A stretch of DNA of 49,758 nt from Clostridia bacterium (lineage in GTDB: Bacteria; Bacillota; Clostridia; Oscillospirales; Acutalibacteraceae). This document shows, in pieces, positions 1-49,758 of this stretch. The first letter of the stretch is position 1. The number at the start of each line of letters is the position of its first letter. The translations under genes and the position numbers were made by a program. The stretch covers positions 1 through 49,758 of the forward strand of contig JAFSDL010000022.1 in the NCBI GenBank assembly GCA_017436285.1, given 5' to 3'. Below the pieces are notes generated by a model, which made no database searches, was not told the DNA's origin, and saw only the letters and a list, made by a program, of their open reading frames with translations.

Positions 1-3000
1 AAACGCCTGAGCACCAATTTCTGTCACATCGGGGAGATTGATAGATGCCAATTGGGTAACGAGTTCCTGATCTACAATTTTTCCGGCTTCATCATATATG
101 TCGCCGGGACCAAAAGCAACACCGTCCCAGTTGGTAGTACCTGGAATCGTGGTCACGCCCTTGAGGGTGAGATGGATACTGCCGTCTGCAACGCCCTCGG
201 TGTCGCAGATGGCACGGCGGATGGCGGTAATCATCTCGGCAGGGGCATCGGGTGCAAGGGCAACTTCAATATCCGTCTCGCCTGCTGCAAGCTGCTGTGC
301 TACTACAGCTTTGAGTTCCTCAGCGGTCATAGTTAATCCACAAACTGCACAAACGCCATCAATATATTTATGACCTTCTGTCTTTGAAACAATTTCAATT
401 GTTTTAGTTCCTAATAGTTCATTTTGGAATGTTGCCGTATATTTAACCCTACCATCCTGTATACAAGTCAGTTCTGCAAGAGTTTCACTTGTTGTATTAA
501 CAGTTTCAGTTGCAACCTTTTCACCGCAAAGGGTACACATAGCTGTTGCTGTGCAGGTGGAGTATTTGTTACCCCATCTGTAATATACCTTTACATTATC
601 GGCACACTCTGTGCCTGTTACCTCACCGTATTTTGCAACGAGTACAGTTAAGTCATTTTCATCCAGCTTACCGTCACCGTTAATATCAGAAGCATATTTT
701 TTATATGTAGCAAGCTTTTCGGGATTTTCTATAGCGTGCTTTATTGCTTTAATGTCTGCTTCTTCAAATGCAATGCCGTTTAAGTCATAGTCACCGACTG
801 CATAAACATCAACAGTTGTAAAGCCGTTTATGAAAAGGTGGAGAAGGTATGCATCAATAACATCAAGATATCCGTCACCGTCAAGGTCATATTTCACTAT
901 ATCATCATAGCTTGCAGTTTCTATTTGTTCGTGGTCATCTGCAAGAGCTTTATTAACAAGTGCCTGATAGTCGGTTACATCAACTGTTCCGTCACCGTTT
1001 GTATCACCAACATTTGCAACGGAGTAGTTGCCTGTTTCGCCTACTGTTACAACCTTGTAAAGTTCATTATCTGTTATAATTGGGAGTGAGCCTTCTGTAT
1101 TGCTCATCTGTCCCCAAATCTGCACGGTGTTACCTTGCTGAAGAAGGTATGCAACCTCACCACTTGCAAATTGTTCAGGTGTTTTTGCCATCGTATTTGT
1201 ATAAACTTGATTTGATGTGTCTCGTTTACCATAGAAACCAATACCATCCGCTTCACACCAATAAATATTGGTAAATACGCAGGTGTTACTATCTGTATTC
1301 TGATAACCAACAATTGCACCTGCATTTGTTCCTGTTATATCACCTACATAGGTACAGTTAGCAATATCAAAATATTGTGTTCCGTTCCAACCTTCACCAA
1401 TTAAACCACCTGCATTTGTTCCACTGATATCTGCATATACAGCACAATTTTCTATTTTTGAATACATCTCGTCCGAATGTTTGCCACCGAAGTAGCCTGC
1501 TAAACCGCCTGCATTGCCATTAGAGTTAGTAACATCTACATAAGAAATAACATTTTGGATAGTTGTGCGATAAGCACTTCCTACAACGGCGCCGATATTA
1601 CCGGTGGTGTTAGCTGTAACTGTCCCATAAAGAATAACATTGCGGAAAACTGAGTAGTTAAAACTGCTGAACAAACCACTAGACTGATTCAATGTAATAC
1701 TATGTCCGTTACCATCAAAAACAGAGGCATTTTGTATGCCATCGAGTAAATTGATTGGCATCCATTGCTTGCTGTCAGGTATTATTAAATCTGATGTAAG
1801 AACAGCATTAAACTTAGTTAACGAGCCATAATTGACTTGTTCTGCTAACCAAAACAGATTACCGACATTACCGATTTCGTAATAGCCGTCTGCGTTCAGC
1901 ACTGCAGGCTGGTAAACGTCGCAAGTTAAGCAGAAGCCATTGTCATCAAATTTGTGGGTACATTCATATCCGCAGACAGTGCATTTTCCTGTTATATCAA
2001 ACGCACATCCATCATAGCAACGGGTTCCCATACGCATCGTATAGCTCTTGCCGCCAACCCAGTTATATGTATTACCTGGATTTGCGTTTGCGATATCATC
2101 GCCTGCCAATTCAAAAGCAATGCACTCGCCCTCGGAAGTGGTTACCCCGACCTGAATTGTCTTACCCTCAAAAGCAGCATCATCACACTTCCAGGTATCC
2201 ATATTTGCTAGCGGAAGTGCCAGGGCATAAGCAATATAGCTCTTGCCGGGCTCAAGGGTATAATCATTTAATAAATTGGTGGTAATAGAATCGTAGGTAC
2301 TGTAAGCGGAATTGCTGTAAAAGAGTTCCGGGTATCTATTCTCCGCTTTTATTTCAATATCGCAAAATTTAGCTGCAGCGGGTACGGAGTTTCCGTCAGC
2401 ATCTACCACACGAAGCGTCACGCTTTCAAGGGACAATGCTTTCTCGTGGGTATTGGTAATAATAAAGCGGAAGGTTGCGGGAATGTGGTCAAAGGACATA
2501 GAGGTGGTGCCATTTTCAATTATAGATTCTCCGTACATCAGCATATCGTCGCTTAAAAAGCTCGGATCACCGCTGGCTGTCTGCGTGAAGACGTTTGCCA
2601 CAGAGCCGAATCCCTCAGCTATAAATCCATCATTTATGTAGTTATCAAATCCGTGGGTAGCAGTGATGTATGTTCCGTCCTCATAATCGGAAGAAAGAGG
2701 GAACTCTGCCCAATGCAGGTCAGAAGATTTCGAATAATCGCTGTGAGCCTGAATGTTGGAGGTTTCATAACTAACAACGCCATCGGGATCAACCAATGTA
2801 ACGTCAAGGGTATCCCCGTAGCCCCATTGGAAGATCAGGTTGCCTTTGCCGGCTTCATCGCTCCACGAAGTACCTGCAGCAGAAGTATAGGAAGTGATCG
2901 GATTTATGAAAACGGCGCCAAATTCGCTGTCATCACTGTCAAAGCCGTATCCCTCAATAACGGGGATAGTAGACTCCACCGCACCTGCGGTTATACTCAC

Positions 3001-3084
3001 CATAGGCACATAGCTCATTACAAGAGCAAGGCAAAGTGCTATGCTCAATATCTTTCTTAATGTTCTGTTAGTTTTTGTCTTCAT
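1..3084 (-). CDS. Modular secreted surface protein, C-terminus beyond window (fimbrillin-like region, GLUG repeats, internal dockerins, LRR start)
   Basis: Open reading frame of 1028 codons with no stop before the left edge, so the C-terminus is missing. It starts at ATG 3084 behind an AAAGGAAG ribosome site. A signal peptide (about residues 1-35, hydrophobic core ILSIALCLALVMSYVPM) implies export. About residues 37-335 resemble a fimbrillin/Mfa-like beta domain (my reading, weak). CxxC-rich segments (CTVCGYECTH, near 366) follow, then GLUG-type repeats (NAGGLAGY, NAGAIVGY, about 500-620). Next come two tandem dockerin-like modules at about 690-820 with EF-hand loops such as DTNGDGTVDVTD and DLDGDGYLDVID. 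The last 200 residues carry another CxxC pair, and the end (INLPDVTEIGAQAF) looks like the start of BspA-type leucine-rich repeats. Dockerins inside a chain rather than at its end are unusual. The role is probably adhesion or attachment at the cell surface; no enzymatic domain is visible. Confidence 0.85.
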   Translation of the reverse strand, partial: MKTKTNRTLRKILSIALCLALVMSYVPMVSITAGAVESTIPVIEGYGFDSDDSEFGAVFINPITSYTSAAGTSWSDEAGKGNLIFQWGYGDTLDVTLVDPDGVVSYETSNIQAHSDYSKSSDLHWAEFPLSSDYEDGTYITATHGFDNYINDGFIAEGFGSVANVFTQTASGDPSFLSDDMLMYGESIIENGTTSMSFDHIPATFRFIITNTHEKALSLESVTLRVVDADGNSVPAAAKFCDIEIKAENRYPELFYSNSAYSTYDSITTNLLNDYTLEPGKSYIAYALALPLANMDTWKCDDAAFEGKTIQVGVTTSEGECIAFELAGDDIANANPGNTYNWVGGKSYTMRMGTRCYDGCAFDITGKCTVCGYECTHKFDDNGFCLTCDVYQPAVLNADGYYEIGNVGNLFWLAEQVNYGSLTKFNAVLTSDLIIPDSKQWMPINLLDGIQNASVFDGNGHSITLNQSSGLFSSFNYSVFRNVILYGTVTANTTGNIGAVVGSAYRTTIQNVISYVDVTNSNGNAGGLAGYFGGKHSDEMYSKIENCAVYADISGTNAGGLIGEGWNGTQYFDIANCTYVGDITGTNAGAIVGYQNTDSNTCVFTNIYWCEADGIGFYGKRDTSNQVYTNTMAKTPEQFASGEVAYLLQQGNTVQIWGQMSNTEGSLPIITDNELYKVVTVGETGNYSVANVGDTNGDGTVDVTDYQALVNKALADDHEQIETASYDDIVKYDLDGDGYLDVIDAYLLHLFINGFTTVDVYAVGDYDLNGIAFEEADIKAIKHAIENPEKLATYKKYASDINGDGKLDENDLTVLVAKYGEVTGTECADNVKVYYRWGNKYSTCTATAMCTLCGEKVATETVNTTSETLAELTCIQDGRVKYTATFQNELLGTKTIEIVSKTEGHKYIDGVCAVCGLTMTAEELKAVVAQQLAAGETDIEVALAPDAPAEMITAIRRAICDTEGVADGSIHLTLKGVTTIPGTTNWDGVAFGPGDIYDEAGKIVDQELVTQLASINLPDVTEIGAQAF

Positions 3085-3118
3085 AGTATCTTCCTTTCGG
3101 ACAATTTCCCGTTATCAC

Positions 3119-5734
3119 TTATGCCTCACCTACAAAATAAAGAGGGAACATACTTGTAAGTGTGTTTAAATCATCATAGGAAACCTTACCGTCTGCATTT
3201 AAGTCACAAGCGTATTTCTCGTGCGTTGCAAGGGTTTCGGGATTTCCCATTGCCTCTGCCATTGCAAGAATATCAGCCTCTTCAAAAGCAACACCATTCA
3301 AATCGTAATCACCAACTGCATATACATCAACAGTTGTAAAGCCGTTTATGAAAAGGTGGAGAAAGTATGCATCAATAACATCAAGATATCCGTCACCGTC
3401 AAGGTCATATTTCACTATATCATCATAGCTTGCAGTTTCAATCTGTTCGTGGTCATCTGCAAGTGCTTTATTAACAAGTGCCTGATAGTCCTCTACATCA
3501 ACTGTTCCGTCACCGTTAGTGTCACCAACATTTGCAACTGAATAGTTACCCATATCGCCCACTGTTACAACCTTGTAAAGCTCATTATCTGTTATAATTG
3601 GGAGTGAGCCTTCTGTATTGCTCATTTGTCCCCATGCTTCGCCTAAGAGATATGCAACCTCGCCGCTTGCGAACTGCTCGGCAGTTTTAAAGGTTGTTCC
3701 GTCAATACTATCTGTTTCTTCGGTTGCAAGATAATAACAATTTTGGGTAGTAGCACCCATAGGTTCATAATTCTCGCTTGTAATTCCACCTGCATATTCT
3801 TGTGCTATTACTGAGCCTGTGTTATAGCAACCGGATATTTTAGCCTGATTTTGTCCTGAAATTCCGCCTGCATATCTATTAGCTTCGATGGTTCCGGTGT
3901 TATAACAATTTACAACTGAAGCCTTTGATTGAGTCAAATTTCCGATTATACCACCTGCATACAAATTAGCTTTTACAAATGCATCACTTGAAGAACCAAC
4001 CACTTCACCATAGGATAACCCGGCAATAGCACCTACATAATTCTTTCCGTAGAAGAACGAATTTTCTATCCGTATATTTTTCGCATTTGCATCCGAACCG
4101 ATACAACCGAACATGCCCACATTATCTACGGTTTCATCATTGAAATACAAGCCGGAAACTGTTTTATTATTACCATTAAAAACACCCAAATATCTGGTTA
4201 CATATGTATTACCAATGGGTGTCCAATCATATACACTTTCATTTCCAACAGCAGTATAAGCACCGTTTTCACTGATTTTACCGGGATTAACTACAATATC
4301 CCTTGTTAGAACAGCATTTATTGAAGGCTCTCCGCTGTTAACCCTATTAGAAAACCAAAAAAGCTTACCCGGGTTATCTATTTCATAATAGTTTTCGCTG
4401 TTAAGCTCAGGGGCTTCAAAGCTACCGCAATAAATACAGAACCCTTTTTCATAGCTACAACCGCCGTTGCTTGCAACTTTAACATTTCTTAAGCTTATAG
4501 CTTGTGAAGCATCAATGGGTTCTGTTGTGCAAACCTCACCCAAGCTATAGAAATTTTTATTTTCTCCAAGATAATCCTCTGCAGTTGTACCCTCTGCATT
4601 AAAGCCTAAATAACCGGTAAAAGTACCGCCATTTATCGTGCAAAGGGTGTTAAATTCCAAATCAACATATTGGCAACATCCTGTTCCCACTGAATCTTCA
4701 ATTATCACATTAGCATTAAAAATAAGATTTTCAGAAGAAACACAATCAATATTTTGACCATTAAGATCCAAAGTAACCGAATTATTAAAATAAATGCTGT
4801 CACCCCATGTACAGCAGTATCCGATAAGCTTTATAATACTGCCTTCGGGTGCGATACCAACTGCCTCATATAATTCGCGATAGTATTCTTTTGTTGTACC
4901 ATTAATTACAATAACACTGTAATACTGATAACCGCAAACTGTACATTTCCCATCATCATCGTATTCCTGGTGCTCATGTTCTGATCCACAAATATCACAA
5001 TAGCCATCATTCCAAATATGATCTCCACAAACAGCACCACATACACAAGCACCATTCTCCCAAAGGTGATTATTTAAATCCACTTCGCCTTTTATATACT
5101 TATCACAAAGGTTACAATATTGTCCCTGACAAGTGGCATAATCGCTTAAATCATGGTTGTTTTCATCAATTTCACCATAATATGTGTAACAAAGCTCACA
5201 CTGCTGCCCCCTACAAGTTGCCGTGCCGCCCTGATGCTTTGACGAATCCACTTCTCCGTAATACTCACCGCAAATATCGCATTTTTGACCTTTGCAAGTA
5301 ACCTCACCGCCTTGGTGCTCGTGAGATTTAGTAAGAGTAACAGAATAACTGATAATACCGTCTTCTTCATCATCTCCACTATCATAATCACTTAAAACGA
5401 AATAATACACCTCTCCTGCCGTATATGTATGCACAAGGCGAAAATCATATCCACCCTCATAATCATCTGCACCAACAATAAAAACCATTTCACTATTATA
5501 GAGGCTTACATACGGATCGGTGGATGAATCAGATTCCAATACATATTCTGCGTCACTTTCAGGAATGAACTTCAAGGTTACAGAATCAACACCGTTAACA
5601 GTCAAAGTCTCCCCTTCTGTAATTACAATTTCTTCAGCACTTACTCTAAAGCTTAAAATCGGCACATAGCTCATTACAAGAGCAAGGCAAAGTGCTATAC
5701 TCAATATCTTTTTTACTGTTTTAGTTGCTTTCAT
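3119..5734 (-). CDS. Secreted GLUG-repeat protein with C-terminal tandem dockerin-like modules
   Basis: 871 residues, ATG 5734 behind AAAGGAG. The signal peptide spans about 1-34. Residues about 35-140 resemble a pre-peptidase C-terminal-type beta domain. About 140-270 hold repeated CxxC/CxxCG units with intervening histidines (CDICGEYYGEVDSSKHQGG and relatives), likely metal-binding or disulfide modules. A beta-helix-like stretch and GLUG repeats (AGGIIGN, AGGISGQ, AGGITSE) fill about 460-665. The C-terminus (about 736-871) has four EF-hand-like dockerin repeats: DTNGDGTVDVED, DLDGDGYLDVID, DYDLNGVAFEEAD and DLNADGKVSYDD. It lies 34 bases downstream of the next paralogue's start and shares nearly identical DNA with it over the signal peptide and dockerin segments. 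It is probably a cell-surface or cellulosome-associated adhesin. No cohesin is seen here, so the dockerin partner is unknown. Confidence 0.88.
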   Translation of the reverse strand: MKATKTVKKILSIALCLALVMSYVPILSFRVSAEEIVITEGETLTVNGVDSVTLKFIPESDAEYVLESDSSTDPYVSLYNSEMVFIVGADDYEGGYDFRLVHTYTAGEVYYFVLSDYDSGDDEEDGIISYSVTLTKSHEHQGGEVTCKGQKCDICGEYYGEVDSSKHQGGTATCRGQQCELCYTYYGEIDENNHDLSDYATCQGQYCNLCDKYIKGEVDLNNHLWENGACVCGAVCGDHIWNDGYCDICGSEHEHQEYDDDGKCTVCGYQYYSVIVINGTTKEYYRELYEAVGIAPEGSIIKLIGYCCTWGDSIYFNNSVTLDLNGQNIDCVSSENLIFNANVIIEDSVGTGCCQYVDLEFNTLCTINGGTFTGYLGFNAEGTTAEDYLGENKNFYSLGEVCTTEPIDASQAISLRNVKVASNGGCSYEKGFCIYCGSFEAPELNSENYYEIDNPGKLFWFSNRVNSGEPSINAVLTRDIVVNPGKISENGAYTAVGNESVYDWTPIGNTYVTRYLGVFNGNNKTVSGLYFNDETVDNVGMFGCIGSDANAKNIRIENSFFYGKNYVGAIAGLSYGEVVGSSSDAFVKANLYAGGIIGNLTQSKASVVNCYNTGTIEANRYAGGISGQNQAKISGCYNTGSVIAQEYAGGITSENYEPMGATTQNCYYLATEETDSIDGTTFKTAEQFASGEVAYLLGEAWGQMSNTEGSLPIITDNELYKVVTVGDMGNYSVANVGDTNGDGTVDVEDYQALVNKALADDHEQIETASYDDIVKYDLDGDGYLDVIDAYFLHLFINGFTTVDVYAVGDYDLNGVAFEEADILAMAEAMGNPETLATHEKYACDLNADGKVSYDDLNTLTSMFPLYFVGEA

Positions 5735-5780
5735 TATATTTGCTCCTTTCGGATTCAGTTGATAAAAGCTATATCAAACC

Positions 5781-8015
5781 TCAAAAGAACAGATTAAAAA
5801 TGTAGCTTATTATTTTCAAAACGAACTCTAAAAGTCTAAAATATTGATTTGCATCGTAATTTTCTTCTGCATTATCTATTTTTGCTTCAATTTCTGCTAT
5901 ATCATCTTCAATTTCTGCGGCAGACTCAGGGTTTGAGGCTTTGATTTCTTCAAGGTCCGCCTTCATTTCGGCAATAAGCTCTGCATACTCTTCTCCCTGA
6001 TGTGTTTTTTCAAACTCTGCTATTTTCTCTTCAATTTCTGTGTAATCGGGCTTTATAAATGTACCGTCTTCTATACCTTCCTCCAGCTCGTCACACATTT
6101 CATTGAAATCCTCTGCGAGACCGTCAAGAATATATTGCTCATCCTCAGAATAGTTGTTTCTGAGCCACATTCCGTCAAGATGCTCATTTAACATTTCTGT
6201 ATACTTTTCTCTTGCATATTCAATGGCAGCGTCATTCAGATTGTCGTTATCCATTATTTTTTGGAAACGCTCATAGGATTCATCATATCCACTGTAATCG
6301 GCTTTTTTCGCACCACAGCTACACTCATCACTCTCAGAAAATGAATGGTTGTGTGAATCTACTATTTTTATTCTGCCTTCGCCGTCAGGGTTGCCATATT
6401 GCTCTGAGGTTATTCTTCCGTCAAGAGTTTCGGTAAAATATTTTATAAGCATTTCAGAATCACAGGGCAGACCCTCTTGTTGAATAACTCTTGCACTATC
6501 GAGCATTGTTAGTCCGTCTCCGCCCTGAAGAAGCACGTAAGCACTGCCCGCTAATGTGTATTTTTCATCAAGGTCAACAGTCTTGCCGTCTATAAGTACA
6601 TTCTGAACACGACGTTCTTTAGTTTCATCGATTTCGATAAAATTATCAAGCTGGTCGGTGACAACAGGTGTTTCTAAATAAGTATGCAATTCAAATGTTA
6701 CACCTGAAACCTGGAAAAAGCTACCTAGTGATTCGGGACACTTACGAGCACCATGCTCAAGCACATCAATAAGCTGTTGTCCCGTAACCTCAAGAACACA
6801 CATATCATTATTGAATGCGTTAACATCCATAAGCATTTTTCTTGTTACATTTCCCGCTTCAATTTCTGCGCGGATACCGCCACCATTGGCTATTGCAACA
6901 TCCGCACCTGTTACAGAACGATAAGCATCGGCAACAAAATCGCCTGCGTTAGTTTCTCTCTTACGCACTGCCCAGGTTCTATCGAAATCATAAGCGATAA
7001 GATGTGCTTCAGAGGTGCCGATTTCTTCATATAGATGTTCTATATCTTCGTTATAACTATCAACCTTGTTTTTAACAGAGCTGTAAGCAAATCTTGCATC
7101 TGTTGATAATTCGCCGATATTTATATTATCGGGATTAACAAGCTCAAATTCAGCACCGTTTCCGCTTATTGTCAACACACCGAAATTTGCAAATTTCGTA
7201 CCGGTTGAAGTAAGAATTACATCTTCGTTATTTTCATTTTTATAAACAGCACTTTCTATTGTTTCATGAGAATGAGCGTCAATATAATAGTCAATACCGC
7301 TTGTGTTTGCGATAATATCGGTTGATTTCCAACCATCAGTTGTTTCAAGAATTCCGGTGTGACCTGCAGCAACAACTATATCTGCACCATCGAGGATTGC
7401 GTTATCAACACTCGCCTGAACATTTTCATAAAGTATCTCATTTGTCATTGCATCGGGATATACAGGGAAACCATAAATGAAATTACCGTTTTCATCCTTA
7501 AAATACTCGGGAGATGCTTTTGTGGTGGTTTCAGGGGTTGAAATTCCAATAAAAGCAACCTGATAATCGCCAAAATCTTCTATTTTATATGGTGCAAATA
7601 CGGATGAAACGTCAGAAAGGTAATAAAAGTTTGAGCTTATATAATCATAATCTGCCTTATTCTGTGCAAGGTCAAGAAATATCTCCATACCATAGTCAAA
7701 CTCATGGTTACCGGGTACGGCATAGTCGTAGCCAACAGCATTCATAATATCAACAACAGCTTCGCCCTTAGTCATAGAACCTATAACCTCACCTTGTATT
7801 GCATCACCTGCATCAACGGTTACAACATTCTTTCCCTGAGCTATAAGCTCCGCTCTGTATGCGGCAAGAACGGGATAATCGTCAATTGCACAGTGAACAT
7901 CGTTTGTGTAAAGAATAACTGTTTCAACTTCCTGTGCACTGACAGACACAGAAATAATCGTCAACAGCATTGACAACACAAGTAATACACTTAAAAGCTT
8001 TGTAGTTCTTTTCAT
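5781..8015 (-). CDS. Secreted 5'-nucleotidase / UshA-like metallophosphoesterase
   Basis: 744 residues with a signal peptide (about 1-27). The N-terminal calcineurin-type domain carries the family metal ligands: NDVH (D39, H41), DAGD (D71), GNHEFDYG (N103, H104), GHTG (H219) and DAHSH (H248, H250). The 5'-nucleotidase C-terminal substrate-binding domain follows (about 335-555), with NGGGIR at 377-382. Family members dephosphorylate extracellular nucleotides for nucleoside and phosphate scavenging. After the enzyme domains come a CSCG motif like the CxxC units of the neighbouring surface proteins, a charged, probably coiled-coil stretch (about 640-720), and a short hydrophobic tail (FVLKIISYIFNLFF) that may touch the membrane. 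There is no sortase signal. The start has a good GGAGG-type ribosome site. Transcription is probably its own. Confidence 0.93.
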   Translation of the reverse strand: MKRTTKLLSVLLVLSMLLTIISVSVSAQEVETVILYTNDVHCAIDDYPVLAAYRAELIAQGKNVVTVDAGDAIQGEVIGSMTKGEAVVDIMNAVGYDYAVPGNHEFDYGMEIFLDLAQNKADYDYISSNFYYLSDVSSVFAPYKIEDFGDYQVAFIGISTPETTTKASPEYFKDENGNFIYGFPVYPDAMTNEILYENVQASVDNAILDGADIVVAAGHTGILETTDGWKSTDIIANTSGIDYYIDAHSHETIESAVYKNENNEDVILTSTGTKFANFGVLTISGNGAEFELVNPDNINIGELSTDARFAYSSVKNKVDSYNEDIEHLYEEIGTSEAHLIAYDFDRTWAVRKRETNAGDFVADAYRSVTGADVAIANGGGIRAEIEAGNVTRKMLMDVNAFNNDMCVLEVTGQQLIDVLEHGARKCPESLGSFFQVSGVTFELHTYLETPVVTDQLDNFIEIDETKERRVQNVLIDGKTVDLDEKYTLAGSAYVLLQGGDGLTMLDSARVIQQEGLPCDSEMLIKYFTETLDGRITSEQYGNPDGEGRIKIVDSHNHSFSESDECSCGAKKADYSGYDESYERFQKIMDNDNLNDAAIEYAREKYTEMLNEHLDGMWLRNNYSEDEQYILDGLAEDFNEMCDELEEGIEDGTFIKPDYTEIEEKIAEFEKTHQGEEYAELIAEMKADLEEIKASNPESAAEIEDDIAEIEAKIDNAEENYDANQYFRLLEFVLKIISYIFNLFF

Positions 8016-8047
8016 AATATTTCCTCCTTGAAATGTATTTATATTAT

Positions 8048-8752
8048 TTACTTGCTTTTTATATTATGGAGCATTTGTTCAAAGGTTTCCTCTGTTGTTT
8101 TATCAACATATTCTTTAAACTCTTTGAAAATTCGTTCTCCGATATGTTTATAATCATAGCTTAAAGCTTTTTGGATTTTTGTTTTTCGTAAAGCTTCGGG
8201 TACACCGTAGATAATAAGGATTTTATCAAGAGCTCCCGAAATTCTTGTTTCAAGTGGTATATGTTCATCCAAAGACATAAGCGTTGCATACTCTATGCCC
8301 GAAACAAGTATTTCCGCTTCCTTGAACTGTTCATCCGTCCAACCCTTGCAATATTCTTTATAAACCTCTTTAGAGCGTTCTGTATCATTTTCACGAATTA
8401 TTTTTAGTGTGACAGGGCTCTGATAGGAAGAAATGAAGAAATCCTTTGCAACAGGATTACTTTCACAAGCTGATGCCATTGTCATAAGCTCAAGGCAAAC
8501 TGCCATTACAGAGCTTATTCCTTCCTTGGTTTCATCATCAATAAGCTTCCTTTGAAACTTACAAAGGTCTGCTACGAGTACACTTAAAAGATGCTCTTTT
8601 GTGGGGTAGTAATATGTAAGGTTACCTGTGCTCATTCCAAGCTCTTTGGCTATTATATTCGGTGATGTTACAGAATAACCATTCTGAAAAAACAGCCTTG
8701 TTGCAGTTTTAATTATTTCGTGCTTTGTAACACTTGATTTTTTCAATGCCAT
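8048..8752 (-). CDS. TetR-family transcriptional regulator
   Basis: I choose ATG 8752 (234 residues, MALKKSSVTKHEI...) because AAGGAG lies 6 bases or so upstream; a longer reading to 8863 has no ribosome site. The N-terminal helix-turn-helix is typical of TetR: IIKTATRLFFQNGYSVTSPN, then IAKELGMSTGNLTYYYPTKEHLL. The C-terminal ligand-binding half is unassigned. Such proteins usually repress adjacent transporters or efflux genes. The neighbours are a 5'-nucleotidase downstream and an EamA transporter upstream on the same strand, but a terminator separates it from the transporter. The target cannot be named. Confidence 0.9.
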   Translation of the reverse strand: MALKKSSVTKHEIIKTATRLFFQNGYSVTSPNIIAKELGMSTGNLTYYYPTKEHLLSVLVADLCKFQRKLIDDETKEGISSVMAVCLELMTMASACESNPVAKDFFISSYQSPVTLKIIRENDTERSKEVYKEYCKGWTDEQFKEAEILVSGIEYATLMSLDEHIPLETRISGALDKILIIYGVPEALRKTKIQKALSYDYKHIGERIFKEFKEYVDKTTEETFEQMLHNIKSK

Positions 8753-8889
8753 ATCCTTCTCCTTGATAACTTTAGTACTTGTGCTAATGCCCTCTGCTGA
8801 CATTTTAGCGCAAGTGCGAAAACAATTCAATATTTTTTTCAAAATTCGTTTAATTTTTAACATTTTTTATTTATAAAGATAAAAAAGGA

Positions 8890-8919
8890 TCTGTAAAAAA
8901 CCGACAAGTTTTTTACAGC
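8890..8919 (-). terminator. Rho-independent terminator after the EamA gene
   Basis: Perfect 11-bp arms (CTGTAAAAAAC at 8891-8901 and its complement at 8908-8918) with a 6-base loop. On the minus strand the stem is followed by ATCC and a run of six T. It sits just past the EamA stop at 8934 and ahead of the TetR gene. Confidence 0.75.
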
Positions 8920-8933
8920 TCCCTAAATTTTCA

Positions 8934-9803
8934 TTATTTAAAGAATGCCATAAGGAGTGTTCCGGCAATCATCAATAATAATCCGGAAAAAGCTTTTTTG
9001 GAAAGCCTTTCACGGAACACAAGATAAGAAAACGCAACAGTTACCACGATGCTGAGCTTGTCAATAGGAACAACAACGCTGACCATACCGTGTGCTATGG
9101 CATGATAGTAGCAAAGCCACGATGCACCTGTTGCGATACCTGAAAGAGAGATTAACAAAAGCTCTTTTTTATCGATGGTCTTAAGCCCTTTTTGCTTTCC
9201 CTTTGCAAATACGATAATCCACGCCATAATGAGAACAACAGCGGTACGGATTGCTGTTCCGAGATTTGATTCCACTCCTGATATTCCTACCTTGGCGAGT
9301 ATTGACGTTAATGCGGCAAAGACAGCGGCGAGAACAGCATATATCATCCACAAATGTCCCTGCACATGTTGCTCAGTTTTTTTCTTTTCCACCATCAAAA
9401 GGATTCCGATACCGAGAATTGCGGTAGCAATAAGCTTTATCACAAGGTTTGAAGTTTCACCAAAGCAGATTATCGCCAGCAAAACCGTAAGTATGGTGCT
9501 CGATTTATCAATAGGAACAACCTTATTGATATCTCCTATGGAAAGTGCCTTGAAATAGCATATCCATGACGCGCCGGTAGCAAGACCCGAAAGGACAAGG
9601 AATAAAAGGGAAGTTGATTTTATGTCGGTTATTGTTCCGAAAGAACCCGCAACAAGCACCATAATCCACGAAAAAACAAAAACAACAATGGTACGCAAAG
9701 CTGTTGCAAGATCAGAATCAGTCTTTTTAATGCCGCATTTAGCGAGAATGGACGTTAGTCCCGCAAAGACAGCGGAAAAGACAGCTGTAATAATCCAAAG
9801 CAT
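8934..9803 (-). CDS. EamA-family (DMT superfamily) transporter
   Basis: 289 residues from ATG 9803, chosen because GGAGG sits 9 bases upstream and because the N-terminal extension to 9953 is not membrane-like. About ten hydrophobic segments make two EamA repeats. The halves are strikingly alike (AVFAGLTSILAKCGI near the start and AVFAALTSILAKVGI in the middle), followed in each by A(L/I)RT and W(I)xV segments and by GxATGASW. This is the classic DMT internal duplication with unusually little divergence. Family members export or import small metabolites; the substrate is unknown. It is transcribed alone and ends in a hairpin terminator. Confidence 0.9.
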   Translation of the reverse strand: MLWIITAVFSAVFAGLTSILAKCGIKKTDSDLATALRTIVVFVFSWIMVLVAGSFGTITDIKSTSLLFLVLSGLATGASWICYFKALSIGDINKVVPIDKSSTILTVLLAIICFGETSNLVIKLIATAILGIGILLMVEKKKTEQHVQGHLWMIYAVLAAVFAALTSILAKVGISGVESNLGTAIRTAVVLIMAWIIVFAKGKQKGLKTIDKKELLLISLSGIATGASWLCYYHAIAHGMVSVVVPIDKLSIVVTVAFSYLVFRERLSKKAFSGLLLMIAGTLLMAFFK

Positions 9804-10021
9804 ATATGTATTCACCCTCCGCTTGATAGCAAATAACTTTGGTTTCATTATATTGCAAATTTTTCCATTTTTCAACAAAAAGTCGTAAACAAGTCCGGAT
9901 TCTCTCCGGTTGCCTCTTTCTTGTCTGCTGCAGAGCAAAATTGGTTTCGCCATACAGGTTACATCATATAAAGGCAGTATAAAACATTTGCCACGGGCAT
10001 AACATTCATAGGGTGATTTTT

Positions 10022-10549
10022 TTGAAAAAGGATTTACTACTATGGAATTTTGCGGGCTTTGTTTTCACCTCTTTAGGCGGAACAATCCTTCATTTTCTTT
10101 ATGATTGGACCAATAAAAGCGTTTTAACTGCCCCCTTTTCGGCGGTAAATGAATCCACCTGGGAGCATATGAAATTATTATTCTTCCCTATGTTCATTTT
10201 TGCACTTATTCAAAGTAGTTTTTTCAAAGATTTCAGCAATTTCTGGTGCATTAAGCTTATAGGAATTTTATCAGGTCTTATTTTAATACCTGTACTTTTC
10301 TACACCATTAACGGAATTTTCGGTAAAACTCCCGACTTTATAAATATAGCTATATTTTTTATTGTAGCAGCAACAGTTTTTATTATTGAATCTTATTTAT
10401 TCAAAAGCTATCATTGTTGCAAATCCCCATATATTGCTTTTTTGATTATCTGTTTTATCGGTCTTTTATTTATACTTTTCACATTTTTAGCGCCCCATAT
10501 TCCGCTTTTCCAAGACCCTATTACCAATACTTATGGATTTAAAAAATAA
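10022..10549 (+). CDS. DUF6512-like integral membrane protein
   Basis: About 175 residues with five or so membrane segments. The segment NESTWEHMKLLFFP near residue 43 is what I recognise from the DUF6512 group of uncharacterised clostridial membrane proteins (from memory, moderate trust). Two starts are possible: GTG 10013 or TTG 10022. I prefer TTG 10022 because AGGGTG lies 7 bases upstream of it, whereas the GTG would overlap that site. It is a lone gene running toward the HAD operon, from which it is separated by a two-way terminator. Function unknown. Confidence 0.75.
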   Translation: MKKDLLLWNFAGFVFTSLGGTILHFLYDWTNKSVLTAPFSAVNESTWEHMKLLFFPMFIFALIQSSFFKDFSNFWCIKLIGILSGLILIPVLFYTINGIFGKTPDFINIAIFFIVAATVFIIESYLFKSYHCCKSPYIAFLIICFIGLLFILFTFLAPHIPLFQDPITNTYGFKK

Positions 10550-10552
10550 ATT

Positions 10553-10596
10553 AACAACATCTGCAACAGTATTTACGTGCTGTTGCAGATGTTGTT
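10553..10596. terminator. Bidirectional terminator hairpin
   Basis: Perfect 17-bp arms at 10553-10569 and 10580-10596 around a 10-base loop, between the convergent DUF6512-like and HAD genes. The HAD stop codon lies inside the right arm. Confidence 0.8.
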
Positions 10597-11251
10597 ATAT
10601 AATATCAAGCTGATTATACTCATTGATATAAATATCAACAATTTGTTTCAATTCTTCCTGATTTGGTTCACTTTTATCATAAATTCCAACTACATTATAA
10701 CCATTTGCTTTAGCGGTTTTTGCCGCATATAAGGCATCTTCAAAAACCCAAGTGGTCTCTTTATCTGTTCCTAATTCACCCAGAACAACATCGTAAACCT
10801 TAGGCTCGGTTTTAGAGGCACCGACTGTATAAGTAGAGTAAATTGCAGAAAAATAGTGAAGCATATTGAATTTTTCCATTACCGCTTCAAGTGCAGGCTC
10901 ACCTGTTGCGGTGGCAATTCCCATTTTAATACCCTTGGCTTTCAGCTTTTCAAGAAAATCTACTATATCGTTTTTAGGCTGGGTTTCAACCATATATCTG
11001 CTTTTGATATAGTCAAAAAGGTGTGCCAAAAGCTCTTCATAGGTTTTATCAAGCTTAAATCTTTCAATTGCAAGAAGGAAGGTTTCCCGAAGAAAAAGAC
11101 CCTTGAATGCTTCTTTATCAGCCTCTGTAAGCTCAATGCCCAGGTGGTTAAAAAAGTTGTCCTTGTAGCCCTTCCACACATGCATTGAGTCAAACAATGT
11201 TCCGTCAAAATCAAAAATTGCGCCTGTTATATTAATCTGCTTGTTTGTCAT
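10595..11251 (-). CDS. HAD-superfamily hydrolase, beta-phosphoglucomutase-like subfamily
   Basis: 218 residues. Motif I DFDGTLFDS near residue 14 supplies the nucleophile and acid aspartates. Motif II is in GIATATGEP, motif III is the lysine of ASKTEPKVYD, and motif IV is VFEDALYAAKTAKANG with the acidic metal ligands. A helical cap (about 20-90) lies between motifs I and II, as in phosphatases and phosphomutases acting on small sugar phosphates. It is the last gene of a three-gene operon: its start overlaps the EamA stop by 4 bases (ATGA). Substrate unknown. Confidence 0.9.
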   Translation of the reverse strand: MTNKQINITGAIFDFDGTLFDSMHVWKGYKDNFFNHLGIELTEADKEAFKGLFLRETFLLAIERFKLDKTYEELLAHLFDYIKSRYMVETQPKNDIVDFLEKLKAKGIKMGIATATGEPALEAVMEKFNMLHYFSAIYSTYTVGASKTEPKVYDVVLGELGTDKETTWVFEDALYAAKTAKANGYNVVGIYDKSEPNQEELKQIVDIYINEYNQLDII

Positions 11252-12108
11252 TCTTTTTGTTTTTCCTTTTTTCGAATTTCACTTGCAATAGCTGCTGTCA
11301 TAATAAGAATTACACCTACAAGTTCATATAAGGTTGGCAACTGCATAAATACAAGTGATGAAAGAATTATTGCAGATGCAGGGTCAATATAGCTCAAAAT
11401 TGCAACAGTCTGACTTTTCAGCTTTTTCATAGCACCGAAGTAAATCAGATAGGCAAAGCCTGTATGCACAACACCAACAATCACTAAAAGCATCACAGAT
11501 GTTGGATTCAGATTTATATTTTCCGTTGTAAATAAAGCATAGGGCAAAACCACAAGACCTGCAACAATCAACTGAACGAAGGTTCTTTCATAGGATTCTA
11601 CCTCGCCCATAAATTTATTCATAATCATAACAGATGCATAAAGCATTGCCGCACCAAGTCCGCAAAGCACACCTGTAAATTTAGAGCTATTATCCTGAAA
11701 AAGCCCCGAAACCAACGCAACGCCTATTAAGGCAATAAAAACACATACAATCTGCTTGAGCTTCAATTTTTCCTTGAAAACAAAAGCAGATGCAATAACA
11801 ACAATTATAGGTGCAGTGTAATAGCAAACTGTTGCAACGGGAATGCCCGTAAATCTATACGCCTCAAAAAGCAGAATCCAATTAAAGCCGATTGCAATTC
11901 CCGATGCCAACAAAACAGGAAGCTTTGATTTAATAGCCTTAAAATCAATTTTTCGCCCTGATATAAGCATAACGCTTAAAATCACCAACGCGCCCACAAT
12001 ACCTCTGAAGGAAGCGATAACCCCCGAGGGCATTCCTATATATTTTACAAATATGCCTATGGTGCCGAAAATCACCATAGACAATATCATTGATATTTTT
12101 TCTTTCAT
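11248..12108 (-). CDS. EamA-family (DMT superfamily) transporter, second copy
   Basis: 286 residues with about ten membrane segments and two EamA repeats, ending in a lysine-rich cytoplasmic tail (EIRKKEKQKE). It is different in sequence from the transporter at 8934-9803. It starts 1 base after the DUF2804 stop and overlaps the HAD gene by 4 bases, so translation of all three is probably coupled. The pairing suggests a metabolite is exported or imported and its phosphate form hydrolysed, but this is inference. Confidence 0.9.
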   Translation of the reverse strand: MKEKISMILSMVIFGTIGIFVKYIGMPSGVIASFRGIVGALVILSVMLISGRKIDFKAIKSKLPVLLASGIAIGFNWILLFEAYRFTGIPVATVCYYTAPIIVVIASAFVFKEKLKLKQIVCVFIALIGVALVSGLFQDNSSKFTGVLCGLGAAMLYASVMIMNKFMGEVESYERTFVQLIVAGLVVLPYALFTTENINLNPTSVMLLVIVGVVHTGFAYLIYFGAMKKLKSQTVAILSYIDPASAIILSSLVFMQLPTLYELVGVILIMTAAIASEIRKKEKQKE

Positions 12109-12109
12109 A

Positions 12110-13207
12110 TTACCACTTGTTTTCTACATATTCACAAAATGTAAAAAGGTCTTTTATTTGTAGCTTTGTTCCGTCATCAAGGGTTACATCCCCGTTCCAG
12201 ATACCAAAAACCTGATGGCAATTCATTCTGCCCACCTTAAAATCCACATCGCTGTGATTATCAAGGGTAGGCACCATTGTCATATTGAATCTGCCATCCT
12301 CTGAAATTATTTTCCAGGGCTCTAAAAATCTGTTTTTCGGGAATTTTTCAACATCAACCGCACCGATTTTATGAACCTTACCGTCATAGAAAATGCAGGT
12401 TTCGGTAGCATAGCTTTCGTCACCTATTGCCCAGGTGATTTCAAAGCCAAAAAGATGCTTTTCACCGTTTTCATCAGTTATGTACTGATTACCGCTACCC
12501 CAATACCATACCATTTCGTGAGGGGTATTCACCCTGCCCCAGTCAACAGTACAAAAAGCATTTTTCTTTGAAAATTCATAGGTATAATCCCCAACAGAAA
12601 ATCTACCCTCGCAGGGCATACACATCTGCTTTGTGGTCATAAAATATTTGGTATCGTCTCCGTCAAAGGGCAAAACAGTTGTTATGTTTTCAAGACCTTC
12701 CATAATTTCCATAGAAGCATTAACCTCAACGGGTAAGCCTTTGAAAGAGCCCTTAAAATAAAGGGCTCTTTCATTTTCTTTGGTATGAAAATCAAATTCG
12801 GTTTTTCCTATTTTATCCTTAAAGCGATTAGGAACATCAATAACAGGTGGTGACACGTGCTTATTTGCACCTACAAAATATTGAATCGCATCGCAGATAA
12901 CCTCACCTGTTTTCAGATTAACAAGCTTTGCGGCAACATAACCACCGATATTTATATTTGCAAAGCTTATGAGCACCTGCATTTCATCACCAACGTGGAT
13001 TGTATAAAAATCCCATTCCTTGCGACTGATTATGCCTTTTTTAACAAAATCTCTGTTATACTCAAAAACATTTTTTCTTGCCCAACCCTTGCAGAGAAGC
13101 CTTCCTTCAGGTGAGAGAAGGGGTGTTTTCTCAGTATATTCAACTTGCTTGGATTTTAGTTTCCATTCCGTAAACGGCACATAGGTTCTTTTCAACTCGT
13201 TGCTCAT
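12110..13207 (-). CDS. DUF2804 family protein
   Basis: 365 residues, first gene of the DUF2804 - EamA - HAD operon. The N-terminal signature LLSPEGRLLCKGWAR (about 30-45) and the later CTVDWGR and WYWGSG segments match the DUF2804 family, whose function is not known. It has no signal peptide or membrane segment, so it is probably cytoplasmic. The start at 13207 follows an AAAAGGGTG ribosome site, with a sigma-A-like promoter about 30 bases upstream. Confidence 0.85.
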   Translation of the reverse strand: MSNELKRTYVPFTEWKLKSKQVEYTEKTPLLSPEGRLLCKGWARKNVFEYNRDFVKKGIISRKEWDFYTIHVGDEMQVLISFANINIGGYVAAKLVNLKTGEVICDAIQYFVGANKHVSPPVIDVPNRFKDKIGKTEFDFHTKENERALYFKGSFKGLPVEVNASMEIMEGLENITTVLPFDGDDTKYFMTTKQMCMPCEGRFSVGDYTYEFSKKNAFCTVDWGRVNTPHEMVWYWGSGNQYITDENGEKHLFGFEITWAIGDESYATETCIFYDGKVHKIGAVDVEKFPKNRFLEPWKIISEDGRFNMTMVPTLDNHSDVDFKVGRMNCHQVFGIWNGDVTLDDGTKLQIKDLFTFCEYVENKW

Positions 13208-13236
13208 TTTTTCACCCTTTTCTTATTATGCTCTTG

Positions 13237-13265
13237 AGTATAGCACAAAAATTTATAATATACAA
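13237..13265 (-). promoter_or_regulatory. Sigma-A promoter of the DUF2804 operon
   Basis: On the minus strand TTGTAT (13260-13265) and TATACT (13237-13242) are separated by exactly 17 bases, a near-consensus vegetative promoter just upstream of the DUF2804 start. Confidence 0.6.
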
Positions 13266-13301
13266 TAAACTCAAATTTCTTATTTTTATTTTGAAAATAT
13301 A

Positions 13302-13329
13302 TTTACTTTTTTTAACACGTTGATATAAT
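13302..13329 (+). promoter_or_regulatory. Sigma-A promoter of the ABC/DUF1854 genes
   Basis: TTTACT (13302-13307), 16 bases, then a perfect TATAAT (13324-13329), with the ABC gene starting 34 bases further on. It faces away from the DUF2804 promoter. Confidence 0.65.
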
Positions 13330-13363
13330 GTAGGCGATAATTATTTTCAAATCCAAGGGGTGA

Positions 13364-15619
13364 ATGAAATTGAAAGTAATAACAAACAAACCTATACCTA
13401 AACAATTTGAAGATAGCTTCAATCAGCTTATTAAAAATGATGATGCTCTTTTTATTGTAGTGGGCGACCTTAACCTTAAAGGACGTTATGCTGAATCTAT
13501 GATGGTATTCACGGCTGATAAAATTATAGCCTTTGATGAATGCTATGATAACGGCAGTTTTTCAGTTGATTATGCTGATATTGAAACTGCTCAGGTAAAG
13601 CGTCTTTATGGTAATGCTGTTTTTAAAGTGAAATTTAAAACCGGAAAGAAAAAAATGCTGTTACGTTTTTCCTATGCGGCGGCTGAGGTTGCTGATGCGG
13701 CGGCTGTATTTGTAAACGCTCTCAACGAGGGTAAGGATTTGACAGAAGAATTGGAAACGGTTAAATCTGTTTATCATAAGCAACGCTGTTTTTGCCCAAA
13801 ATGTGGCAGAAAGCTCCCAAACCCCGAAGCTGAGTGCATAAACTGTTCAGGAAAAGGAAAGCTTATTTCAAAATTTGGAAAATATGTTATTCCCGAAAAA
13901 AAATCGTTATTTATATGTATGCTCCTTTCAGTTGTGGCAACAGGACTTTCCCTTGTTCCACCATACATAACAAAAATAATGGTAGATGATGTTATTCCCG
14001 GTAGAGATTCAGCTATGCTTATAAAGGTTTTAGCGATACTTCTTGGAATATATATTCTTCAATACGTAATGAACGGTTTCCGTTCATACAGGCTCCGCCT
14101 TGCAGGAGACAGAATAACCCTCAACCTGAAAAAAGATATTTATGAAAAGGCGCAGTATCTTCCCTTAAGCTTTTATGATAAAATTTCAACAGGTTCGGTA
14201 ATTAACCGAGTAAATTCCGATGCGAGTGTTATTCAGGCTTTCATTATGAAGATAACTCAGGAAGCGGTTGTTCAGGCTTTTACTCTTGTTGGTCTTGTTA
14301 TTATAATGTTCGGTATGAGCTGGAAGCTTGCTTTGTTTTCTCTTATCCCCGTTCCTGTAGTAGTTGTTGCAGGTAGGCTTTTCGGTAAAATAATCGGTCC
14401 TAAATATATGAGACTTTGGAGAAGAAGTGCTTCTATTTCCACTGTTCTTGCTAACTCCATTCCGGGGGTTCGAGTAATAAAAGCTTTCACCAATGAAAAG
14501 GAAACAATTAATAAGTTTGCCCGCTACTGCGATGAATGGTATAAGGAAGATAAAAAGGTGGCAGTTCCTGCGGCAGTTTTCCCGTCACTTATTACTTTCC
14601 TTGTAACCTGCGGTTCAATTGTGGTATGGTTCCTGGGTGGTAATATGGTAATTAACGGAAGTGAAGAAATATCTCTCGGTCTTCTTGTTTCCTTTGTTTC
14701 TTATGCGAGTATGTTCTATACTCCTATTAACTTCTTTGCAAATATGAGCGATACTTATCAGAATACCCTCGCATCTGCAGAAAAAATTCTTGATATTATT
14801 GATGCCGAACCCGAACACAATTTCGGCGAGGGCAACACTCTTCAAAGAATGGACGGCAAAATTGAATTCAAAAATGTAAACTTTGCTTTTGACCGTTCCA
14901 AAAAGGTTCTTTCCAACATTAATCTTACCATTGAGCCGGGTGATATAGTTGGTATTGTCGGCACAACCGGCTCAGGTAAATCTACGCTCATAAATCTATT
15001 GATGAGATACTACGATGATTATGATGGAGAAATTCTCATTGACGGAGAGAACATAAAAAATATTGATATGAAATATTATCGTGACTCCATCGGTTATGTT
15101 CAGCAAGAACCTCTTATGTTCCGCGATACAATTTTCAATAACATTGCTTTTGGTAGCGGAAGAGTTCACGTTGAACAGGTTATCCACGCCGCAGAGGTAG
15201 CAAATGCACACGGCTTTATTTCAAAGCTACCTGATGCCTATGATACTATGCTGGGTGAAAGAGGTGTTGGTCTTTCAGGCGGTGAACGTCAACGTGTTTC
15301 TATCGCCCGCGCGATTCTCAAAAACCCGAGCATTCTGATTTTTGATGAAGCAACCGCCGCAGTTGACTCGGAAACAGAGCATCTTATTCAGGGCGCAATT
15401 GAAAGGCTCATAAGCGGAAGAACCACACTTATGATTGCTCACAGACTTTCCACTTTGCGAAAAGCCAATAAAATTGTTGTTGTGGATAAAGGTGAAATCA
15501 TAGAATGCGGAACTCCCGAAGAACTTCTAAAAATGAAAGGCAAATATTATAAGCTTGTAGAAATTCAATCTATGGGTGAACAGCTTCAGAAGAAAAAAGC
15601 TGAAGAAAACTTTGAGTGA
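13364..15619 (+). CDS. ABC exporter (fused permease-ATPase) with N-terminal PH-like domain and zinc ribbon
   Basis: 751 residues. About 1-125 look like a PH-type beta domain, followed by a zinc ribbon (CPKC...CINC, about 143-160), then six membrane helices (about 175-460) and an ATPase domain. Walker A GTTGSGKST is at about 533-541, signature LSGGE at 637, Walker B ILIFDEAT and the H-loop in MIAHR. Together with the DUF1854 gene 10 bases downstream, this architecture matches the ABC transporter called cyanophycin-metabolism-associated in other bacteria (recalled, not searched). No cyanophycin synthetase or cyanophycinase lies in this window, so the substrate is open. ATG 13364 and TTG 13370 share the AAGGGG ribosome site; the ATG spacing is short, so TTG may be used. 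Confidence 0.93.
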   Translation: MKLKVITNKPIPKQFEDSFNQLIKNDDALFIVVGDLNLKGRYAESMMVFTADKIIAFDECYDNGSFSVDYADIETAQVKRLYGNAVFKVKFKTGKKKMLLRFSYAAAEVADAAAVFVNALNEGKDLTEELETVKSVYHKQRCFCPKCGRKLPNPEAECINCSGKGKLISKFGKYVIPEKKSLFICMLLSVVATGLSLVPPYITKIMVDDVIPGRDSAMLIKVLAILLGIYILQYVMNGFRSYRLRLAGDRITLNLKKDIYEKAQYLPLSFYDKISTGSVINRVNSDASVIQAFIMKITQEAVVQAFTLVGLVIIMFGMSWKLALFSLIPVPVVVVAGRLFGKIIGPKYMRLWRRSASISTVLANSIPGVRVIKAFTNEKETINKFARYCDEWYKEDKKVAVPAAVFPSLITFLVTCGSIVVWFLGGNMVINGSEEISLGLLVSFVSYASMFYTPINFFANMSDTYQNTLASAEKILDIIDAEPEHNFGEGNTLQRMDGKIEFKNVNFAFDRSKKVLSNINLTIEPGDIVGIVGTTGSGKSTLINLLMRYYDDYDGEILIDGENIKNIDMKYYRDSIGYVQQEPLMFRDTIFNNIAFGSGRVHVEQVIHAAEVANAHGFISKLPDAYDTMLGERGVGLSGGERQRVSIARAILKNPSILIFDEATAAVDSETEHLIQGAIERLISGRTTLMIAHRLSTLRKANKIVVVDKGEIIECGTPEELLKMKGKYYKLVEIQSMGEQLQKKKAEENFE

Positions 15620-15629
15620 GGTGATGTGA

Positions 15630-16115
15630 ATGCCAAGATATATTGAAGGTCCTGAAGTGCGTCTTACAGAAAATGATAAAATCTTTGTAGATGCCGAATT
15701 TTACACAGGTGAAAAATTTTACGAACTTGAGCTTCACCGCATGTTCCCTATAACAGGTCTTACCAAATACATAGCTCTTATGGATTCCGAAGGCAATGAA
15801 ATTGCAGTTATCCGCGATATTAATGACCTTATGCCCGAATCAAGAGAGGTTGTTGAAAACTGCCTGAGAGAATACTATATGATTCCCCGCATCACAAAGT
15901 TCATCAAAATGAGCGAAAAATTCAAAATATGGATGTGGACTGCAGAAACTGACAAAGGTATTTGCACCTTTGAAATCCGCAACCACCTTACAGCAATCAA
16001 ACCGCTTTATGATGGCAGGGTTCTTATCAAGGATGCAAATGACAACCGATATGAAATTCCCGACGTAAATGTACTTGATAAACATAGCAAAAAATTGATA
16101 TTACCTAAACTTTAA
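15630..16115 (+). CDS. DUF1854 family protein, partner of the ABC exporter
   Basis: 161 residues, starting 10 bases after the ABC stop behind GAGGTGATG. The sequence matches the DUF1854 pattern: ALMDSEGNEIAVIRDINDL, then SREVVENCLREYY, W-T-AETDKG, and a closing RYEIPDVNVLDKHS. It is soluble with no signal peptide. DUF1854 genes are regularly found beside fused ABC exporters of this type, and the protein may be a regulatory or accessory subunit; its molecular role is not known. Confidence 0.85.
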   Translation: MPRYIEGPEVRLTENDKIFVDAEFYTGEKFYELELHRMFPITGLTKYIALMDSEGNEIAVIRDINDLMPESREVVENCLREYYMIPRITKFIKMSEKFKIWMWTAETDKGICTFEIRNHLTAIKPLYDGRVLIKDANDNRYEIPDVNVLDKHSKKLILPKL

Positions 16116-16150
16116 TTCAATTACTATAAAAGTTGAAAGGAATAAAATAT

Positions 16151-16477
16151 ATGAAACTTATAATTGCAATTGTTAATAATGACGACAGCGCTGTTGTTTC
16201 TTCCTCACTTACAAAGGAAGGCTTCACCGTTACAAAGCTTTCTACAACAGGCGGATTTTTAATGGTAGGAAACACAACCTTCCTCATTGGTGCAGAAGAT
16301 GATACCGTTGCAAAAGCTAAAGAAATAATTAAAAATTGTTCTCAGAAAAGAACAAGAACTACCACAACAACAAATGGCTTCGGAACAGGTCTTCGTGAAG
16401 ATGATTTTGAAAAAGAGGTTTCCGTAGGCGGAGCAATCGTTTTCACGCTTGATGTTGAAGATGTTGATAAGTATTAA
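16151..16477 (+). CDS. darA: Cyclic-di-AMP receptor of the DarA/PstA (PII-like, DUF970) family
   Basis: 108 residues. I choose ATG 16151 (MKLIIAIVNNDD...) over the in-frame ATG 16133 because AAAGGA lies 8 bases or so upstream and the family begins this way. Conserved family elements are visible: TKLSTTGGFLMVGNTTFLIG at about 28-47, and EDDTV and CSQKR later. These proteins are trimeric PII-like sensors that bind c-di-AMP and report on potassium and osmotic state. It lies 35 bases after the DUF1854 gene and probably shares its transcript, an arrangement worth noting because darA usually sits elsewhere in Firmicutes. Confidence 0.93.
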   Translation: MKLIIAIVNNDDSAVVSSSLTKEGFTVTKLSTTGGFLMVGNTTFLIGAEDDTVAKAKEIIKNCSQKRTRTTTTTNGFGTGLREDDFEKEVSVGGAIVFTLDVEDVDKY

Positions 16478-16526
16478 TGCATAAAAAATTAACCATCGGA
16501 ACTCCGATGGTTAATTTTTTATGCAT
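16477..16526. terminator. Bidirectional terminator hairpin
   Basis: Perfect 24-bp inverted repeat with arms 16477-16500 and 16503-16526 (core ACCATCGGA and its complement, flanked by A6 and T6). It separates darA from the convergent GPH symporter gene, whose stop lies in the right arm. Confidence 0.88.
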
Positions 16527-18024
16527 TCTTTTCATTTGCTGCAGTTTGTGCACGCGTACGCTCCAAATCGAGATACATTCTATCTCTTGTCTTTTGGTCA
16601 ATATTATAGAAGAACATAGGAACAAGGCTTAAAAAGTCAAATATCAACTGAGGACCAAAGGCAGCAATAAACATTTTCCACATTGTATCCTCCGTCTGAA
16701 CTGCTGTAAGACCTGATTCAAAGCCTGCCCATCTTGCCAGAAGCATTGTGTTAATCTTTGTAAGAGCAATACCCCTTACCTTGTTTATATATCCTGTCAA
16801 AAGATTAACCGTTGCCTCAACACGATAGCCATTCTGCCATTCACAATAGTCAAGAACCTCGTAATTGATTTCTTGTTCAATGATTTTCTTTGTTCCGTAG
16901 AATACCATTTCAAGACTGTTACCCAACATCATTGCAATTGTCATAGGCAATTTTTTCTTATAGAAACCGTTAGTCTTTCCGCCTATAAGACCCACAAGGA
17001 AGAATGACAGTTCAGATGTGATTATAGAACCTCTTTGGAACAACCACAAGGTTTTAGTTGAAAAGCGTTTTCTGAATTTTGTTGCCCAGGGATAGCTGGC
17101 GTAAGAAATAGGCATGCCGGGAATACCTGCTATGGTGGACATCATATTGAATTTCAGAACACTGTCGTAATAAAGAGATTGTGATGTTCCCACATTGATA
17201 CCGTCAACAAAGCCTGATAACGTATAAATCAACAAAGGTTTATTTCTGAAAACGGAGAACATACCTTTAACAACCTGCGGTGGTTTCTCAGATTGAGGAA
17301 CTCGTTCCTTACTTACAAACACCCACATTACCGCAGGAACAGTTGCAATTACCCACCAGAATGATTTCATTGATGCAAAAACCTTGGTAAGATTTATATG
17401 TATCTTTCCGTTGGCAACAAGGTCAAATAGAATTCCTGCCAATTGTTCAGGAAACCGCCTGAACAAATCACTTGCAAAACGGGATGAAACCAATAATGCG
17501 GTTCTCTCATTAGGGTTAGGGGTGAAAACATTATCAATATATCCGCCACCACCGAAAAACGCACCAACAGTTTCGCTGATATATGAAAGTATCATATAGA
17601 AAATAAGCCTTTGTGCTGCATTCATACCCTGAGCATCTGCAATCAGGGGCATAATGCAGGTTGTTATACCGACTAAAATGCTTGGAATAAGTGCTAAATA
17701 CTGAAAGGGCTTGAACTTACCCCAACGGGTACGCATTTTATCAATAATAACCGCAGAAAGAGGGTCGTTAATCAAATCGTAAATACCAAGTGTAACTGCG
17801 GCATTACCATGAGCCTCTGCATCAAGACCGAAAATCTTATACAAAAATAATTCCGATGATGTATCGTATTTACCCAAGGTTAATTCTGCCGTGGCAGTTT
17901 TAAGTATGTAAGTAACTCTTTCTTTAGTTGAACAGAATTTTCTGTTCATATAAGCAGGTAAATCGGTTTCAAGAACATATTCACGAGTCTGGGTTTCAAC
18001 AGTTTTGTTCATTTCGTCACTCAT
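16519..18024 (-). CDS. GPH-family (MFS_2) sugar:cation symporter
   Basis: 501 residues with about twelve membrane segments. The signature of the glycoside-pentoside-hexuronide family is present near residue 85: DLINDPLSAVIIDKMRTRWGKFKPF. Family members take up glycosides, pentoses or hexuronates with a cation. The gene overlaps the upstream zinc-ribbon membrane protein by 4 bases (ATGA), so the two are translated together. No glycosidase is adjacent, so the substrate is unknown. The long N-terminal cytoplasmic segment (about 45 residues) is slightly unusual. Confidence 0.88.
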   Translation of the reverse strand: MSDEMNKTVETQTREYVLETDLPAYMNRKFCSTKERVTYILKTATAELTLGKYDTSSELFLYKIFGLDAEAHGNAAVTLGIYDLINDPLSAVIIDKMRTRWGKFKPFQYLALIPSILVGITTCIMPLIADAQGMNAAQRLIFYMILSYISETVGAFFGGGGYIDNVFTPNPNERTALLVSSRFASDLFRRFPEQLAGILFDLVANGKIHINLTKVFASMKSFWWVIATVPAVMWVFVSKERVPQSEKPPQVVKGMFSVFRNKPLLIYTLSGFVDGINVGTSQSLYYDSVLKFNMMSTIAGIPGMPISYASYPWATKFRKRFSTKTLWLFQRGSIITSELSFFLVGLIGGKTNGFYKKKLPMTIAMMLGNSLEMVFYGTKKIIEQEINYEVLDYCEWQNGYRVEATVNLLTGYINKVRGIALTKINTMLLARWAGFESGLTAVQTEDTMWKMFIAAFGPQLIFDFLSLVPMFFYNIDQKTRDRMYLDLERTRAQTAANEKNA

Positions 18025-18863
18025 TGTTTAACCTCCTCACCGTTAAGCTCCGCTTCCTTCTGAAGCTGCATTTCAGTTAATCTGCGGTACATTTCCTGAC
18101 GAATTTCCGCCTGGGGAACTCCATCCTCAACCATTTTGAAATATTCATCAATTGGAATTCCGCCAACAACACAATCTTCATATTTAACCTCAATACCCTG
18201 CTTGAAAATTGCAATATCAATACCGAAATTCACACCAAGAAGCAAGAAATATACGAATGGTGCAATAACAAAATCTATATTAAAGTAAGGATTTTCAGGT
18301 ACAGCCATTAAAAGAACAGTTGCACCACCGCAAAGCACTAACATTAAAATATCAAATATGTAGTTTCTTAGTTTGCCATGCTTTCCGCAAGCCATTGTCA
18401 AGCAACCGAAATGCACCAACATAAAAACCACAGATAAAACAAGCATAAGAATAGCTGCTGCTAAAAAGATTAATGCAGTTTTTCCGTCTGCAGCATTCAA
18501 AAGTCCTAAAATTCCATCAAAATTAAAGCTCTCAAGCATATCTGTCAGCGAAAATAATGTAAACAATCCTTTAAATGCTACAAAAGGTTCTTTAAACTCA
18601 CCCTTGAGCCAGGGCACAACAATTGCCACTATGGGAATAAGACTTGTGAAAATGCGAGCAATTGCAAGCTTTGAACCTACAAAAGCAGCTTTCATTCTGT
18701 TAATTTTTTTTTGAAAATGATAATGCTGAACCTCCGCTTTATCTGCATCCTGCATTAAGCGTTCCTGAATATCATAAATAACGATATTGCAATTGCAATG
18801 GGGACAATGTTGTTTCCAATCCACCATTCGCAAATGCTCACCGCATTTGGGACAATTTGCCAT
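18021..18863 (-). CDS. Zinc-ribbon membrane protein of unknown function
   Basis: 280 residues from ATG 18863, preferred over GTG 18872 because the GTG overlaps the GGGGTG ribosome site. The N-terminus is a zinc ribbon (CPKCGEHLRM...CPHCNC), followed by an amphipathic segment and four or five hydrophobic helices (about 65-215). The C-terminal tail is charged and helical (DEYFKMVEDGVPQAEIRQEMYRR...). I do not recognise the family. The start of the next gene overlaps its stop by 4 bases, so it probably assists or regulates the GPH symporter. A strong sigma-A promoter lies upstream. Confidence 0.8.
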   Translation of the reverse strand: MANCPKCGEHLRMVDWKQHCPHCNCNIVIYDIQERLMQDADKAEVQHYHFQKKINRMKAAFVGSKLAIARIFTSLIPIVAIVVPWLKGEFKEPFVAFKGLFTLFSLTDMLESFNFDGILGLLNAADGKTALIFLAAAILMLVLSVVFMLVHFGCLTMACGKHGKLRNYIFDILMLVLCGGATVLLMAVPENPYFNIDFVIAPFVYFLLLGVNFGIDIAIFKQGIEVKYEDCVVGGIPIDEYFKMVEDGVPQAEIRQEMYRRLTEMQLQKEAELNGEEVKQ

Positions 18864-18892
18864 TCTGTTCACCCCTGAATATTTATATACTT

Positions 18893-18921
18893 ATAATACA
18901 TTTTATTTGGGTATAAGTCAA
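18893..18921 (-). promoter_or_regulatory. Sigma-A promoter of the zinc-ribbon protein / symporter operon
   Basis: On the minus strand TTGACT (18916-18921), 17 bases, TATTAT (18893-18898), one of the best promoter matches in the window; the ATG lies 30 bases downstream. Confidence 0.75.
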
Positions 18922-18945
18922 TATTTTTGTTAACAATTAACAAAT

Positions 18946-19509
18946 TTAGAGTTGCTTCAGCTTCTTACCATCAGAAAAAGCATTTCCAACCTTTTCGCCT
19001 AATTTCAGATAAGCATTGTGATAGGGGTCAAAGGTTATGGGTTGAAGTTTCTCGGGGTCTATAAGTCCATCTTCACCTAAAATACTCTCATCAGCACTTA
19101 TATTCACAATTTCACCAATGCAGATACCATCTTCATTGAATTTGAGAAGATTGCATTCAACAGTCATTGGAAATTCATTTATAACCGGAGCATTCACAAA
19201 TTCGGATTTTACCGTTGTGAGTCCTGCTTTTGCCATTTTTTCAGGCTCGTTGTTGCCTGAAACAACCCCGACATAGTCAGCCTCAACAACGTGCTTAGCA
19301 TCTGCAATACTAACAGTAAAAGCCTTGCTTTCTTTTATATTTTTTGTTGTTTTATGAGCGTGAGAAAGGCAAACCATAATCTGTTTATGTTCATATATTC
19401 CGCCCCAAGCGGCATTCATACAGTTAGGTTTGCCATTCTCATCATAAGCCGCAACAATAAATACGGGCATAGGGTAAACATCACTTTGAGCACCAAAATT
19501 TTTACGCAT
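18946..19509 (-). CDS. Flavin reductase-like FMN-binding split-barrel protein
   Basis: 187 residues. The N-terminal PMPVFIVAAYDENGKPNCMNAAWGG and the later SHAHKTTKNIKESKAFTVSI match the flavin reductase/flavoredoxin family, which binds FMN and passes electrons to partner proteins or oxygen. It has no signal peptide. It is the last gene of a run with the rhodanese lipoprotein and PAS protein, 19 bases after the former. A redox role is likely; the specific donor and acceptor are unknown. Confidence 0.9.
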   Translation of the reverse strand: MRKNFGAQSDVYPMPVFIVAAYDENGKPNCMNAAWGGIYEHKQIMVCLSHAHKTTKNIKESKAFTVSIADAKHVVEADYVGVVSGNNEPEKMAKAGLTTVKSEFVNAPVINEFPMTVECNLLKFNEDGICIGEIVNISADESILGEDGLIDPEKLQPITFDPYHNAYLKLGEKVGNAFSDGKKLKQL

Positions 19510-19528
19510 AAAATGTTCCTTCTTTCTG

Positions 19529-19981
19529 TTATTTCACAACTTCATACTGCCAATCTATAATTCCGCCGAACTCTTTAACATTTGTATAGCCCAAATCAGC
19601 AAGAGCTTGAGCTGCAATTTTGCTTCGCCTTCCGCTACGGCAATATACCAGAATAAGTTGGTCTTTATCCGGCAGTTCTTTTTCTGCACGTTCTGCTATT
19701 TCATATTCAGGAATAAGAATTGCACCTTCAATATGACCTTCTTTGAACTCTTCTTCGGTTCTGGCATCAATAATTATATAATTAGTTTCGGTGTCCATTA
19801 ATTTTTTTGCCTGTTCACCCGAAATCTGCTCATAACCGAGTAAATTATTTGTTGAGTTTGCCGTTGTATTGGTAGTTGTATTTTTAGTTTCTTCAGTATT
19901 AGCATTACCCGAACAACTGCTGAATAAAGTCAATGAAATAATGAGCACAAATATCAGTCCTTTTAATTTTTTAAAACTCAT
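19529..19981 (-). CDS. Rhodanese-domain lipoprotein
   Basis: 150 residues. A lipoprotein signal peptide ends in the lipobox LFSSC (Cys about 23), followed by a Thr/Asn-rich linker. The single rhodanese domain (about 50-148) has the active-site loop VYCRSGRRS with the catalytic cysteine, after IIDARTEEEFKEGHIEGA. Family members transfer sulfane sulfur or bind persulfides; this one would act on the outer face of the membrane. It overlaps the end of the PAS gene by 11 bases and is followed by the flavin reductase, suggesting a small redox/sulfur cassette. Confidence 0.92.
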   Translation of the reverse strand: MSFKKLKGLIFVLIISLTLFSSCSGNANTEETKNTTTNTTANSTNNLLGYEQISGEQAKKLMDTETNYIIIDARTEEEFKEGHIEGAILIPEYEIAERAEKELPDKDQLILVYCRSGRRSKIAAQALADLGYTNVKEFGGIIDWQYEVVK

Positions 19982-20330
19982 ATAGTTTCCCCGATTCTTT
20001 GGTTCTGTATTCGTGCTTTTCGTAATAACCTATAAGTTCTCCGTTTTCATCACGCAAGGCAACCATATAAACATCTTTATTTTCTTTCGGGTTATTATAG
20101 GTGTAAATTATATTATTATCAGCACTTTCCTTAAACCATAAAACTACTTTATCTATCAGTTCATTTGATTTTTCGTTATGGCAATTTTTTAGATTTTGAC
20201 CTGTAAGGTCTTTGTGATAGCGTTCTATAGCAACAGGGTTCATATAGACAATTGTATGCTCCAAATTGCAAATTACAATTGGTGATCTGTCCTGCTCTAA
20301 AACGCTTTTAAAAAGTTTATTTAATAACAT
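19971..20330 (-). CDS. Stand-alone PAS-domain protein
   Basis: 119 residues from ATG 20330; GAGGG lies 5 bases upstream, so the in-frame TTG at 20342 is less likely. The whole protein is one PAS fold (SPIVICNLEHTIVYMNPVAIERYHKDLTGQNL, then NCHNEKSNELIDKVVLWF). The NCHNEKS segment recalls haem- or flavin-sensing PAS proteins of anaerobes, but no ligand can be assigned. There is no output domain, so it would act through a partner. It lies 14 bases after the serine hydrolase and overlaps the rhodanese gene. Confidence 0.8.
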   Translation of the reverse strand: MLLNKLFKSVLEQDRSPIVICNLEHTIVYMNPVAIERYHKDLTGQNLKNCHNEKSNELIDKVVLWFKESADNNIIYTYNNPKENKDVYMVALRDENGELIGYYEKHEYRTKESGKLYEF

Positions 20331-20344
20331 ATTTTCCCTCAAAA

Positions 20345-21868
20345 TCAGTTCACTTTGAATTTCATTGGTCTTTCCGTTGTTGATACAAGAAGATTAACAG
20401 CTTTGGTAACAACAAATTTAATTGGTTTATGCTTTTTGATAAAGTCGGGTGAAGTTGCATTTTTCAAAATAAACTCTGGAAAACTTGGTGTTCCTTTAAT
20501 CTGAATTTTGACTGTATTGCCCGAAAAATCAAAAATCATATATTGAGTTGAAAGCGTATTAATGGGCTTCACGACTGCATTTATTTTTCCGTTTTCTGAA
20601 TAAGCATATGCCCATATTTTATAAGGGTAGCCTTTAATCTGACATTCGCTAAATCGCGGTTCGCCATCAAGACCGCAGTTGATTACAACCTCATCCCCCT
20701 CTTCTTTCCATTTAACAGTAAAAACATCTTCTGTTAACTCAAAAGAAACCTCATCGAAGTTGGTTTTGGGCCTTTTAGCAAAGCTTGAAGTCAATGAGCG
20801 AGGGATAACACTTGCAGGGAACATTAAATTAGCAAGAACATTAGAAAAAGCGGTCATATAAAACACTTTTCCTGTTGGCACATTGAGTTTTTCTTCACAT
20901 TTTTTGGGAATGAGTCTTCTGTTTTCAAGATATTCTTTCAGTTTTTCATCCCATTCATCTGTGGTTTCATTTTCAAAGGCTTTAGCGAGAACATATTCAA
21001 TTGCGCCTTGGTTTCCACCCTCATCAATGCAGGCATTCATTGTGGCAACAACTGCATTGTATTGAGGAAAATATGAAATAATCTGCCCAAACATTCCCGT
21101 CATACTGAAAACGCCGTTCTCAATCCAGAAAAGATAGCCGTAACCTGCCTCTTTATTCTTGCGATTGAAATCAACTTGTATTTTGGTAGCTTCCTTTGTC
21201 CAGAATTCAGGGATTATCTGCTCACCATTATATTTACCGCCATCTGCATAGCATTGGCAGATTTTTGCAAGATCACGGAGTTTAAGGTAACAGCCTGTGC
21301 CACCGATACATTCGCCGATTTCATTGGTTTCCCACTTGGGAATATCAATTCCTAAAGGTTCAAAAAGTCGTGGTGTTAAATATTCAATAAGATTCTGACC
21401 TGAAAACTTATGTACTAAAGCTGCCACAACATGAGCATCGTTATTACTGTATAAAAAGCCTTTTTCCTTTCTGAATGGCGCTTTCATAAACATTTCCATA
21501 TAATTGCCTGTCATATCCTGCAGGAAACTAAACTTTTTATTGCTGCTCATTGTTAGAACAGAACGAACAGTAAGATTTTTCCATTCATCACCTTTACAAC
21601 ATTCATATTCGGGAAACAAATCAATTATTTTATCATCAAGGGAGAAAAGACCTTCTTGAATTGCAAAGCCTGCCGCAGTTGAAACAATTGACTTTGTAAC
21701 GGAAAACAAGGTGTGAGGCATATCCTTCGAATAAGGATAGTTATATTCCTCAAAAATTGTTTCTCCATTTTGCATTATAATAAGACCGTGGTTTTCAACT
21801 CCACAGTTTTCAAGTCTTTTATAATATTTAAGTATCCACTCAGATGAAAGCTTTGATTTTGTAAGCAT
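20345..21868 (-). CDS. Serine hydrolase of the class C beta-lactamase family
   Basis: 507 residues. The catalytic SxxK motif is SVTK (S56, K59) and the Y-x-N motif is YSN (Y140, N142), as in DD-peptidases, esterases and AmpC-like enzymes. The N-terminal catalytic domain spans about 1-300 and is followed by a beta-rich region of about 200 residues of unknown role. No signal peptide is seen, so despite the name it is more likely a cytoplasmic esterase or peptidase than an antibiotic-resistance enzyme. The gene is probably the first of the run leading to the PAS, rhodanese and flavin reductase genes. Confidence 0.88.
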   Translation of the reverse strand: MLTKSKLSSEWILKYYKRLENCGVENHGLIIMQNGETIFEEYNYPYSKDMPHTLFSVTKSIVSTAAGFAIQEGLFSLDDKIIDLFPEYECCKGDEWKNLTVRSVLTMSSNKKFSFLQDMTGNYMEMFMKAPFRKEKGFLYSNNDAHVVAALVHKFSGQNLIEYLTPRLFEPLGIDIPKWETNEIGECIGGTGCYLKLRDLAKICQCYADGGKYNGEQIIPEFWTKEATKIQVDFNRKNKEAGYGYLFWIENGVFSMTGMFGQIISYFPQYNAVVATMNACIDEGGNQGAIEYVLAKAFENETTDEWDEKLKEYLENRRLIPKKCEEKLNVPTGKVFYMTAFSNVLANLMFPASVIPRSLTSSFAKRPKTNFDEVSFELTEDVFTVKWKEEGDEVVINCGLDGEPRFSECQIKGYPYKIWAYAYSENGKINAVVKPINTLSTQYMIFDFSGNTVKIQIKGTPSFPEFILKNATSPDFIKKHKPIKFVVTKAVNLLVSTTERPMKFKVN

Positions 21869-21932
21869 AAGAACACCTCAGATGTTTAATAGCTTCATTA
21901 TACATTATAAAAAATCATAATTCAACAAAAAG

Positions 21933-21972
21933 AAAAATCCTTGAAAGCAGAAAACACTTTCAAGGAATTTTT
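21933..21972 (-). terminator. Rho-independent terminator after the DHHW gene
   Basis: Arms 21933-21947 and 21957-21972 form a stem with core TCCTTGAAAG and a 9-base loop; on the minus strand it ends in a T tract. It lies between the DHHW stop (21978) and the serine hydrolase start. Confidence 0.75.
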
Positions 21973-21977
21973 TATAA

Positions 21978-23078
21978 TTATTTTATTGTTTCGCTGTTAT
22001 TGAGAACCGATGTGCTGTATAAAAACAAAACATCCTGGGAATTGAATTCAATATAATTCTCCAATAAATTCGGGTGTATATATCGAATATCAACAAGGGT
22101 GATTTTTTTATATCCTTCAACCAGAAGTGGTGCAATTGAACTGCCGAAGGAATCCCTGAAAATTATCAGTTCTTTATTAGTTTTTGCATTTTCATTTTCA
22201 ATGGTAACCAAGGAAAGCGGGCCACCTAAAAACATTTCATAAGGGTCTTTGCCATTGGCTTTTTCCATATCATAAACAGAAATCTCTTTCCCATTCTGAA
22301 AATCATACACTTGGCATTTTTTAAAAGTCTCATTTGTAAGATACTTTATTTTTTCCGCCTCAAGAGGTAAAGCAGATTGACCATAATAAACTCCGTAAAA
22401 ATCAACATCAAGAGCTTTTTCTTGGTAGTCTGCCTTAACATCCGTACCCATTTCATTTCCGATTTTCTCTGCAACATCAATAAGCTCCTCTTCTCTCCAA
22501 TGGGTATCAGTTTTATAAAAATCGGAAAGCTTCAGCTCTTTTGTTATATCAATATATGTGAGAAAACCGGTATTTTCTCTTAATAAAGAAATCATTTTCT
22601 CATAGTCAATTGAAAGATAGCCGTTTTCCCTGCCAAGAAAATAGTTTTTATCGGGAATTATTGAAAGATAATTCTTTGTGGTTGAATTTTTGAGATATTT
22701 CTCATAAACATATTGAAATCTATCCCCTGCTCTTTCAACTGATGCTTCATTCAGAGGGTATTCAATTTTACTTGCAAAGCCATCAACAACATATATATCG
22801 TTATTTGCGCTCTGCTTAAAAATATTAAGATTTACCATCGCTTTAAGAGTTCTGAATTTATCTCTCAACGGAAACTGGTCAAGGGTATAATTTTCAAAAT
22901 TGCTCATAAAATCTCCCGAAACTACGGTTTTAAAGCTTAATTCGGGAAACTGCGAAAGCTTACGGCGTTCGCTTAAGGAAAATTCATCCTCAGGCTTCAG
23001 CCAGGCAAAAACAGAAACACTCAGAAAGAAGGCAACCATAACAAAAGTTATGACTATATGTTTAGTTTTCTCTGTCAT
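21978..23078 (-). CDS. DHHW/AlgX-like periplasmic-type O-acetylation protein
   Basis: 366 residues with one N-terminal membrane anchor (about 8-26). The family motif DTHW is at 191-194, and an SGNH-like serine segment FRDSFGSS lies near 309-316. Proteins of this type act outside the membrane and complete transfer of acetyl groups brought across by an MBOAT acyltransferase. The MBOAT gene lies 9 bases upstream in the same transcript, which supports this. The acceptor (teichoic acid, peptidoglycan or exopolysaccharide) cannot be read from the window. Confidence 0.9.
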   Translation of the reverse strand: MTEKTKHIVITFVMVAFFLSVSVFAWLKPEDEFSLSERRKLSQFPELSFKTVVSGDFMSNFENYTLDQFPLRDKFRTLKAMVNLNIFKQSANNDIYVVDGFASKIEYPLNEASVERAGDRFQYVYEKYLKNSTTKNYLSIIPDKNYFLGRENGYLSIDYEKMISLLRENTGFLTYIDITKELKLSDFYKTDTHWREEELIDVAEKIGNEMGTDVKADYQEKALDVDFYGVYYGQSALPLEAEKIKYLTNETFKKCQVYDFQNGKEISVYDMEKANGKDPYEMFLGGPLSLVTIENENAKTNKELIIFRDSFGSSIAPLLVEGYKKITLVDIRYIHPNLLENYIEFNSQDVLFLYSTSVLNNSETIK

Positions 23079-23087
23079 AGAAACCTC

Positions 23088-24488
23088 CTAAAATCTGAAA
23101 TACAAGAACGGATTAAACGAGCCGTCCACAAGATAAGCTGTCATAACCGCTAAAAGAACAACAAGTCCTATTGGCTCTAAAACCCATATAAACTTTGAAA
23201 TTTTCTTATTTCCAAAAAGATTTTCAACACTTCTTTTAACAATTGGTGTTGCCCCGATTATGCCAATAACAAGAGTTACTGCAAAACTTTTTAAATAATA
23301 GAAAAACTCTGTTGAAGCGAGAGGAATTCCACCTGCGCCAAACATACCACCGATGTAAGCAAACGCTTCTTTCATATCTGTGGCATTGAAAATAACAAAG
23401 CTTATGCCCACCGCAACAAGTGTATAAATTCTGCTTAGAACCTTTGATTTATCAAGATATTTTAAAAGGAATACCTTTTCCGCAATAAGAAGAATTGCAA
23501 AAAACAAGCCCCATATTATAAAGTTCCAATCCGCACCGTGCCAGAAGCCTGTAAGGAACCACACAACAAAAATATTAAAAAACCATCTTGGCTTTGAAAC
23601 CCTGTTACCACCTAAAGGAATATAAACATAGTCTCTGAACCAAGTACCCAAGGACATATGCCATCTTCTCCAGAATTCTGTTGCACTTTTTGAAATATAA
23701 GGGTAATTAAAGTTTTCGTTAAATCTGAACCCGAATATTCTGCCCAAGCCTATTGCCATATCGGAATAACCCGAAAAGTCAAAATATACGTGAAGCCCGA
23801 ATGCAACTGCATAAAGCCAATAGAACAGAACGGATTTATCATCAGATGCCTTGAAAATATCACAAAGCTCACCCAAGGTATTGGCGATGAGAATTTTTTT
23901 ACCAAGACCTAAAACAAATCTTCTTATACCCTTTGAAAAATTCTCAAAGGAATGTGTTCTTTCTTTTAATTGCTTTGCAATGTCTGAATATCTTACAATT
24001 GGGCCTGCGATAAGCTGGGGGAACATTGTGATATAGGCTGCAAGATTTATAATATTCTTCTGCGCCTTAGCATCCTTACGGTAAACATCAATTGTATAGC
24101 TTAAAATCTGAAAAGTGTAAAAACTGATACCAATAGGAAGAGCAATTCTCAAAAGAGGTACAGACAACCCCGTAACAGCATTAAAGTTTTCAATAAAAAA
24201 ATCAGCATATTTAAAATAGGCAAGAAAACCTAAATTTGCCACAACTGATATTCCAAGGAAAAGCTTTGACGCTTTTTTTTGAGAGAAAGCCTCAATCAGA
24301 ATGCCGGAAAAATACCCGATTATGATTGAGGCTATCATTAAAACTACATATTTAGGCTCGCCCCAACCATAAAAAACAAGGCTCGAAATCATAAGAACCG
24401 TGTTTTTCAACTTTTTAGGTGCGATAAAATAGAGTATCAGTACACTTGGCAGAAAATAATAAAGAAAAGGAATACTTGAAAAAAGCAT
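23088..24488 (-). CDS. MBOAT-family membrane O-acyltransferase
   Basis: 466 residues with about ten membrane segments. Family signatures are visible: PQLIAGPIVRYSDI near 155, FWRRWHMSLGTWFRDYVYIPLGG near 266-288, and the catalytic histidine in LTGFWHGADWNFI near 307-320. Such AlgI/DltB-like enzymes move acyl groups across the membrane for modification of surface polymers. It forms a two-gene unit with the DHHW protein downstream. Confidence 0.95.
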   Translation of the reverse strand: MLFSSIPFLYYFLPSVLILYFIAPKKLKNTVLMISSLVFYGWGEPKYVVLMIASIIIGYFSGILIEAFSQKKASKLFLGISVVANLGFLAYFKYADFFIENFNAVTGLSVPLLRIALPIGISFYTFQILSYTIDVYRKDAKAQKNIINLAAYITMFPQLIAGPIVRYSDIAKQLKERTHSFENFSKGIRRFVLGLGKKILIANTLGELCDIFKASDDKSVLFYWLYAVAFGLHVYFDFSGYSDMAIGLGRIFGFRFNENFNYPYISKSATEFWRRWHMSLGTWFRDYVYIPLGGNRVSKPRWFFNIFVVWFLTGFWHGADWNFIIWGLFFAILLIAEKVFLLKYLDKSKVLSRIYTLVAVGISFVIFNATDMKEAFAYIGGMFGAGGIPLASTEFFYYLKSFAVTLVIGIIGATPIVKRSVENLFGNKKISKFIWVLEPIGLVVLLAVMTAYLVDGSFNPFLYFRF

Positions 24489-24534
24489 ATTAATCCTCTT
24501 TCTGCTTTGTACTAAATTTTAAAATTCAAATCAC

Positions 24535-25110
24535 TTATGCGAGAGATTCTTCAACATTAAGAGTTGCGCTTTCGCCATAAACTGTTGCAAGCTTTGTTTT
24601 GAAGCTTTCAATTGCTTCTGCATTACCAAATGCAGCAACAACATATTCCTCTGCAACTGTGTAGATAATAAGAGTGTCGGGGAAACCGCACATCCACTGT
24701 GTGCTCTTGATGCTATCCTTAAGAGAATCAACAAGAGTTGTTACATTAGCTGCATCTGCAAGGTGGTATGCAGTTGCTGAGAATGTATTTGCATTCATAG
24801 CATGTGTAATTGTTGCAACCTTATCAACAAGCTTGAGTGAATCTTCTGTAATATGAAGAGTTGCAACTGCATTTTCAACATCAGAAATATTGAATTCGCC
24901 TGCAGCGCCATCAACAGGAGCACCAAAATCGCCACCCATAACGGGGAATTTTTCTTCTTCAGGGAATGTTGACCAAACGCCATCAAGAAGAGCAACGGGT
25001 GATTCAATTGTTACTTTGTTTTCATCCTCTTTGGGTGTGTTAGCACCGCAAGCTGCAAAAGCTACTACCATTACTACTGCCAATACTGCGCATAAAATTC
25101 TTTTTTTCAT
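24535..25110 (-). CDS. Putative lipoprotein of unknown function
   Basis: 191 residues with a lipoprotein signal peptide ending in AFAAC (Cys 21), so it is probably anchored to the outer face of the membrane. The mature part has a repeated alpha/beta character, and its layout recalls small clostridial lipoproteins of the DUF4358 type, but I cannot confirm that. It lies 19 bases after the anti-sigma gene on the same strand, so it may belong to the same transcript and to the regulon of that sigma factor. Confidence 0.8.
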   Translation of the reverse strand: MKKRILCAVLAVVMVVAFAACGANTPKEDENKVTIESPVALLDGVWSTFPEEEKFPVMGGDFGAPVDGAAGEFNISDVENAVATLHITEDSLKLVDKVATITHAMNANTFSATAYHLADAANVTTLVDSLKDSIKSTQWMCGFPDTLIIYTVAEEYVVAAFGNAEAIESFKTKLATVYGESATLNVEESLA

Positions 25111-25129
25111 TTTTAAAACTCCTTCTTGA

Positions 25130-25702
25130 TTATTTCTTTTTTATGATTTTCTTTTCTGTTTTGGCATTGTATTCAATTTCAAACACATCTTCATTGAATG
25201 CATTTGAAATTTTAATTTCAGCCTTGTTTACTTTTTCCTTTTCAACAACCCACTGAATTGATACCTGACCATTCACAGAACAAGTCTCGCCCGAAGAAAG
25301 AGCTACACCTGTTTTTTTATCAAACACGCTTATTTCCCCTTGGGAAACCTTTATTTCCGACTTTAAAAAAGCCATTGTTTCAAGATTAATAAACACAAAT
25401 TCATCTAAAACGCTTCTTTCGGAGGCAAGACCGATACCATATTCATCTAAAACAATAGCTTCCTCGGCAATTTTTTCACCGTTTGCATAAAGCCTAACCT
25501 TAGCAGACTCTGTTCTGACAAATACCGCGCCAACAATAACAAGAACCAAACAAGCAGCAATCAAAGAAATCTGTTTATACACTAAGCTATGCTTTTCAGG
25601 TTCTATTTTTTGCTCATAGGTTGCCATTACACGCTTTTTAAGATCTTCTGATGGTGCAATGCTTTGATATTTTTCAACATCTTCCTTGTTAAACACGATC
25701 AA
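25130..25702 (-). CDS. Membrane-anchored anti-sigma factor-like protein
   Basis: 190 residues: a short cytoplasmic N-terminus (about 1-42, EDVEKYQSIAPSEDLKKRVMATYE), one membrane helix (about 44-63, ISLIAACLVLVIVGAVFV) and an extracytoplasmic beta-rich domain. The order and the 4-base overlap with the ECF sigma gene upstream are typical of sigma/anti-sigma pairs. No zinc-binding HxxxCxxC motif is present, so it is not a ZAS-type anti-sigma. The signal it senses is unknown. Confidence 0.8.
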   Translation of the reverse strand: MIVFNKEDVEKYQSIAPSEDLKKRVMATYEQKIEPEKHSLVYKQISLIAACLVLVIVGAVFVRTESAKVRLYANGEKIAEEAIVLDEYGIGLASERSVLDEFVFINLETMAFLKSEIKVSQGEISVFDKKTGVALSSGETCSVNGQVSIQWVVEKEKVNKAEIKISNAFNEDVFEIEYNAKTEKKIIKKK

Positions 25703-26187
25703 TCCTCCCTTTCCATCAGATTTTTCAGCAAATCTCTGCCTCGGGAAAGTCTCATTTTAACTGCCGAAACGGAAATACCCAACATAAATGAAATTTCATC
25801 AATGGAATAACCCTCAAGATAGTGAAGAACTATAACCGCCTTATATCTTTCTGAAAGCTTTCCTAAAACCTCAAGAACACCGCTGTTTTCGGTTTCTTCC
25901 TCAGTTTTCAGATGATGAATCTCATCAAGAGATAAATGATTACGATGCTTTTTCTTTCTCAATATATCGCGACAGTGATTAACCGTAACCTTAACAAACC
26001 ACGCCTCTTCGTGTACGTTATCCTTAAACCTATGAGGCGTTGAAATGTATTTCGCAAAAACATCATGAACTGCATCCTCGGCATCGTGAGCGCTTTGTAA
26101 ATGAGAAAGAGCAAGTCTATATAAAAGACCCGAATATTTATCGTACATTATCTCAAAATCAGATTTCCCGACTTGGGACAAGCTCAA
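25699..26187 (-). CDS. ECF-type RNA polymerase sigma factor
   Basis: 162 residues. Region 2 is seen in YRLALSHLQSAHDAEDAVHDVFAKY (about 17-42) and region 4 in YKAVIVLHYLEGYSIDEISFMLGISVSAVKMRLSRGRDLLKN (about 115-156). It directs polymerase to a small regulon, usually its own operon, on an envelope signal relayed by the anti-sigma protein whose gene overlaps it by 4 bases. Its upstream region has an ECF-like promoter candidate. Confidence 0.93.
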   Translation of the reverse strand: MSLSQVGKSDFEIMYDKYSGLLYRLALSHLQSAHDAEDAVHDVFAKYISTPHRFKDNVHEEAWFVKVTVNHCRDILRKKKHRNHLSLDEIHHLKTEEETENSGVLEVLGKLSERYKAVIVLHYLEGYSIDEISFMLGISVSAVKMRLSRGRDLLKNLMERED

Positions 26188-26208
26188 ACTTTTCCCTCCC
26201 TTACTATG

Positions 26209-26237
26209 TAAACGTATAAAAAGCTAAAAAAGTCACA
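26209..26237 (-). promoter_or_regulatory. Candidate ECF autoregulatory promoter
   Basis: Minus strand TGTGAC (26232-26237), 17 bases with a T-rich spacer, CGTTTA (26209-26214), 22 bases or so before the sigma factor start. The shape resembles -35 TGnnAC / -10 CGT promoters of Firmicutes ECF sigmas. Confidence 0.4.
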
Positions 26238-26272
26238 TTTATTTTTAATTTTTTTGTTTTTTATAAAATTAA

Positions 26273-26296
26273 TCCCGAAAGTGTTTCATTTCGGGA
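26273..26296 (-). terminator. Terminator hairpin after exonuclease III
   Basis: 8-bp arms TCCCGAAA (26273-26280) and its complement (26289-26296) with an 8-base loop, followed on the minus strand by an AT-rich tract with T runs, 10 bases past the xth stop. Confidence 0.6.
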
Positions 26297-26305
26297 AATT
26301 TTATT

Positions 26306-27058
26306 TTATATATCAATTTCAATTCCTACGGGACAGTGGTCACTACCCATAATTTCATTAAGTATGAAGCTATCCTTCACTTTATCTACAATTCTATTTG
26401 AAACAACAAAATAGTCTATACGCCAACCAACGTTCTTTGCCCTTGCGCCATACATATAGCTCCACCAGGAATATTGCACCTTATCAGGATAAAGCTTTCT
26501 GAATGTATCTGTAAACCCTGCTTCAAGAAGCTCTGTGAATTTGCCTCTCTCCTCATCTGAAAAGCCTGCACTGAAATGGTTGGTTTTGGGATTCTTAAGG
26601 TCAATTTCTTCGTGAGCAACATTAAGGTCACCGCAATAAACCACAGGCTTTTTGCTGTCAAGAGCCTTCATATATTCTCTTAAAGCATCCTCCCACTCCA
26701 TTCTGTAGGAAAGCCTTGCGAGCTCTCTTTGAGCATTGGGAGTATAAACACAAAGAAGATAAAAATCCTCATATTCAAGGGTTATTGCTCTGCCCTCGTG
26801 GTCGTGCTCTTCAATACCAAGACCATAGCTGACGCTTAAAGGCTCTTTTTTTGCAAAAATTGCAGTACCGGAATAGCCCTTTTTTTCTGCACTATACCAA
26901 TATTGATGATAGTCAGGTGTGAGGAATTCTGCCTGACCCGGTTGCATTTTAGTTTCCTGAATGCAGAAAAAATCTGCATCCGTTTCTTTGAAAAATTCTT
27001 CAAAGCCTTTTCCCAGACAAGCTCTGAAGCCATTAACATTCCAAGATATAAATTTCAT
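26306..27058 (-). CDS. xth: Exodeoxyribonuclease III / AP endonuclease
   Basis: 250 residues, full length for the family. Signature segments: SWNVNGFRA (N-terminus), IQETK (metal-binding Glu near 36), YSGTAIFAK, CGDLNVAHEEIDLKNP (Asp and Asn near 144-146) and the closing GSDHCPVG with the catalytic Asp-His. The enzyme nicks DNA at abasic sites and trims 3' blocks in base excision repair. It is a single gene facing away from the phosphatase at 27199. Confidence 0.96.
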   Translation of the reverse strand: MKFISWNVNGFRACLGKGFEEFFKETDADFFCIQETKMQPGQAEFLTPDYHQYWYSAEKKGYSGTAIFAKKEPLSVSYGLGIEEHDHEGRAITLEYEDFYLLCVYTPNAQRELARLSYRMEWEDALREYMKALDSKKPVVYCGDLNVAHEEIDLKNPKTNHFSAGFSDEERGKFTELLEAGFTDTFRKLYPDKVQYSWWSYMYGARAKNVGWRIDYFVVSNRIVDKVKDSFILNEIMGSDHCPVGIEIDI

Positions 27059-27138
27059 TGCTTTTCTCCTGTTATTTTGATAATCAAATTATAGCATTAT
27101 TTTTTTGTTATATCAACTCAATAAAATCACTAAATCCA

Positions 27139-27166
27139 TTGCAATTTATTCTAAAACTGTTAAAAT
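27139..27166 (+). promoter_or_regulatory. Sigma-A promoter of the phosphatase gene
   Basis: TTGCAA (27139-27144), 16 bases, TAAAAT (27161-27166); the GTG start lies 33 bases downstream. Confidence 0.5.
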
Positions 27167-27198
27167 ATAAATAATTCAAATTGAAAGTTGGTGTTTTT

Positions 27199-28827
27199 GT
27201 GATAACAAAAGCAGAATGGAAAAATATACGAGGCTCACAGCCTCAGCCCGACCAGATTATGCTCTCTATTAAAGGTGATGCTTCCAGTTCAATGACTGTT
27301 CGTTGGAGAACAGATACAACAATTGAAGCTGGCTTTGCTCTTTACAGAGAAAAGGGCACAGAAGAATGGATGAGGGCAGATGCTCTCAAGCACCCCTTCA
27401 CAACAGATATGGATGAAAGCCATTTCTTTTTTGCAGATATGACGGGGCTTAAGCCTGATACAAAATATGAATACACCTGCGGTAACGATACATACAGAAG
27501 TGAGACCTACACCTTTAAAACCGCTAAAGAAAATGCAGAAAAATTCTCATTTTTATGCCTTTCCGATATCCAGGGTGGCGATGCATTCCCCCCTGCAGAT
27601 TATACTATTCTCAGAGAAAGTGTAAAAAAATTCCTTTCAGAGCATCCTGAATGTGATTTCATTCTCACTGCAGGTGATAACACTAACTGCGGTCAGACAG
27701 ATATTCAATGGACAGGTATGCTTGAGGGCTTCAAGGGTATCAGCGAGAGTATGCCTGTAATGTTCTGTATGGGTAACCACGACGATATGGGCTTCAGCAG
27801 TTATTTTACAAAGGAAGATAAATATTATTCCGAATATGCCGAATACTTTACAAATCAGCTCTGGGGCAGCTACGAGCATAATGGGCCCACTGAAAGACCC
27901 ATCGCAAACCACGCCTTTGATTATGGTAATGTTCATTTTTCAATTATCGGCACAAGCGGTTACGAGGAAATGAACGAGTGGCTTATTGAACAGGCAGAAA
28001 AAACAGATAAAAAATGGAAATTTGCTGTTCACCATTTCCCAATCTGCTTTGCAGGTCCCGGAATTGAAATTGATGACTCATACCCATCTCTCCGTGATGG
28101 TATGGATAAATATGATATTGTATTTTCAGGTCACGAGCATTCCTTTGCCCGTTCATACCCAAGAAGAAAAGAGGGTCTTTTCACCAAACCATCCGAGGGT
28201 ACTGTTCACTATAATTTAGGCTCAAGCCACAGAAATCCTCCCGGAACAAGAGTTGTTCCAAAGGTATGGAATGCAAAAACCTATTGCCACGAGGAAGAGC
28301 TTTCAATGTTCACAATTGTTGATATTGATGGTGACAAATGCACTCTCACAGCCTATGTTGAGGATGACAGAATCATTGATATTGCTACAATTGATAAGGA
28401 TAAAGACCTTATAACACCCGTTGACCCTGCACCCGTTTACAATCAGACCCGCCTTAAATTCAAAGGCTATGATTTAGGACTTTGCGTAAGAGAAACCCTT
28501 CCCCAGAATGTTGACGGCAATTGGTACATTCCTATCGGTCAGATTATCAGCTTTATTGGTGGCGATGTGGAAAGAACACAGGGCAAAATCAAAATAGGTG
28601 TTTACGGCAGAACTGCAGAGTTTACAGAAAACTCGACTAAAGTCATTACTGATGCAGGTGAATATGAAATGGAAGCACCTTGTTTAAGACTTGAGCAAGG
28701 TCAGCTCTATGCACCAATGCACGGCTTCTGCAAGCACATCCGTATGACACCTTATTATTATGAATACAATAACTTTATTGATATTCTCTCTAACACAGAG
28801 CACGTGCCGATACCTGTTCAGCCGTAA
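27199..28827 (+). CDS. Purple-acid-phosphatase-like metallophosphoesterase with C-terminal copper-amine-oxidase-like domain
   Basis: About 542 residues. I prefer GTG 27199 over TTG 27181, since the sequence between looks like leader (GGTG is the only ribosome-site-like stretch). Residues about 15-110 form the fibronectin-like domain usual before purple acid phosphatases (SMTVRWRTDT, LKPDTKYEYTCG). The phosphoesterase domain has LSDIQGG, TAGDNTNCG, CMGNHDD, VHHFP and FSGHEHSFARS, giving the expected metal ligands. The last ~115 residues (from about 420) resemble a copper-amine-oxidase N-terminal-like module. No signal peptide is visible, odd for this family, so it may act in the cytoplasm or leave by another route. 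A hairpin terminator follows. Confidence 0.9.
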   Translation: MITKAEWKNIRGSQPQPDQIMLSIKGDASSSMTVRWRTDTTIEAGFALYREKGTEEWMRADALKHPFTTDMDESHFFFADMTGLKPDTKYEYTCGNDTYRSETYTFKTAKENAEKFSFLCLSDIQGGDAFPPADYTILRESVKKFLSEHPECDFILTAGDNTNCGQTDIQWTGMLEGFKGISESMPVMFCMGNHDDMGFSSYFTKEDKYYSEYAEYFTNQLWGSYEHNGPTERPIANHAFDYGNVHFSIIGTSGYEEMNEWLIEQAEKTDKKWKFAVHHFPICFAGPGIEIDDSYPSLRDGMDKYDIVFSGHEHSFARSYPRRKEGLFTKPSEGTVHYNLGSSHRNPPGTRVVPKVWNAKTYCHEEELSMFTIVDIDGDKCTLTAYVEDDRIIDIATIDKDKDLITPVDPAPVYNQTRLKFKGYDLGLCVRETLPQNVDGNWYIPIGQIISFIGGDVERTQGKIKIGVYGRTAEFTENSTKVITDAGEYEMEAPCLRLEQGQLYAPMHGFCKHIRMTPYYYEYNNFIDILSNTEHVPIPVQP

Positions 28828-28834
28828 CGAAAAC

Positions 28835-28874
28835 AATGCAGTCCTATTCTCATATAAAAGATATGGACTGCATT
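28835..28874 (+). terminator. Terminator hairpin after the phosphatase gene
   Basis: 10-bp arms AATGCAGTCC (28835-28844) and GGACTGCATT (28865-28874) with a 20-base loop, then TTTTC. It may be leaky, since the HD gene starts 17 bases on. Confidence 0.65.
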
Positions 28875-28890
28875 TTCTTAGGATGATTAA

Positions 28891-29514
28891 ATGTCTATAA
28901 ATAAAGATTTAGAAAATTACATAAAAGCGGAAATTCTTCCGCAATACGAAAAAAATGACAGCGGTCACTCCCTTGAGCATATTAATTATGTTCTCAGAAG
29001 GTGTTTTAAATTTGCAGAGCAATTTCCGAATATTGATTGCAATATACTTTATACTATTGCGACCTTTCACGATATTGCTCACCATATTGATAAGAAAAAT
29101 CACGAAAAGCTTTCTGCAGAGATTTTTTGTGATGATAAAAAAATGAAAGAGTTTTTCACGGAAGAAGAACGAATTATTATAAAGGAAGCCATTGAAGACC
29201 ACAGAGCTTCTGCAAACTCCGAACCACGAAGTGCCTATGGTAAAATCATTTCATCTGCCGACCGTTCAACATACATTGATGATTTTCTTCGCCGTACTCA
29301 CGCCTACACCTTAAAGCATTTTCCTGACTGCACAGAGGAAGATATGCTCAAAAGAGCCTATGACCACACACAGCAGAAATACGGCAAGGGTGGTTATGCA
29401 AAGCATTATGTTAAGGACGAGGAATACGAGAATTTCAGAAATGAAATAAATCTGCTATTGCAGGATGAAGAAAAGTTCAAACAAAAATATTTTAAAATAA
29501 ACAATTTGATTTAA
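28891..29514 (+). CDS. HD-domain phosphohydrolase
   Basis: 207 residues. The HD metal site is visible: GHSLEHI (His near 25-29), TFHDIAHHID (HD near 56-57), a later EDHR and SADRS. Family members hydrolyse phosphate esters of nucleotides. The ribosome site is AGGATGA. It lies 14 bases ahead of the next gene, likely in one transcript. Substrate unknown. Confidence 0.9.
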   Translation: MSINKDLENYIKAEILPQYEKNDSGHSLEHINYVLRRCFKFAEQFPNIDCNILYTIATFHDIAHHIDKKNHEKLSAEIFCDDKKMKEFFTEEERIIIKEAIEDHRASANSEPRSAYGKIISSADRSTYIDDFLRRTHAYTLKHFPDCTEEDMLKRAYDHTQQKYGKGGYAKHYVKDEEYENFRNEINLLLQDEEKFKQKYFKINNLI

Positions 29515-29527
29515 ATATGGTGATTTT

Positions 29528-30316
29528 ATGCAAGATGTATTTTGTGAGCTTAAATTAACAAATGTTGCTGCCTCTCTTTGCAATGCCTTAAATGTTGAAA
29601 AGCCAAACGAGGCAAACGAGCCTTTGGAAGCTCTTGTTAAGCTTTGCGAGGGCAAGGGTGTTGACAGGGTTTTAATGTATAACCCCGATGCAGTTGCGCT
29701 CTGGATTTTTGAAAAATATGCTCCCCTTTTTACTCCCGTTATGCTCAACACAAGTGTTACTCTCCCTTTACAAAGTGTAATGCCCTCTGTTACCCCTGTT
29801 TGCTTCGGAACAATGTACACCGGTGCAACACCTGATGTGCACGGAATTCAGTCATACACAAAGCCCGTTATTAAAACTGACTCGGTTTTTGATGCACTTA
29901 TAAGAGCAGGAAAAAAGCCCTGCATTGTTTCAACAGGTAACGACAGTATGTCAAAAATTTTTCTTGAAAGAGAAATGGATTATTTCATTGTTGAAGCACC
30001 TGACGAAGCAAATGAAAAGGCGATTGAGTTAATCAAGGAAGATAAATATGATTTTATCGCTGTTTACAACGGAAACTATGACGGAACAATGCATCGCTAC
30101 GGTCCTGAAAGCGAGGAATCAATTAACGCCTTAAAGCATAATATCAATGCATTTGAAACACTTGCTGATGCAGTTAAAGAGAATTGGCAGAATCATAAAA
30201 CTCTTATTGGCTTTGCTCCCGACCACGGATGCCACGAAATTGACGGTGGCTGTGGCAGTCACGGACTTTATATGCCTGAGGATATGAATATTGTTCATTT
30301 TTACGGAATAATATAA
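29528..30316 (+). CDS. Alkaline-phosphatase-superfamily phosphodiesterase/nucleotide pyrophosphatase-like protein
   Basis: 262 residues. PSVTPVCFGTMYTGATPDVHGI (about 80-102) holds the Thr nucleophile region and the typical PxxHGI; later DGTMHRYGP and PDHGCHEI supply metal ligands. At 262 residues it is short for nucleotide pyrophosphatases, with a compact N-terminus lacking a clear first metal-binding DxD, so the metal site may be incomplete. It has no signal peptide. It follows the HD gene by 14 bases and ends in a strong terminator. Possible role: hydrolysis of phosphomonoesters or diesters. Confidence 0.8.
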   Translation: MQDVFCELKLTNVAASLCNALNVEKPNEANEPLEALVKLCEGKGVDRVLMYNPDAVALWIFEKYAPLFTPVMLNTSVTLPLQSVMPSVTPVCFGTMYTGATPDVHGIQSYTKPVIKTDSVFDALIRAGKKPCIVSTGNDSMSKIFLEREMDYFIVEAPDEANEKAIELIKEDKYDFIAVYNGNYDGTMHRYGPESEESINALKHNINAFETLADAVKENWQNHKTLIGFAPDHGCHEIDGGCGSHGLYMPEDMNIVHFYGII

Positions 30317-30329
30317 AACCATATAAATA

Positions 30330-30369
30330 AAAGCAGTTCCCGAGAGGTTTGCCCCTCGGGAACTGCTTT
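30330..30369 (+). terminator. Strong Rho-independent terminator
   Basis: 15-bp arms at 30330-30344 and 30355-30369 (core GCAGTTCCCGAG) with a 10-base loop, followed by TTTC. It closes the HD/phosphatase unit and insulates the region that follows. Confidence 0.9.
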
Positions 30370-30504
30370 TTCAATCAAACAACAGATTCAGTATATCATA
30401 TATCATTTGCTTTGTCAATAATTTAACAAAAGTTTTGTTGTTCAAAGTGACAAATTCTCTGTTTTAAATAAACAAAAACTGTGAACTTTATACAAAATTA
30501 CATA

Positions 30505-30533
30505 TTGCAAAACCTGGATTTCCGTGCTATTAT
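30505..30533 (+). promoter_or_regulatory. Promoter of the candidate noncoding RNA
   Basis: TTGCAA (30505-30510), exactly 17 bases, TATTAT (30528-30533). No protein gene starts downstream within 790 bases, so the transcript it makes (from about 30540) is the purine-rich region that ends in terminators. Confidence 0.7.
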
Positions 30534-30828
30534 ATAGACAAAGAAAGGGTGAGTCCAATGTACAACTAAAAACCTGATTTCAATAGAAAGTGTGGTTCCG
30601 ATGTACAAATAAAAAACCTAATCTTAAAATTTAAAAGAAAGGAAAGGTAAACTCCAATGTTCCGGTGAAAGACCTACGGTTCGGGGAAAAAGAGTTCACA
30701 GGAAAAGAACCGAAAGACTGAAAGCTTCATATAATGAAAATTATTTCAAACAAAAGGGTTTCTCACTTACGAGAATTAATATAGATACGTATAAAAAAGA
30801 GTGTGTTTGGAAATAGGGTTCGTAAAAG

Positions 30829-30903
30829 ATGAGGTCAGAGGTCTTAAGCAATGAAAGAGAGGTAAATAAAAAGATGTTAGATATTAAAATAGAACAGAAA
30901 TAA
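30829..30903 (+). other. Possible 24-residue ORF at the end of the noncoding-RNA candidate
   Basis: ATG 30829 to TAA 30901-30903 would encode MRSEVLSNERE... (24 residues), its stop touching the first base pairs of the 3' hairpin. The ribosome site (AGGG 12 bases upstream) is poor and the Lys/Glu-rich composition is what purine-rich DNA gives by chance, so I list it only as a possibility. Confidence 0.2.
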
Positions 30904-30972
30904 CCCTCGACGGGGATGTGACGAGAAAGCATCGGTCGAGGGTTATTTCAATTTTATTTTAATTATTTGTTT

Positions 30973-30995
30973 CATCGCATAGGCGATGTTTTTTT
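30973..30995 (+). terminator. Rho-independent terminator of the candidate RNA
   Basis: CATCGC (30973-30978), loop ATAG, GCGATG (30983-30988), then seven T. A compact canonical terminator. Confidence 0.85.
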
Positions 30996-31086
30996 ATTAT
31001 ACGCTTATTGATATATTTTCTATTTTGGAGTTTATGCATCAACTGCGCAAAAGTTTATAACACAAATATAAATTATTTCATTCTAT

Positions 31087-31177
31087 GGCACAGGCAAGCC
31101 AGTGCCTTACGGGTGTATTGTTTTAAGTAATTTTGTCCGGTAGAGTAATAACCGTAAGGTATAGGCTTGCCTATACC
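31087..31177. repeat. REPIN-like pair of inverted palindromes
   Basis: Right copy on plus strand: GTAA (31154-31157) directly before a 20-base palindrome (31158-31177, GGTATAGGC-TT-GCCTATACC). Left copy in inverse orientation: 20-base palindrome 31087-31106 followed by TTAC (31107-31110). The stems differ in sequence but stay paired (GGCAC/GTGCC against GGTAT/ATACC). The same format (GTAR, GG, four variable bases, GKC, TT loop) occurs at 49263-49337. A short tetranucleotide plus hairpin in inverted pairs is the REP/REPIN layout moved by RAYT transposases. Confidence 0.75.
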
Positions 31178-31264
31178 CAAGGATACAGTTGATTGGTGCA
31201 TTTCTATATTCTGAACCACAAAATATGCAAATTCATTTTTTCAACTTTTTATTTCTGCTATAAC

Positions 31265-31293
31265 TTGCTGATTACTGTTAATTATGATATATT
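31265..31293 (+). promoter_or_regulatory. Sigma-A promoter of the arabinofuranosidase gene
   Basis: TTGCTG (31265-31270), 17 bases, TATATT (31288-31293), 33 bases before the ATG, which has an AAAAGGAG ribosome site. Confidence 0.6.
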
Positions 31294-31296
31294 TAA

Positions 31297-32820
<1,524 letters not shown>

Positions 32821-32825
32821 GAACA

Positions 32826-34265
32826 GTGAACAAAACACTCACTCCCGAAAAGCTCCAGAAAAAAGCATTGAAGAAGCAAAAAGAAATTGCAAAATGGGAA
32901 AAAGAAAAGGCGAGACCTAAAAGAAATTATTATTTTGCATACCTTGTTTTCATTATCACTCTCATTTATGCAACTGATGAAATTGCTTCTCAGATAGGCA
33001 CATTGATGAAAACCGAAATTGCAAACGATTTATTTGCAAAATTCGGTCAGAGCTCAGTTGCACTGCTTGATATTCTTTCAATTTTAGTTGTGCCCTTTCA
33101 GGCAATAGGTCTTTTATACAGACCCTTTGCAGACCGCTTGGGCAGAAAGAAATTCCTTATTATCAATACCTTCGGTATGAGCTTTGCAATGCTTGTTATC
33201 TTCCTCTCAAATAATATTTTCCTTTATTTTATCGGTGCGGTTCTTGTTCAGTTCTTCATCCCTCACGATATGCACGTGGTTTACATTATGGAATCCTCTC
33301 CCTCAAAGCACAGAGCAAGAATTTACAGTACAATTAAATTCTTTGCCAATATGAGCGTTATGCTTGTTCCCGTTTTGAGAAGACTTCTTATGTCTGAGGC
33401 TTCCGAATGGCGAAATGTTTATATGATTCCTGCTATTGTGGGACTTGTAACAAGCTTTATCGCTATTATGCTTGCAAGAGAAACTGACGCATTTATTGAT
33501 TCTCGACTTAAGCATCTTCGCAAAACCGATGAAGAGCTTTTACAGGAAAAGCTTGAAAAGAAAACCAACGATGCACAAGGCGGTCTTATTCCTGCTTTCA
33601 AATTTGCTATGAAGCACAAGCAGCTCCGTTGGCTTTTCATTACCGCAACCCTTGCAAACTTCGGCTTTATCGGTTCAATTAACTATCAGGTTATTATGTC
33701 CTATGGTTATGCGGAAAGCTTATACAACTCCTTCACAGAAGAGGTTATGGACCTTGTGAGCGTTGGCCCTGTTACAACTGCACTTTTCCTTTTCCCTGTC
33801 GGTTGCTCTCTTGCTCAGGTTATTATGGGCTTTATTTGTGACTCCAAGGGCAGAAAGCTTGCCGCACTCGTTACCGCCTTTGATTGCCTTGTTTGCTTTG
33901 TGGGCTTCTGGTTAGGTGCAAAATACAACTGGTCTCCTGCAATTGTAGGTCTTCTCTGCGGTGGCTTTGTTGGTAGCTTCTATTCAACAAATGATGTTCT
34001 TATTATGATGATTGGTGAATCCTCACCAACAAATCTGCGTTCCTCAACAATGGCTGCAGAATTCCTGCCCGTTGGTATGGGTGTTGGTCTTTCATATATG
34101 ATAAGCCTTCCCCTTGCGGCAATTTTAGGAAATCAATATATGGGCATTATTTCAATCTGCCTTCTTGTTCCCGGATTTATTGCCGCCCTCATTACTATGG
34201 CGAAGAAAACTGCTGATACAAAGGGCATTGACCTTGATACTGTAACCGGTTTAGAATGGGATTAA
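32826..34265 (+). CDS. MFS transporter
   Basis: 479 residues from GTG 32826, which has AAAGGA about 8 bases upstream; ATG 32817 overlaps the GH51 stop and is an alternative with a tighter ribosome site. A Lys-rich cytoplasmic N-terminus (about 35 residues) precedes about twelve membrane segments, with the MFS loop motif DRLGRKK in the first half and DSKGRK in the second. Because of its position it probably carries arabinose or arabino-oligosaccharides, but the sequence alone does not fix the substrate. A perfect hairpin terminator lies 57 bases after the stop. Confidence 0.88.
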   Translation: MNKTLTPEKLQKKALKKQKEIAKWEKEKARPKRNYYFAYLVFIITLIYATDEIASQIGTLMKTEIANDLFAKFGQSSVALLDILSILVVPFQAIGLLYRPFADRLGRKKFLIINTFGMSFAMLVIFLSNNIFLYFIGAVLVQFFIPHDMHVVYIMESSPSKHRARIYSTIKFFANMSVMLVPVLRRLLMSEASEWRNVYMIPAIVGLVTSFIAIMLARETDAFIDSRLKHLRKTDEELLQEKLEKKTNDAQGGLIPAFKFAMKHKQLRWLFITATLANFGFIGSINYQVIMSYGYAESLYNSFTEEVMDLVSVGPVTTALFLFPVGCSLAQVIMGFICDSKGRKLAALVTAFDCLVCFVGFWLGAKYNWSPAIVGLLCGGFVGSFYSTNDVLIMMIGESSPTNLRSSTMAAEFLPVGMGVGLSYMISLPLAAILGNQYMGIISICLLVPGFIAALITMAKKTADTKGIDLDTVTGLEWD

Positions 34266-34266
34266 G

Positions 34267-34312
34267 GGTGGCTTTGCCACCTCGATATAAATCCTTCGGA
34301 TTTGCGATATAT
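34267..34312. repeat. Small intergenic palindrome cluster
   Basis: GGTGGC-TTT-GCCACC (34267-34281) followed by a stretch with AAATCC-TTC-GGATTT inside flanking CGATATA and GCGATATA. It looks like a dispersed intergenic repeat of clostridial genomes. Copy number cannot be judged here. Confidence 0.45.
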
Positions 34313-34321
34313 CTGATTTTT

Positions 34322-34359
34322 ATACACTCTCTGAAAATCTTGATTTTCAGAGAGTGTAT
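34322..34359 (+). terminator. Terminator of the GH51/MFS unit
   Basis: Perfect 18-bp arms 34322-34339 and 34342-34359 with a 2-base centre (GAAAATC-TT-GATTTTC core), followed by TTTCCTTTTT. Confidence 0.85.
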
Positions 34360-34402
34360 TTCCTTTTTATTTGGAAAAACTTATTTCTGAGGTGAAATAT
34401 AA

Positions 34403-34591
34403 ATGGCTAAAAAAGGAATGAAGCGTCCTCAGAGGACACATACAGGGGAAAGGAACACTGTTCCACCCGTACCTGAAATTCAGGGGAAAGCTAAAGCCGG
34501 TAAAATAAAGGCAAGTCCTGTCAACAGCACTGACCTTGGCAGAGATAATTTAGAAAACGATAATACTGCGGCAGATTTGCAGGACAATTAA
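34403..34591 (+). CDS. Small basic hydrophilic protein of unknown function, coupled to the Rieske oxidoreductase
   Basis: 62 residues, rich in Lys, Asn, Asp and Pro, with no membrane segment or cysteines. It has a good GAGGTGA ribosome site and its stop lies 1 base before the ATG of the FAD/Rieske gene, so the two are probably translated together. I do not recognise it. It could be a small accessory protein or a leader whose translation sets expression of the oxidoreductase. Confidence 0.6.
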   Translation: MAKKGMKRPQRTHTGERNTVPPVPEIQGKAKAGKIKASPVNSTDLGRDNLENDNTAADLQDN

Positions 34592-34592
34592 T

Positions 34593-35888
34593 ATGGAATC
34601 AATATGGCAAAAAACAACAGAGCTACCCTCATTCCCACCTCTTGAAAAAGATATTAAAACCGATGTTCTTGTTATTGGTGGTGGTCTTGCGGGTATTCTT
34701 ACTGCCCTTAAATTACGAGAAAAGGGCGTTGACTGTATTGTTGTTGAAAAGGACAGAATATGCCAAAGGGTAACGGGGAACACAACTGCTAAAATCACAA
34801 GTCAACACGGCTTTTGTTGCAGTAAAATTCTCAAAAGCAATGGCTTTGAAAGTGCAAAAGCATATCTTCACGCCAACCAACAGGCAATTTTTGAATATGA
34901 AAAGCTATGCCGGAATATTGACTGCGATTTTGAGAAAAAGGATAATTTCGTTTATGCTACTGATGGCATGAATTTAATTGACGATGAGCTGAAAGCCTTA
35001 TGGAAAATGGGCTTTAATGCAGAATTTCAGGATAAGCTTCCTATACCTGTTAATCAGATCGGTGCAATTAAATTCAAAAATCAAGCTCAATTTAATCCTC
35101 TGAAATTCGTAAATGCAATAGCAAAGGATTTAAACATTTATGAAAACACCTTTGTTAAAAAGCTTGACGGAACCTCTGCCATAACAGAAAAAAGCAAAAT
35201 AACCTTTAAAAAGGCTGTTATTGCTACTCATTTCCCTATCATCAATAATCACGGGCTTTTCTTTATGAAAATGTATCAGCATCGCTCCTACGTTATTGCT
35301 TTGGAAAATGCACCACAGATTAACGGAATGTATGTTGATGAATATGAAAAAGGTATGTCCTTCAGAAATTACGGAAATCTTTTGCTTTTAGGCGGTGGCG
35401 GTCACAAAACCGGCAAGGATGGTGGTAATTGGGCAGAGCTTCGGAAATTCGCAAATGCAAATTACCCCGAGGCCAAAGAGGTTGCCTTCTGGGCAACTCA
35501 GGACTGCAAAACTCTTGACCACATCCCCTACATCGGACCATATTTTAAGGATGCCAAAAATCTATTTGTGGCAACAGGCTTCAACAAGTGGGGTATGACT
35601 AATTCTATGGTAAGCGCAATGATTTTAAGCGACCTGATAACAGAAAAAGAAAACCCATACGCCAAAGCCTTTGACCCATCCAGAAGCATTCTAAAACCGC
35701 AACTCTTTGTAAACGGATTTGAAAGCATAAAAAACCTTCTGACACCAACAACCAAAAGATGCCCTCATCTTGGTTGCGCTTTAAAATGGAACAAGGCAGA
35801 GCACACCTGGGACTGCCCCTGTCACGGTTCAAGATTTACAGATAAAGGAAAGCTATTGGAAAACCCTGCAAATGATGATTTAAAATAA
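34593..35888 (+). CDS. FAD-dependent oxidoreductase (DAO type) with C-terminal Rieske [2Fe-2S] domain
   Basis: 431 residues. The FAD-binding N-terminus has VIGGGLAGILTALKL and an acidic VVEKD. The C-terminus is a short Rieske domain: CPHLGC near 389 and CPCHGS near 407 give the two Cys and two His ligands. This fused family occurs in many anaerobes and Bacilli; the substrate is not known, and electron transfer between FAD and the iron-sulfur cluster is expected. No signal peptide. A UUCG-loop terminator overlaps the stop. Confidence 0.93.
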   Translation: MESIWQKTTELPSFPPLEKDIKTDVLVIGGGLAGILTALKLREKGVDCIVVEKDRICQRVTGNTTAKITSQHGFCCSKILKSNGFESAKAYLHANQQAIFEYEKLCRNIDCDFEKKDNFVYATDGMNLIDDELKALWKMGFNAEFQDKLPIPVNQIGAIKFKNQAQFNPLKFVNAIAKDLNIYENTFVKKLDGTSAITEKSKITFKKAVIATHFPIINNHGLFFMKMYQHRSYVIALENAPQINGMYVDEYEKGMSFRNYGNLLLLGGGGHKTGKDGGNWAELRKFANANYPEAKEVAFWATQDCKTLDHIPYIGPYFKDAKNLFVATGFNKWGMTNSMVSAMILSDLITEKENPYAKAFDPSRSILKPQLFVNGFESIKNLLTPTTKRCPHLGCALKWNKAEHTWDCPCHGSRFTDKGKLLENPANDDLK

Positions 35889-35911
35889 TGTTGTCTTCGG
35901 ACAGCATTATT
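35884..35911 (+). terminator. Terminator with UUCG tetraloop
   Basis: Arms 35884-35895 and 35900-35911 (one G-T pair) closed by TTCG, followed by TTTGTTT; it begins within the last codons and stop of the oxidoreductase. Confidence 0.85.
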
Positions 35912-36010
35912 TTTGTTTATATGCAGTTCACCATTATTTTTGCAATTTGTTCTATAATTTTTGTGACCAAAAGTGTTTCCCGATTGTATTTAGAGTGAAA
36001 GGAGAACGAT

Positions 36011-36499
36011 ATGAGTACTGATATTGACTTTCGAACAAAATACAAGGAATACGGTGAAATGCTTTACAGAATTGCTTTTGTTTATCTTGGGAATCCTGAT
36101 GATACAGAGGATATTTTGCAAGAGGTTTTTATTGCGCTTCTTTATAACTCCCCTGAATTCAAATCAAAGGAGCACGAAAAGGCGTGGCTTATAAGAATTA
36201 CGCAGAATAAATGCATTAATTTTCTTAAAAGCACATCAAGAAAAAATATTCCTATTGATGAACTGAAGCTTCCTACATACAGCGAAAACCAAGAAGAGAA
36301 AATTGATATTATAAAAAATATTCTTTCCTTGCCACCTAAATATAAAACCACCGTAATTCTTTATTATTACAATGATTACTCTGTGGATGAAATTGCAAAA
36401 ATACTGAAAATTAGTAAATCAGCAGTTAAAATGCGACTCAAACGCGCCAGAGAAATCTTAAAAATTGAATTGGAGGATTACCACTATGAAGAAAAATGA
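36011..36499 (+). CDS. ECF-type RNA polymerase sigma factor
   Basis: 162 residues. Region 2: MLYRIAFVYLGNPDDTEDILQEVF (about 17-40). Region 4: LPPKYKTTVILYYYNDYSVDEIAKILKISKSAVKMRLKRAREIL (about 110-155). Same length as the sigma factor at 25699 but clearly different in sequence. GAAAGGAG precedes the start. Its 3' end overlaps the anti-sigma start by 14 bases, so translation is coupled. TGTGAC at 35962-35967 may be part of its own promoter. Confidence 0.93.
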   Translation: MSTDIDFRTKYKEYGEMLYRIAFVYLGNPDDTEDILQEVFIALLYNSPEFKSKEHEKAWLIRITQNKCINFLKSTSRKNIPIDELKLPTYSENQEEKIDIIKNILSLPPKYKTTVILYYYNDYSVDEIAKILKISKSAVKMRLKRAREILKIELEDYHYEEK

Positions 36500-37214
36500 T
36501 ATTAAAAACACTTTAAATGAAATCAAGCCCACTCCCTATCTTGAAACCCGACTTGAAGCAAGGGTAAAAGACTTTGAGCCTGTACCCAAAAGAAGCAGAA
36601 GGCTTGCAGCTTCAACCTTTGCTATGTGTGCATTGGTTCTGACTTTAGGGTTATTTGCAGGAACAAAGCTTATTAAAACAGATTCCCGACCAATTGAAAA
36701 AACAAGTGCAACTCTTGAAACCCATCAGGCGCAAATGAACACAGAAAAGGTAGTAAGCACCACCGAAGCAAATCTTGTAGTTTTTGAAAGCCACCCCGAT
36801 GAATTTTATCAATATACGGAAGAAATCAATACAGAGGGTATCACGCTTACTGTATCGGGTGAAGATATTACCGAGGGTAATTATATTAAATTCTATCCTG
36901 AAAAAAATTATGTTGACCTGCCTTTAGAAGCAATTTTTGAAAAACTGGGAGGTAAATTCACCTGGATTAATAATGCTACTGCATCTTTGGAAATAAACGG
37001 AAAGACTTATAATTATAGTGCTGAATTTGCAAATATGCATTTAAGGAATGATGATAAATATATAAATTTCCGCTCCGATAAATATATTAAAACCGAGCAC
37101 AGAAAAGTAAACGGAAAGCATATAATCGATAACGAATCTCTTGAAATGCTTTTAAAGCATTTCGGTTATGAAATTACAGTTGATTTTGATAATAAAACAA
37201 TTGAAATTAAATAA
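36486..37214 (+). CDS. Anti-sigma factor-like membrane protein with copper-amine-oxidase-like sensor domain
   Basis: 242 residues from ATG 36486, behind GGAGGA inside the end of the sigma gene; an in-frame ATG at 36465 has no ribosome site. Cytoplasmic N-terminus (about 1-36), one membrane helix (about 38-60, AASTFAMCALVLTLGLFAG), a Thr/Glu-rich spacer, then an extracellular domain (about 140-242) with the copper-amine-oxidase N-terminal-like pattern (VDLPLEAIFEKLGG... and VNGKHIIDNESLEMLLKHFG). This extracellular module is common in Firmicutes surface proteins and may sense or bind wall material. A perfect hairpin terminator follows. Confidence 0.82.
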   Translation: MKKNDIKNTLNEIKPTPYLETRLEARVKDFEPVPKRSRRLAASTFAMCALVLTLGLFAGTKLIKTDSRPIEKTSATLETHQAQMNTEKVVSTTEANLVVFESHPDEFYQYTEEINTEGITLTVSGEDITEGNYIKFYPEKNYVDLPLEAIFEKLGGKFTWINNATASLEINGKTYNYSAEFANMHLRNDDKYINFRSDKYIKTEHRKVNGKHIIDNESLEMLLKHFGYEITVDFDNKTIEIK

Positions 37215-37222
37215 TTAAAAAT

Positions 37223-37267
37223 AAATATCGCAATATGTAAATATTTTCTTTACATATTGCGATATTT
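37223..37267 (+). terminator. Terminator after the anti-sigma gene
   Basis: Perfect 19-bp arms 37223-37241 and 37249-37267 (core TCGCAATATGTAAA) with a 7-base loop, then TTAG. The right arm also contains the -35 element of the prfB promoter. Confidence 0.85.
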
Positions 37268-37277
37268 TAGTTATAAT
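37249..37277 (+). promoter_or_regulatory. prfB: Sigma-A promoter of prfB
   Basis: TTTACA (37249-37254), 17 bases, TATAAT (37272-37277), giving a leader of about 90 bases before prfB. Confidence 0.75.
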
Positions 37278-37301
37278 ATTTATTTGAAAAATTATGTAAT
37301 C

Positions 37302-37356
37302 AGGTGGTTAATATGCGTTAATACAAAAACTAAACATATTTATTAAATAAACCACT
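37302..37356 (+). promoter_or_regulatory. prfB leader with a two-codon ORF and possible pairing
   Basis: AGGTGG (37302-37307) is a good ribosome site 5 bases before ATG CGT TAA (37313-37321), a start-Arg-stop mini-ORF. The same ribosome-site stretch GGTGGTT (37303-37309) can pair with AACCACT (37350-37356), just ahead of prfB's own AAAGGA (37361-37366). This may be a leader whose translation depends on termination at UAA, but chance is possible. Confidence 0.3.
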
Positions 37357-37374
37357 ATTGAAAGGAAAATATAT

Positions 37375-38484
37375 ATGCTTCAGTTTGAAGAATTACGACT
37401 TGAGCTCCTCTCTTATGAGGACAAATTAAAGGACCTTGCAGATGCTCTCGGTCTTCAGAAAATGAAGGATGAGGTAGCAGAGCTTGAAGCAGAAAGTGCT
37501 AAGGACGGTTTCTGGGATGATATTGCCCGTTCACAGAAAATCACTCAGCATATGGCAGGCCTCAAAAACAAAATCGGTGCTTATGATGAGCTTTGCGGTG
37601 TTTTTGATGACACCTTAACTCTTATTGAGCTTGCAAACGAGGAAGAGGACGAAAGCCTTTTTGATGAATGTCGCCAGGGTGTTGACGGATTTGTTACAGC
37701 TCTTGATGCTATGACTCTTTCAACTCTTCTTACAGGTGAATATGATAAAAACAACGCTATTCTTACCTTCCACGCAGGTGCAGGCGGAACAGAGGCTCAG
37801 GACTGGGCTCAGATGCTTTTCCGTATGTATAACCGTTGGGGTGAGCGCCACGGCTTCAAGGTTTCAACACTTGACTATCTTGATGGTGACGAAGCAGGTC
37901 TTAAATCTGCTGTTATTCTTATTGAGGGCGAAAACGCTTACGGATATATGAAGAGTGAAAGCGGTATTCACAGACTTGTTCGTGTTTCACCCTTTGATGC
38001 ATCAGGCAGACGCCACACATCCTTTGCTTCTCTCGAGGTTATGCCCGAAATTGATGATAGCATCGATGTTGAAATTGCACCCGAGGATATCAAAATGGAC
38101 GTTTATCGTTCATCAGGTGCAGGCGGTCAGAAGGTTAACAAAACCTCCTCTGCAGTTCGTCTTACTCATATTCCCACAGGTATTGTTTGCTCCTGTCAGG
38201 TTGAAAGAAGCCAGCATCAGAACCGCGAGGTTGCTATGCGTATGCTTAAATCCAAGCTTATTGAAATCAAAGAGCGCGAGCACCTTGACAAAATCAGTGA
38301 TATCAAGGGCGTTCAGAAGGAAATTGCATGGGGTAGCCAGATTCGTTCATACGTATTTATGCCCTACACACTTGCAAAGGACCACAGAACAAGCTTTGAA
38401 AACGGTAATATCAATGCAGTTATGGATGGTGACCTTGACGGATTCATCAACGCATATCTCAAAATGCAAGCAAACAAAGAATAA
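37375..38484 (+). CDS. prfB: Peptide chain release factor 2, without programmed frameshift
   Basis: 369 residues in one continuous frame. The catalytic GGQ is at 250-252 (GAGGQKVNKTSSAVRL), and the N-terminal helical domain carries the usual FWDD near 42-45. RF2 releases peptides at UAA and UGA. Many bacteria regulate it through an in-frame UGA after CUU near codon 25; here the corresponding place (ALGLQKM, CTT CAG) has no stop, so that autoregulation is absent. ATG 37375 has AAAGGA upstream. The malic enzyme gene follows by 8 bases. Confidence 0.96.
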   Translation: MLQFEELRLELLSYEDKLKDLADALGLQKMKDEVAELEAESAKDGFWDDIARSQKITQHMAGLKNKIGAYDELCGVFDDTLTLIELANEEEDESLFDECRQGVDGFVTALDAMTLSTLLTGEYDKNNAILTFHAGAGGTEAQDWAQMLFRMYNRWGERHGFKVSTLDYLDGDEAGLKSAVILIEGENAYGYMKSESGIHRLVRVSPFDASGRRHTSFASLEVMPEIDDSIDVEIAPEDIKMDVYRSSGAGGQKVNKTSSAVRLTHIPTGIVCSCQVERSQHQNREVAMRMLKSKLIEIKEREHLDKISDIKGVQKEIAWGSQIRSYVFMPYTLAKDHRTSFENGNINAVMDGDLDGFINAYLKMQANKE

Positions 38485-38492
38485 TTATAATT

Positions 38493-39662
38493 ATGAACAT
38501 TAAAGATACTTCATTAAAAAAGCATTATGAATGGAACGGGAAAATTGAAGTTATTGCTCGTTGCCCCGTTGAAACAAGAGAAGATATGGCTTTGGCATAC
38601 ACCCCCGGTGTTGCCGAGGCTTGTCTTGTTATTAAAGATGATGTCAATAAATCCTTTGAGCTTACAAGAAGAAATAATCTTGTGGCAGTAGTAACAGACG
38701 GAACTGCAGTTTTAGGTCTTGGTGATATCGGTCCTGAGGCGGGTATGCCTGTTATGGAGGGCAAATGCGCTCTCTTTAAAAAATTTGCAGATGTTGATGC
38801 CTTTCCCCTTTGCATTAAGTCAAAGGATGTTGATGAAATCGTAAGAACAATTTATCTTCTTTCAGGTAGCTTCGGCGGAATTAACCTTGAAGATATTGCC
38901 GCTCCGAGATGCTTTGAAATTGAAAAGAAGCTTAAAGGAATTTGTGACATACCCATATTTCACGATGACCAGCACGGTACCGCAGTTGTTGTTTTAGCAG
39001 GTGTTCTCAATGCGCTTAAGGTGGTTAAGAAGGATATAAAAAATATAAAAATCGTTGTTAACGGGCTTGGTGCTGCAGGCACTGCAATTTCTAAAATGCT
39101 CATTGCAGCAGGGGCACAGAATATGGTGCTTGTTGACAGACGAGGCATTATTGATGAAAACGATGAGCTTTTAGGTGAGGAAAGACAAAAGCTTGCAAAA
39201 ATCACAAATCCTGAAAAGCTTACAGGCGGTCTGGATGTTGCAATTAAAAATGCAGATGTTTTTGTTGGTGTTTCTGCTCCCAATATTCTTTCTCAGGAAA
39301 TGGTTAAAGCAATGAACACCGATGCAATTGTTTTTGCAATGGCTAATCCCACCCCCGAAATTATGCCTGATAAAGCAAAGGAAGCAGGGGCGAGAGTTGT
39401 TGGAACAGGTCGTTCAGATTTCCCCAACCAGATTAACAATGTTCTCGTTTTCCCCGGTATTTTCAGAGGTGCTCTTGATTGCGGAGCAACAGCAATAACC
39501 GAAGAAATGAAGCTTGCCGCTGCTTATGCTTTAGCAAACCACATTCCCGAAAATGAGCTTAACGAAGAAAACATAATTCCTTCTGCCCTTGACAGAAGCG
39601 TTGCTTTTGAAATCGCAGAGGCAGTAAAAAGAGCTGCAATCTTAAACAATAATATTCGATAA
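38493..39662 (+). CDS. Malic enzyme (oxaloacetate-decarboxylating malate dehydrogenase), short bacterial type
   Basis: 389 residues, the length of single-domain bacterial malic enzymes. Signatures: [10 protein letters not shown] (catalytic Tyr near 38), [25 protein letters not shown] (catalytic Lys near 91), [25 protein letters not shown] (metal-binding Asp), and a Rossmann GLGAAGTAI. It converts malate to pyruvate and CO2 with NAD(P) reduction. NAD or NADP preference cannot be read with confidence. It lies 8 bases after prfB and shares its transcript. Confidence 0.95.
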
Positions 39663-39670
39663 TAAAAATT

Positions 39671-39708
39671 GACTGTACCACCTTTTATTTGGCGATACAG
39701 TCTTTTTT
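39671..39708 (+). terminator. Terminator of the prfB/malic enzyme unit
   Basis: GACTGTA (39671-39677) and TACAGTC (39696-39702) with an 18-base loop, followed by six T. Confidence 0.75.
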
Positions 39709-39949
39709 ATTGGATTTCTTGTTCAAGTGATGCAAATTCGGGTGCAGAAAAAAACTCGGTTAGTGACACCCCTAAACCATCACAGAGTAATTTCAATGTC
39801 ACTATTCCCGGATTTTGACTTTTTCCATACAAAATATTTTTTATTGAAGACGGTGGCACAGCAGACTCTGTAGCAAGTTTATTTATTGTCATTCTTTTTT
39901 CTTCGCACAACTGAAGAATACGATTTTTTACAGCAATATAAGTATTCAT
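39707..39949 (-). CDS. XRE (Cro/CI)-type transcriptional regulator
   Basis: 80 residues, almost all helix-turn-helix: ILQLCEEKRMTINKLATES then VPPSSIKNILYGKSQNPGIVTLKLLCDGLGVSLTEFF. There is no ligand or peptidase domain. GGAGG precedes the start. It is divergent from the coiled-coil membrane gene at 40090, and two identical palindromes cover that gene's promoter, so it is probably its repressor. Lone XRE genes like this also occur in phages and small mobile islands, but no integrase is near. Confidence 0.92.
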   Translation of the reverse strand: MNTYIAVKNRILQLCEEKRMTINKLATESAVPPSSIKNILYGKSQNPGIVTLKLLCDGLGVSLTEFFSAPEFASLEQEIQ

Positions 39950-39996
39950 TGGGTTCCTCCGGTTAATTGTTATGTCTTAATTTTAGACAAAAACCG

Positions 39997-40035
39997 TTGA
40001 CAATATAGGCTATATATGATACTATATAGGCTATA
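39997..40035 (+). promoter_or_regulatory. Promoter with two tandem operators
   Basis: TTGACA (39997-40002), 17 bases, TACTAT (40020-40025). The palindrome TATAG-G-CTATA occurs twice, at 40004-40014 (inside the spacer) and 40025-40035 (over the -10 edge and start point), centres exactly 21 bases apart, i.e. two helix turns on the same face. This is the layout of repression by a small dimeric regulator; the divergent XRE protein is the natural candidate. Confidence 0.75.
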
Positions 40036-40089
40036 AATAGACTGTTTTATATAAATAGTTTGTTCAAAAATTTACTTGGAGGTAGTTTT

Positions 40090-41088
40090 ATGAATAAATT
40101 TACACAAGAGCAAGAAACAGAAATTCTCAGATGTGCCCGTAACCTTACTGCTGCAATACTAACAGAAGAAGATGAAATAACAAGACTCCAATCAATGCCC
40201 TTACCTCAAAAACCTGCTGAACCTGCTATGTGGGAAATAGACCCACCGCTCACTATACAACCGATTTATCCCCCCAAACCTAAAACAAGTTATACTTATA
40301 CCGATTTTATAAAGGACTTTTTGCAAGAAAAAAACCTAACTAAAACCAAGCTGATACTTTTAATAATTATATTGAACGGTCTCTTGATTCTTTTATTACC
40401 CGTTGCTTTTCTTTTTACATTCAGCGAATATAAAAAGAAACAAAACGAATTAAATGGTGAGCTTGCTAAAAATCCGGAATATGTTGAAGCTGTAGCAGAA
40501 GCTGAAAGAATTGCCGAAGAAAAAAACAAAGAAGCTTATGAAGAATATTTAAAAGAAAAAGACCGACTTGAAAAATTGAACAAAGAAGAAATTGAGGAAT
40601 ATAATAACAAAATTATTCCTCAATATAACACAGATTTAGCACTTTGGAAAAATCAACAAGCCCGTAAAATTGAAATAATTACTAACGACCTTAAACTAAA
40701 CAAGGAAACATTAGATAATCTTTACACCGAAACCCGTTTAGTTTCAGCAACTTACAGAGAACTCTGGATTCTTGATTGGCTTTATAAGGATATGAGCACC
40801 TCTGACCACGATATAAGATATGCTACCGAGCTTCTTGACCGCGACAGACAACGCCTTGCAACAGAAAGAGCAGGACAAGTTACTGTGGACGCAATTAATT
40901 CAATGACAAATGATATGCGACAAGGCTTTACCGCAATCTACGATGCTATTGAAACAGGTAATGAAATTCAACAATCCACTCTTGCAACGCTTTCAAAAAC
41001 ACGCAGAGATATGAATATAGGTAACATTATCGAAACAATTCAACACCACAACACAAACAAAAAACTTGATAAGGTTTTTGAAGACTAA
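40090..41088 (+). CDS. Coiled-coil membrane protein of unknown function, under XRE control
   Basis: 332 residues from ATG 40090 behind TTGGAGGT; an extension to 40060 lacks a ribosome site. Layout: N-terminal helix, Pro-rich stretch (about 45-75, MPLPQKP... PIYPPKPK), one long hydrophobic segment (about 88-114, KTKLILLIIILNGLLILLL...), then a highly charged coiled coil (about 115-190) and a helical C-terminal part with YRELWILDWLYKDMSTSDHDIRYA. I do not recognise a family. The tail probably lies in the cytoplasm as a long rod. Tight repression by a nearby XRE protein suggests an induced function such as stress, phage or defence response; that is inference. Confidence 0.8.
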   Translation: MNKFTQEQETEILRCARNLTAAILTEEDEITRLQSMPLPQKPAEPAMWEIDPPLTIQPIYPPKPKTSYTYTDFIKDFLQEKNLTKTKLILLIIILNGLLILLLPVAFLFTFSEYKKKQNELNGELAKNPEYVEAVAEAERIAEEKNKEAYEEYLKEKDRLEKLNKEEIEEYNNKIIPQYNTDLALWKNQQARKIEIITNDLKLNKETLDNLYTETRLVSATYRELWILDWLYKDMSTSDHDIRYATELLDRDRQRLATERAGQVTVDAINSMTNDMRQGFTAIYDAIETGNEIQQSTLATLSKTRRDMNIGNIIETIQHHNTNKKLDKVFED

Positions 41089-41095
41089 CAAATTA

Positions 41096-41139
41096 AATAA
41101 CCCTCACCATTCAGCTTCAATTGAATGATGAGGGTTATT
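41096..41139. terminator. Bidirectional terminator hairpin
   Basis: 18-base arms 41096-41113 and 41122-41139, 17 paired (core AATAACCCTCA), 8-base loop, between convergent genes. Confidence 0.85.
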
Positions 41140-41140
41140 C

Positions 41141-43513
41141 TTATGCCTCATTAAAGTATTTAACTATATATTCAACAACTGCACCAAACATCGGATGACT
41201 GTGGGAATGTGCACCATCCCAGTTTTCCCAAAGGGTTGTTGCGCCATTCTTTTTCATTGTGTAGAAGGTGTTTTCCTTTTCGCTTGTGAGAAGCTTGAAG
41301 GCTAAATCCTTATGACCATTTTCGCAAAGGGTTCTGATAAGAATATCTGTGCCGAAAATACCTGAATCAAACTCGCCAAGCTTTTCGTATTTATCAACAA
41401 TTGCTTTGAGAGTTTTTTCGTTACCCAAGCCTAAATCATAACCATAAGCATCTGCTGCTTCTGTTGACTTATAGAAGGTGCAGGTTTTCTTGTCATAATA
41501 TTTATCAAGAAAAGCCTTTTTAACCTTTTCGTAACGAGCCTTTAACTCTTTATTAGGCTTGCCGATAACATCTGCAATTTCCATTGTCATTTTAAGAGTC
41601 TTAAGGTAGAAATAAGTGTTTACAAAGGGCTCAGGAATAAGGTTTCTGTCCTTGGGTGAGCACCAGTCACCTAAGCACCAGCCCCCCTTTTCCTCGCGGA
41701 CTACCAAGCCCTTTTCACTGTGACCTTCAAGGTAATCAAGATAACTGAGCATATTGGGGTAATATGCTTCAAGAAGCTTCTTATCACCATAATGCTTGTA
41801 GAATGCATAAGGCACGATTACCATTGCGCCACCCCAACCACCGGGACCGCCACCACCACCATAGAATGGTGCGGTATGCTGAACGTGTCCGTTGAAAATA
41901 TCCTGACAGTCTGCAATATCACGAATCCACTTGCGATACATACTTTCTGCATCAAAGCAGGTCATAACCACGTTTGCAGTTAACTGACCATCACCTGTGT
42001 AGCCGAGTCTTTCTCTATGAGGGCAGTCTGAGGGAATGCATCCGTGAATATTACTGTTCTGAGTTCTGATATACGCATCAAAAATCCATTGTAATGTTTT
42101 GTTTGAGGATTTGAATTTAACGATAGGCTTCAAATCCGTATGAACAACTCTGTATTCCTTAACCTCTACCCTGCCAAGCACATCAAAATATCTTGCGCCG
42201 TGCCAGGTGAATTGGGGATGATATTCCTTGCACTTATTATCATAAATAAATGTATCCTTCTGCATACGGAATTCGCCACCTGCAGAATGGAAGGCTAAAC
42301 CACCATTCTCATCAAGCTCTTCTGCATAGCGGATGGTACAGCTTTCGCTTGTATAAGCATCCTCAATAAAGCTTATAACGGGATAACCTGAAATATTTTC
42401 GCCTACATCATAAATTGCATAGTCGCCATTTCTATAAATGCATTTGGGCTTTAATTTTCTCACAATTCTGTCGGGAGTGAAATCTGCTTCATTAAGAACG
42501 GAAACAGGAGCAGAGATAATTTCAGGAGTGTTCCAATTTTCAGTTGAATAATCTGTATCGGAAAAATCATAGTAGCCTATTCTTGCATCCTGATCCTCAC
42601 CATAATAAACGCTTGCTCTCTGAACATAGGATTTAATATATTTTAGGTTGCTATCACTTTTTGCAATAACCTTATCACCTTGAGCAAGTTTGAAGCAAAG
42701 TTTGAGATTTCCGTTACCGTAGCATTTAACACCTTCATTGGGGCATTCGTGCTGAGCATACCAACCGCCACCAATATGGAAAACAATTGTGTTTTTGCCC
42801 TTTTTTAAAAACCTTGAAACATCAATTCTTTCATAAAGAATTCTGTATGTCATTCTGTCAAATATGGGGTAAGCCATACTTGCAGTATCCATAAATTCAA
42901 AGTTAGTCCAGGCAGGTGAAAGCACCTTATCGGTAATGCTTTTTCCGTTGATATAAATATTACAGTAGCCAAGACCTGTAACAAAAAGCTCTGCAGGGAT
43001 TTTCTTATCTAAATCAAAATCGCAACGGACAACAACTGCTTCCGTATCAGGAAACTCAACCCAATCCGCACCCTCAAAAACAAGGCTGAGATTATATTTT
43101 ATATATCTTTTACCGTCTTTTTCAAATGCAATATTTTCATACGGGAATCCATTTTTGGTGAAGAAATCAACAACCTCTGCTCTGCTTTCAGCAATAATAC
43201 TTTTTGCACCTTTTCCGATAGCAAGTGCCTTAAGCTCCTTTAAAATATTACTGCCTATTCTGAATTTTCTGTAATCCTTGCTTACTGCAATTTTGGAAAT
43301 TTCAAATTCACCGTTACCGTTATCATAAAGGCTACCGCATCCTAAAAGGTCATCACCTATTGCACAAACAATGTGGTATCCCTTTTCATCACGGTTATCT
43401 TTAACAAATATCGGCTTTTCACCCTCTTCACCGCAGAAAACCTGACGGCGAAGAGAGATGATATTTTTAAATAATTTATCAGAAAAATCAATTTTTTCGT
43501 ATCTTTTCTGCAT
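41141..43513 (-). CDS. GNAT acetyltransferase - GH78 alpha-L-rhamnosidase fusion
   Basis: 790 residues in one frame. Residues 1-147 are a GNAT domain: central strand EISKIAV then SKDYRKFRIGSNILKELKALA (acetyl-CoA loop at about 79-99) and a closing ESRAEVVDFFTKNGF. From about 150 the chain is a GH78 rhamnosidase: beta domains, the DCPHRERLGYTGDGQ signature at 496-510 carrying the catalytic acid region, a barrel with WCLGDWCSP, and LWENWDG near 762 with the general base. It has no signal peptide, so it would act on imported rhamnosides. It starts 8 bases after the beta-galactosidase gene. The fusion of an acetyltransferase to a rhamnosidase is not one I know; the acceptor could be the sugar itself or an unrelated metabolite. 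Confidence 0.92.
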   Translation of the reverse strand: MQKRYEKIDFSDKLFKNIISLRRQVFCGEEGEKPIFVKDNRDEKGYHIVCAIGDDLLGCGSLYDNGNGEFEISKIAVSKDYRKFRIGSNILKELKALAIGKGAKSIIAESRAEVVDFFTKNGFPYENIAFEKDGKRYIKYNLSLVFEGADWVEFPDTEAVVVRCDFDLDKKIPAELFVTGLGYCNIYINGKSITDKVLSPAWTNFEFMDTASMAYPIFDRMTYRILYERIDVSRFLKKGKNTIVFHIGGGWYAQHECPNEGVKCYGNGNLKLCFKLAQGDKVIAKSDSNLKYIKSYVQRASVYYGEDQDARIGYYDFSDTDYSTENWNTPEIISAPVSVLNEADFTPDRIVRKLKPKCIYRNGDYAIYDVGENISGYPVISFIEDAYTSESCTIRYAEELDENGGLAFHSAGGEFRMQKDTFIYDNKCKEYHPQFTWHGARYFDVLGRVEVKEYRVVHTDLKPIVKFKSSNKTLQWIFDAYIRTQNSNIHGCIPSDCPHRERLGYTGDGQLTANVVMTCFDAESMYRKWIRDIADCQDIFNGHVQHTAPFYGGGGGPGGWGGAMVIVPYAFYKHYGDKKLLEAYYPNMLSYLDYLEGHSEKGLVVREEKGGWCLGDWCSPKDRNLIPEPFVNTYFYLKTLKMTMEIADVIGKPNKELKARYEKVKKAFLDKYYDKKTCTFYKSTEAADAYGYDLGLGNEKTLKAIVDKYEKLGEFDSGIFGTDILIRTLCENGHKDLAFKLLTSEKENTFYTMKKNGATTLWENWDGAHSHSHPMFGAVVEYIVKYFNEA

Positions 43514-43521
43514 AATACACC

Positions 43522-46500
43522 TTATTTATCTTTCTTTTGAGGGGCTATTACAAAGTTGAATGCAAGCTCCTTAGAAGCATCAATGCTGTACTCGGGAAGA
43601 GTTGCAGGACCACAGCTACCTGTACCCGTACCCTTTGTGAATCCGTTAAGGGTTACAAAGGTTGTTTTCTGGTCAAAAATATCTTCTCTGTGGTCTGCCT
43701 TCTGAAGAAGGGTCTGAGTATAGTTATGAACATTGAAATCAAATCTCTTGTCAGAGTAAATGAGGATTTCCTCACCCTTTTCATTCTTTAATTTAAGATA
43801 TGAAACATCTGAGTGGTTTGAATTATCCTGAGGACGAATATATGGCTCGTGCTCATCTGCTACCCTTGCAGTATAAAGACCGATAGGTGCGTGTGCATTA
43901 AAGTCATTGTAATTTTCCTTTTCGCCTCTGCCGAAGTATTCAATTTCATTGAATTTTTTATCTGCCTCAAAGGTAAGACCGAGAGCAGCAATATCATAGA
44001 AATTCTCTTTACTATCTTTATCGGGAGCCATTGCAACCTCAATATCAACAACACCATTTGCACCGATAATGTAAAGAATATTTGCATTGAAGAGAATATC
44101 CTCTTTACCGTGAACAGTAATATACTGGCTCACAGATGCCACACCTGATTTAACCTCTGCGCTCATATCCTCAAGAACGATTTTGGGGTCAACAAGGTTA
44201 TGCTTTTCCCAATCCTCAATAATCCAACGGTCGTTATCTACATAAGCTCTTGAAAGGTTAAGCAGGAAGCCTCTGTGAGATGCAGGCTCTTTATTAAGCA
44301 CCTGAACTCCGTTTGCTTTATAGGAAACCATTTCACCTGTTTCCTCAGAGAATTCAATCGAACCGTTTTCAAATTTAACAGTAAGCTTTTCACCATCGGA
44401 AGCAATTGAAACCTTGCCCATTTCAAGCGATGGCTGAATAAAGGGTGCTTCTGAAAGTGTTAACTGCTCACTTGCAATTTCAAAATCCCCGTCAAGATAT
44501 GTAAGGTTAAGATATGTGTTTTTGTCATAATTAACCTTGGGTAAATCAAGCTTATATGTCGCATCCTTTTCAGGTGCAATATCTGTTGAGAAGCTACCGC
44601 ATTTTAGAGTTACGCCATTTTCCTGAAGCTCCCAATAAACCTCAATATTGGAGGAAGAAAGGAAGCGGTTAGTGTTTACAATAGTAAGCTTATTGCCTGA
44701 AAGCCTTCTTACTCTTAAGGGTCTGTAGCAATTTTTCATTTCATAAGCACCTGTGTGAGGTGTGCGGTCAGGGTAGAAAAGACCGTCAACACAGAAGCAA
44801 CCGTCGTGAAGAAGCTCACCGTGGTCACCACCGTAGGTGTACTGATATTTATATTTATCTGAACCATTGTGAAGCACGGAATGGTCAGCCCATTCCCAGA
44901 TACAACCGCCCATAAAGATATCATCAGAGAAGAAAATCTGCATATATTCCTCTAATGCACCGGGGCCAACACCCATAGCGTGACAATATTCGCAAAGATA
45001 GAAGGGAACTTCGTTATATTGTTTGCCACGTTTTCTGTCACGGATTTTTTTGAGGTCATCCTGATGAGTATACATTTCAGAGAACACATCATAATGATAG
45101 CGCTTTGTTCTTGAAACACCCTCATAGTGAACAGGAATATCTGTACCTAATTCCTTGAGCATTTCATAGCATTTATCGTGGCATTTATAACCGTGAGATT
45201 CATTACCCAAGCTCCACATAACAACTGAACAATGGGTACGGTCGCGGAAATACATTCTCTTTACTCTATCCATATAACGAGGAGCCCATTTTAATTTATG
45301 ACTGATTTCGCCACCCTCACAGCCTAAATCCCAGATACCGTGAGTTTCAATATCTGCTTCATCAACGCAGTAAAGACCGTAATGGTCGCAAAGCTCAAGG
45401 AAGAAGGGGTCGGGAGGATAGTGAGAGGTTCGAACACAGTTCACATTAAATTCCTTCATAAGCTCAACATCTTTTATTAAGTCCTCGAAGCTCATTGCAT
45501 AGCCCTTGGTTTCGTGGGTATCGTGGTGGTTTACACCCTTGAGCTTAATCTTTTTACCGTTGAAATAGAAAACTGCATCCTTAATTTCAATATTTTTAAA
45601 GCCGATGTACTGACGGATTGTCATAACCTCTTTTTTGCCCTTGTAAAGAGTAATATAAAGCTCATAAAGGCGAGGAATTTCTGCACTCCACTCCTCAACA
45701 TCAAGAGCTTTAAAGGTAATTGCATTTTTATCTGCACCCTCAACAATCTCTTCTGCAAGAAGCTTTTTGCCGTCATAAAGCTCTGCCTTAATGGTTGCAT
45801 TTTCAAGTGCACCCGCAATTTCAGTTTCAAGCTCAAGATTGTATTTTTTGCCCTTTTTCTTTGCTATTGCCTGAAAATCATTGATATAGGTTTTTTCATA
45901 AGCGTAAAGAAGAACATCACGGAAAATTCCGTTTTCTCTGAACATATCCTGAGCCTCAAGGTATGAGCCTGTGCACCATTTATAAACAACAACAATAACC
46001 TCGTTGTCGCCTTCATTGAGGAATTTGGTAATATCAAATTCATAGGAGTTGTGAGCAGCCTCACCATATCCCACAAATTTACCGTTAATGTATAAATCAA
46101 GGCAAGGGGTAACACCTAAGAAGGTGAGAATATACTCTTTGTTTAAATCTGCAATATTGATAAATTTTCGATATATACCGCAGGAAAAATCCTCGGGAAG
46201 CTCAGGGGGCTTAACGCCCTCGCCCTTGGGAAGACCTAATGCCCTTGGGTCAAAGCTATAAGGACAGTTAATGTATGCAGGCTCCTCATAGCCTGTTCTC
46301 TGCCATGTGGAAGGAACATTAATTTTGTCAAATTTAACCTTATTGGTATCAATGCTTTCGGGAAGCTTTGATTTTTTCTTATAATATTTAAACTCCCATT
46401 CACCTGAAAGAACAGTTACAATATCGCTGTTATAGCGCTCTGCTTTATAGTCTGCTTTTTTGGCATCCTTCTTCTTTGAATGGGGAATTGCATAAGCTCT

Positions 46501-46569
46501 GGGAGCCAATCTGCCCAATTCCATTGTTTTAAAGCTACAATGGTTGATTTTGTCTATAATATACTTCAT
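43522..46569 (-). CDS. lacZ: Beta-galactosidase, GH2 (LacZ type)
   Basis: 1015 residues, the typical length of LacZ-type enzymes with sugar-binding, immunoglobulin-like, barrel and C-terminal beta-sandwich domains. The acid/base is E457 in WSLGNESHG and the nucleophile E527 in FYLCEYCHAMG; GVNHHDTH at 345-352 is also typical. No signal peptide, so it is intracellular. It is the first gene of a pair with the GNAT-rhamnosidase, suggesting joint breakdown of a galactose- and rhamnose-containing glycan such as rhamnogalacturonan side chains. No transporter lies in the pair. The start has GGAGG upstream. Confidence 0.95.
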   Translation of the reverse strand: MKYIIDKINHCSFKTMELGRLAPRAYAIPHSKKKDAKKADYKAERYNSDIVTVLSGEWEFKYYKKKSKLPESIDTNKVKFDKINVPSTWQRTGYEEPAYINCPYSFDPRALGLPKGEGVKPPELPEDFSCGIYRKFINIADLNKEYILTFLGVTPCLDLYINGKFVGYGEAAHNSYEFDITKFLNEGDNEVIVVVYKWCTGSYLEAQDMFRENGIFRDVLLYAYEKTYINDFQAIAKKKGKKYNLELETEIAGALENATIKAELYDGKKLLAEEIVEGADKNAITFKALDVEEWSAEIPRLYELYITLYKGKKEVMTIRQYIGFKNIEIKDAVFYFNGKKIKLKGVNHHDTHETKGYAMSFEDLIKDVELMKEFNVNCVRTSHYPPDPFFLELCDHYGLYCVDEADIETHGIWDLGCEGGEISHKLKWAPRYMDRVKRMYFRDRTHCSVVMWSLGNESHGYKCHDKCYEMLKELGTDIPVHYEGVSRTKRYHYDVFSEMYTHQDDLKKIRDRKRGKQYNEVPFYLCEYCHAMGVGPGALEEYMQIFFSDDIFMGGCIWEWADHSVLHNGSDKYKYQYTYGGDHGELLHDGCFCVDGLFYPDRTPHTGAYEMKNCYRPLRVRRLSGNKLTIVNTNRFLSSSNIEVYWELQENGVTLKCGSFSTDIAPEKDATYKLDLPKVNYDKNTYLNLTYLDGDFEIASEQLTLSEAPFIQPSLEMGKVSIASDGEKLTVKFENGSIEFSEETGEMVSYKANGVQVLNKEPASHRGFLLNLSRAYVDNDRWIIEDWEKHNLVDPKIVLEDMSAEVKSGVASVSQYITVHGKEDILFNANILYIIGANGVVDIEVAMAPDKDSKENFYDIAALGLTFEADKKFNEIEYFGRGEKENYNDFNAHAPIGLYTARVADEHEPYIRPQDNSNHSDVSYLKLKNEKGEEILIYSDKRFDFNVHNYTQTLLQKADHREDIFDQKTTFVTLNGFTKGTGTGSCGPATLPEYSIDASKELAFNFVIAPQKKDK

Positions 46570-46686
46570 TTTTAATTCCTCCGTTGGAAAAAATGTACAA
46601 TTTCATATTACCATAATTACATTTTCTTTTCAATTATTTTAAAAAATATATTCTAAAAAATAATACTATATGTTAAAATAGAAGAG

Positions 46687-46757
46687 CAGCTCCTACCTCT
46701 CTGGCGAAGAGAGGGGGACCGCGCCGAAGCTTGTCTTTGGCGTGGTGGAGAGTTCTA
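46687..46757. repeat. Two-hairpin intergenic repeat, GGGGGACCG type
   Basis: The 237-base gap before recD2 holds a hairpin CCTCTCT-GGCGA-AGAGAGG-type (46691-46718) followed by a second (ACCGCGCCGAAG 46718-46729 with CTTTGGCGTGGT 46735-46746, G-T pairs). The segment GAGGGGGACCG is also found at the ends of the 49 kb element, so these are relatives. Sequences of this type are abundant between genes in gut Clostridia. Confidence 0.6.
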
Positions 46758-46806
46758 GCTTTAGCGTATAATAAAATCCTTTACCTTATACTAATTGGAG
46801 TAATTA

Positions 46807-49011
46807 ATGGACTTTCAAGAAGAAAAAATAACCGCCACAGTTGAGGAAATCACCTTTCAGAATGACACTAACGGTTTTACCGTTATGGATGTTTCAATGG
46901 ATGATGATTATTTCACTGCAGTGGGAGTTATGCCCGGTGTAAGTGCAGGTGAAACTGTTACACTTACAGGAAGCTTTATAATACATCAATCATTCGGCAG
47001 GCAATTCAAGGTGACTGCCTTTACTCGTTGTATGCCCGAAACAACTGAGCAGATTTATAAATACCTCGCTTCAGGTGTTATTCGCGGAATCGGTCCTAAA
47101 AAGGCTATGAGCATTGTGGAAAAATTCGGTGAACAGACTCTTGAAATTCTTGATACATCTCCCGAAAGGCTTGCTTCAATCAAAGGTATTTCCCAAGAGC
47201 AAGCCCGAAGCATCGGCGAGGAATTCAAAAAGCAGTACGCTATGCGAGCTGTTATGTTAGGTCTTGAAAAATATGGCTTCTCCCCTACCGAATGTATCAG
47301 AATTTTCAGAAAACTTGGTATCAACGCAGTTTCAAAGGTTGAAGAAAACCCATATATACTTTGCGGTTTAGGAATAGGCATCACCTTTGAAAGAGCCGAA
47401 ATGATTGAAGAAAAGCTCCCACAGAAGCCCTTACCCGATTACAGAATTGGTGAAGGAATTATCCACGTTGTAAGGCACAACGCCAACGCTCAAGGGCACA
47501 CCTGCATCCCCAGAGAAAAGCTTTTAAAGCCCTGCTCGGATTTACTTTCTGTAACTCAGGATGAAATTGATATTGCCATTGACAAGCTTGTAAATACAGG
47601 TCGATTAAAAATGCATCTGATAGATGGAAATGAATTTGTTTTCCTTCCCTCTTCATATACCGCAGAAAAGAAAATTGCCGACAGAGTTGATATAATTGCA
47701 AATTTCCCGCCACAAGGCGCACCAAGGCTTGCAGACTGGATTGACACAATTGAAAAAATCAACAACATAAAATATGAAGAGCAACAGAGAATAGCAATTG
47801 CCACTGCCGCTAAAAAAGGCTTGCTTGTTTTAACAGGTGGCCCGGGTACAGGTAAAACCACCACTATTAAGGGCATTATTAATATTTTTGAATATCAGAA
47901 CCTTGACATTGCCCTTGCAGCCCCCACAGGTAGAGCTGCAAAAAGAATGAGCGAGGTAACGGGTATGGAGGCAAAAACCATTCACCGACTTTTAGAGGTT
48001 GAATGGGATGAGGATGACAAGCCCTATTTTCGCAGAAACATTGAAAACCCTCTTGATTGCAACGCACTTATTCTTGATGAGCTTTCAATGATTGATATTC
48101 ACCTTTTTGCCCATCTTCTTGAAGCGTTGCCCCTCGGTTGTCGGCTTATACTTGTTGGCGACTCTGACCAATTACCCCCTGTGGGCTCAGGCAATGTGCT
48201 TCACGATTTGATTCTTTCAGAAAAGCTTCCTGTTGTTTGTCTTACTCAGGTTTTCCGTCAGGCAATGGAAAGCAAAATAATCACCAACGCCCACAAAATT
48301 GTTAACGGTGAAATGCCCGATTTAACCAATGACGGCAAGGATTTTTTCCATTTGGAAAGACCTAATCCGTATCTGTCTGCACAAACGGTTGTCAGCCTTT
48401 GCAGTGAAAGGCTTCCCAATGCTTACGGATGGGATGCTTTTTCTGATATTCAGGTTATCTGCCCATCCAAAAAAGGAGAAACAGGAACACAAAACCTTAA
48501 CAGACTTTTGCAGAATGCCTTAAACCCGCCTGATAAAGCAAAGGGTGAAATTACTATCGCAGGTCAGGTTTTCCGCACAGGCGACAAGATTATGCAGGTG
48601 AAAAACAATTATAATATTGAATGGGAAAGCAAGGATGACAAGGGACACGGAATATTCAACGGTGATATCGGAATCCTGAAAAATATTGATGCCAAATCAG
48701 GAACAATTGAAGTGGATTTTGACGGAAGAGAAGCCACCATCCCTGCAGAAAGCTTAACAGAAATTGAGCTTGCTTATGCGGTTACAGTGCATAAAAGTCA
48801 AGGCAGCGAGTTCAAAGCAGTTGTTCTTCCTGCAATTTCCCTTGTCCCCAATTTAGCATACAGGAACCTTCTCTACACCGCAGTTACAAGGGCAAAGGAT
48901 ATGCTTGTAACAGTTGGCTCTGCAGAGCAAATATACTATATGACCTCTAACGACAAAAAAGCAAAGCGCTATTCGGCACTAAAAGCGTTTTTGAAAGAAA
49001 AGGATATTTAG
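46807..49011 (+). CDS. recD2: RecD2-type 5'-3' DNA helicase
   Basis: 734 residues, RecD2 length, with the N-terminal OB-like and helix-hairpin-helix region (GVIRGIGPKKAMSIVEKFG and LASIKGISQEQA, about 92-145) that separates RecD2 from RecBCD's RecD. The motor has Walker A GGPGTGKTTT (about 344-353), APTGRAAKR, LDELSMID, GDSDQLPPVGSGNVL, and late motifs YAVTVHKSQGSEF and YTAVTRAK. It unwinds DNA 5' to 3' in repair and recombination in bacteria lacking RecB/RecC. The gene is monocistronic with a TTGGAG ribosome site. Confidence 0.96.
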   Translation: MDFQEEKITATVEEITFQNDTNGFTVMDVSMDDDYFTAVGVMPGVSAGETVTLTGSFIIHQSFGRQFKVTAFTRCMPETTEQIYKYLASGVIRGIGPKKAMSIVEKFGEQTLEILDTSPERLASIKGISQEQARSIGEEFKKQYAMRAVMLGLEKYGFSPTECIRIFRKLGINAVSKVEENPYILCGLGIGITFERAEMIEEKLPQKPLPDYRIGEGIIHVVRHNANAQGHTCIPREKLLKPCSDLLSVTQDEIDIAIDKLVNTGRLKMHLIDGNEFVFLPSSYTAEKKIADRVDIIANFPPQGAPRLADWIDTIEKINNIKYEEQQRIAIATAAKKGLLVLTGGPGTGKTTTIKGIINIFEYQNLDIALAAPTGRAAKRMSEVTGMEAKTIHRLLEVEWDEDDKPYFRRNIENPLDCNALILDELSMIDIHLFAHLLEALPLGCRLILVGDSDQLPPVGSGNVLHDLILSEKLPVVCLTQVFRQAMESKIITNAHKIVNGEMPDLTNDGKDFFHLERPNPYLSAQTVVSLCSERLPNAYGWDAFSDIQVICPSKKGETGTQNLNRLLQNALNPPDKAKGEITIAGQVFRTGDKIMQVKNNYNIEWESKDDKGHGIFNGDIGILKNIDAKSGTIEVDFDGREATIPAESLTEIELAYAVTVHKSQGSEFKAVVLPAISLVPNLAYRNLLYTAVTRAKDMLVTVGSAEQIYYMTSNDKKAKRYSALKAFLKEKDI

Positions 49012-49161
49012 ACGCTACCAGTCGCCGGCGGTTAGCCAATAGCAAATAGATACCAGATACCAGATGCCAGAGCTTCGCAAGGAGTAAAGACATTGCGAAG
49101 CCTATCATCCCTGTGCGTAAGCATAGGGAGGGGGACCGTTCTTGAATAAGAGAAAATATAG

Positions 49162-49194
49162 AGTGAGTGTATTTCGTGTAATACACTCACTTTT
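49162..49194 (+). terminator. Hairpin terminator downstream of recD2
   Basis: Perfect 12-bp arms AGTGAGTGTATT (49162-49173) and complement (49180-49191), then TTTT. It lies inside the repeat element, 150 bases after the recD2 stop, and may serve that gene. Confidence 0.6.
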
Positions 49195-49262
49195 GCTTTG
49201 TGTTTAATCGGAACGGTGGTGGGTAGCCCCGTAAAGATTACCCTTTGTTGTTGAGCGCAACC

Positions 49263-49337
49263 GTAGGGAACGGTCTTGACCGTTCCGCAAAATAAGTCGT
49301 TACAAAAACTTGTGGTCGGGTCAAGACCCGACCCTAC
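49263..49337. repeat. REPIN-like pair, second copy
   Basis: GTAG (49263-49266) then GGAACGGTC-TT-GACCGTTCC (49267-49286); in inverse orientation a palindrome GGTCGGGTC-AA-GACCCGACC (49314-49333) then CTAC (49334-49337). Both stems are perfect 9-bp arms but different in sequence. Same format as 31087-31177. Confidence 0.75.
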
Positions 49338-49560
49338 CAATACTCCCCTCATCAACGATGTAAAGAGGGTGCGTGACTACCCACCACCATTCCGCCCGAA
49401 CTGTATCAGTTTAAAAACACAACACCCGAATTTCACACAATGTTATGATTTACCCAACTAAGAACGGTCCCCCTCCCTATTTGCCTTTAGGGCAAACAGG
49501 GATGATAGGCTTCGCGATACTTTTGCTTTATTCAGGAAACAAATTCAACAAAAGTTTATC

Positions 49561-49597
49561 GGACAGTCACAAATTTCAAATAAATTTGTGACTGTCC
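49561..49597 (-). terminator. Terminator hairpin after the right-edge gene
   Basis: Perfect 16-bp arms 49561-49576 and 49582-49597 (core GGACAGTCACAAATTT), 5-base loop, 10 bases beyond the stop of the minus-strand gene; its T tract is short. Confidence 0.65.
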
Positions 49598-49607
49598 GAC
49601 TTGTTAA

Positions 49608-49758
49608 TTAATATTTATCTGTTATTGACTTTGTATTTGAATATGCACTATAGGTTTTGCTCTTATATGCTTTTACCTTGTAATAGTATTTTGTGCCTTT
49701 TTCTGCAGTGGCATCCCTCAATGTAACATTATCTGCACCTTTTTCAGTTGAGATAAGC
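49608..49758 (-). CDS. C-terminal end of a fibronectin type III surface protein (truncated by window edge)
   Basis: The last 50 codons of a minus-strand gene, stop at 49608-49610. The text ...VTLRDATAEKGTKYYYKVKAY, then YSAYSNTKSITDKY, is the end of an Fn3 domain (KYYYKVKAY... YS strand pattern). The protein ends directly after this module without a wall anchor. The rest, including any signal peptide or catalytic domain, lies beyond the right edge, so the function is unknown; secreted clostridial proteins with terminal Fn3 repeats are the likely class. Confidence 0.75.
   Translation of the reverse strand, partial: LISTEKGADNVTLRDATAEKGTKYYYKVKAYKSKTYSAYSNTKSITDKY

Follow-up and report, generated by a model that had tools for sequence, protein, structure and literature searches.

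The window, that is the whole stretch of 49,758 nucleotides of Clostridia DNA analysed here, carries an intergenic unit whose neighbours are phosphatase-type and HD-domain proteins, an arabinofuranosidase and an MFS transporter. Comparison of relatives gives the layout of this unit as a promoter with upstream boxes and a divergent promoter, followed by minigenes, a variable middle, a last open reading frame (ORF) and a terminator that shares the stop codon of this ORF. The individual features are as follows.

30329..30370, minus strand: terminator hairpin downstream of the divergent promoter, from a terminator scan
30390..30418, minus strand: divergent promoter TTGACA-17-TATACT, match 11/12, with a predicted start near GTTG; seen in relatives
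30452..30504, plus strand: upstream boxes TTCTCTGTTTTAAATAA ... ACTTTATACAAAATTACATA, conserved in relatives, candidate regulator site
30505..30533, plus strand: promoter TTGCAA-17-TATTAT with TG before the -10 (-35 at 30505-30510, -10 at 30528-30533), conserved in relatives
30542..30569, plus strand: minigene 1, strong SD AGAAAGGGTGAGTCC and ATG TAC AAC TAA (30558-30569), from SD and ORF scan
30585..30612, plus strand: minigene 2, SD AGAAAGTGTGGTTCC and ATG TAC AAA TAA (30601-30612), from SD and ORF scan and the repeat
30639..30668, plus strand: minigene 3, SD and ATG TTC CGG TGA (30657-30668), from SD and ORF scan and the repeat
30669..30852, plus strand: variable middle, 184 nt (14 to 449 nt in relatives), per-clade folds covary only in part
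30760..30775, plus strand: CUU-loop hairpin TTCTC-ACTTAC-GAGAA, recurs in relatives with different stems, suggestive only
30853..30903, plus strand: terminal minigene, SD GAAAGAGAGG and ORF MLDIKIEQK with stop (30874-30903), conserved in relatives
30897..30957, plus strand: main intrinsic terminator, stem 30897-30911 with 30935-30949 and a T-rich tail, stop codon in the 5' arm, from covariation
30973..30996, plus strand: second terminator, hairpin and T run, from a terminator scan

An inverted-repeat element that adjoins the unit (31060-31200) is a dispersed repeat: counting itself, it has 62 matches in the genome, and ~17 of these approach full length.

An earlier note on this DNA had described a unit that runs from promoter to terminator without a credible gene. 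A promoter, a hairpin with a T run and repeats are indeed present, but the conserved terminator is the one at 30897-30949, and the hairpin at 30973-30996 is a second one 3' of it. The internal repeats and hairpins were found again as a purine-rich stretch with hairpins and three copies of a 31-nt direct repeat (at 30542, 30585 and 30641; copies 2 and 3 have 84% and 65% identity to the first). The lack of a credible gene has to be revised, as the stretch holds three 3-codon ORFs and one 9-codon ORF, each behind a strong SD-like site. The unit is in part supported as a predicted conserved RNA with start-stop minigenes and a terminal micropeptide ORF, so that its description as lacking a protein is only half right. 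The upstream terminator that was said to insulate the unit (30370-30329) exists, but it sits just downstream of a strong opposite-strand promoter (30418-30390) and belongs to a divergent unit.

The promoter matches the consensus at 9/12 positions, and the region has 16 promoter-like sites versus a mean of 10.8 (sd 3.5) in shuffles; taken alone, this match is no evidence. The promoter is credible because it is conserved in relatives together with ~60 bases upstream of it, and it predicts a transcript start near 30539-30541. The conserved upstream boxes are possibly a regulator site. A regulon reading was rejected, since box B occurs just once in the window's incomplete genome at up to 3 mismatches.

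The divergent promoter scores at least 10/12 in 76 of 84 relative regions (4/84 in the other-strand control), a GTTG-like start is found in 65/84 (control 1/84), and a strict terminator lies within 70 nt of the divergent promoter in 31/84 (control 7/84). A very short divergent RNA with a GTTGGG-like start is predicted beside most units, with an immediate terminator in part of them. By visual inspection, GUUGG in the divergent RNA might pair with CCAAU at the start codons.

At its 5' end, the predicted transcript would start a few bases 5' of a purine stretch complementary to the 16S tail, and most units share the minigene pattern of a strong 16S-tail complement, an ATG, usually two codons and a stop. 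The tail itself (GGATCACCTCCTTTCT) was seen in one of the 40 relatives searched, a genome of the same order, and was not found in the window's incomplete genome. The unit has the elements that define start-stop minigenes (SD, ATG, 0-3 codons, stop) and, with the start placed from the promoter and the 16S tail taken from one same-order relative, also the 16S-tail complement near the transcript start that defines a STAB-SD.

To place the leaders in relatives, a promoter matrix was derived from 26 sequences of other loci, with exact unit repeats removed; the training and test loci share close relatives. Among the 62 units scored by this matrix, 51 reach at least 15. Their first ORF has at most four codons in 44/51 when the search begins 3 nt before the matrix end, and in 46/51, with three lacking an ATG, when it begins 5 nt after the matrix end; the control ATGs inside the middles open ORFs of this size in 58/242 cases. 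The unfiltered SD energy of the first ATGs has a median of -13.0 kcal/mol (n=48) versus -3.6 for internal ATGs. A value of -9.35 kcal/mol was obtained for 214 long ORFs of the window and the named loci, each at the best ATG within 40 codons; the minigene energies set against these ORFs were prefiltered at -9 kcal/mol or below, the -13.0 median being the unfiltered version.

The number of 5' minigenes per unit among 98 distinct units is none in 12, one in 68, two in 10, three in 3 and four in 5. Some of the 12 units without a 5' minigene lie at contig edges, and others, such as L068, L071 and L081, have a promoter and no start-stop ORF. The inner codons of the minigenes vary, with AAC AGG, TAC AGG and TAC AAG the commonest, and short length and TAA stops prevail: 91 of 117 minigenes have three sense codons including the ATG, and 104 end in TAA. 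Their short length is partly set by selection, because these 117 were chosen at an energy of -9 or below and at most four codons, with five short ORF sequences struck out by hand.

At the 3' end, the terminal ORF of the relatives follows a strong SD (GAAAGAGAGG or close to it) and has the core M(x)LDxK, most often as MLDIKSEQK with a stop. Its frame is kept across ATG, GTG and TTG starts and all three stops. ATG with LD is kept in 52 of 55 distinct copies (R1 covariance model, described below, at least 59 bits), among which L004-L019 are genus BLAST loci and in some cases the same DNA as model members. The other three were found in frame by eye, one with a GTG start (L141) and two with a TTG start and EP instead of LD (L146 and L147). 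Many codon changes in this ORF are synonymous (Leu TTA/TTG/CTA/CTG, Lys AAA/AAG, Ile ATT/ATC), and the Asp codon is GAT in all 51 tabulated ORFs; the search pattern behind this table favours Leu codons and misses two ORFs with EP for LD.

The stop codon lies at the base of the terminator stem, at an offset of -5 to -3 in 34 of the 55 copies. Together with the next three bases it is perfectly complemented downstream in 83 of 97 copies (TAA in 48, TGA in 31 and TAG in 4), the complement being absent or less full in the remaining 14. In an alignment of 39 sequences, 99.0% of the cells of the terminator stem pair and 14 of the 15 pairs change on both sides; none of 500 shuffles gave covariation as high.

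The middle is poorly kept in sequence and length and often A-rich in relatives; the conserved parts of the unit are the promoter region, ribosome-binding sites, tiny ORFs and terminator. The unit strand folds better than 100 shuffles (z -4.8), and the opposite strand folds nearly as well (z -4.5), as expected from long inverted repeats. The CUU-loop hairpin was found in 26 of 81 middles (shuffles mean 4.2, maximum 10; reverse strand 15/81). Folds made per clade contain pairs that change on both sides in five groups (7/39, 2/42, 1/25, 16/53 and 4/17) and none in three, and a single consensus fold was not obtained across these eight groups; structure in the middle is likely but not proven. In a few very short units (L069, L099, L070 and L139) the middle has 14-39 nt, and the minigene almost abuts the terminal ORF.

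By BLAST, the unit is present in 18 of 22 genomes of the same genus, one of them (G004) with a 20-base match only. The exact pattern of the 3' part gave 42 stretches in the genome collection. These come from metagenome-assembled genomes (MAGs), many of them of ruminant-gut origin, whose titles read Clostridia bacterium or Oscillospiraceae bacterium, and from one record of Candidatus Limivicinus faecipullorum, a member of the class Clostridia. Thirty-nine of these exact-pattern sequences went into R1, a covariance model of the 3' part; conservation inside the pattern is biased, because the sequences were picked by it. The counts that follow include the window's own genome. R1 has a match in 30/300 genomes of the family sample at E<=0.001. 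In the order sample, 50/295 genomes have a match at E<=0.01 and 43 still do at E<=1e-6; in the class sample these figures are 15/245 and 12. Among 398 phylum genomes a single one is matched (E<=0.001), the window's own; the phylum sample, which contains some genomes of the class, serves as the negative control. Genera with a match number 32 of 149 in the order sample (E<=0.01) and 16 of 135 in the family sample (E<=0.001), and the unit thus extends to many genera outside this strain. A family-level BLAST result of 47/300 consists mostly of short matches and was not taken as a count.

The window's genome has one copy of the unit by BLAST, a second match being the hairpin's own complement, and R1 gives elsewhere in this genome a weak partial match of 37 bits. 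Some loci hold two or three units. Five loci (L061, L073, L077, L100 and L101) have two or three copies of the 3' module each, and in L061 three promoters were found, one per copy. A phage, plasmid or viral origin was rejected, as blastn of the window's unit against phages and plasmids and a search of viral contigs with the exact 3'-part pattern gave no match, searches in which diverged copies could be missed.

Sequence comparison supports the unit as conserved and absent from Rfam. The earlier suggestion that it matches no known RNA family stands: Rfam gives no match in the window at the gathering threshold, and ARAGORN finds no tmRNA gene there. In a permissive search the best match to the unit is SpF19, at 32 bits versus a gathering score of 60, and such low-threshold matches sit on the 3' module. 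Membership in ROOL, GOLLD, raiA, OLE, HEARO or 6S was rejected, as none of these covariance models matches in the window or in 17 relative loci, where the Rfam scan returned nothing but one tRNA. The proposal of a ROOL-, GOLLD- or raiA-like RNA or a new family holds for a new conserved family, but not for a large ornate RNA of the ROOL/GOLLD type, given the poorly conserved middle; the homologues expected in related genomes are many and their terminator stem covaries, but the middle folds covary only in part. Among the matches listed from Rfam 15 and open-licence papers, we found no described family with this anatomy, and five terminal-peptide strings are absent from open-licence paper texts. 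Judging from excerpts of two large structured-RNA searches (PMC11109978 and PMC8040213), an unnamed motif there may overlap the unit.

The surroundings of the unit differ among loci. Neighbours elsewhere include patatin, amino-acid decarboxylase, RACo, MFS and VTT proteins; those tested are unrelated to one another, and the largest neighbour family is found in 7 of 43 sources. More than one neighbour is common to loci L060, L063, L065, L092, L093 and L094, which may reflect common descent. Based on uncurated ORFs, the first downstream ORF of at least 80 aa has the same orientation in 18 of 37 units, the opposite one in 18 and is missing in one, and ORFs of at least 150 aa split into 12 same and 14 opposite. 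There is no fixed co-oriented downstream gene such as characterizes a leader-peptide attenuator, and the equal occurrence of both orientations argues for action in trans. An association with defence systems was rejected, since 0 of 10 neighbouring proteins scanned match PADLOC models.

The reading that we tentatively prefer, with somewhat less than an even chance of being correct, is that of a new family of free-standing bacterial RNA bracketed by minigenes, which would probably be trans-acting and ribosome-protected. Judged by the order of elements in the sequence comparison, the promoter would put the RNA start right at a strong SD. Ribosomes would thereby be loaded at the very start of the RNA; as every minigene ORF ends at once, they would stay bound or re-initiate on the same site, where they may shield the 5' end from 5'-3' decay and could not run through and unfold the RNA body. 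At the 3' end, the last ORF would likewise attract a ribosome that does not pass through the terminator, and the RNA body might then act in trans. Excerpts of PMC8708949, PMC4113751 and PMC7509114 indicate that ribosomes at an SD or minigene can protect RNA from decay, and those of PMC8708949 that strong-SD minigenes permit re-initiation without release. Since a stabilising SD need not drive translation, as excerpts of PMC4113751 state for the cry3A STAB-SD, the start-stop ORFs may do more than stabilise. As counterpoints, the terminal peptide shows more conservation than a role as ribosome anchor alone would require, structure in the middle is weakly supported with the opposite strand folding almost as well, and 12 of the 98 units have no 5' minigene, some despite a promoter. 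Loading of ribosomes might make the RNA stable, store or titrate ribosomes, or yield the terminal peptide. That the unit is a regulated RNA serving as a dock, whose long 16S-tail complements and start-stop ORFs keep ribosomes parked or cycling on an RNA that is not a messenger, is possible though rather unlikely; if true, it would mean ribosome storage, damping of translation, or an RNA body carried on the ribosome.

Two-codon minigenes such as lambda bar lower translation in E. coli, and by analogy the unit could be a ribosome or tRNA trap, whose minigenes, once the RNA is made, would lower translation by keeping ribosomes cycling between initiation and termination or by releasing short peptidyl-tRNAs. 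We regard this as unlikely. The very strong SDs, the short ORFs with mostly TAA stops and often AGG or AAG as last codon, their number of up to four per unit, the loci with two or three units and the conserved upstream boxes, which suggest regulation, are all in line with a trap, and according to excerpts of PMC8708949 strong SD, shortness and UAA raise minigene toxicity. However, 68 of the 98 units have one 5' minigene only, the last codons are not of one kind, and a trap leaves the conserved 3' ORF and the middle unexplained. The same excerpts describe a minigene with toxic features that acted in cis and left growth uninhibited when induced, an argument against taking toxicity for granted.

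The unit might instead be a micropeptide gene, the product being a peptide of 8-10 residues, M(x)LDxK..EQK, with minigenes and middle only regulating its mRNA. The many synonymous codon changes, the variation of the start among ATG, GTG and TTG and the use of all three stops would fit such a gene, but this reading offers no easy account of the 14 to 449 nt that separate minigenes and ORF, and the invariant GAT for Asp (51/51, with the selection of the table noted above) hints at a constraint at the RNA level; this explanation appears quite unlikely. A cis-acting leader or attenuator, in which a ribosome at the last stop codon melts the terminator for a downstream gene, would account for the stop codon at the stem base (offset -5 to -3 in 34/55 copies) and is nevertheless very improbable in view of the split orientation of downstream ORFs (18 same, 18 opposite, one none among 37 units), the unrelated neighbours and the second terminator of the window's unit.

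Under the preferred reading of a free-standing, ribosome-protected RNA, the unit would be an example, open to experiment, of an RNA that uses ribosomes within its own machinery. Its most constrained parts are ribosome-landing sites and immediate stops, which blurs the line between coding and noncoding. The host group comprises gut Clostridia known largely from metagenomes, Rfam has no model for the unit, and its ORFs are too short for ordinary gene finding to pick up.

The closest likeness to known systems is in individual parts. Lambda bar, a two-codon minigene, shares with the unit an SD, an ATG, one or few codons and a stop, and ribosome binding there affects RNA stability or translation. 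Both likenesses extend to axe-txe mg2 and EHEC ler, as described in excerpts of PMC8708949. These minigenes belong to transcripts of ordinary genes, either in the leader or internally, whereas those of the unit start and bracket a free-standing RNA, sometimes in series. STAB-SD and polypurine 5' stabilisers likewise have an SD-like 5' sequence able to pair with the 16S tail, as excerpts report for cry3A (PMC4113751), SP82 and gsiB (PMC7509114). In the unit, by contrast, a start-stop ORF follows the SD, and an ordinary protein gene is absent from the RNA. ROOL, GOLLD, raiA and OLE are RNAs from intergenic regions of Firmicutes and relatives, and the unit is likewise intergenic, but it differs from them in lacking a covariance-model match and in having a poorly conserved middle and conserved tiny ORFs. 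Dual-function small RNAs such as SgrS/SgrT act as RNA and carry a small ORF, as the unit also does in carrying one; the unit differs in having minigenes at one end and, at the other, an ORF merged with the terminator.
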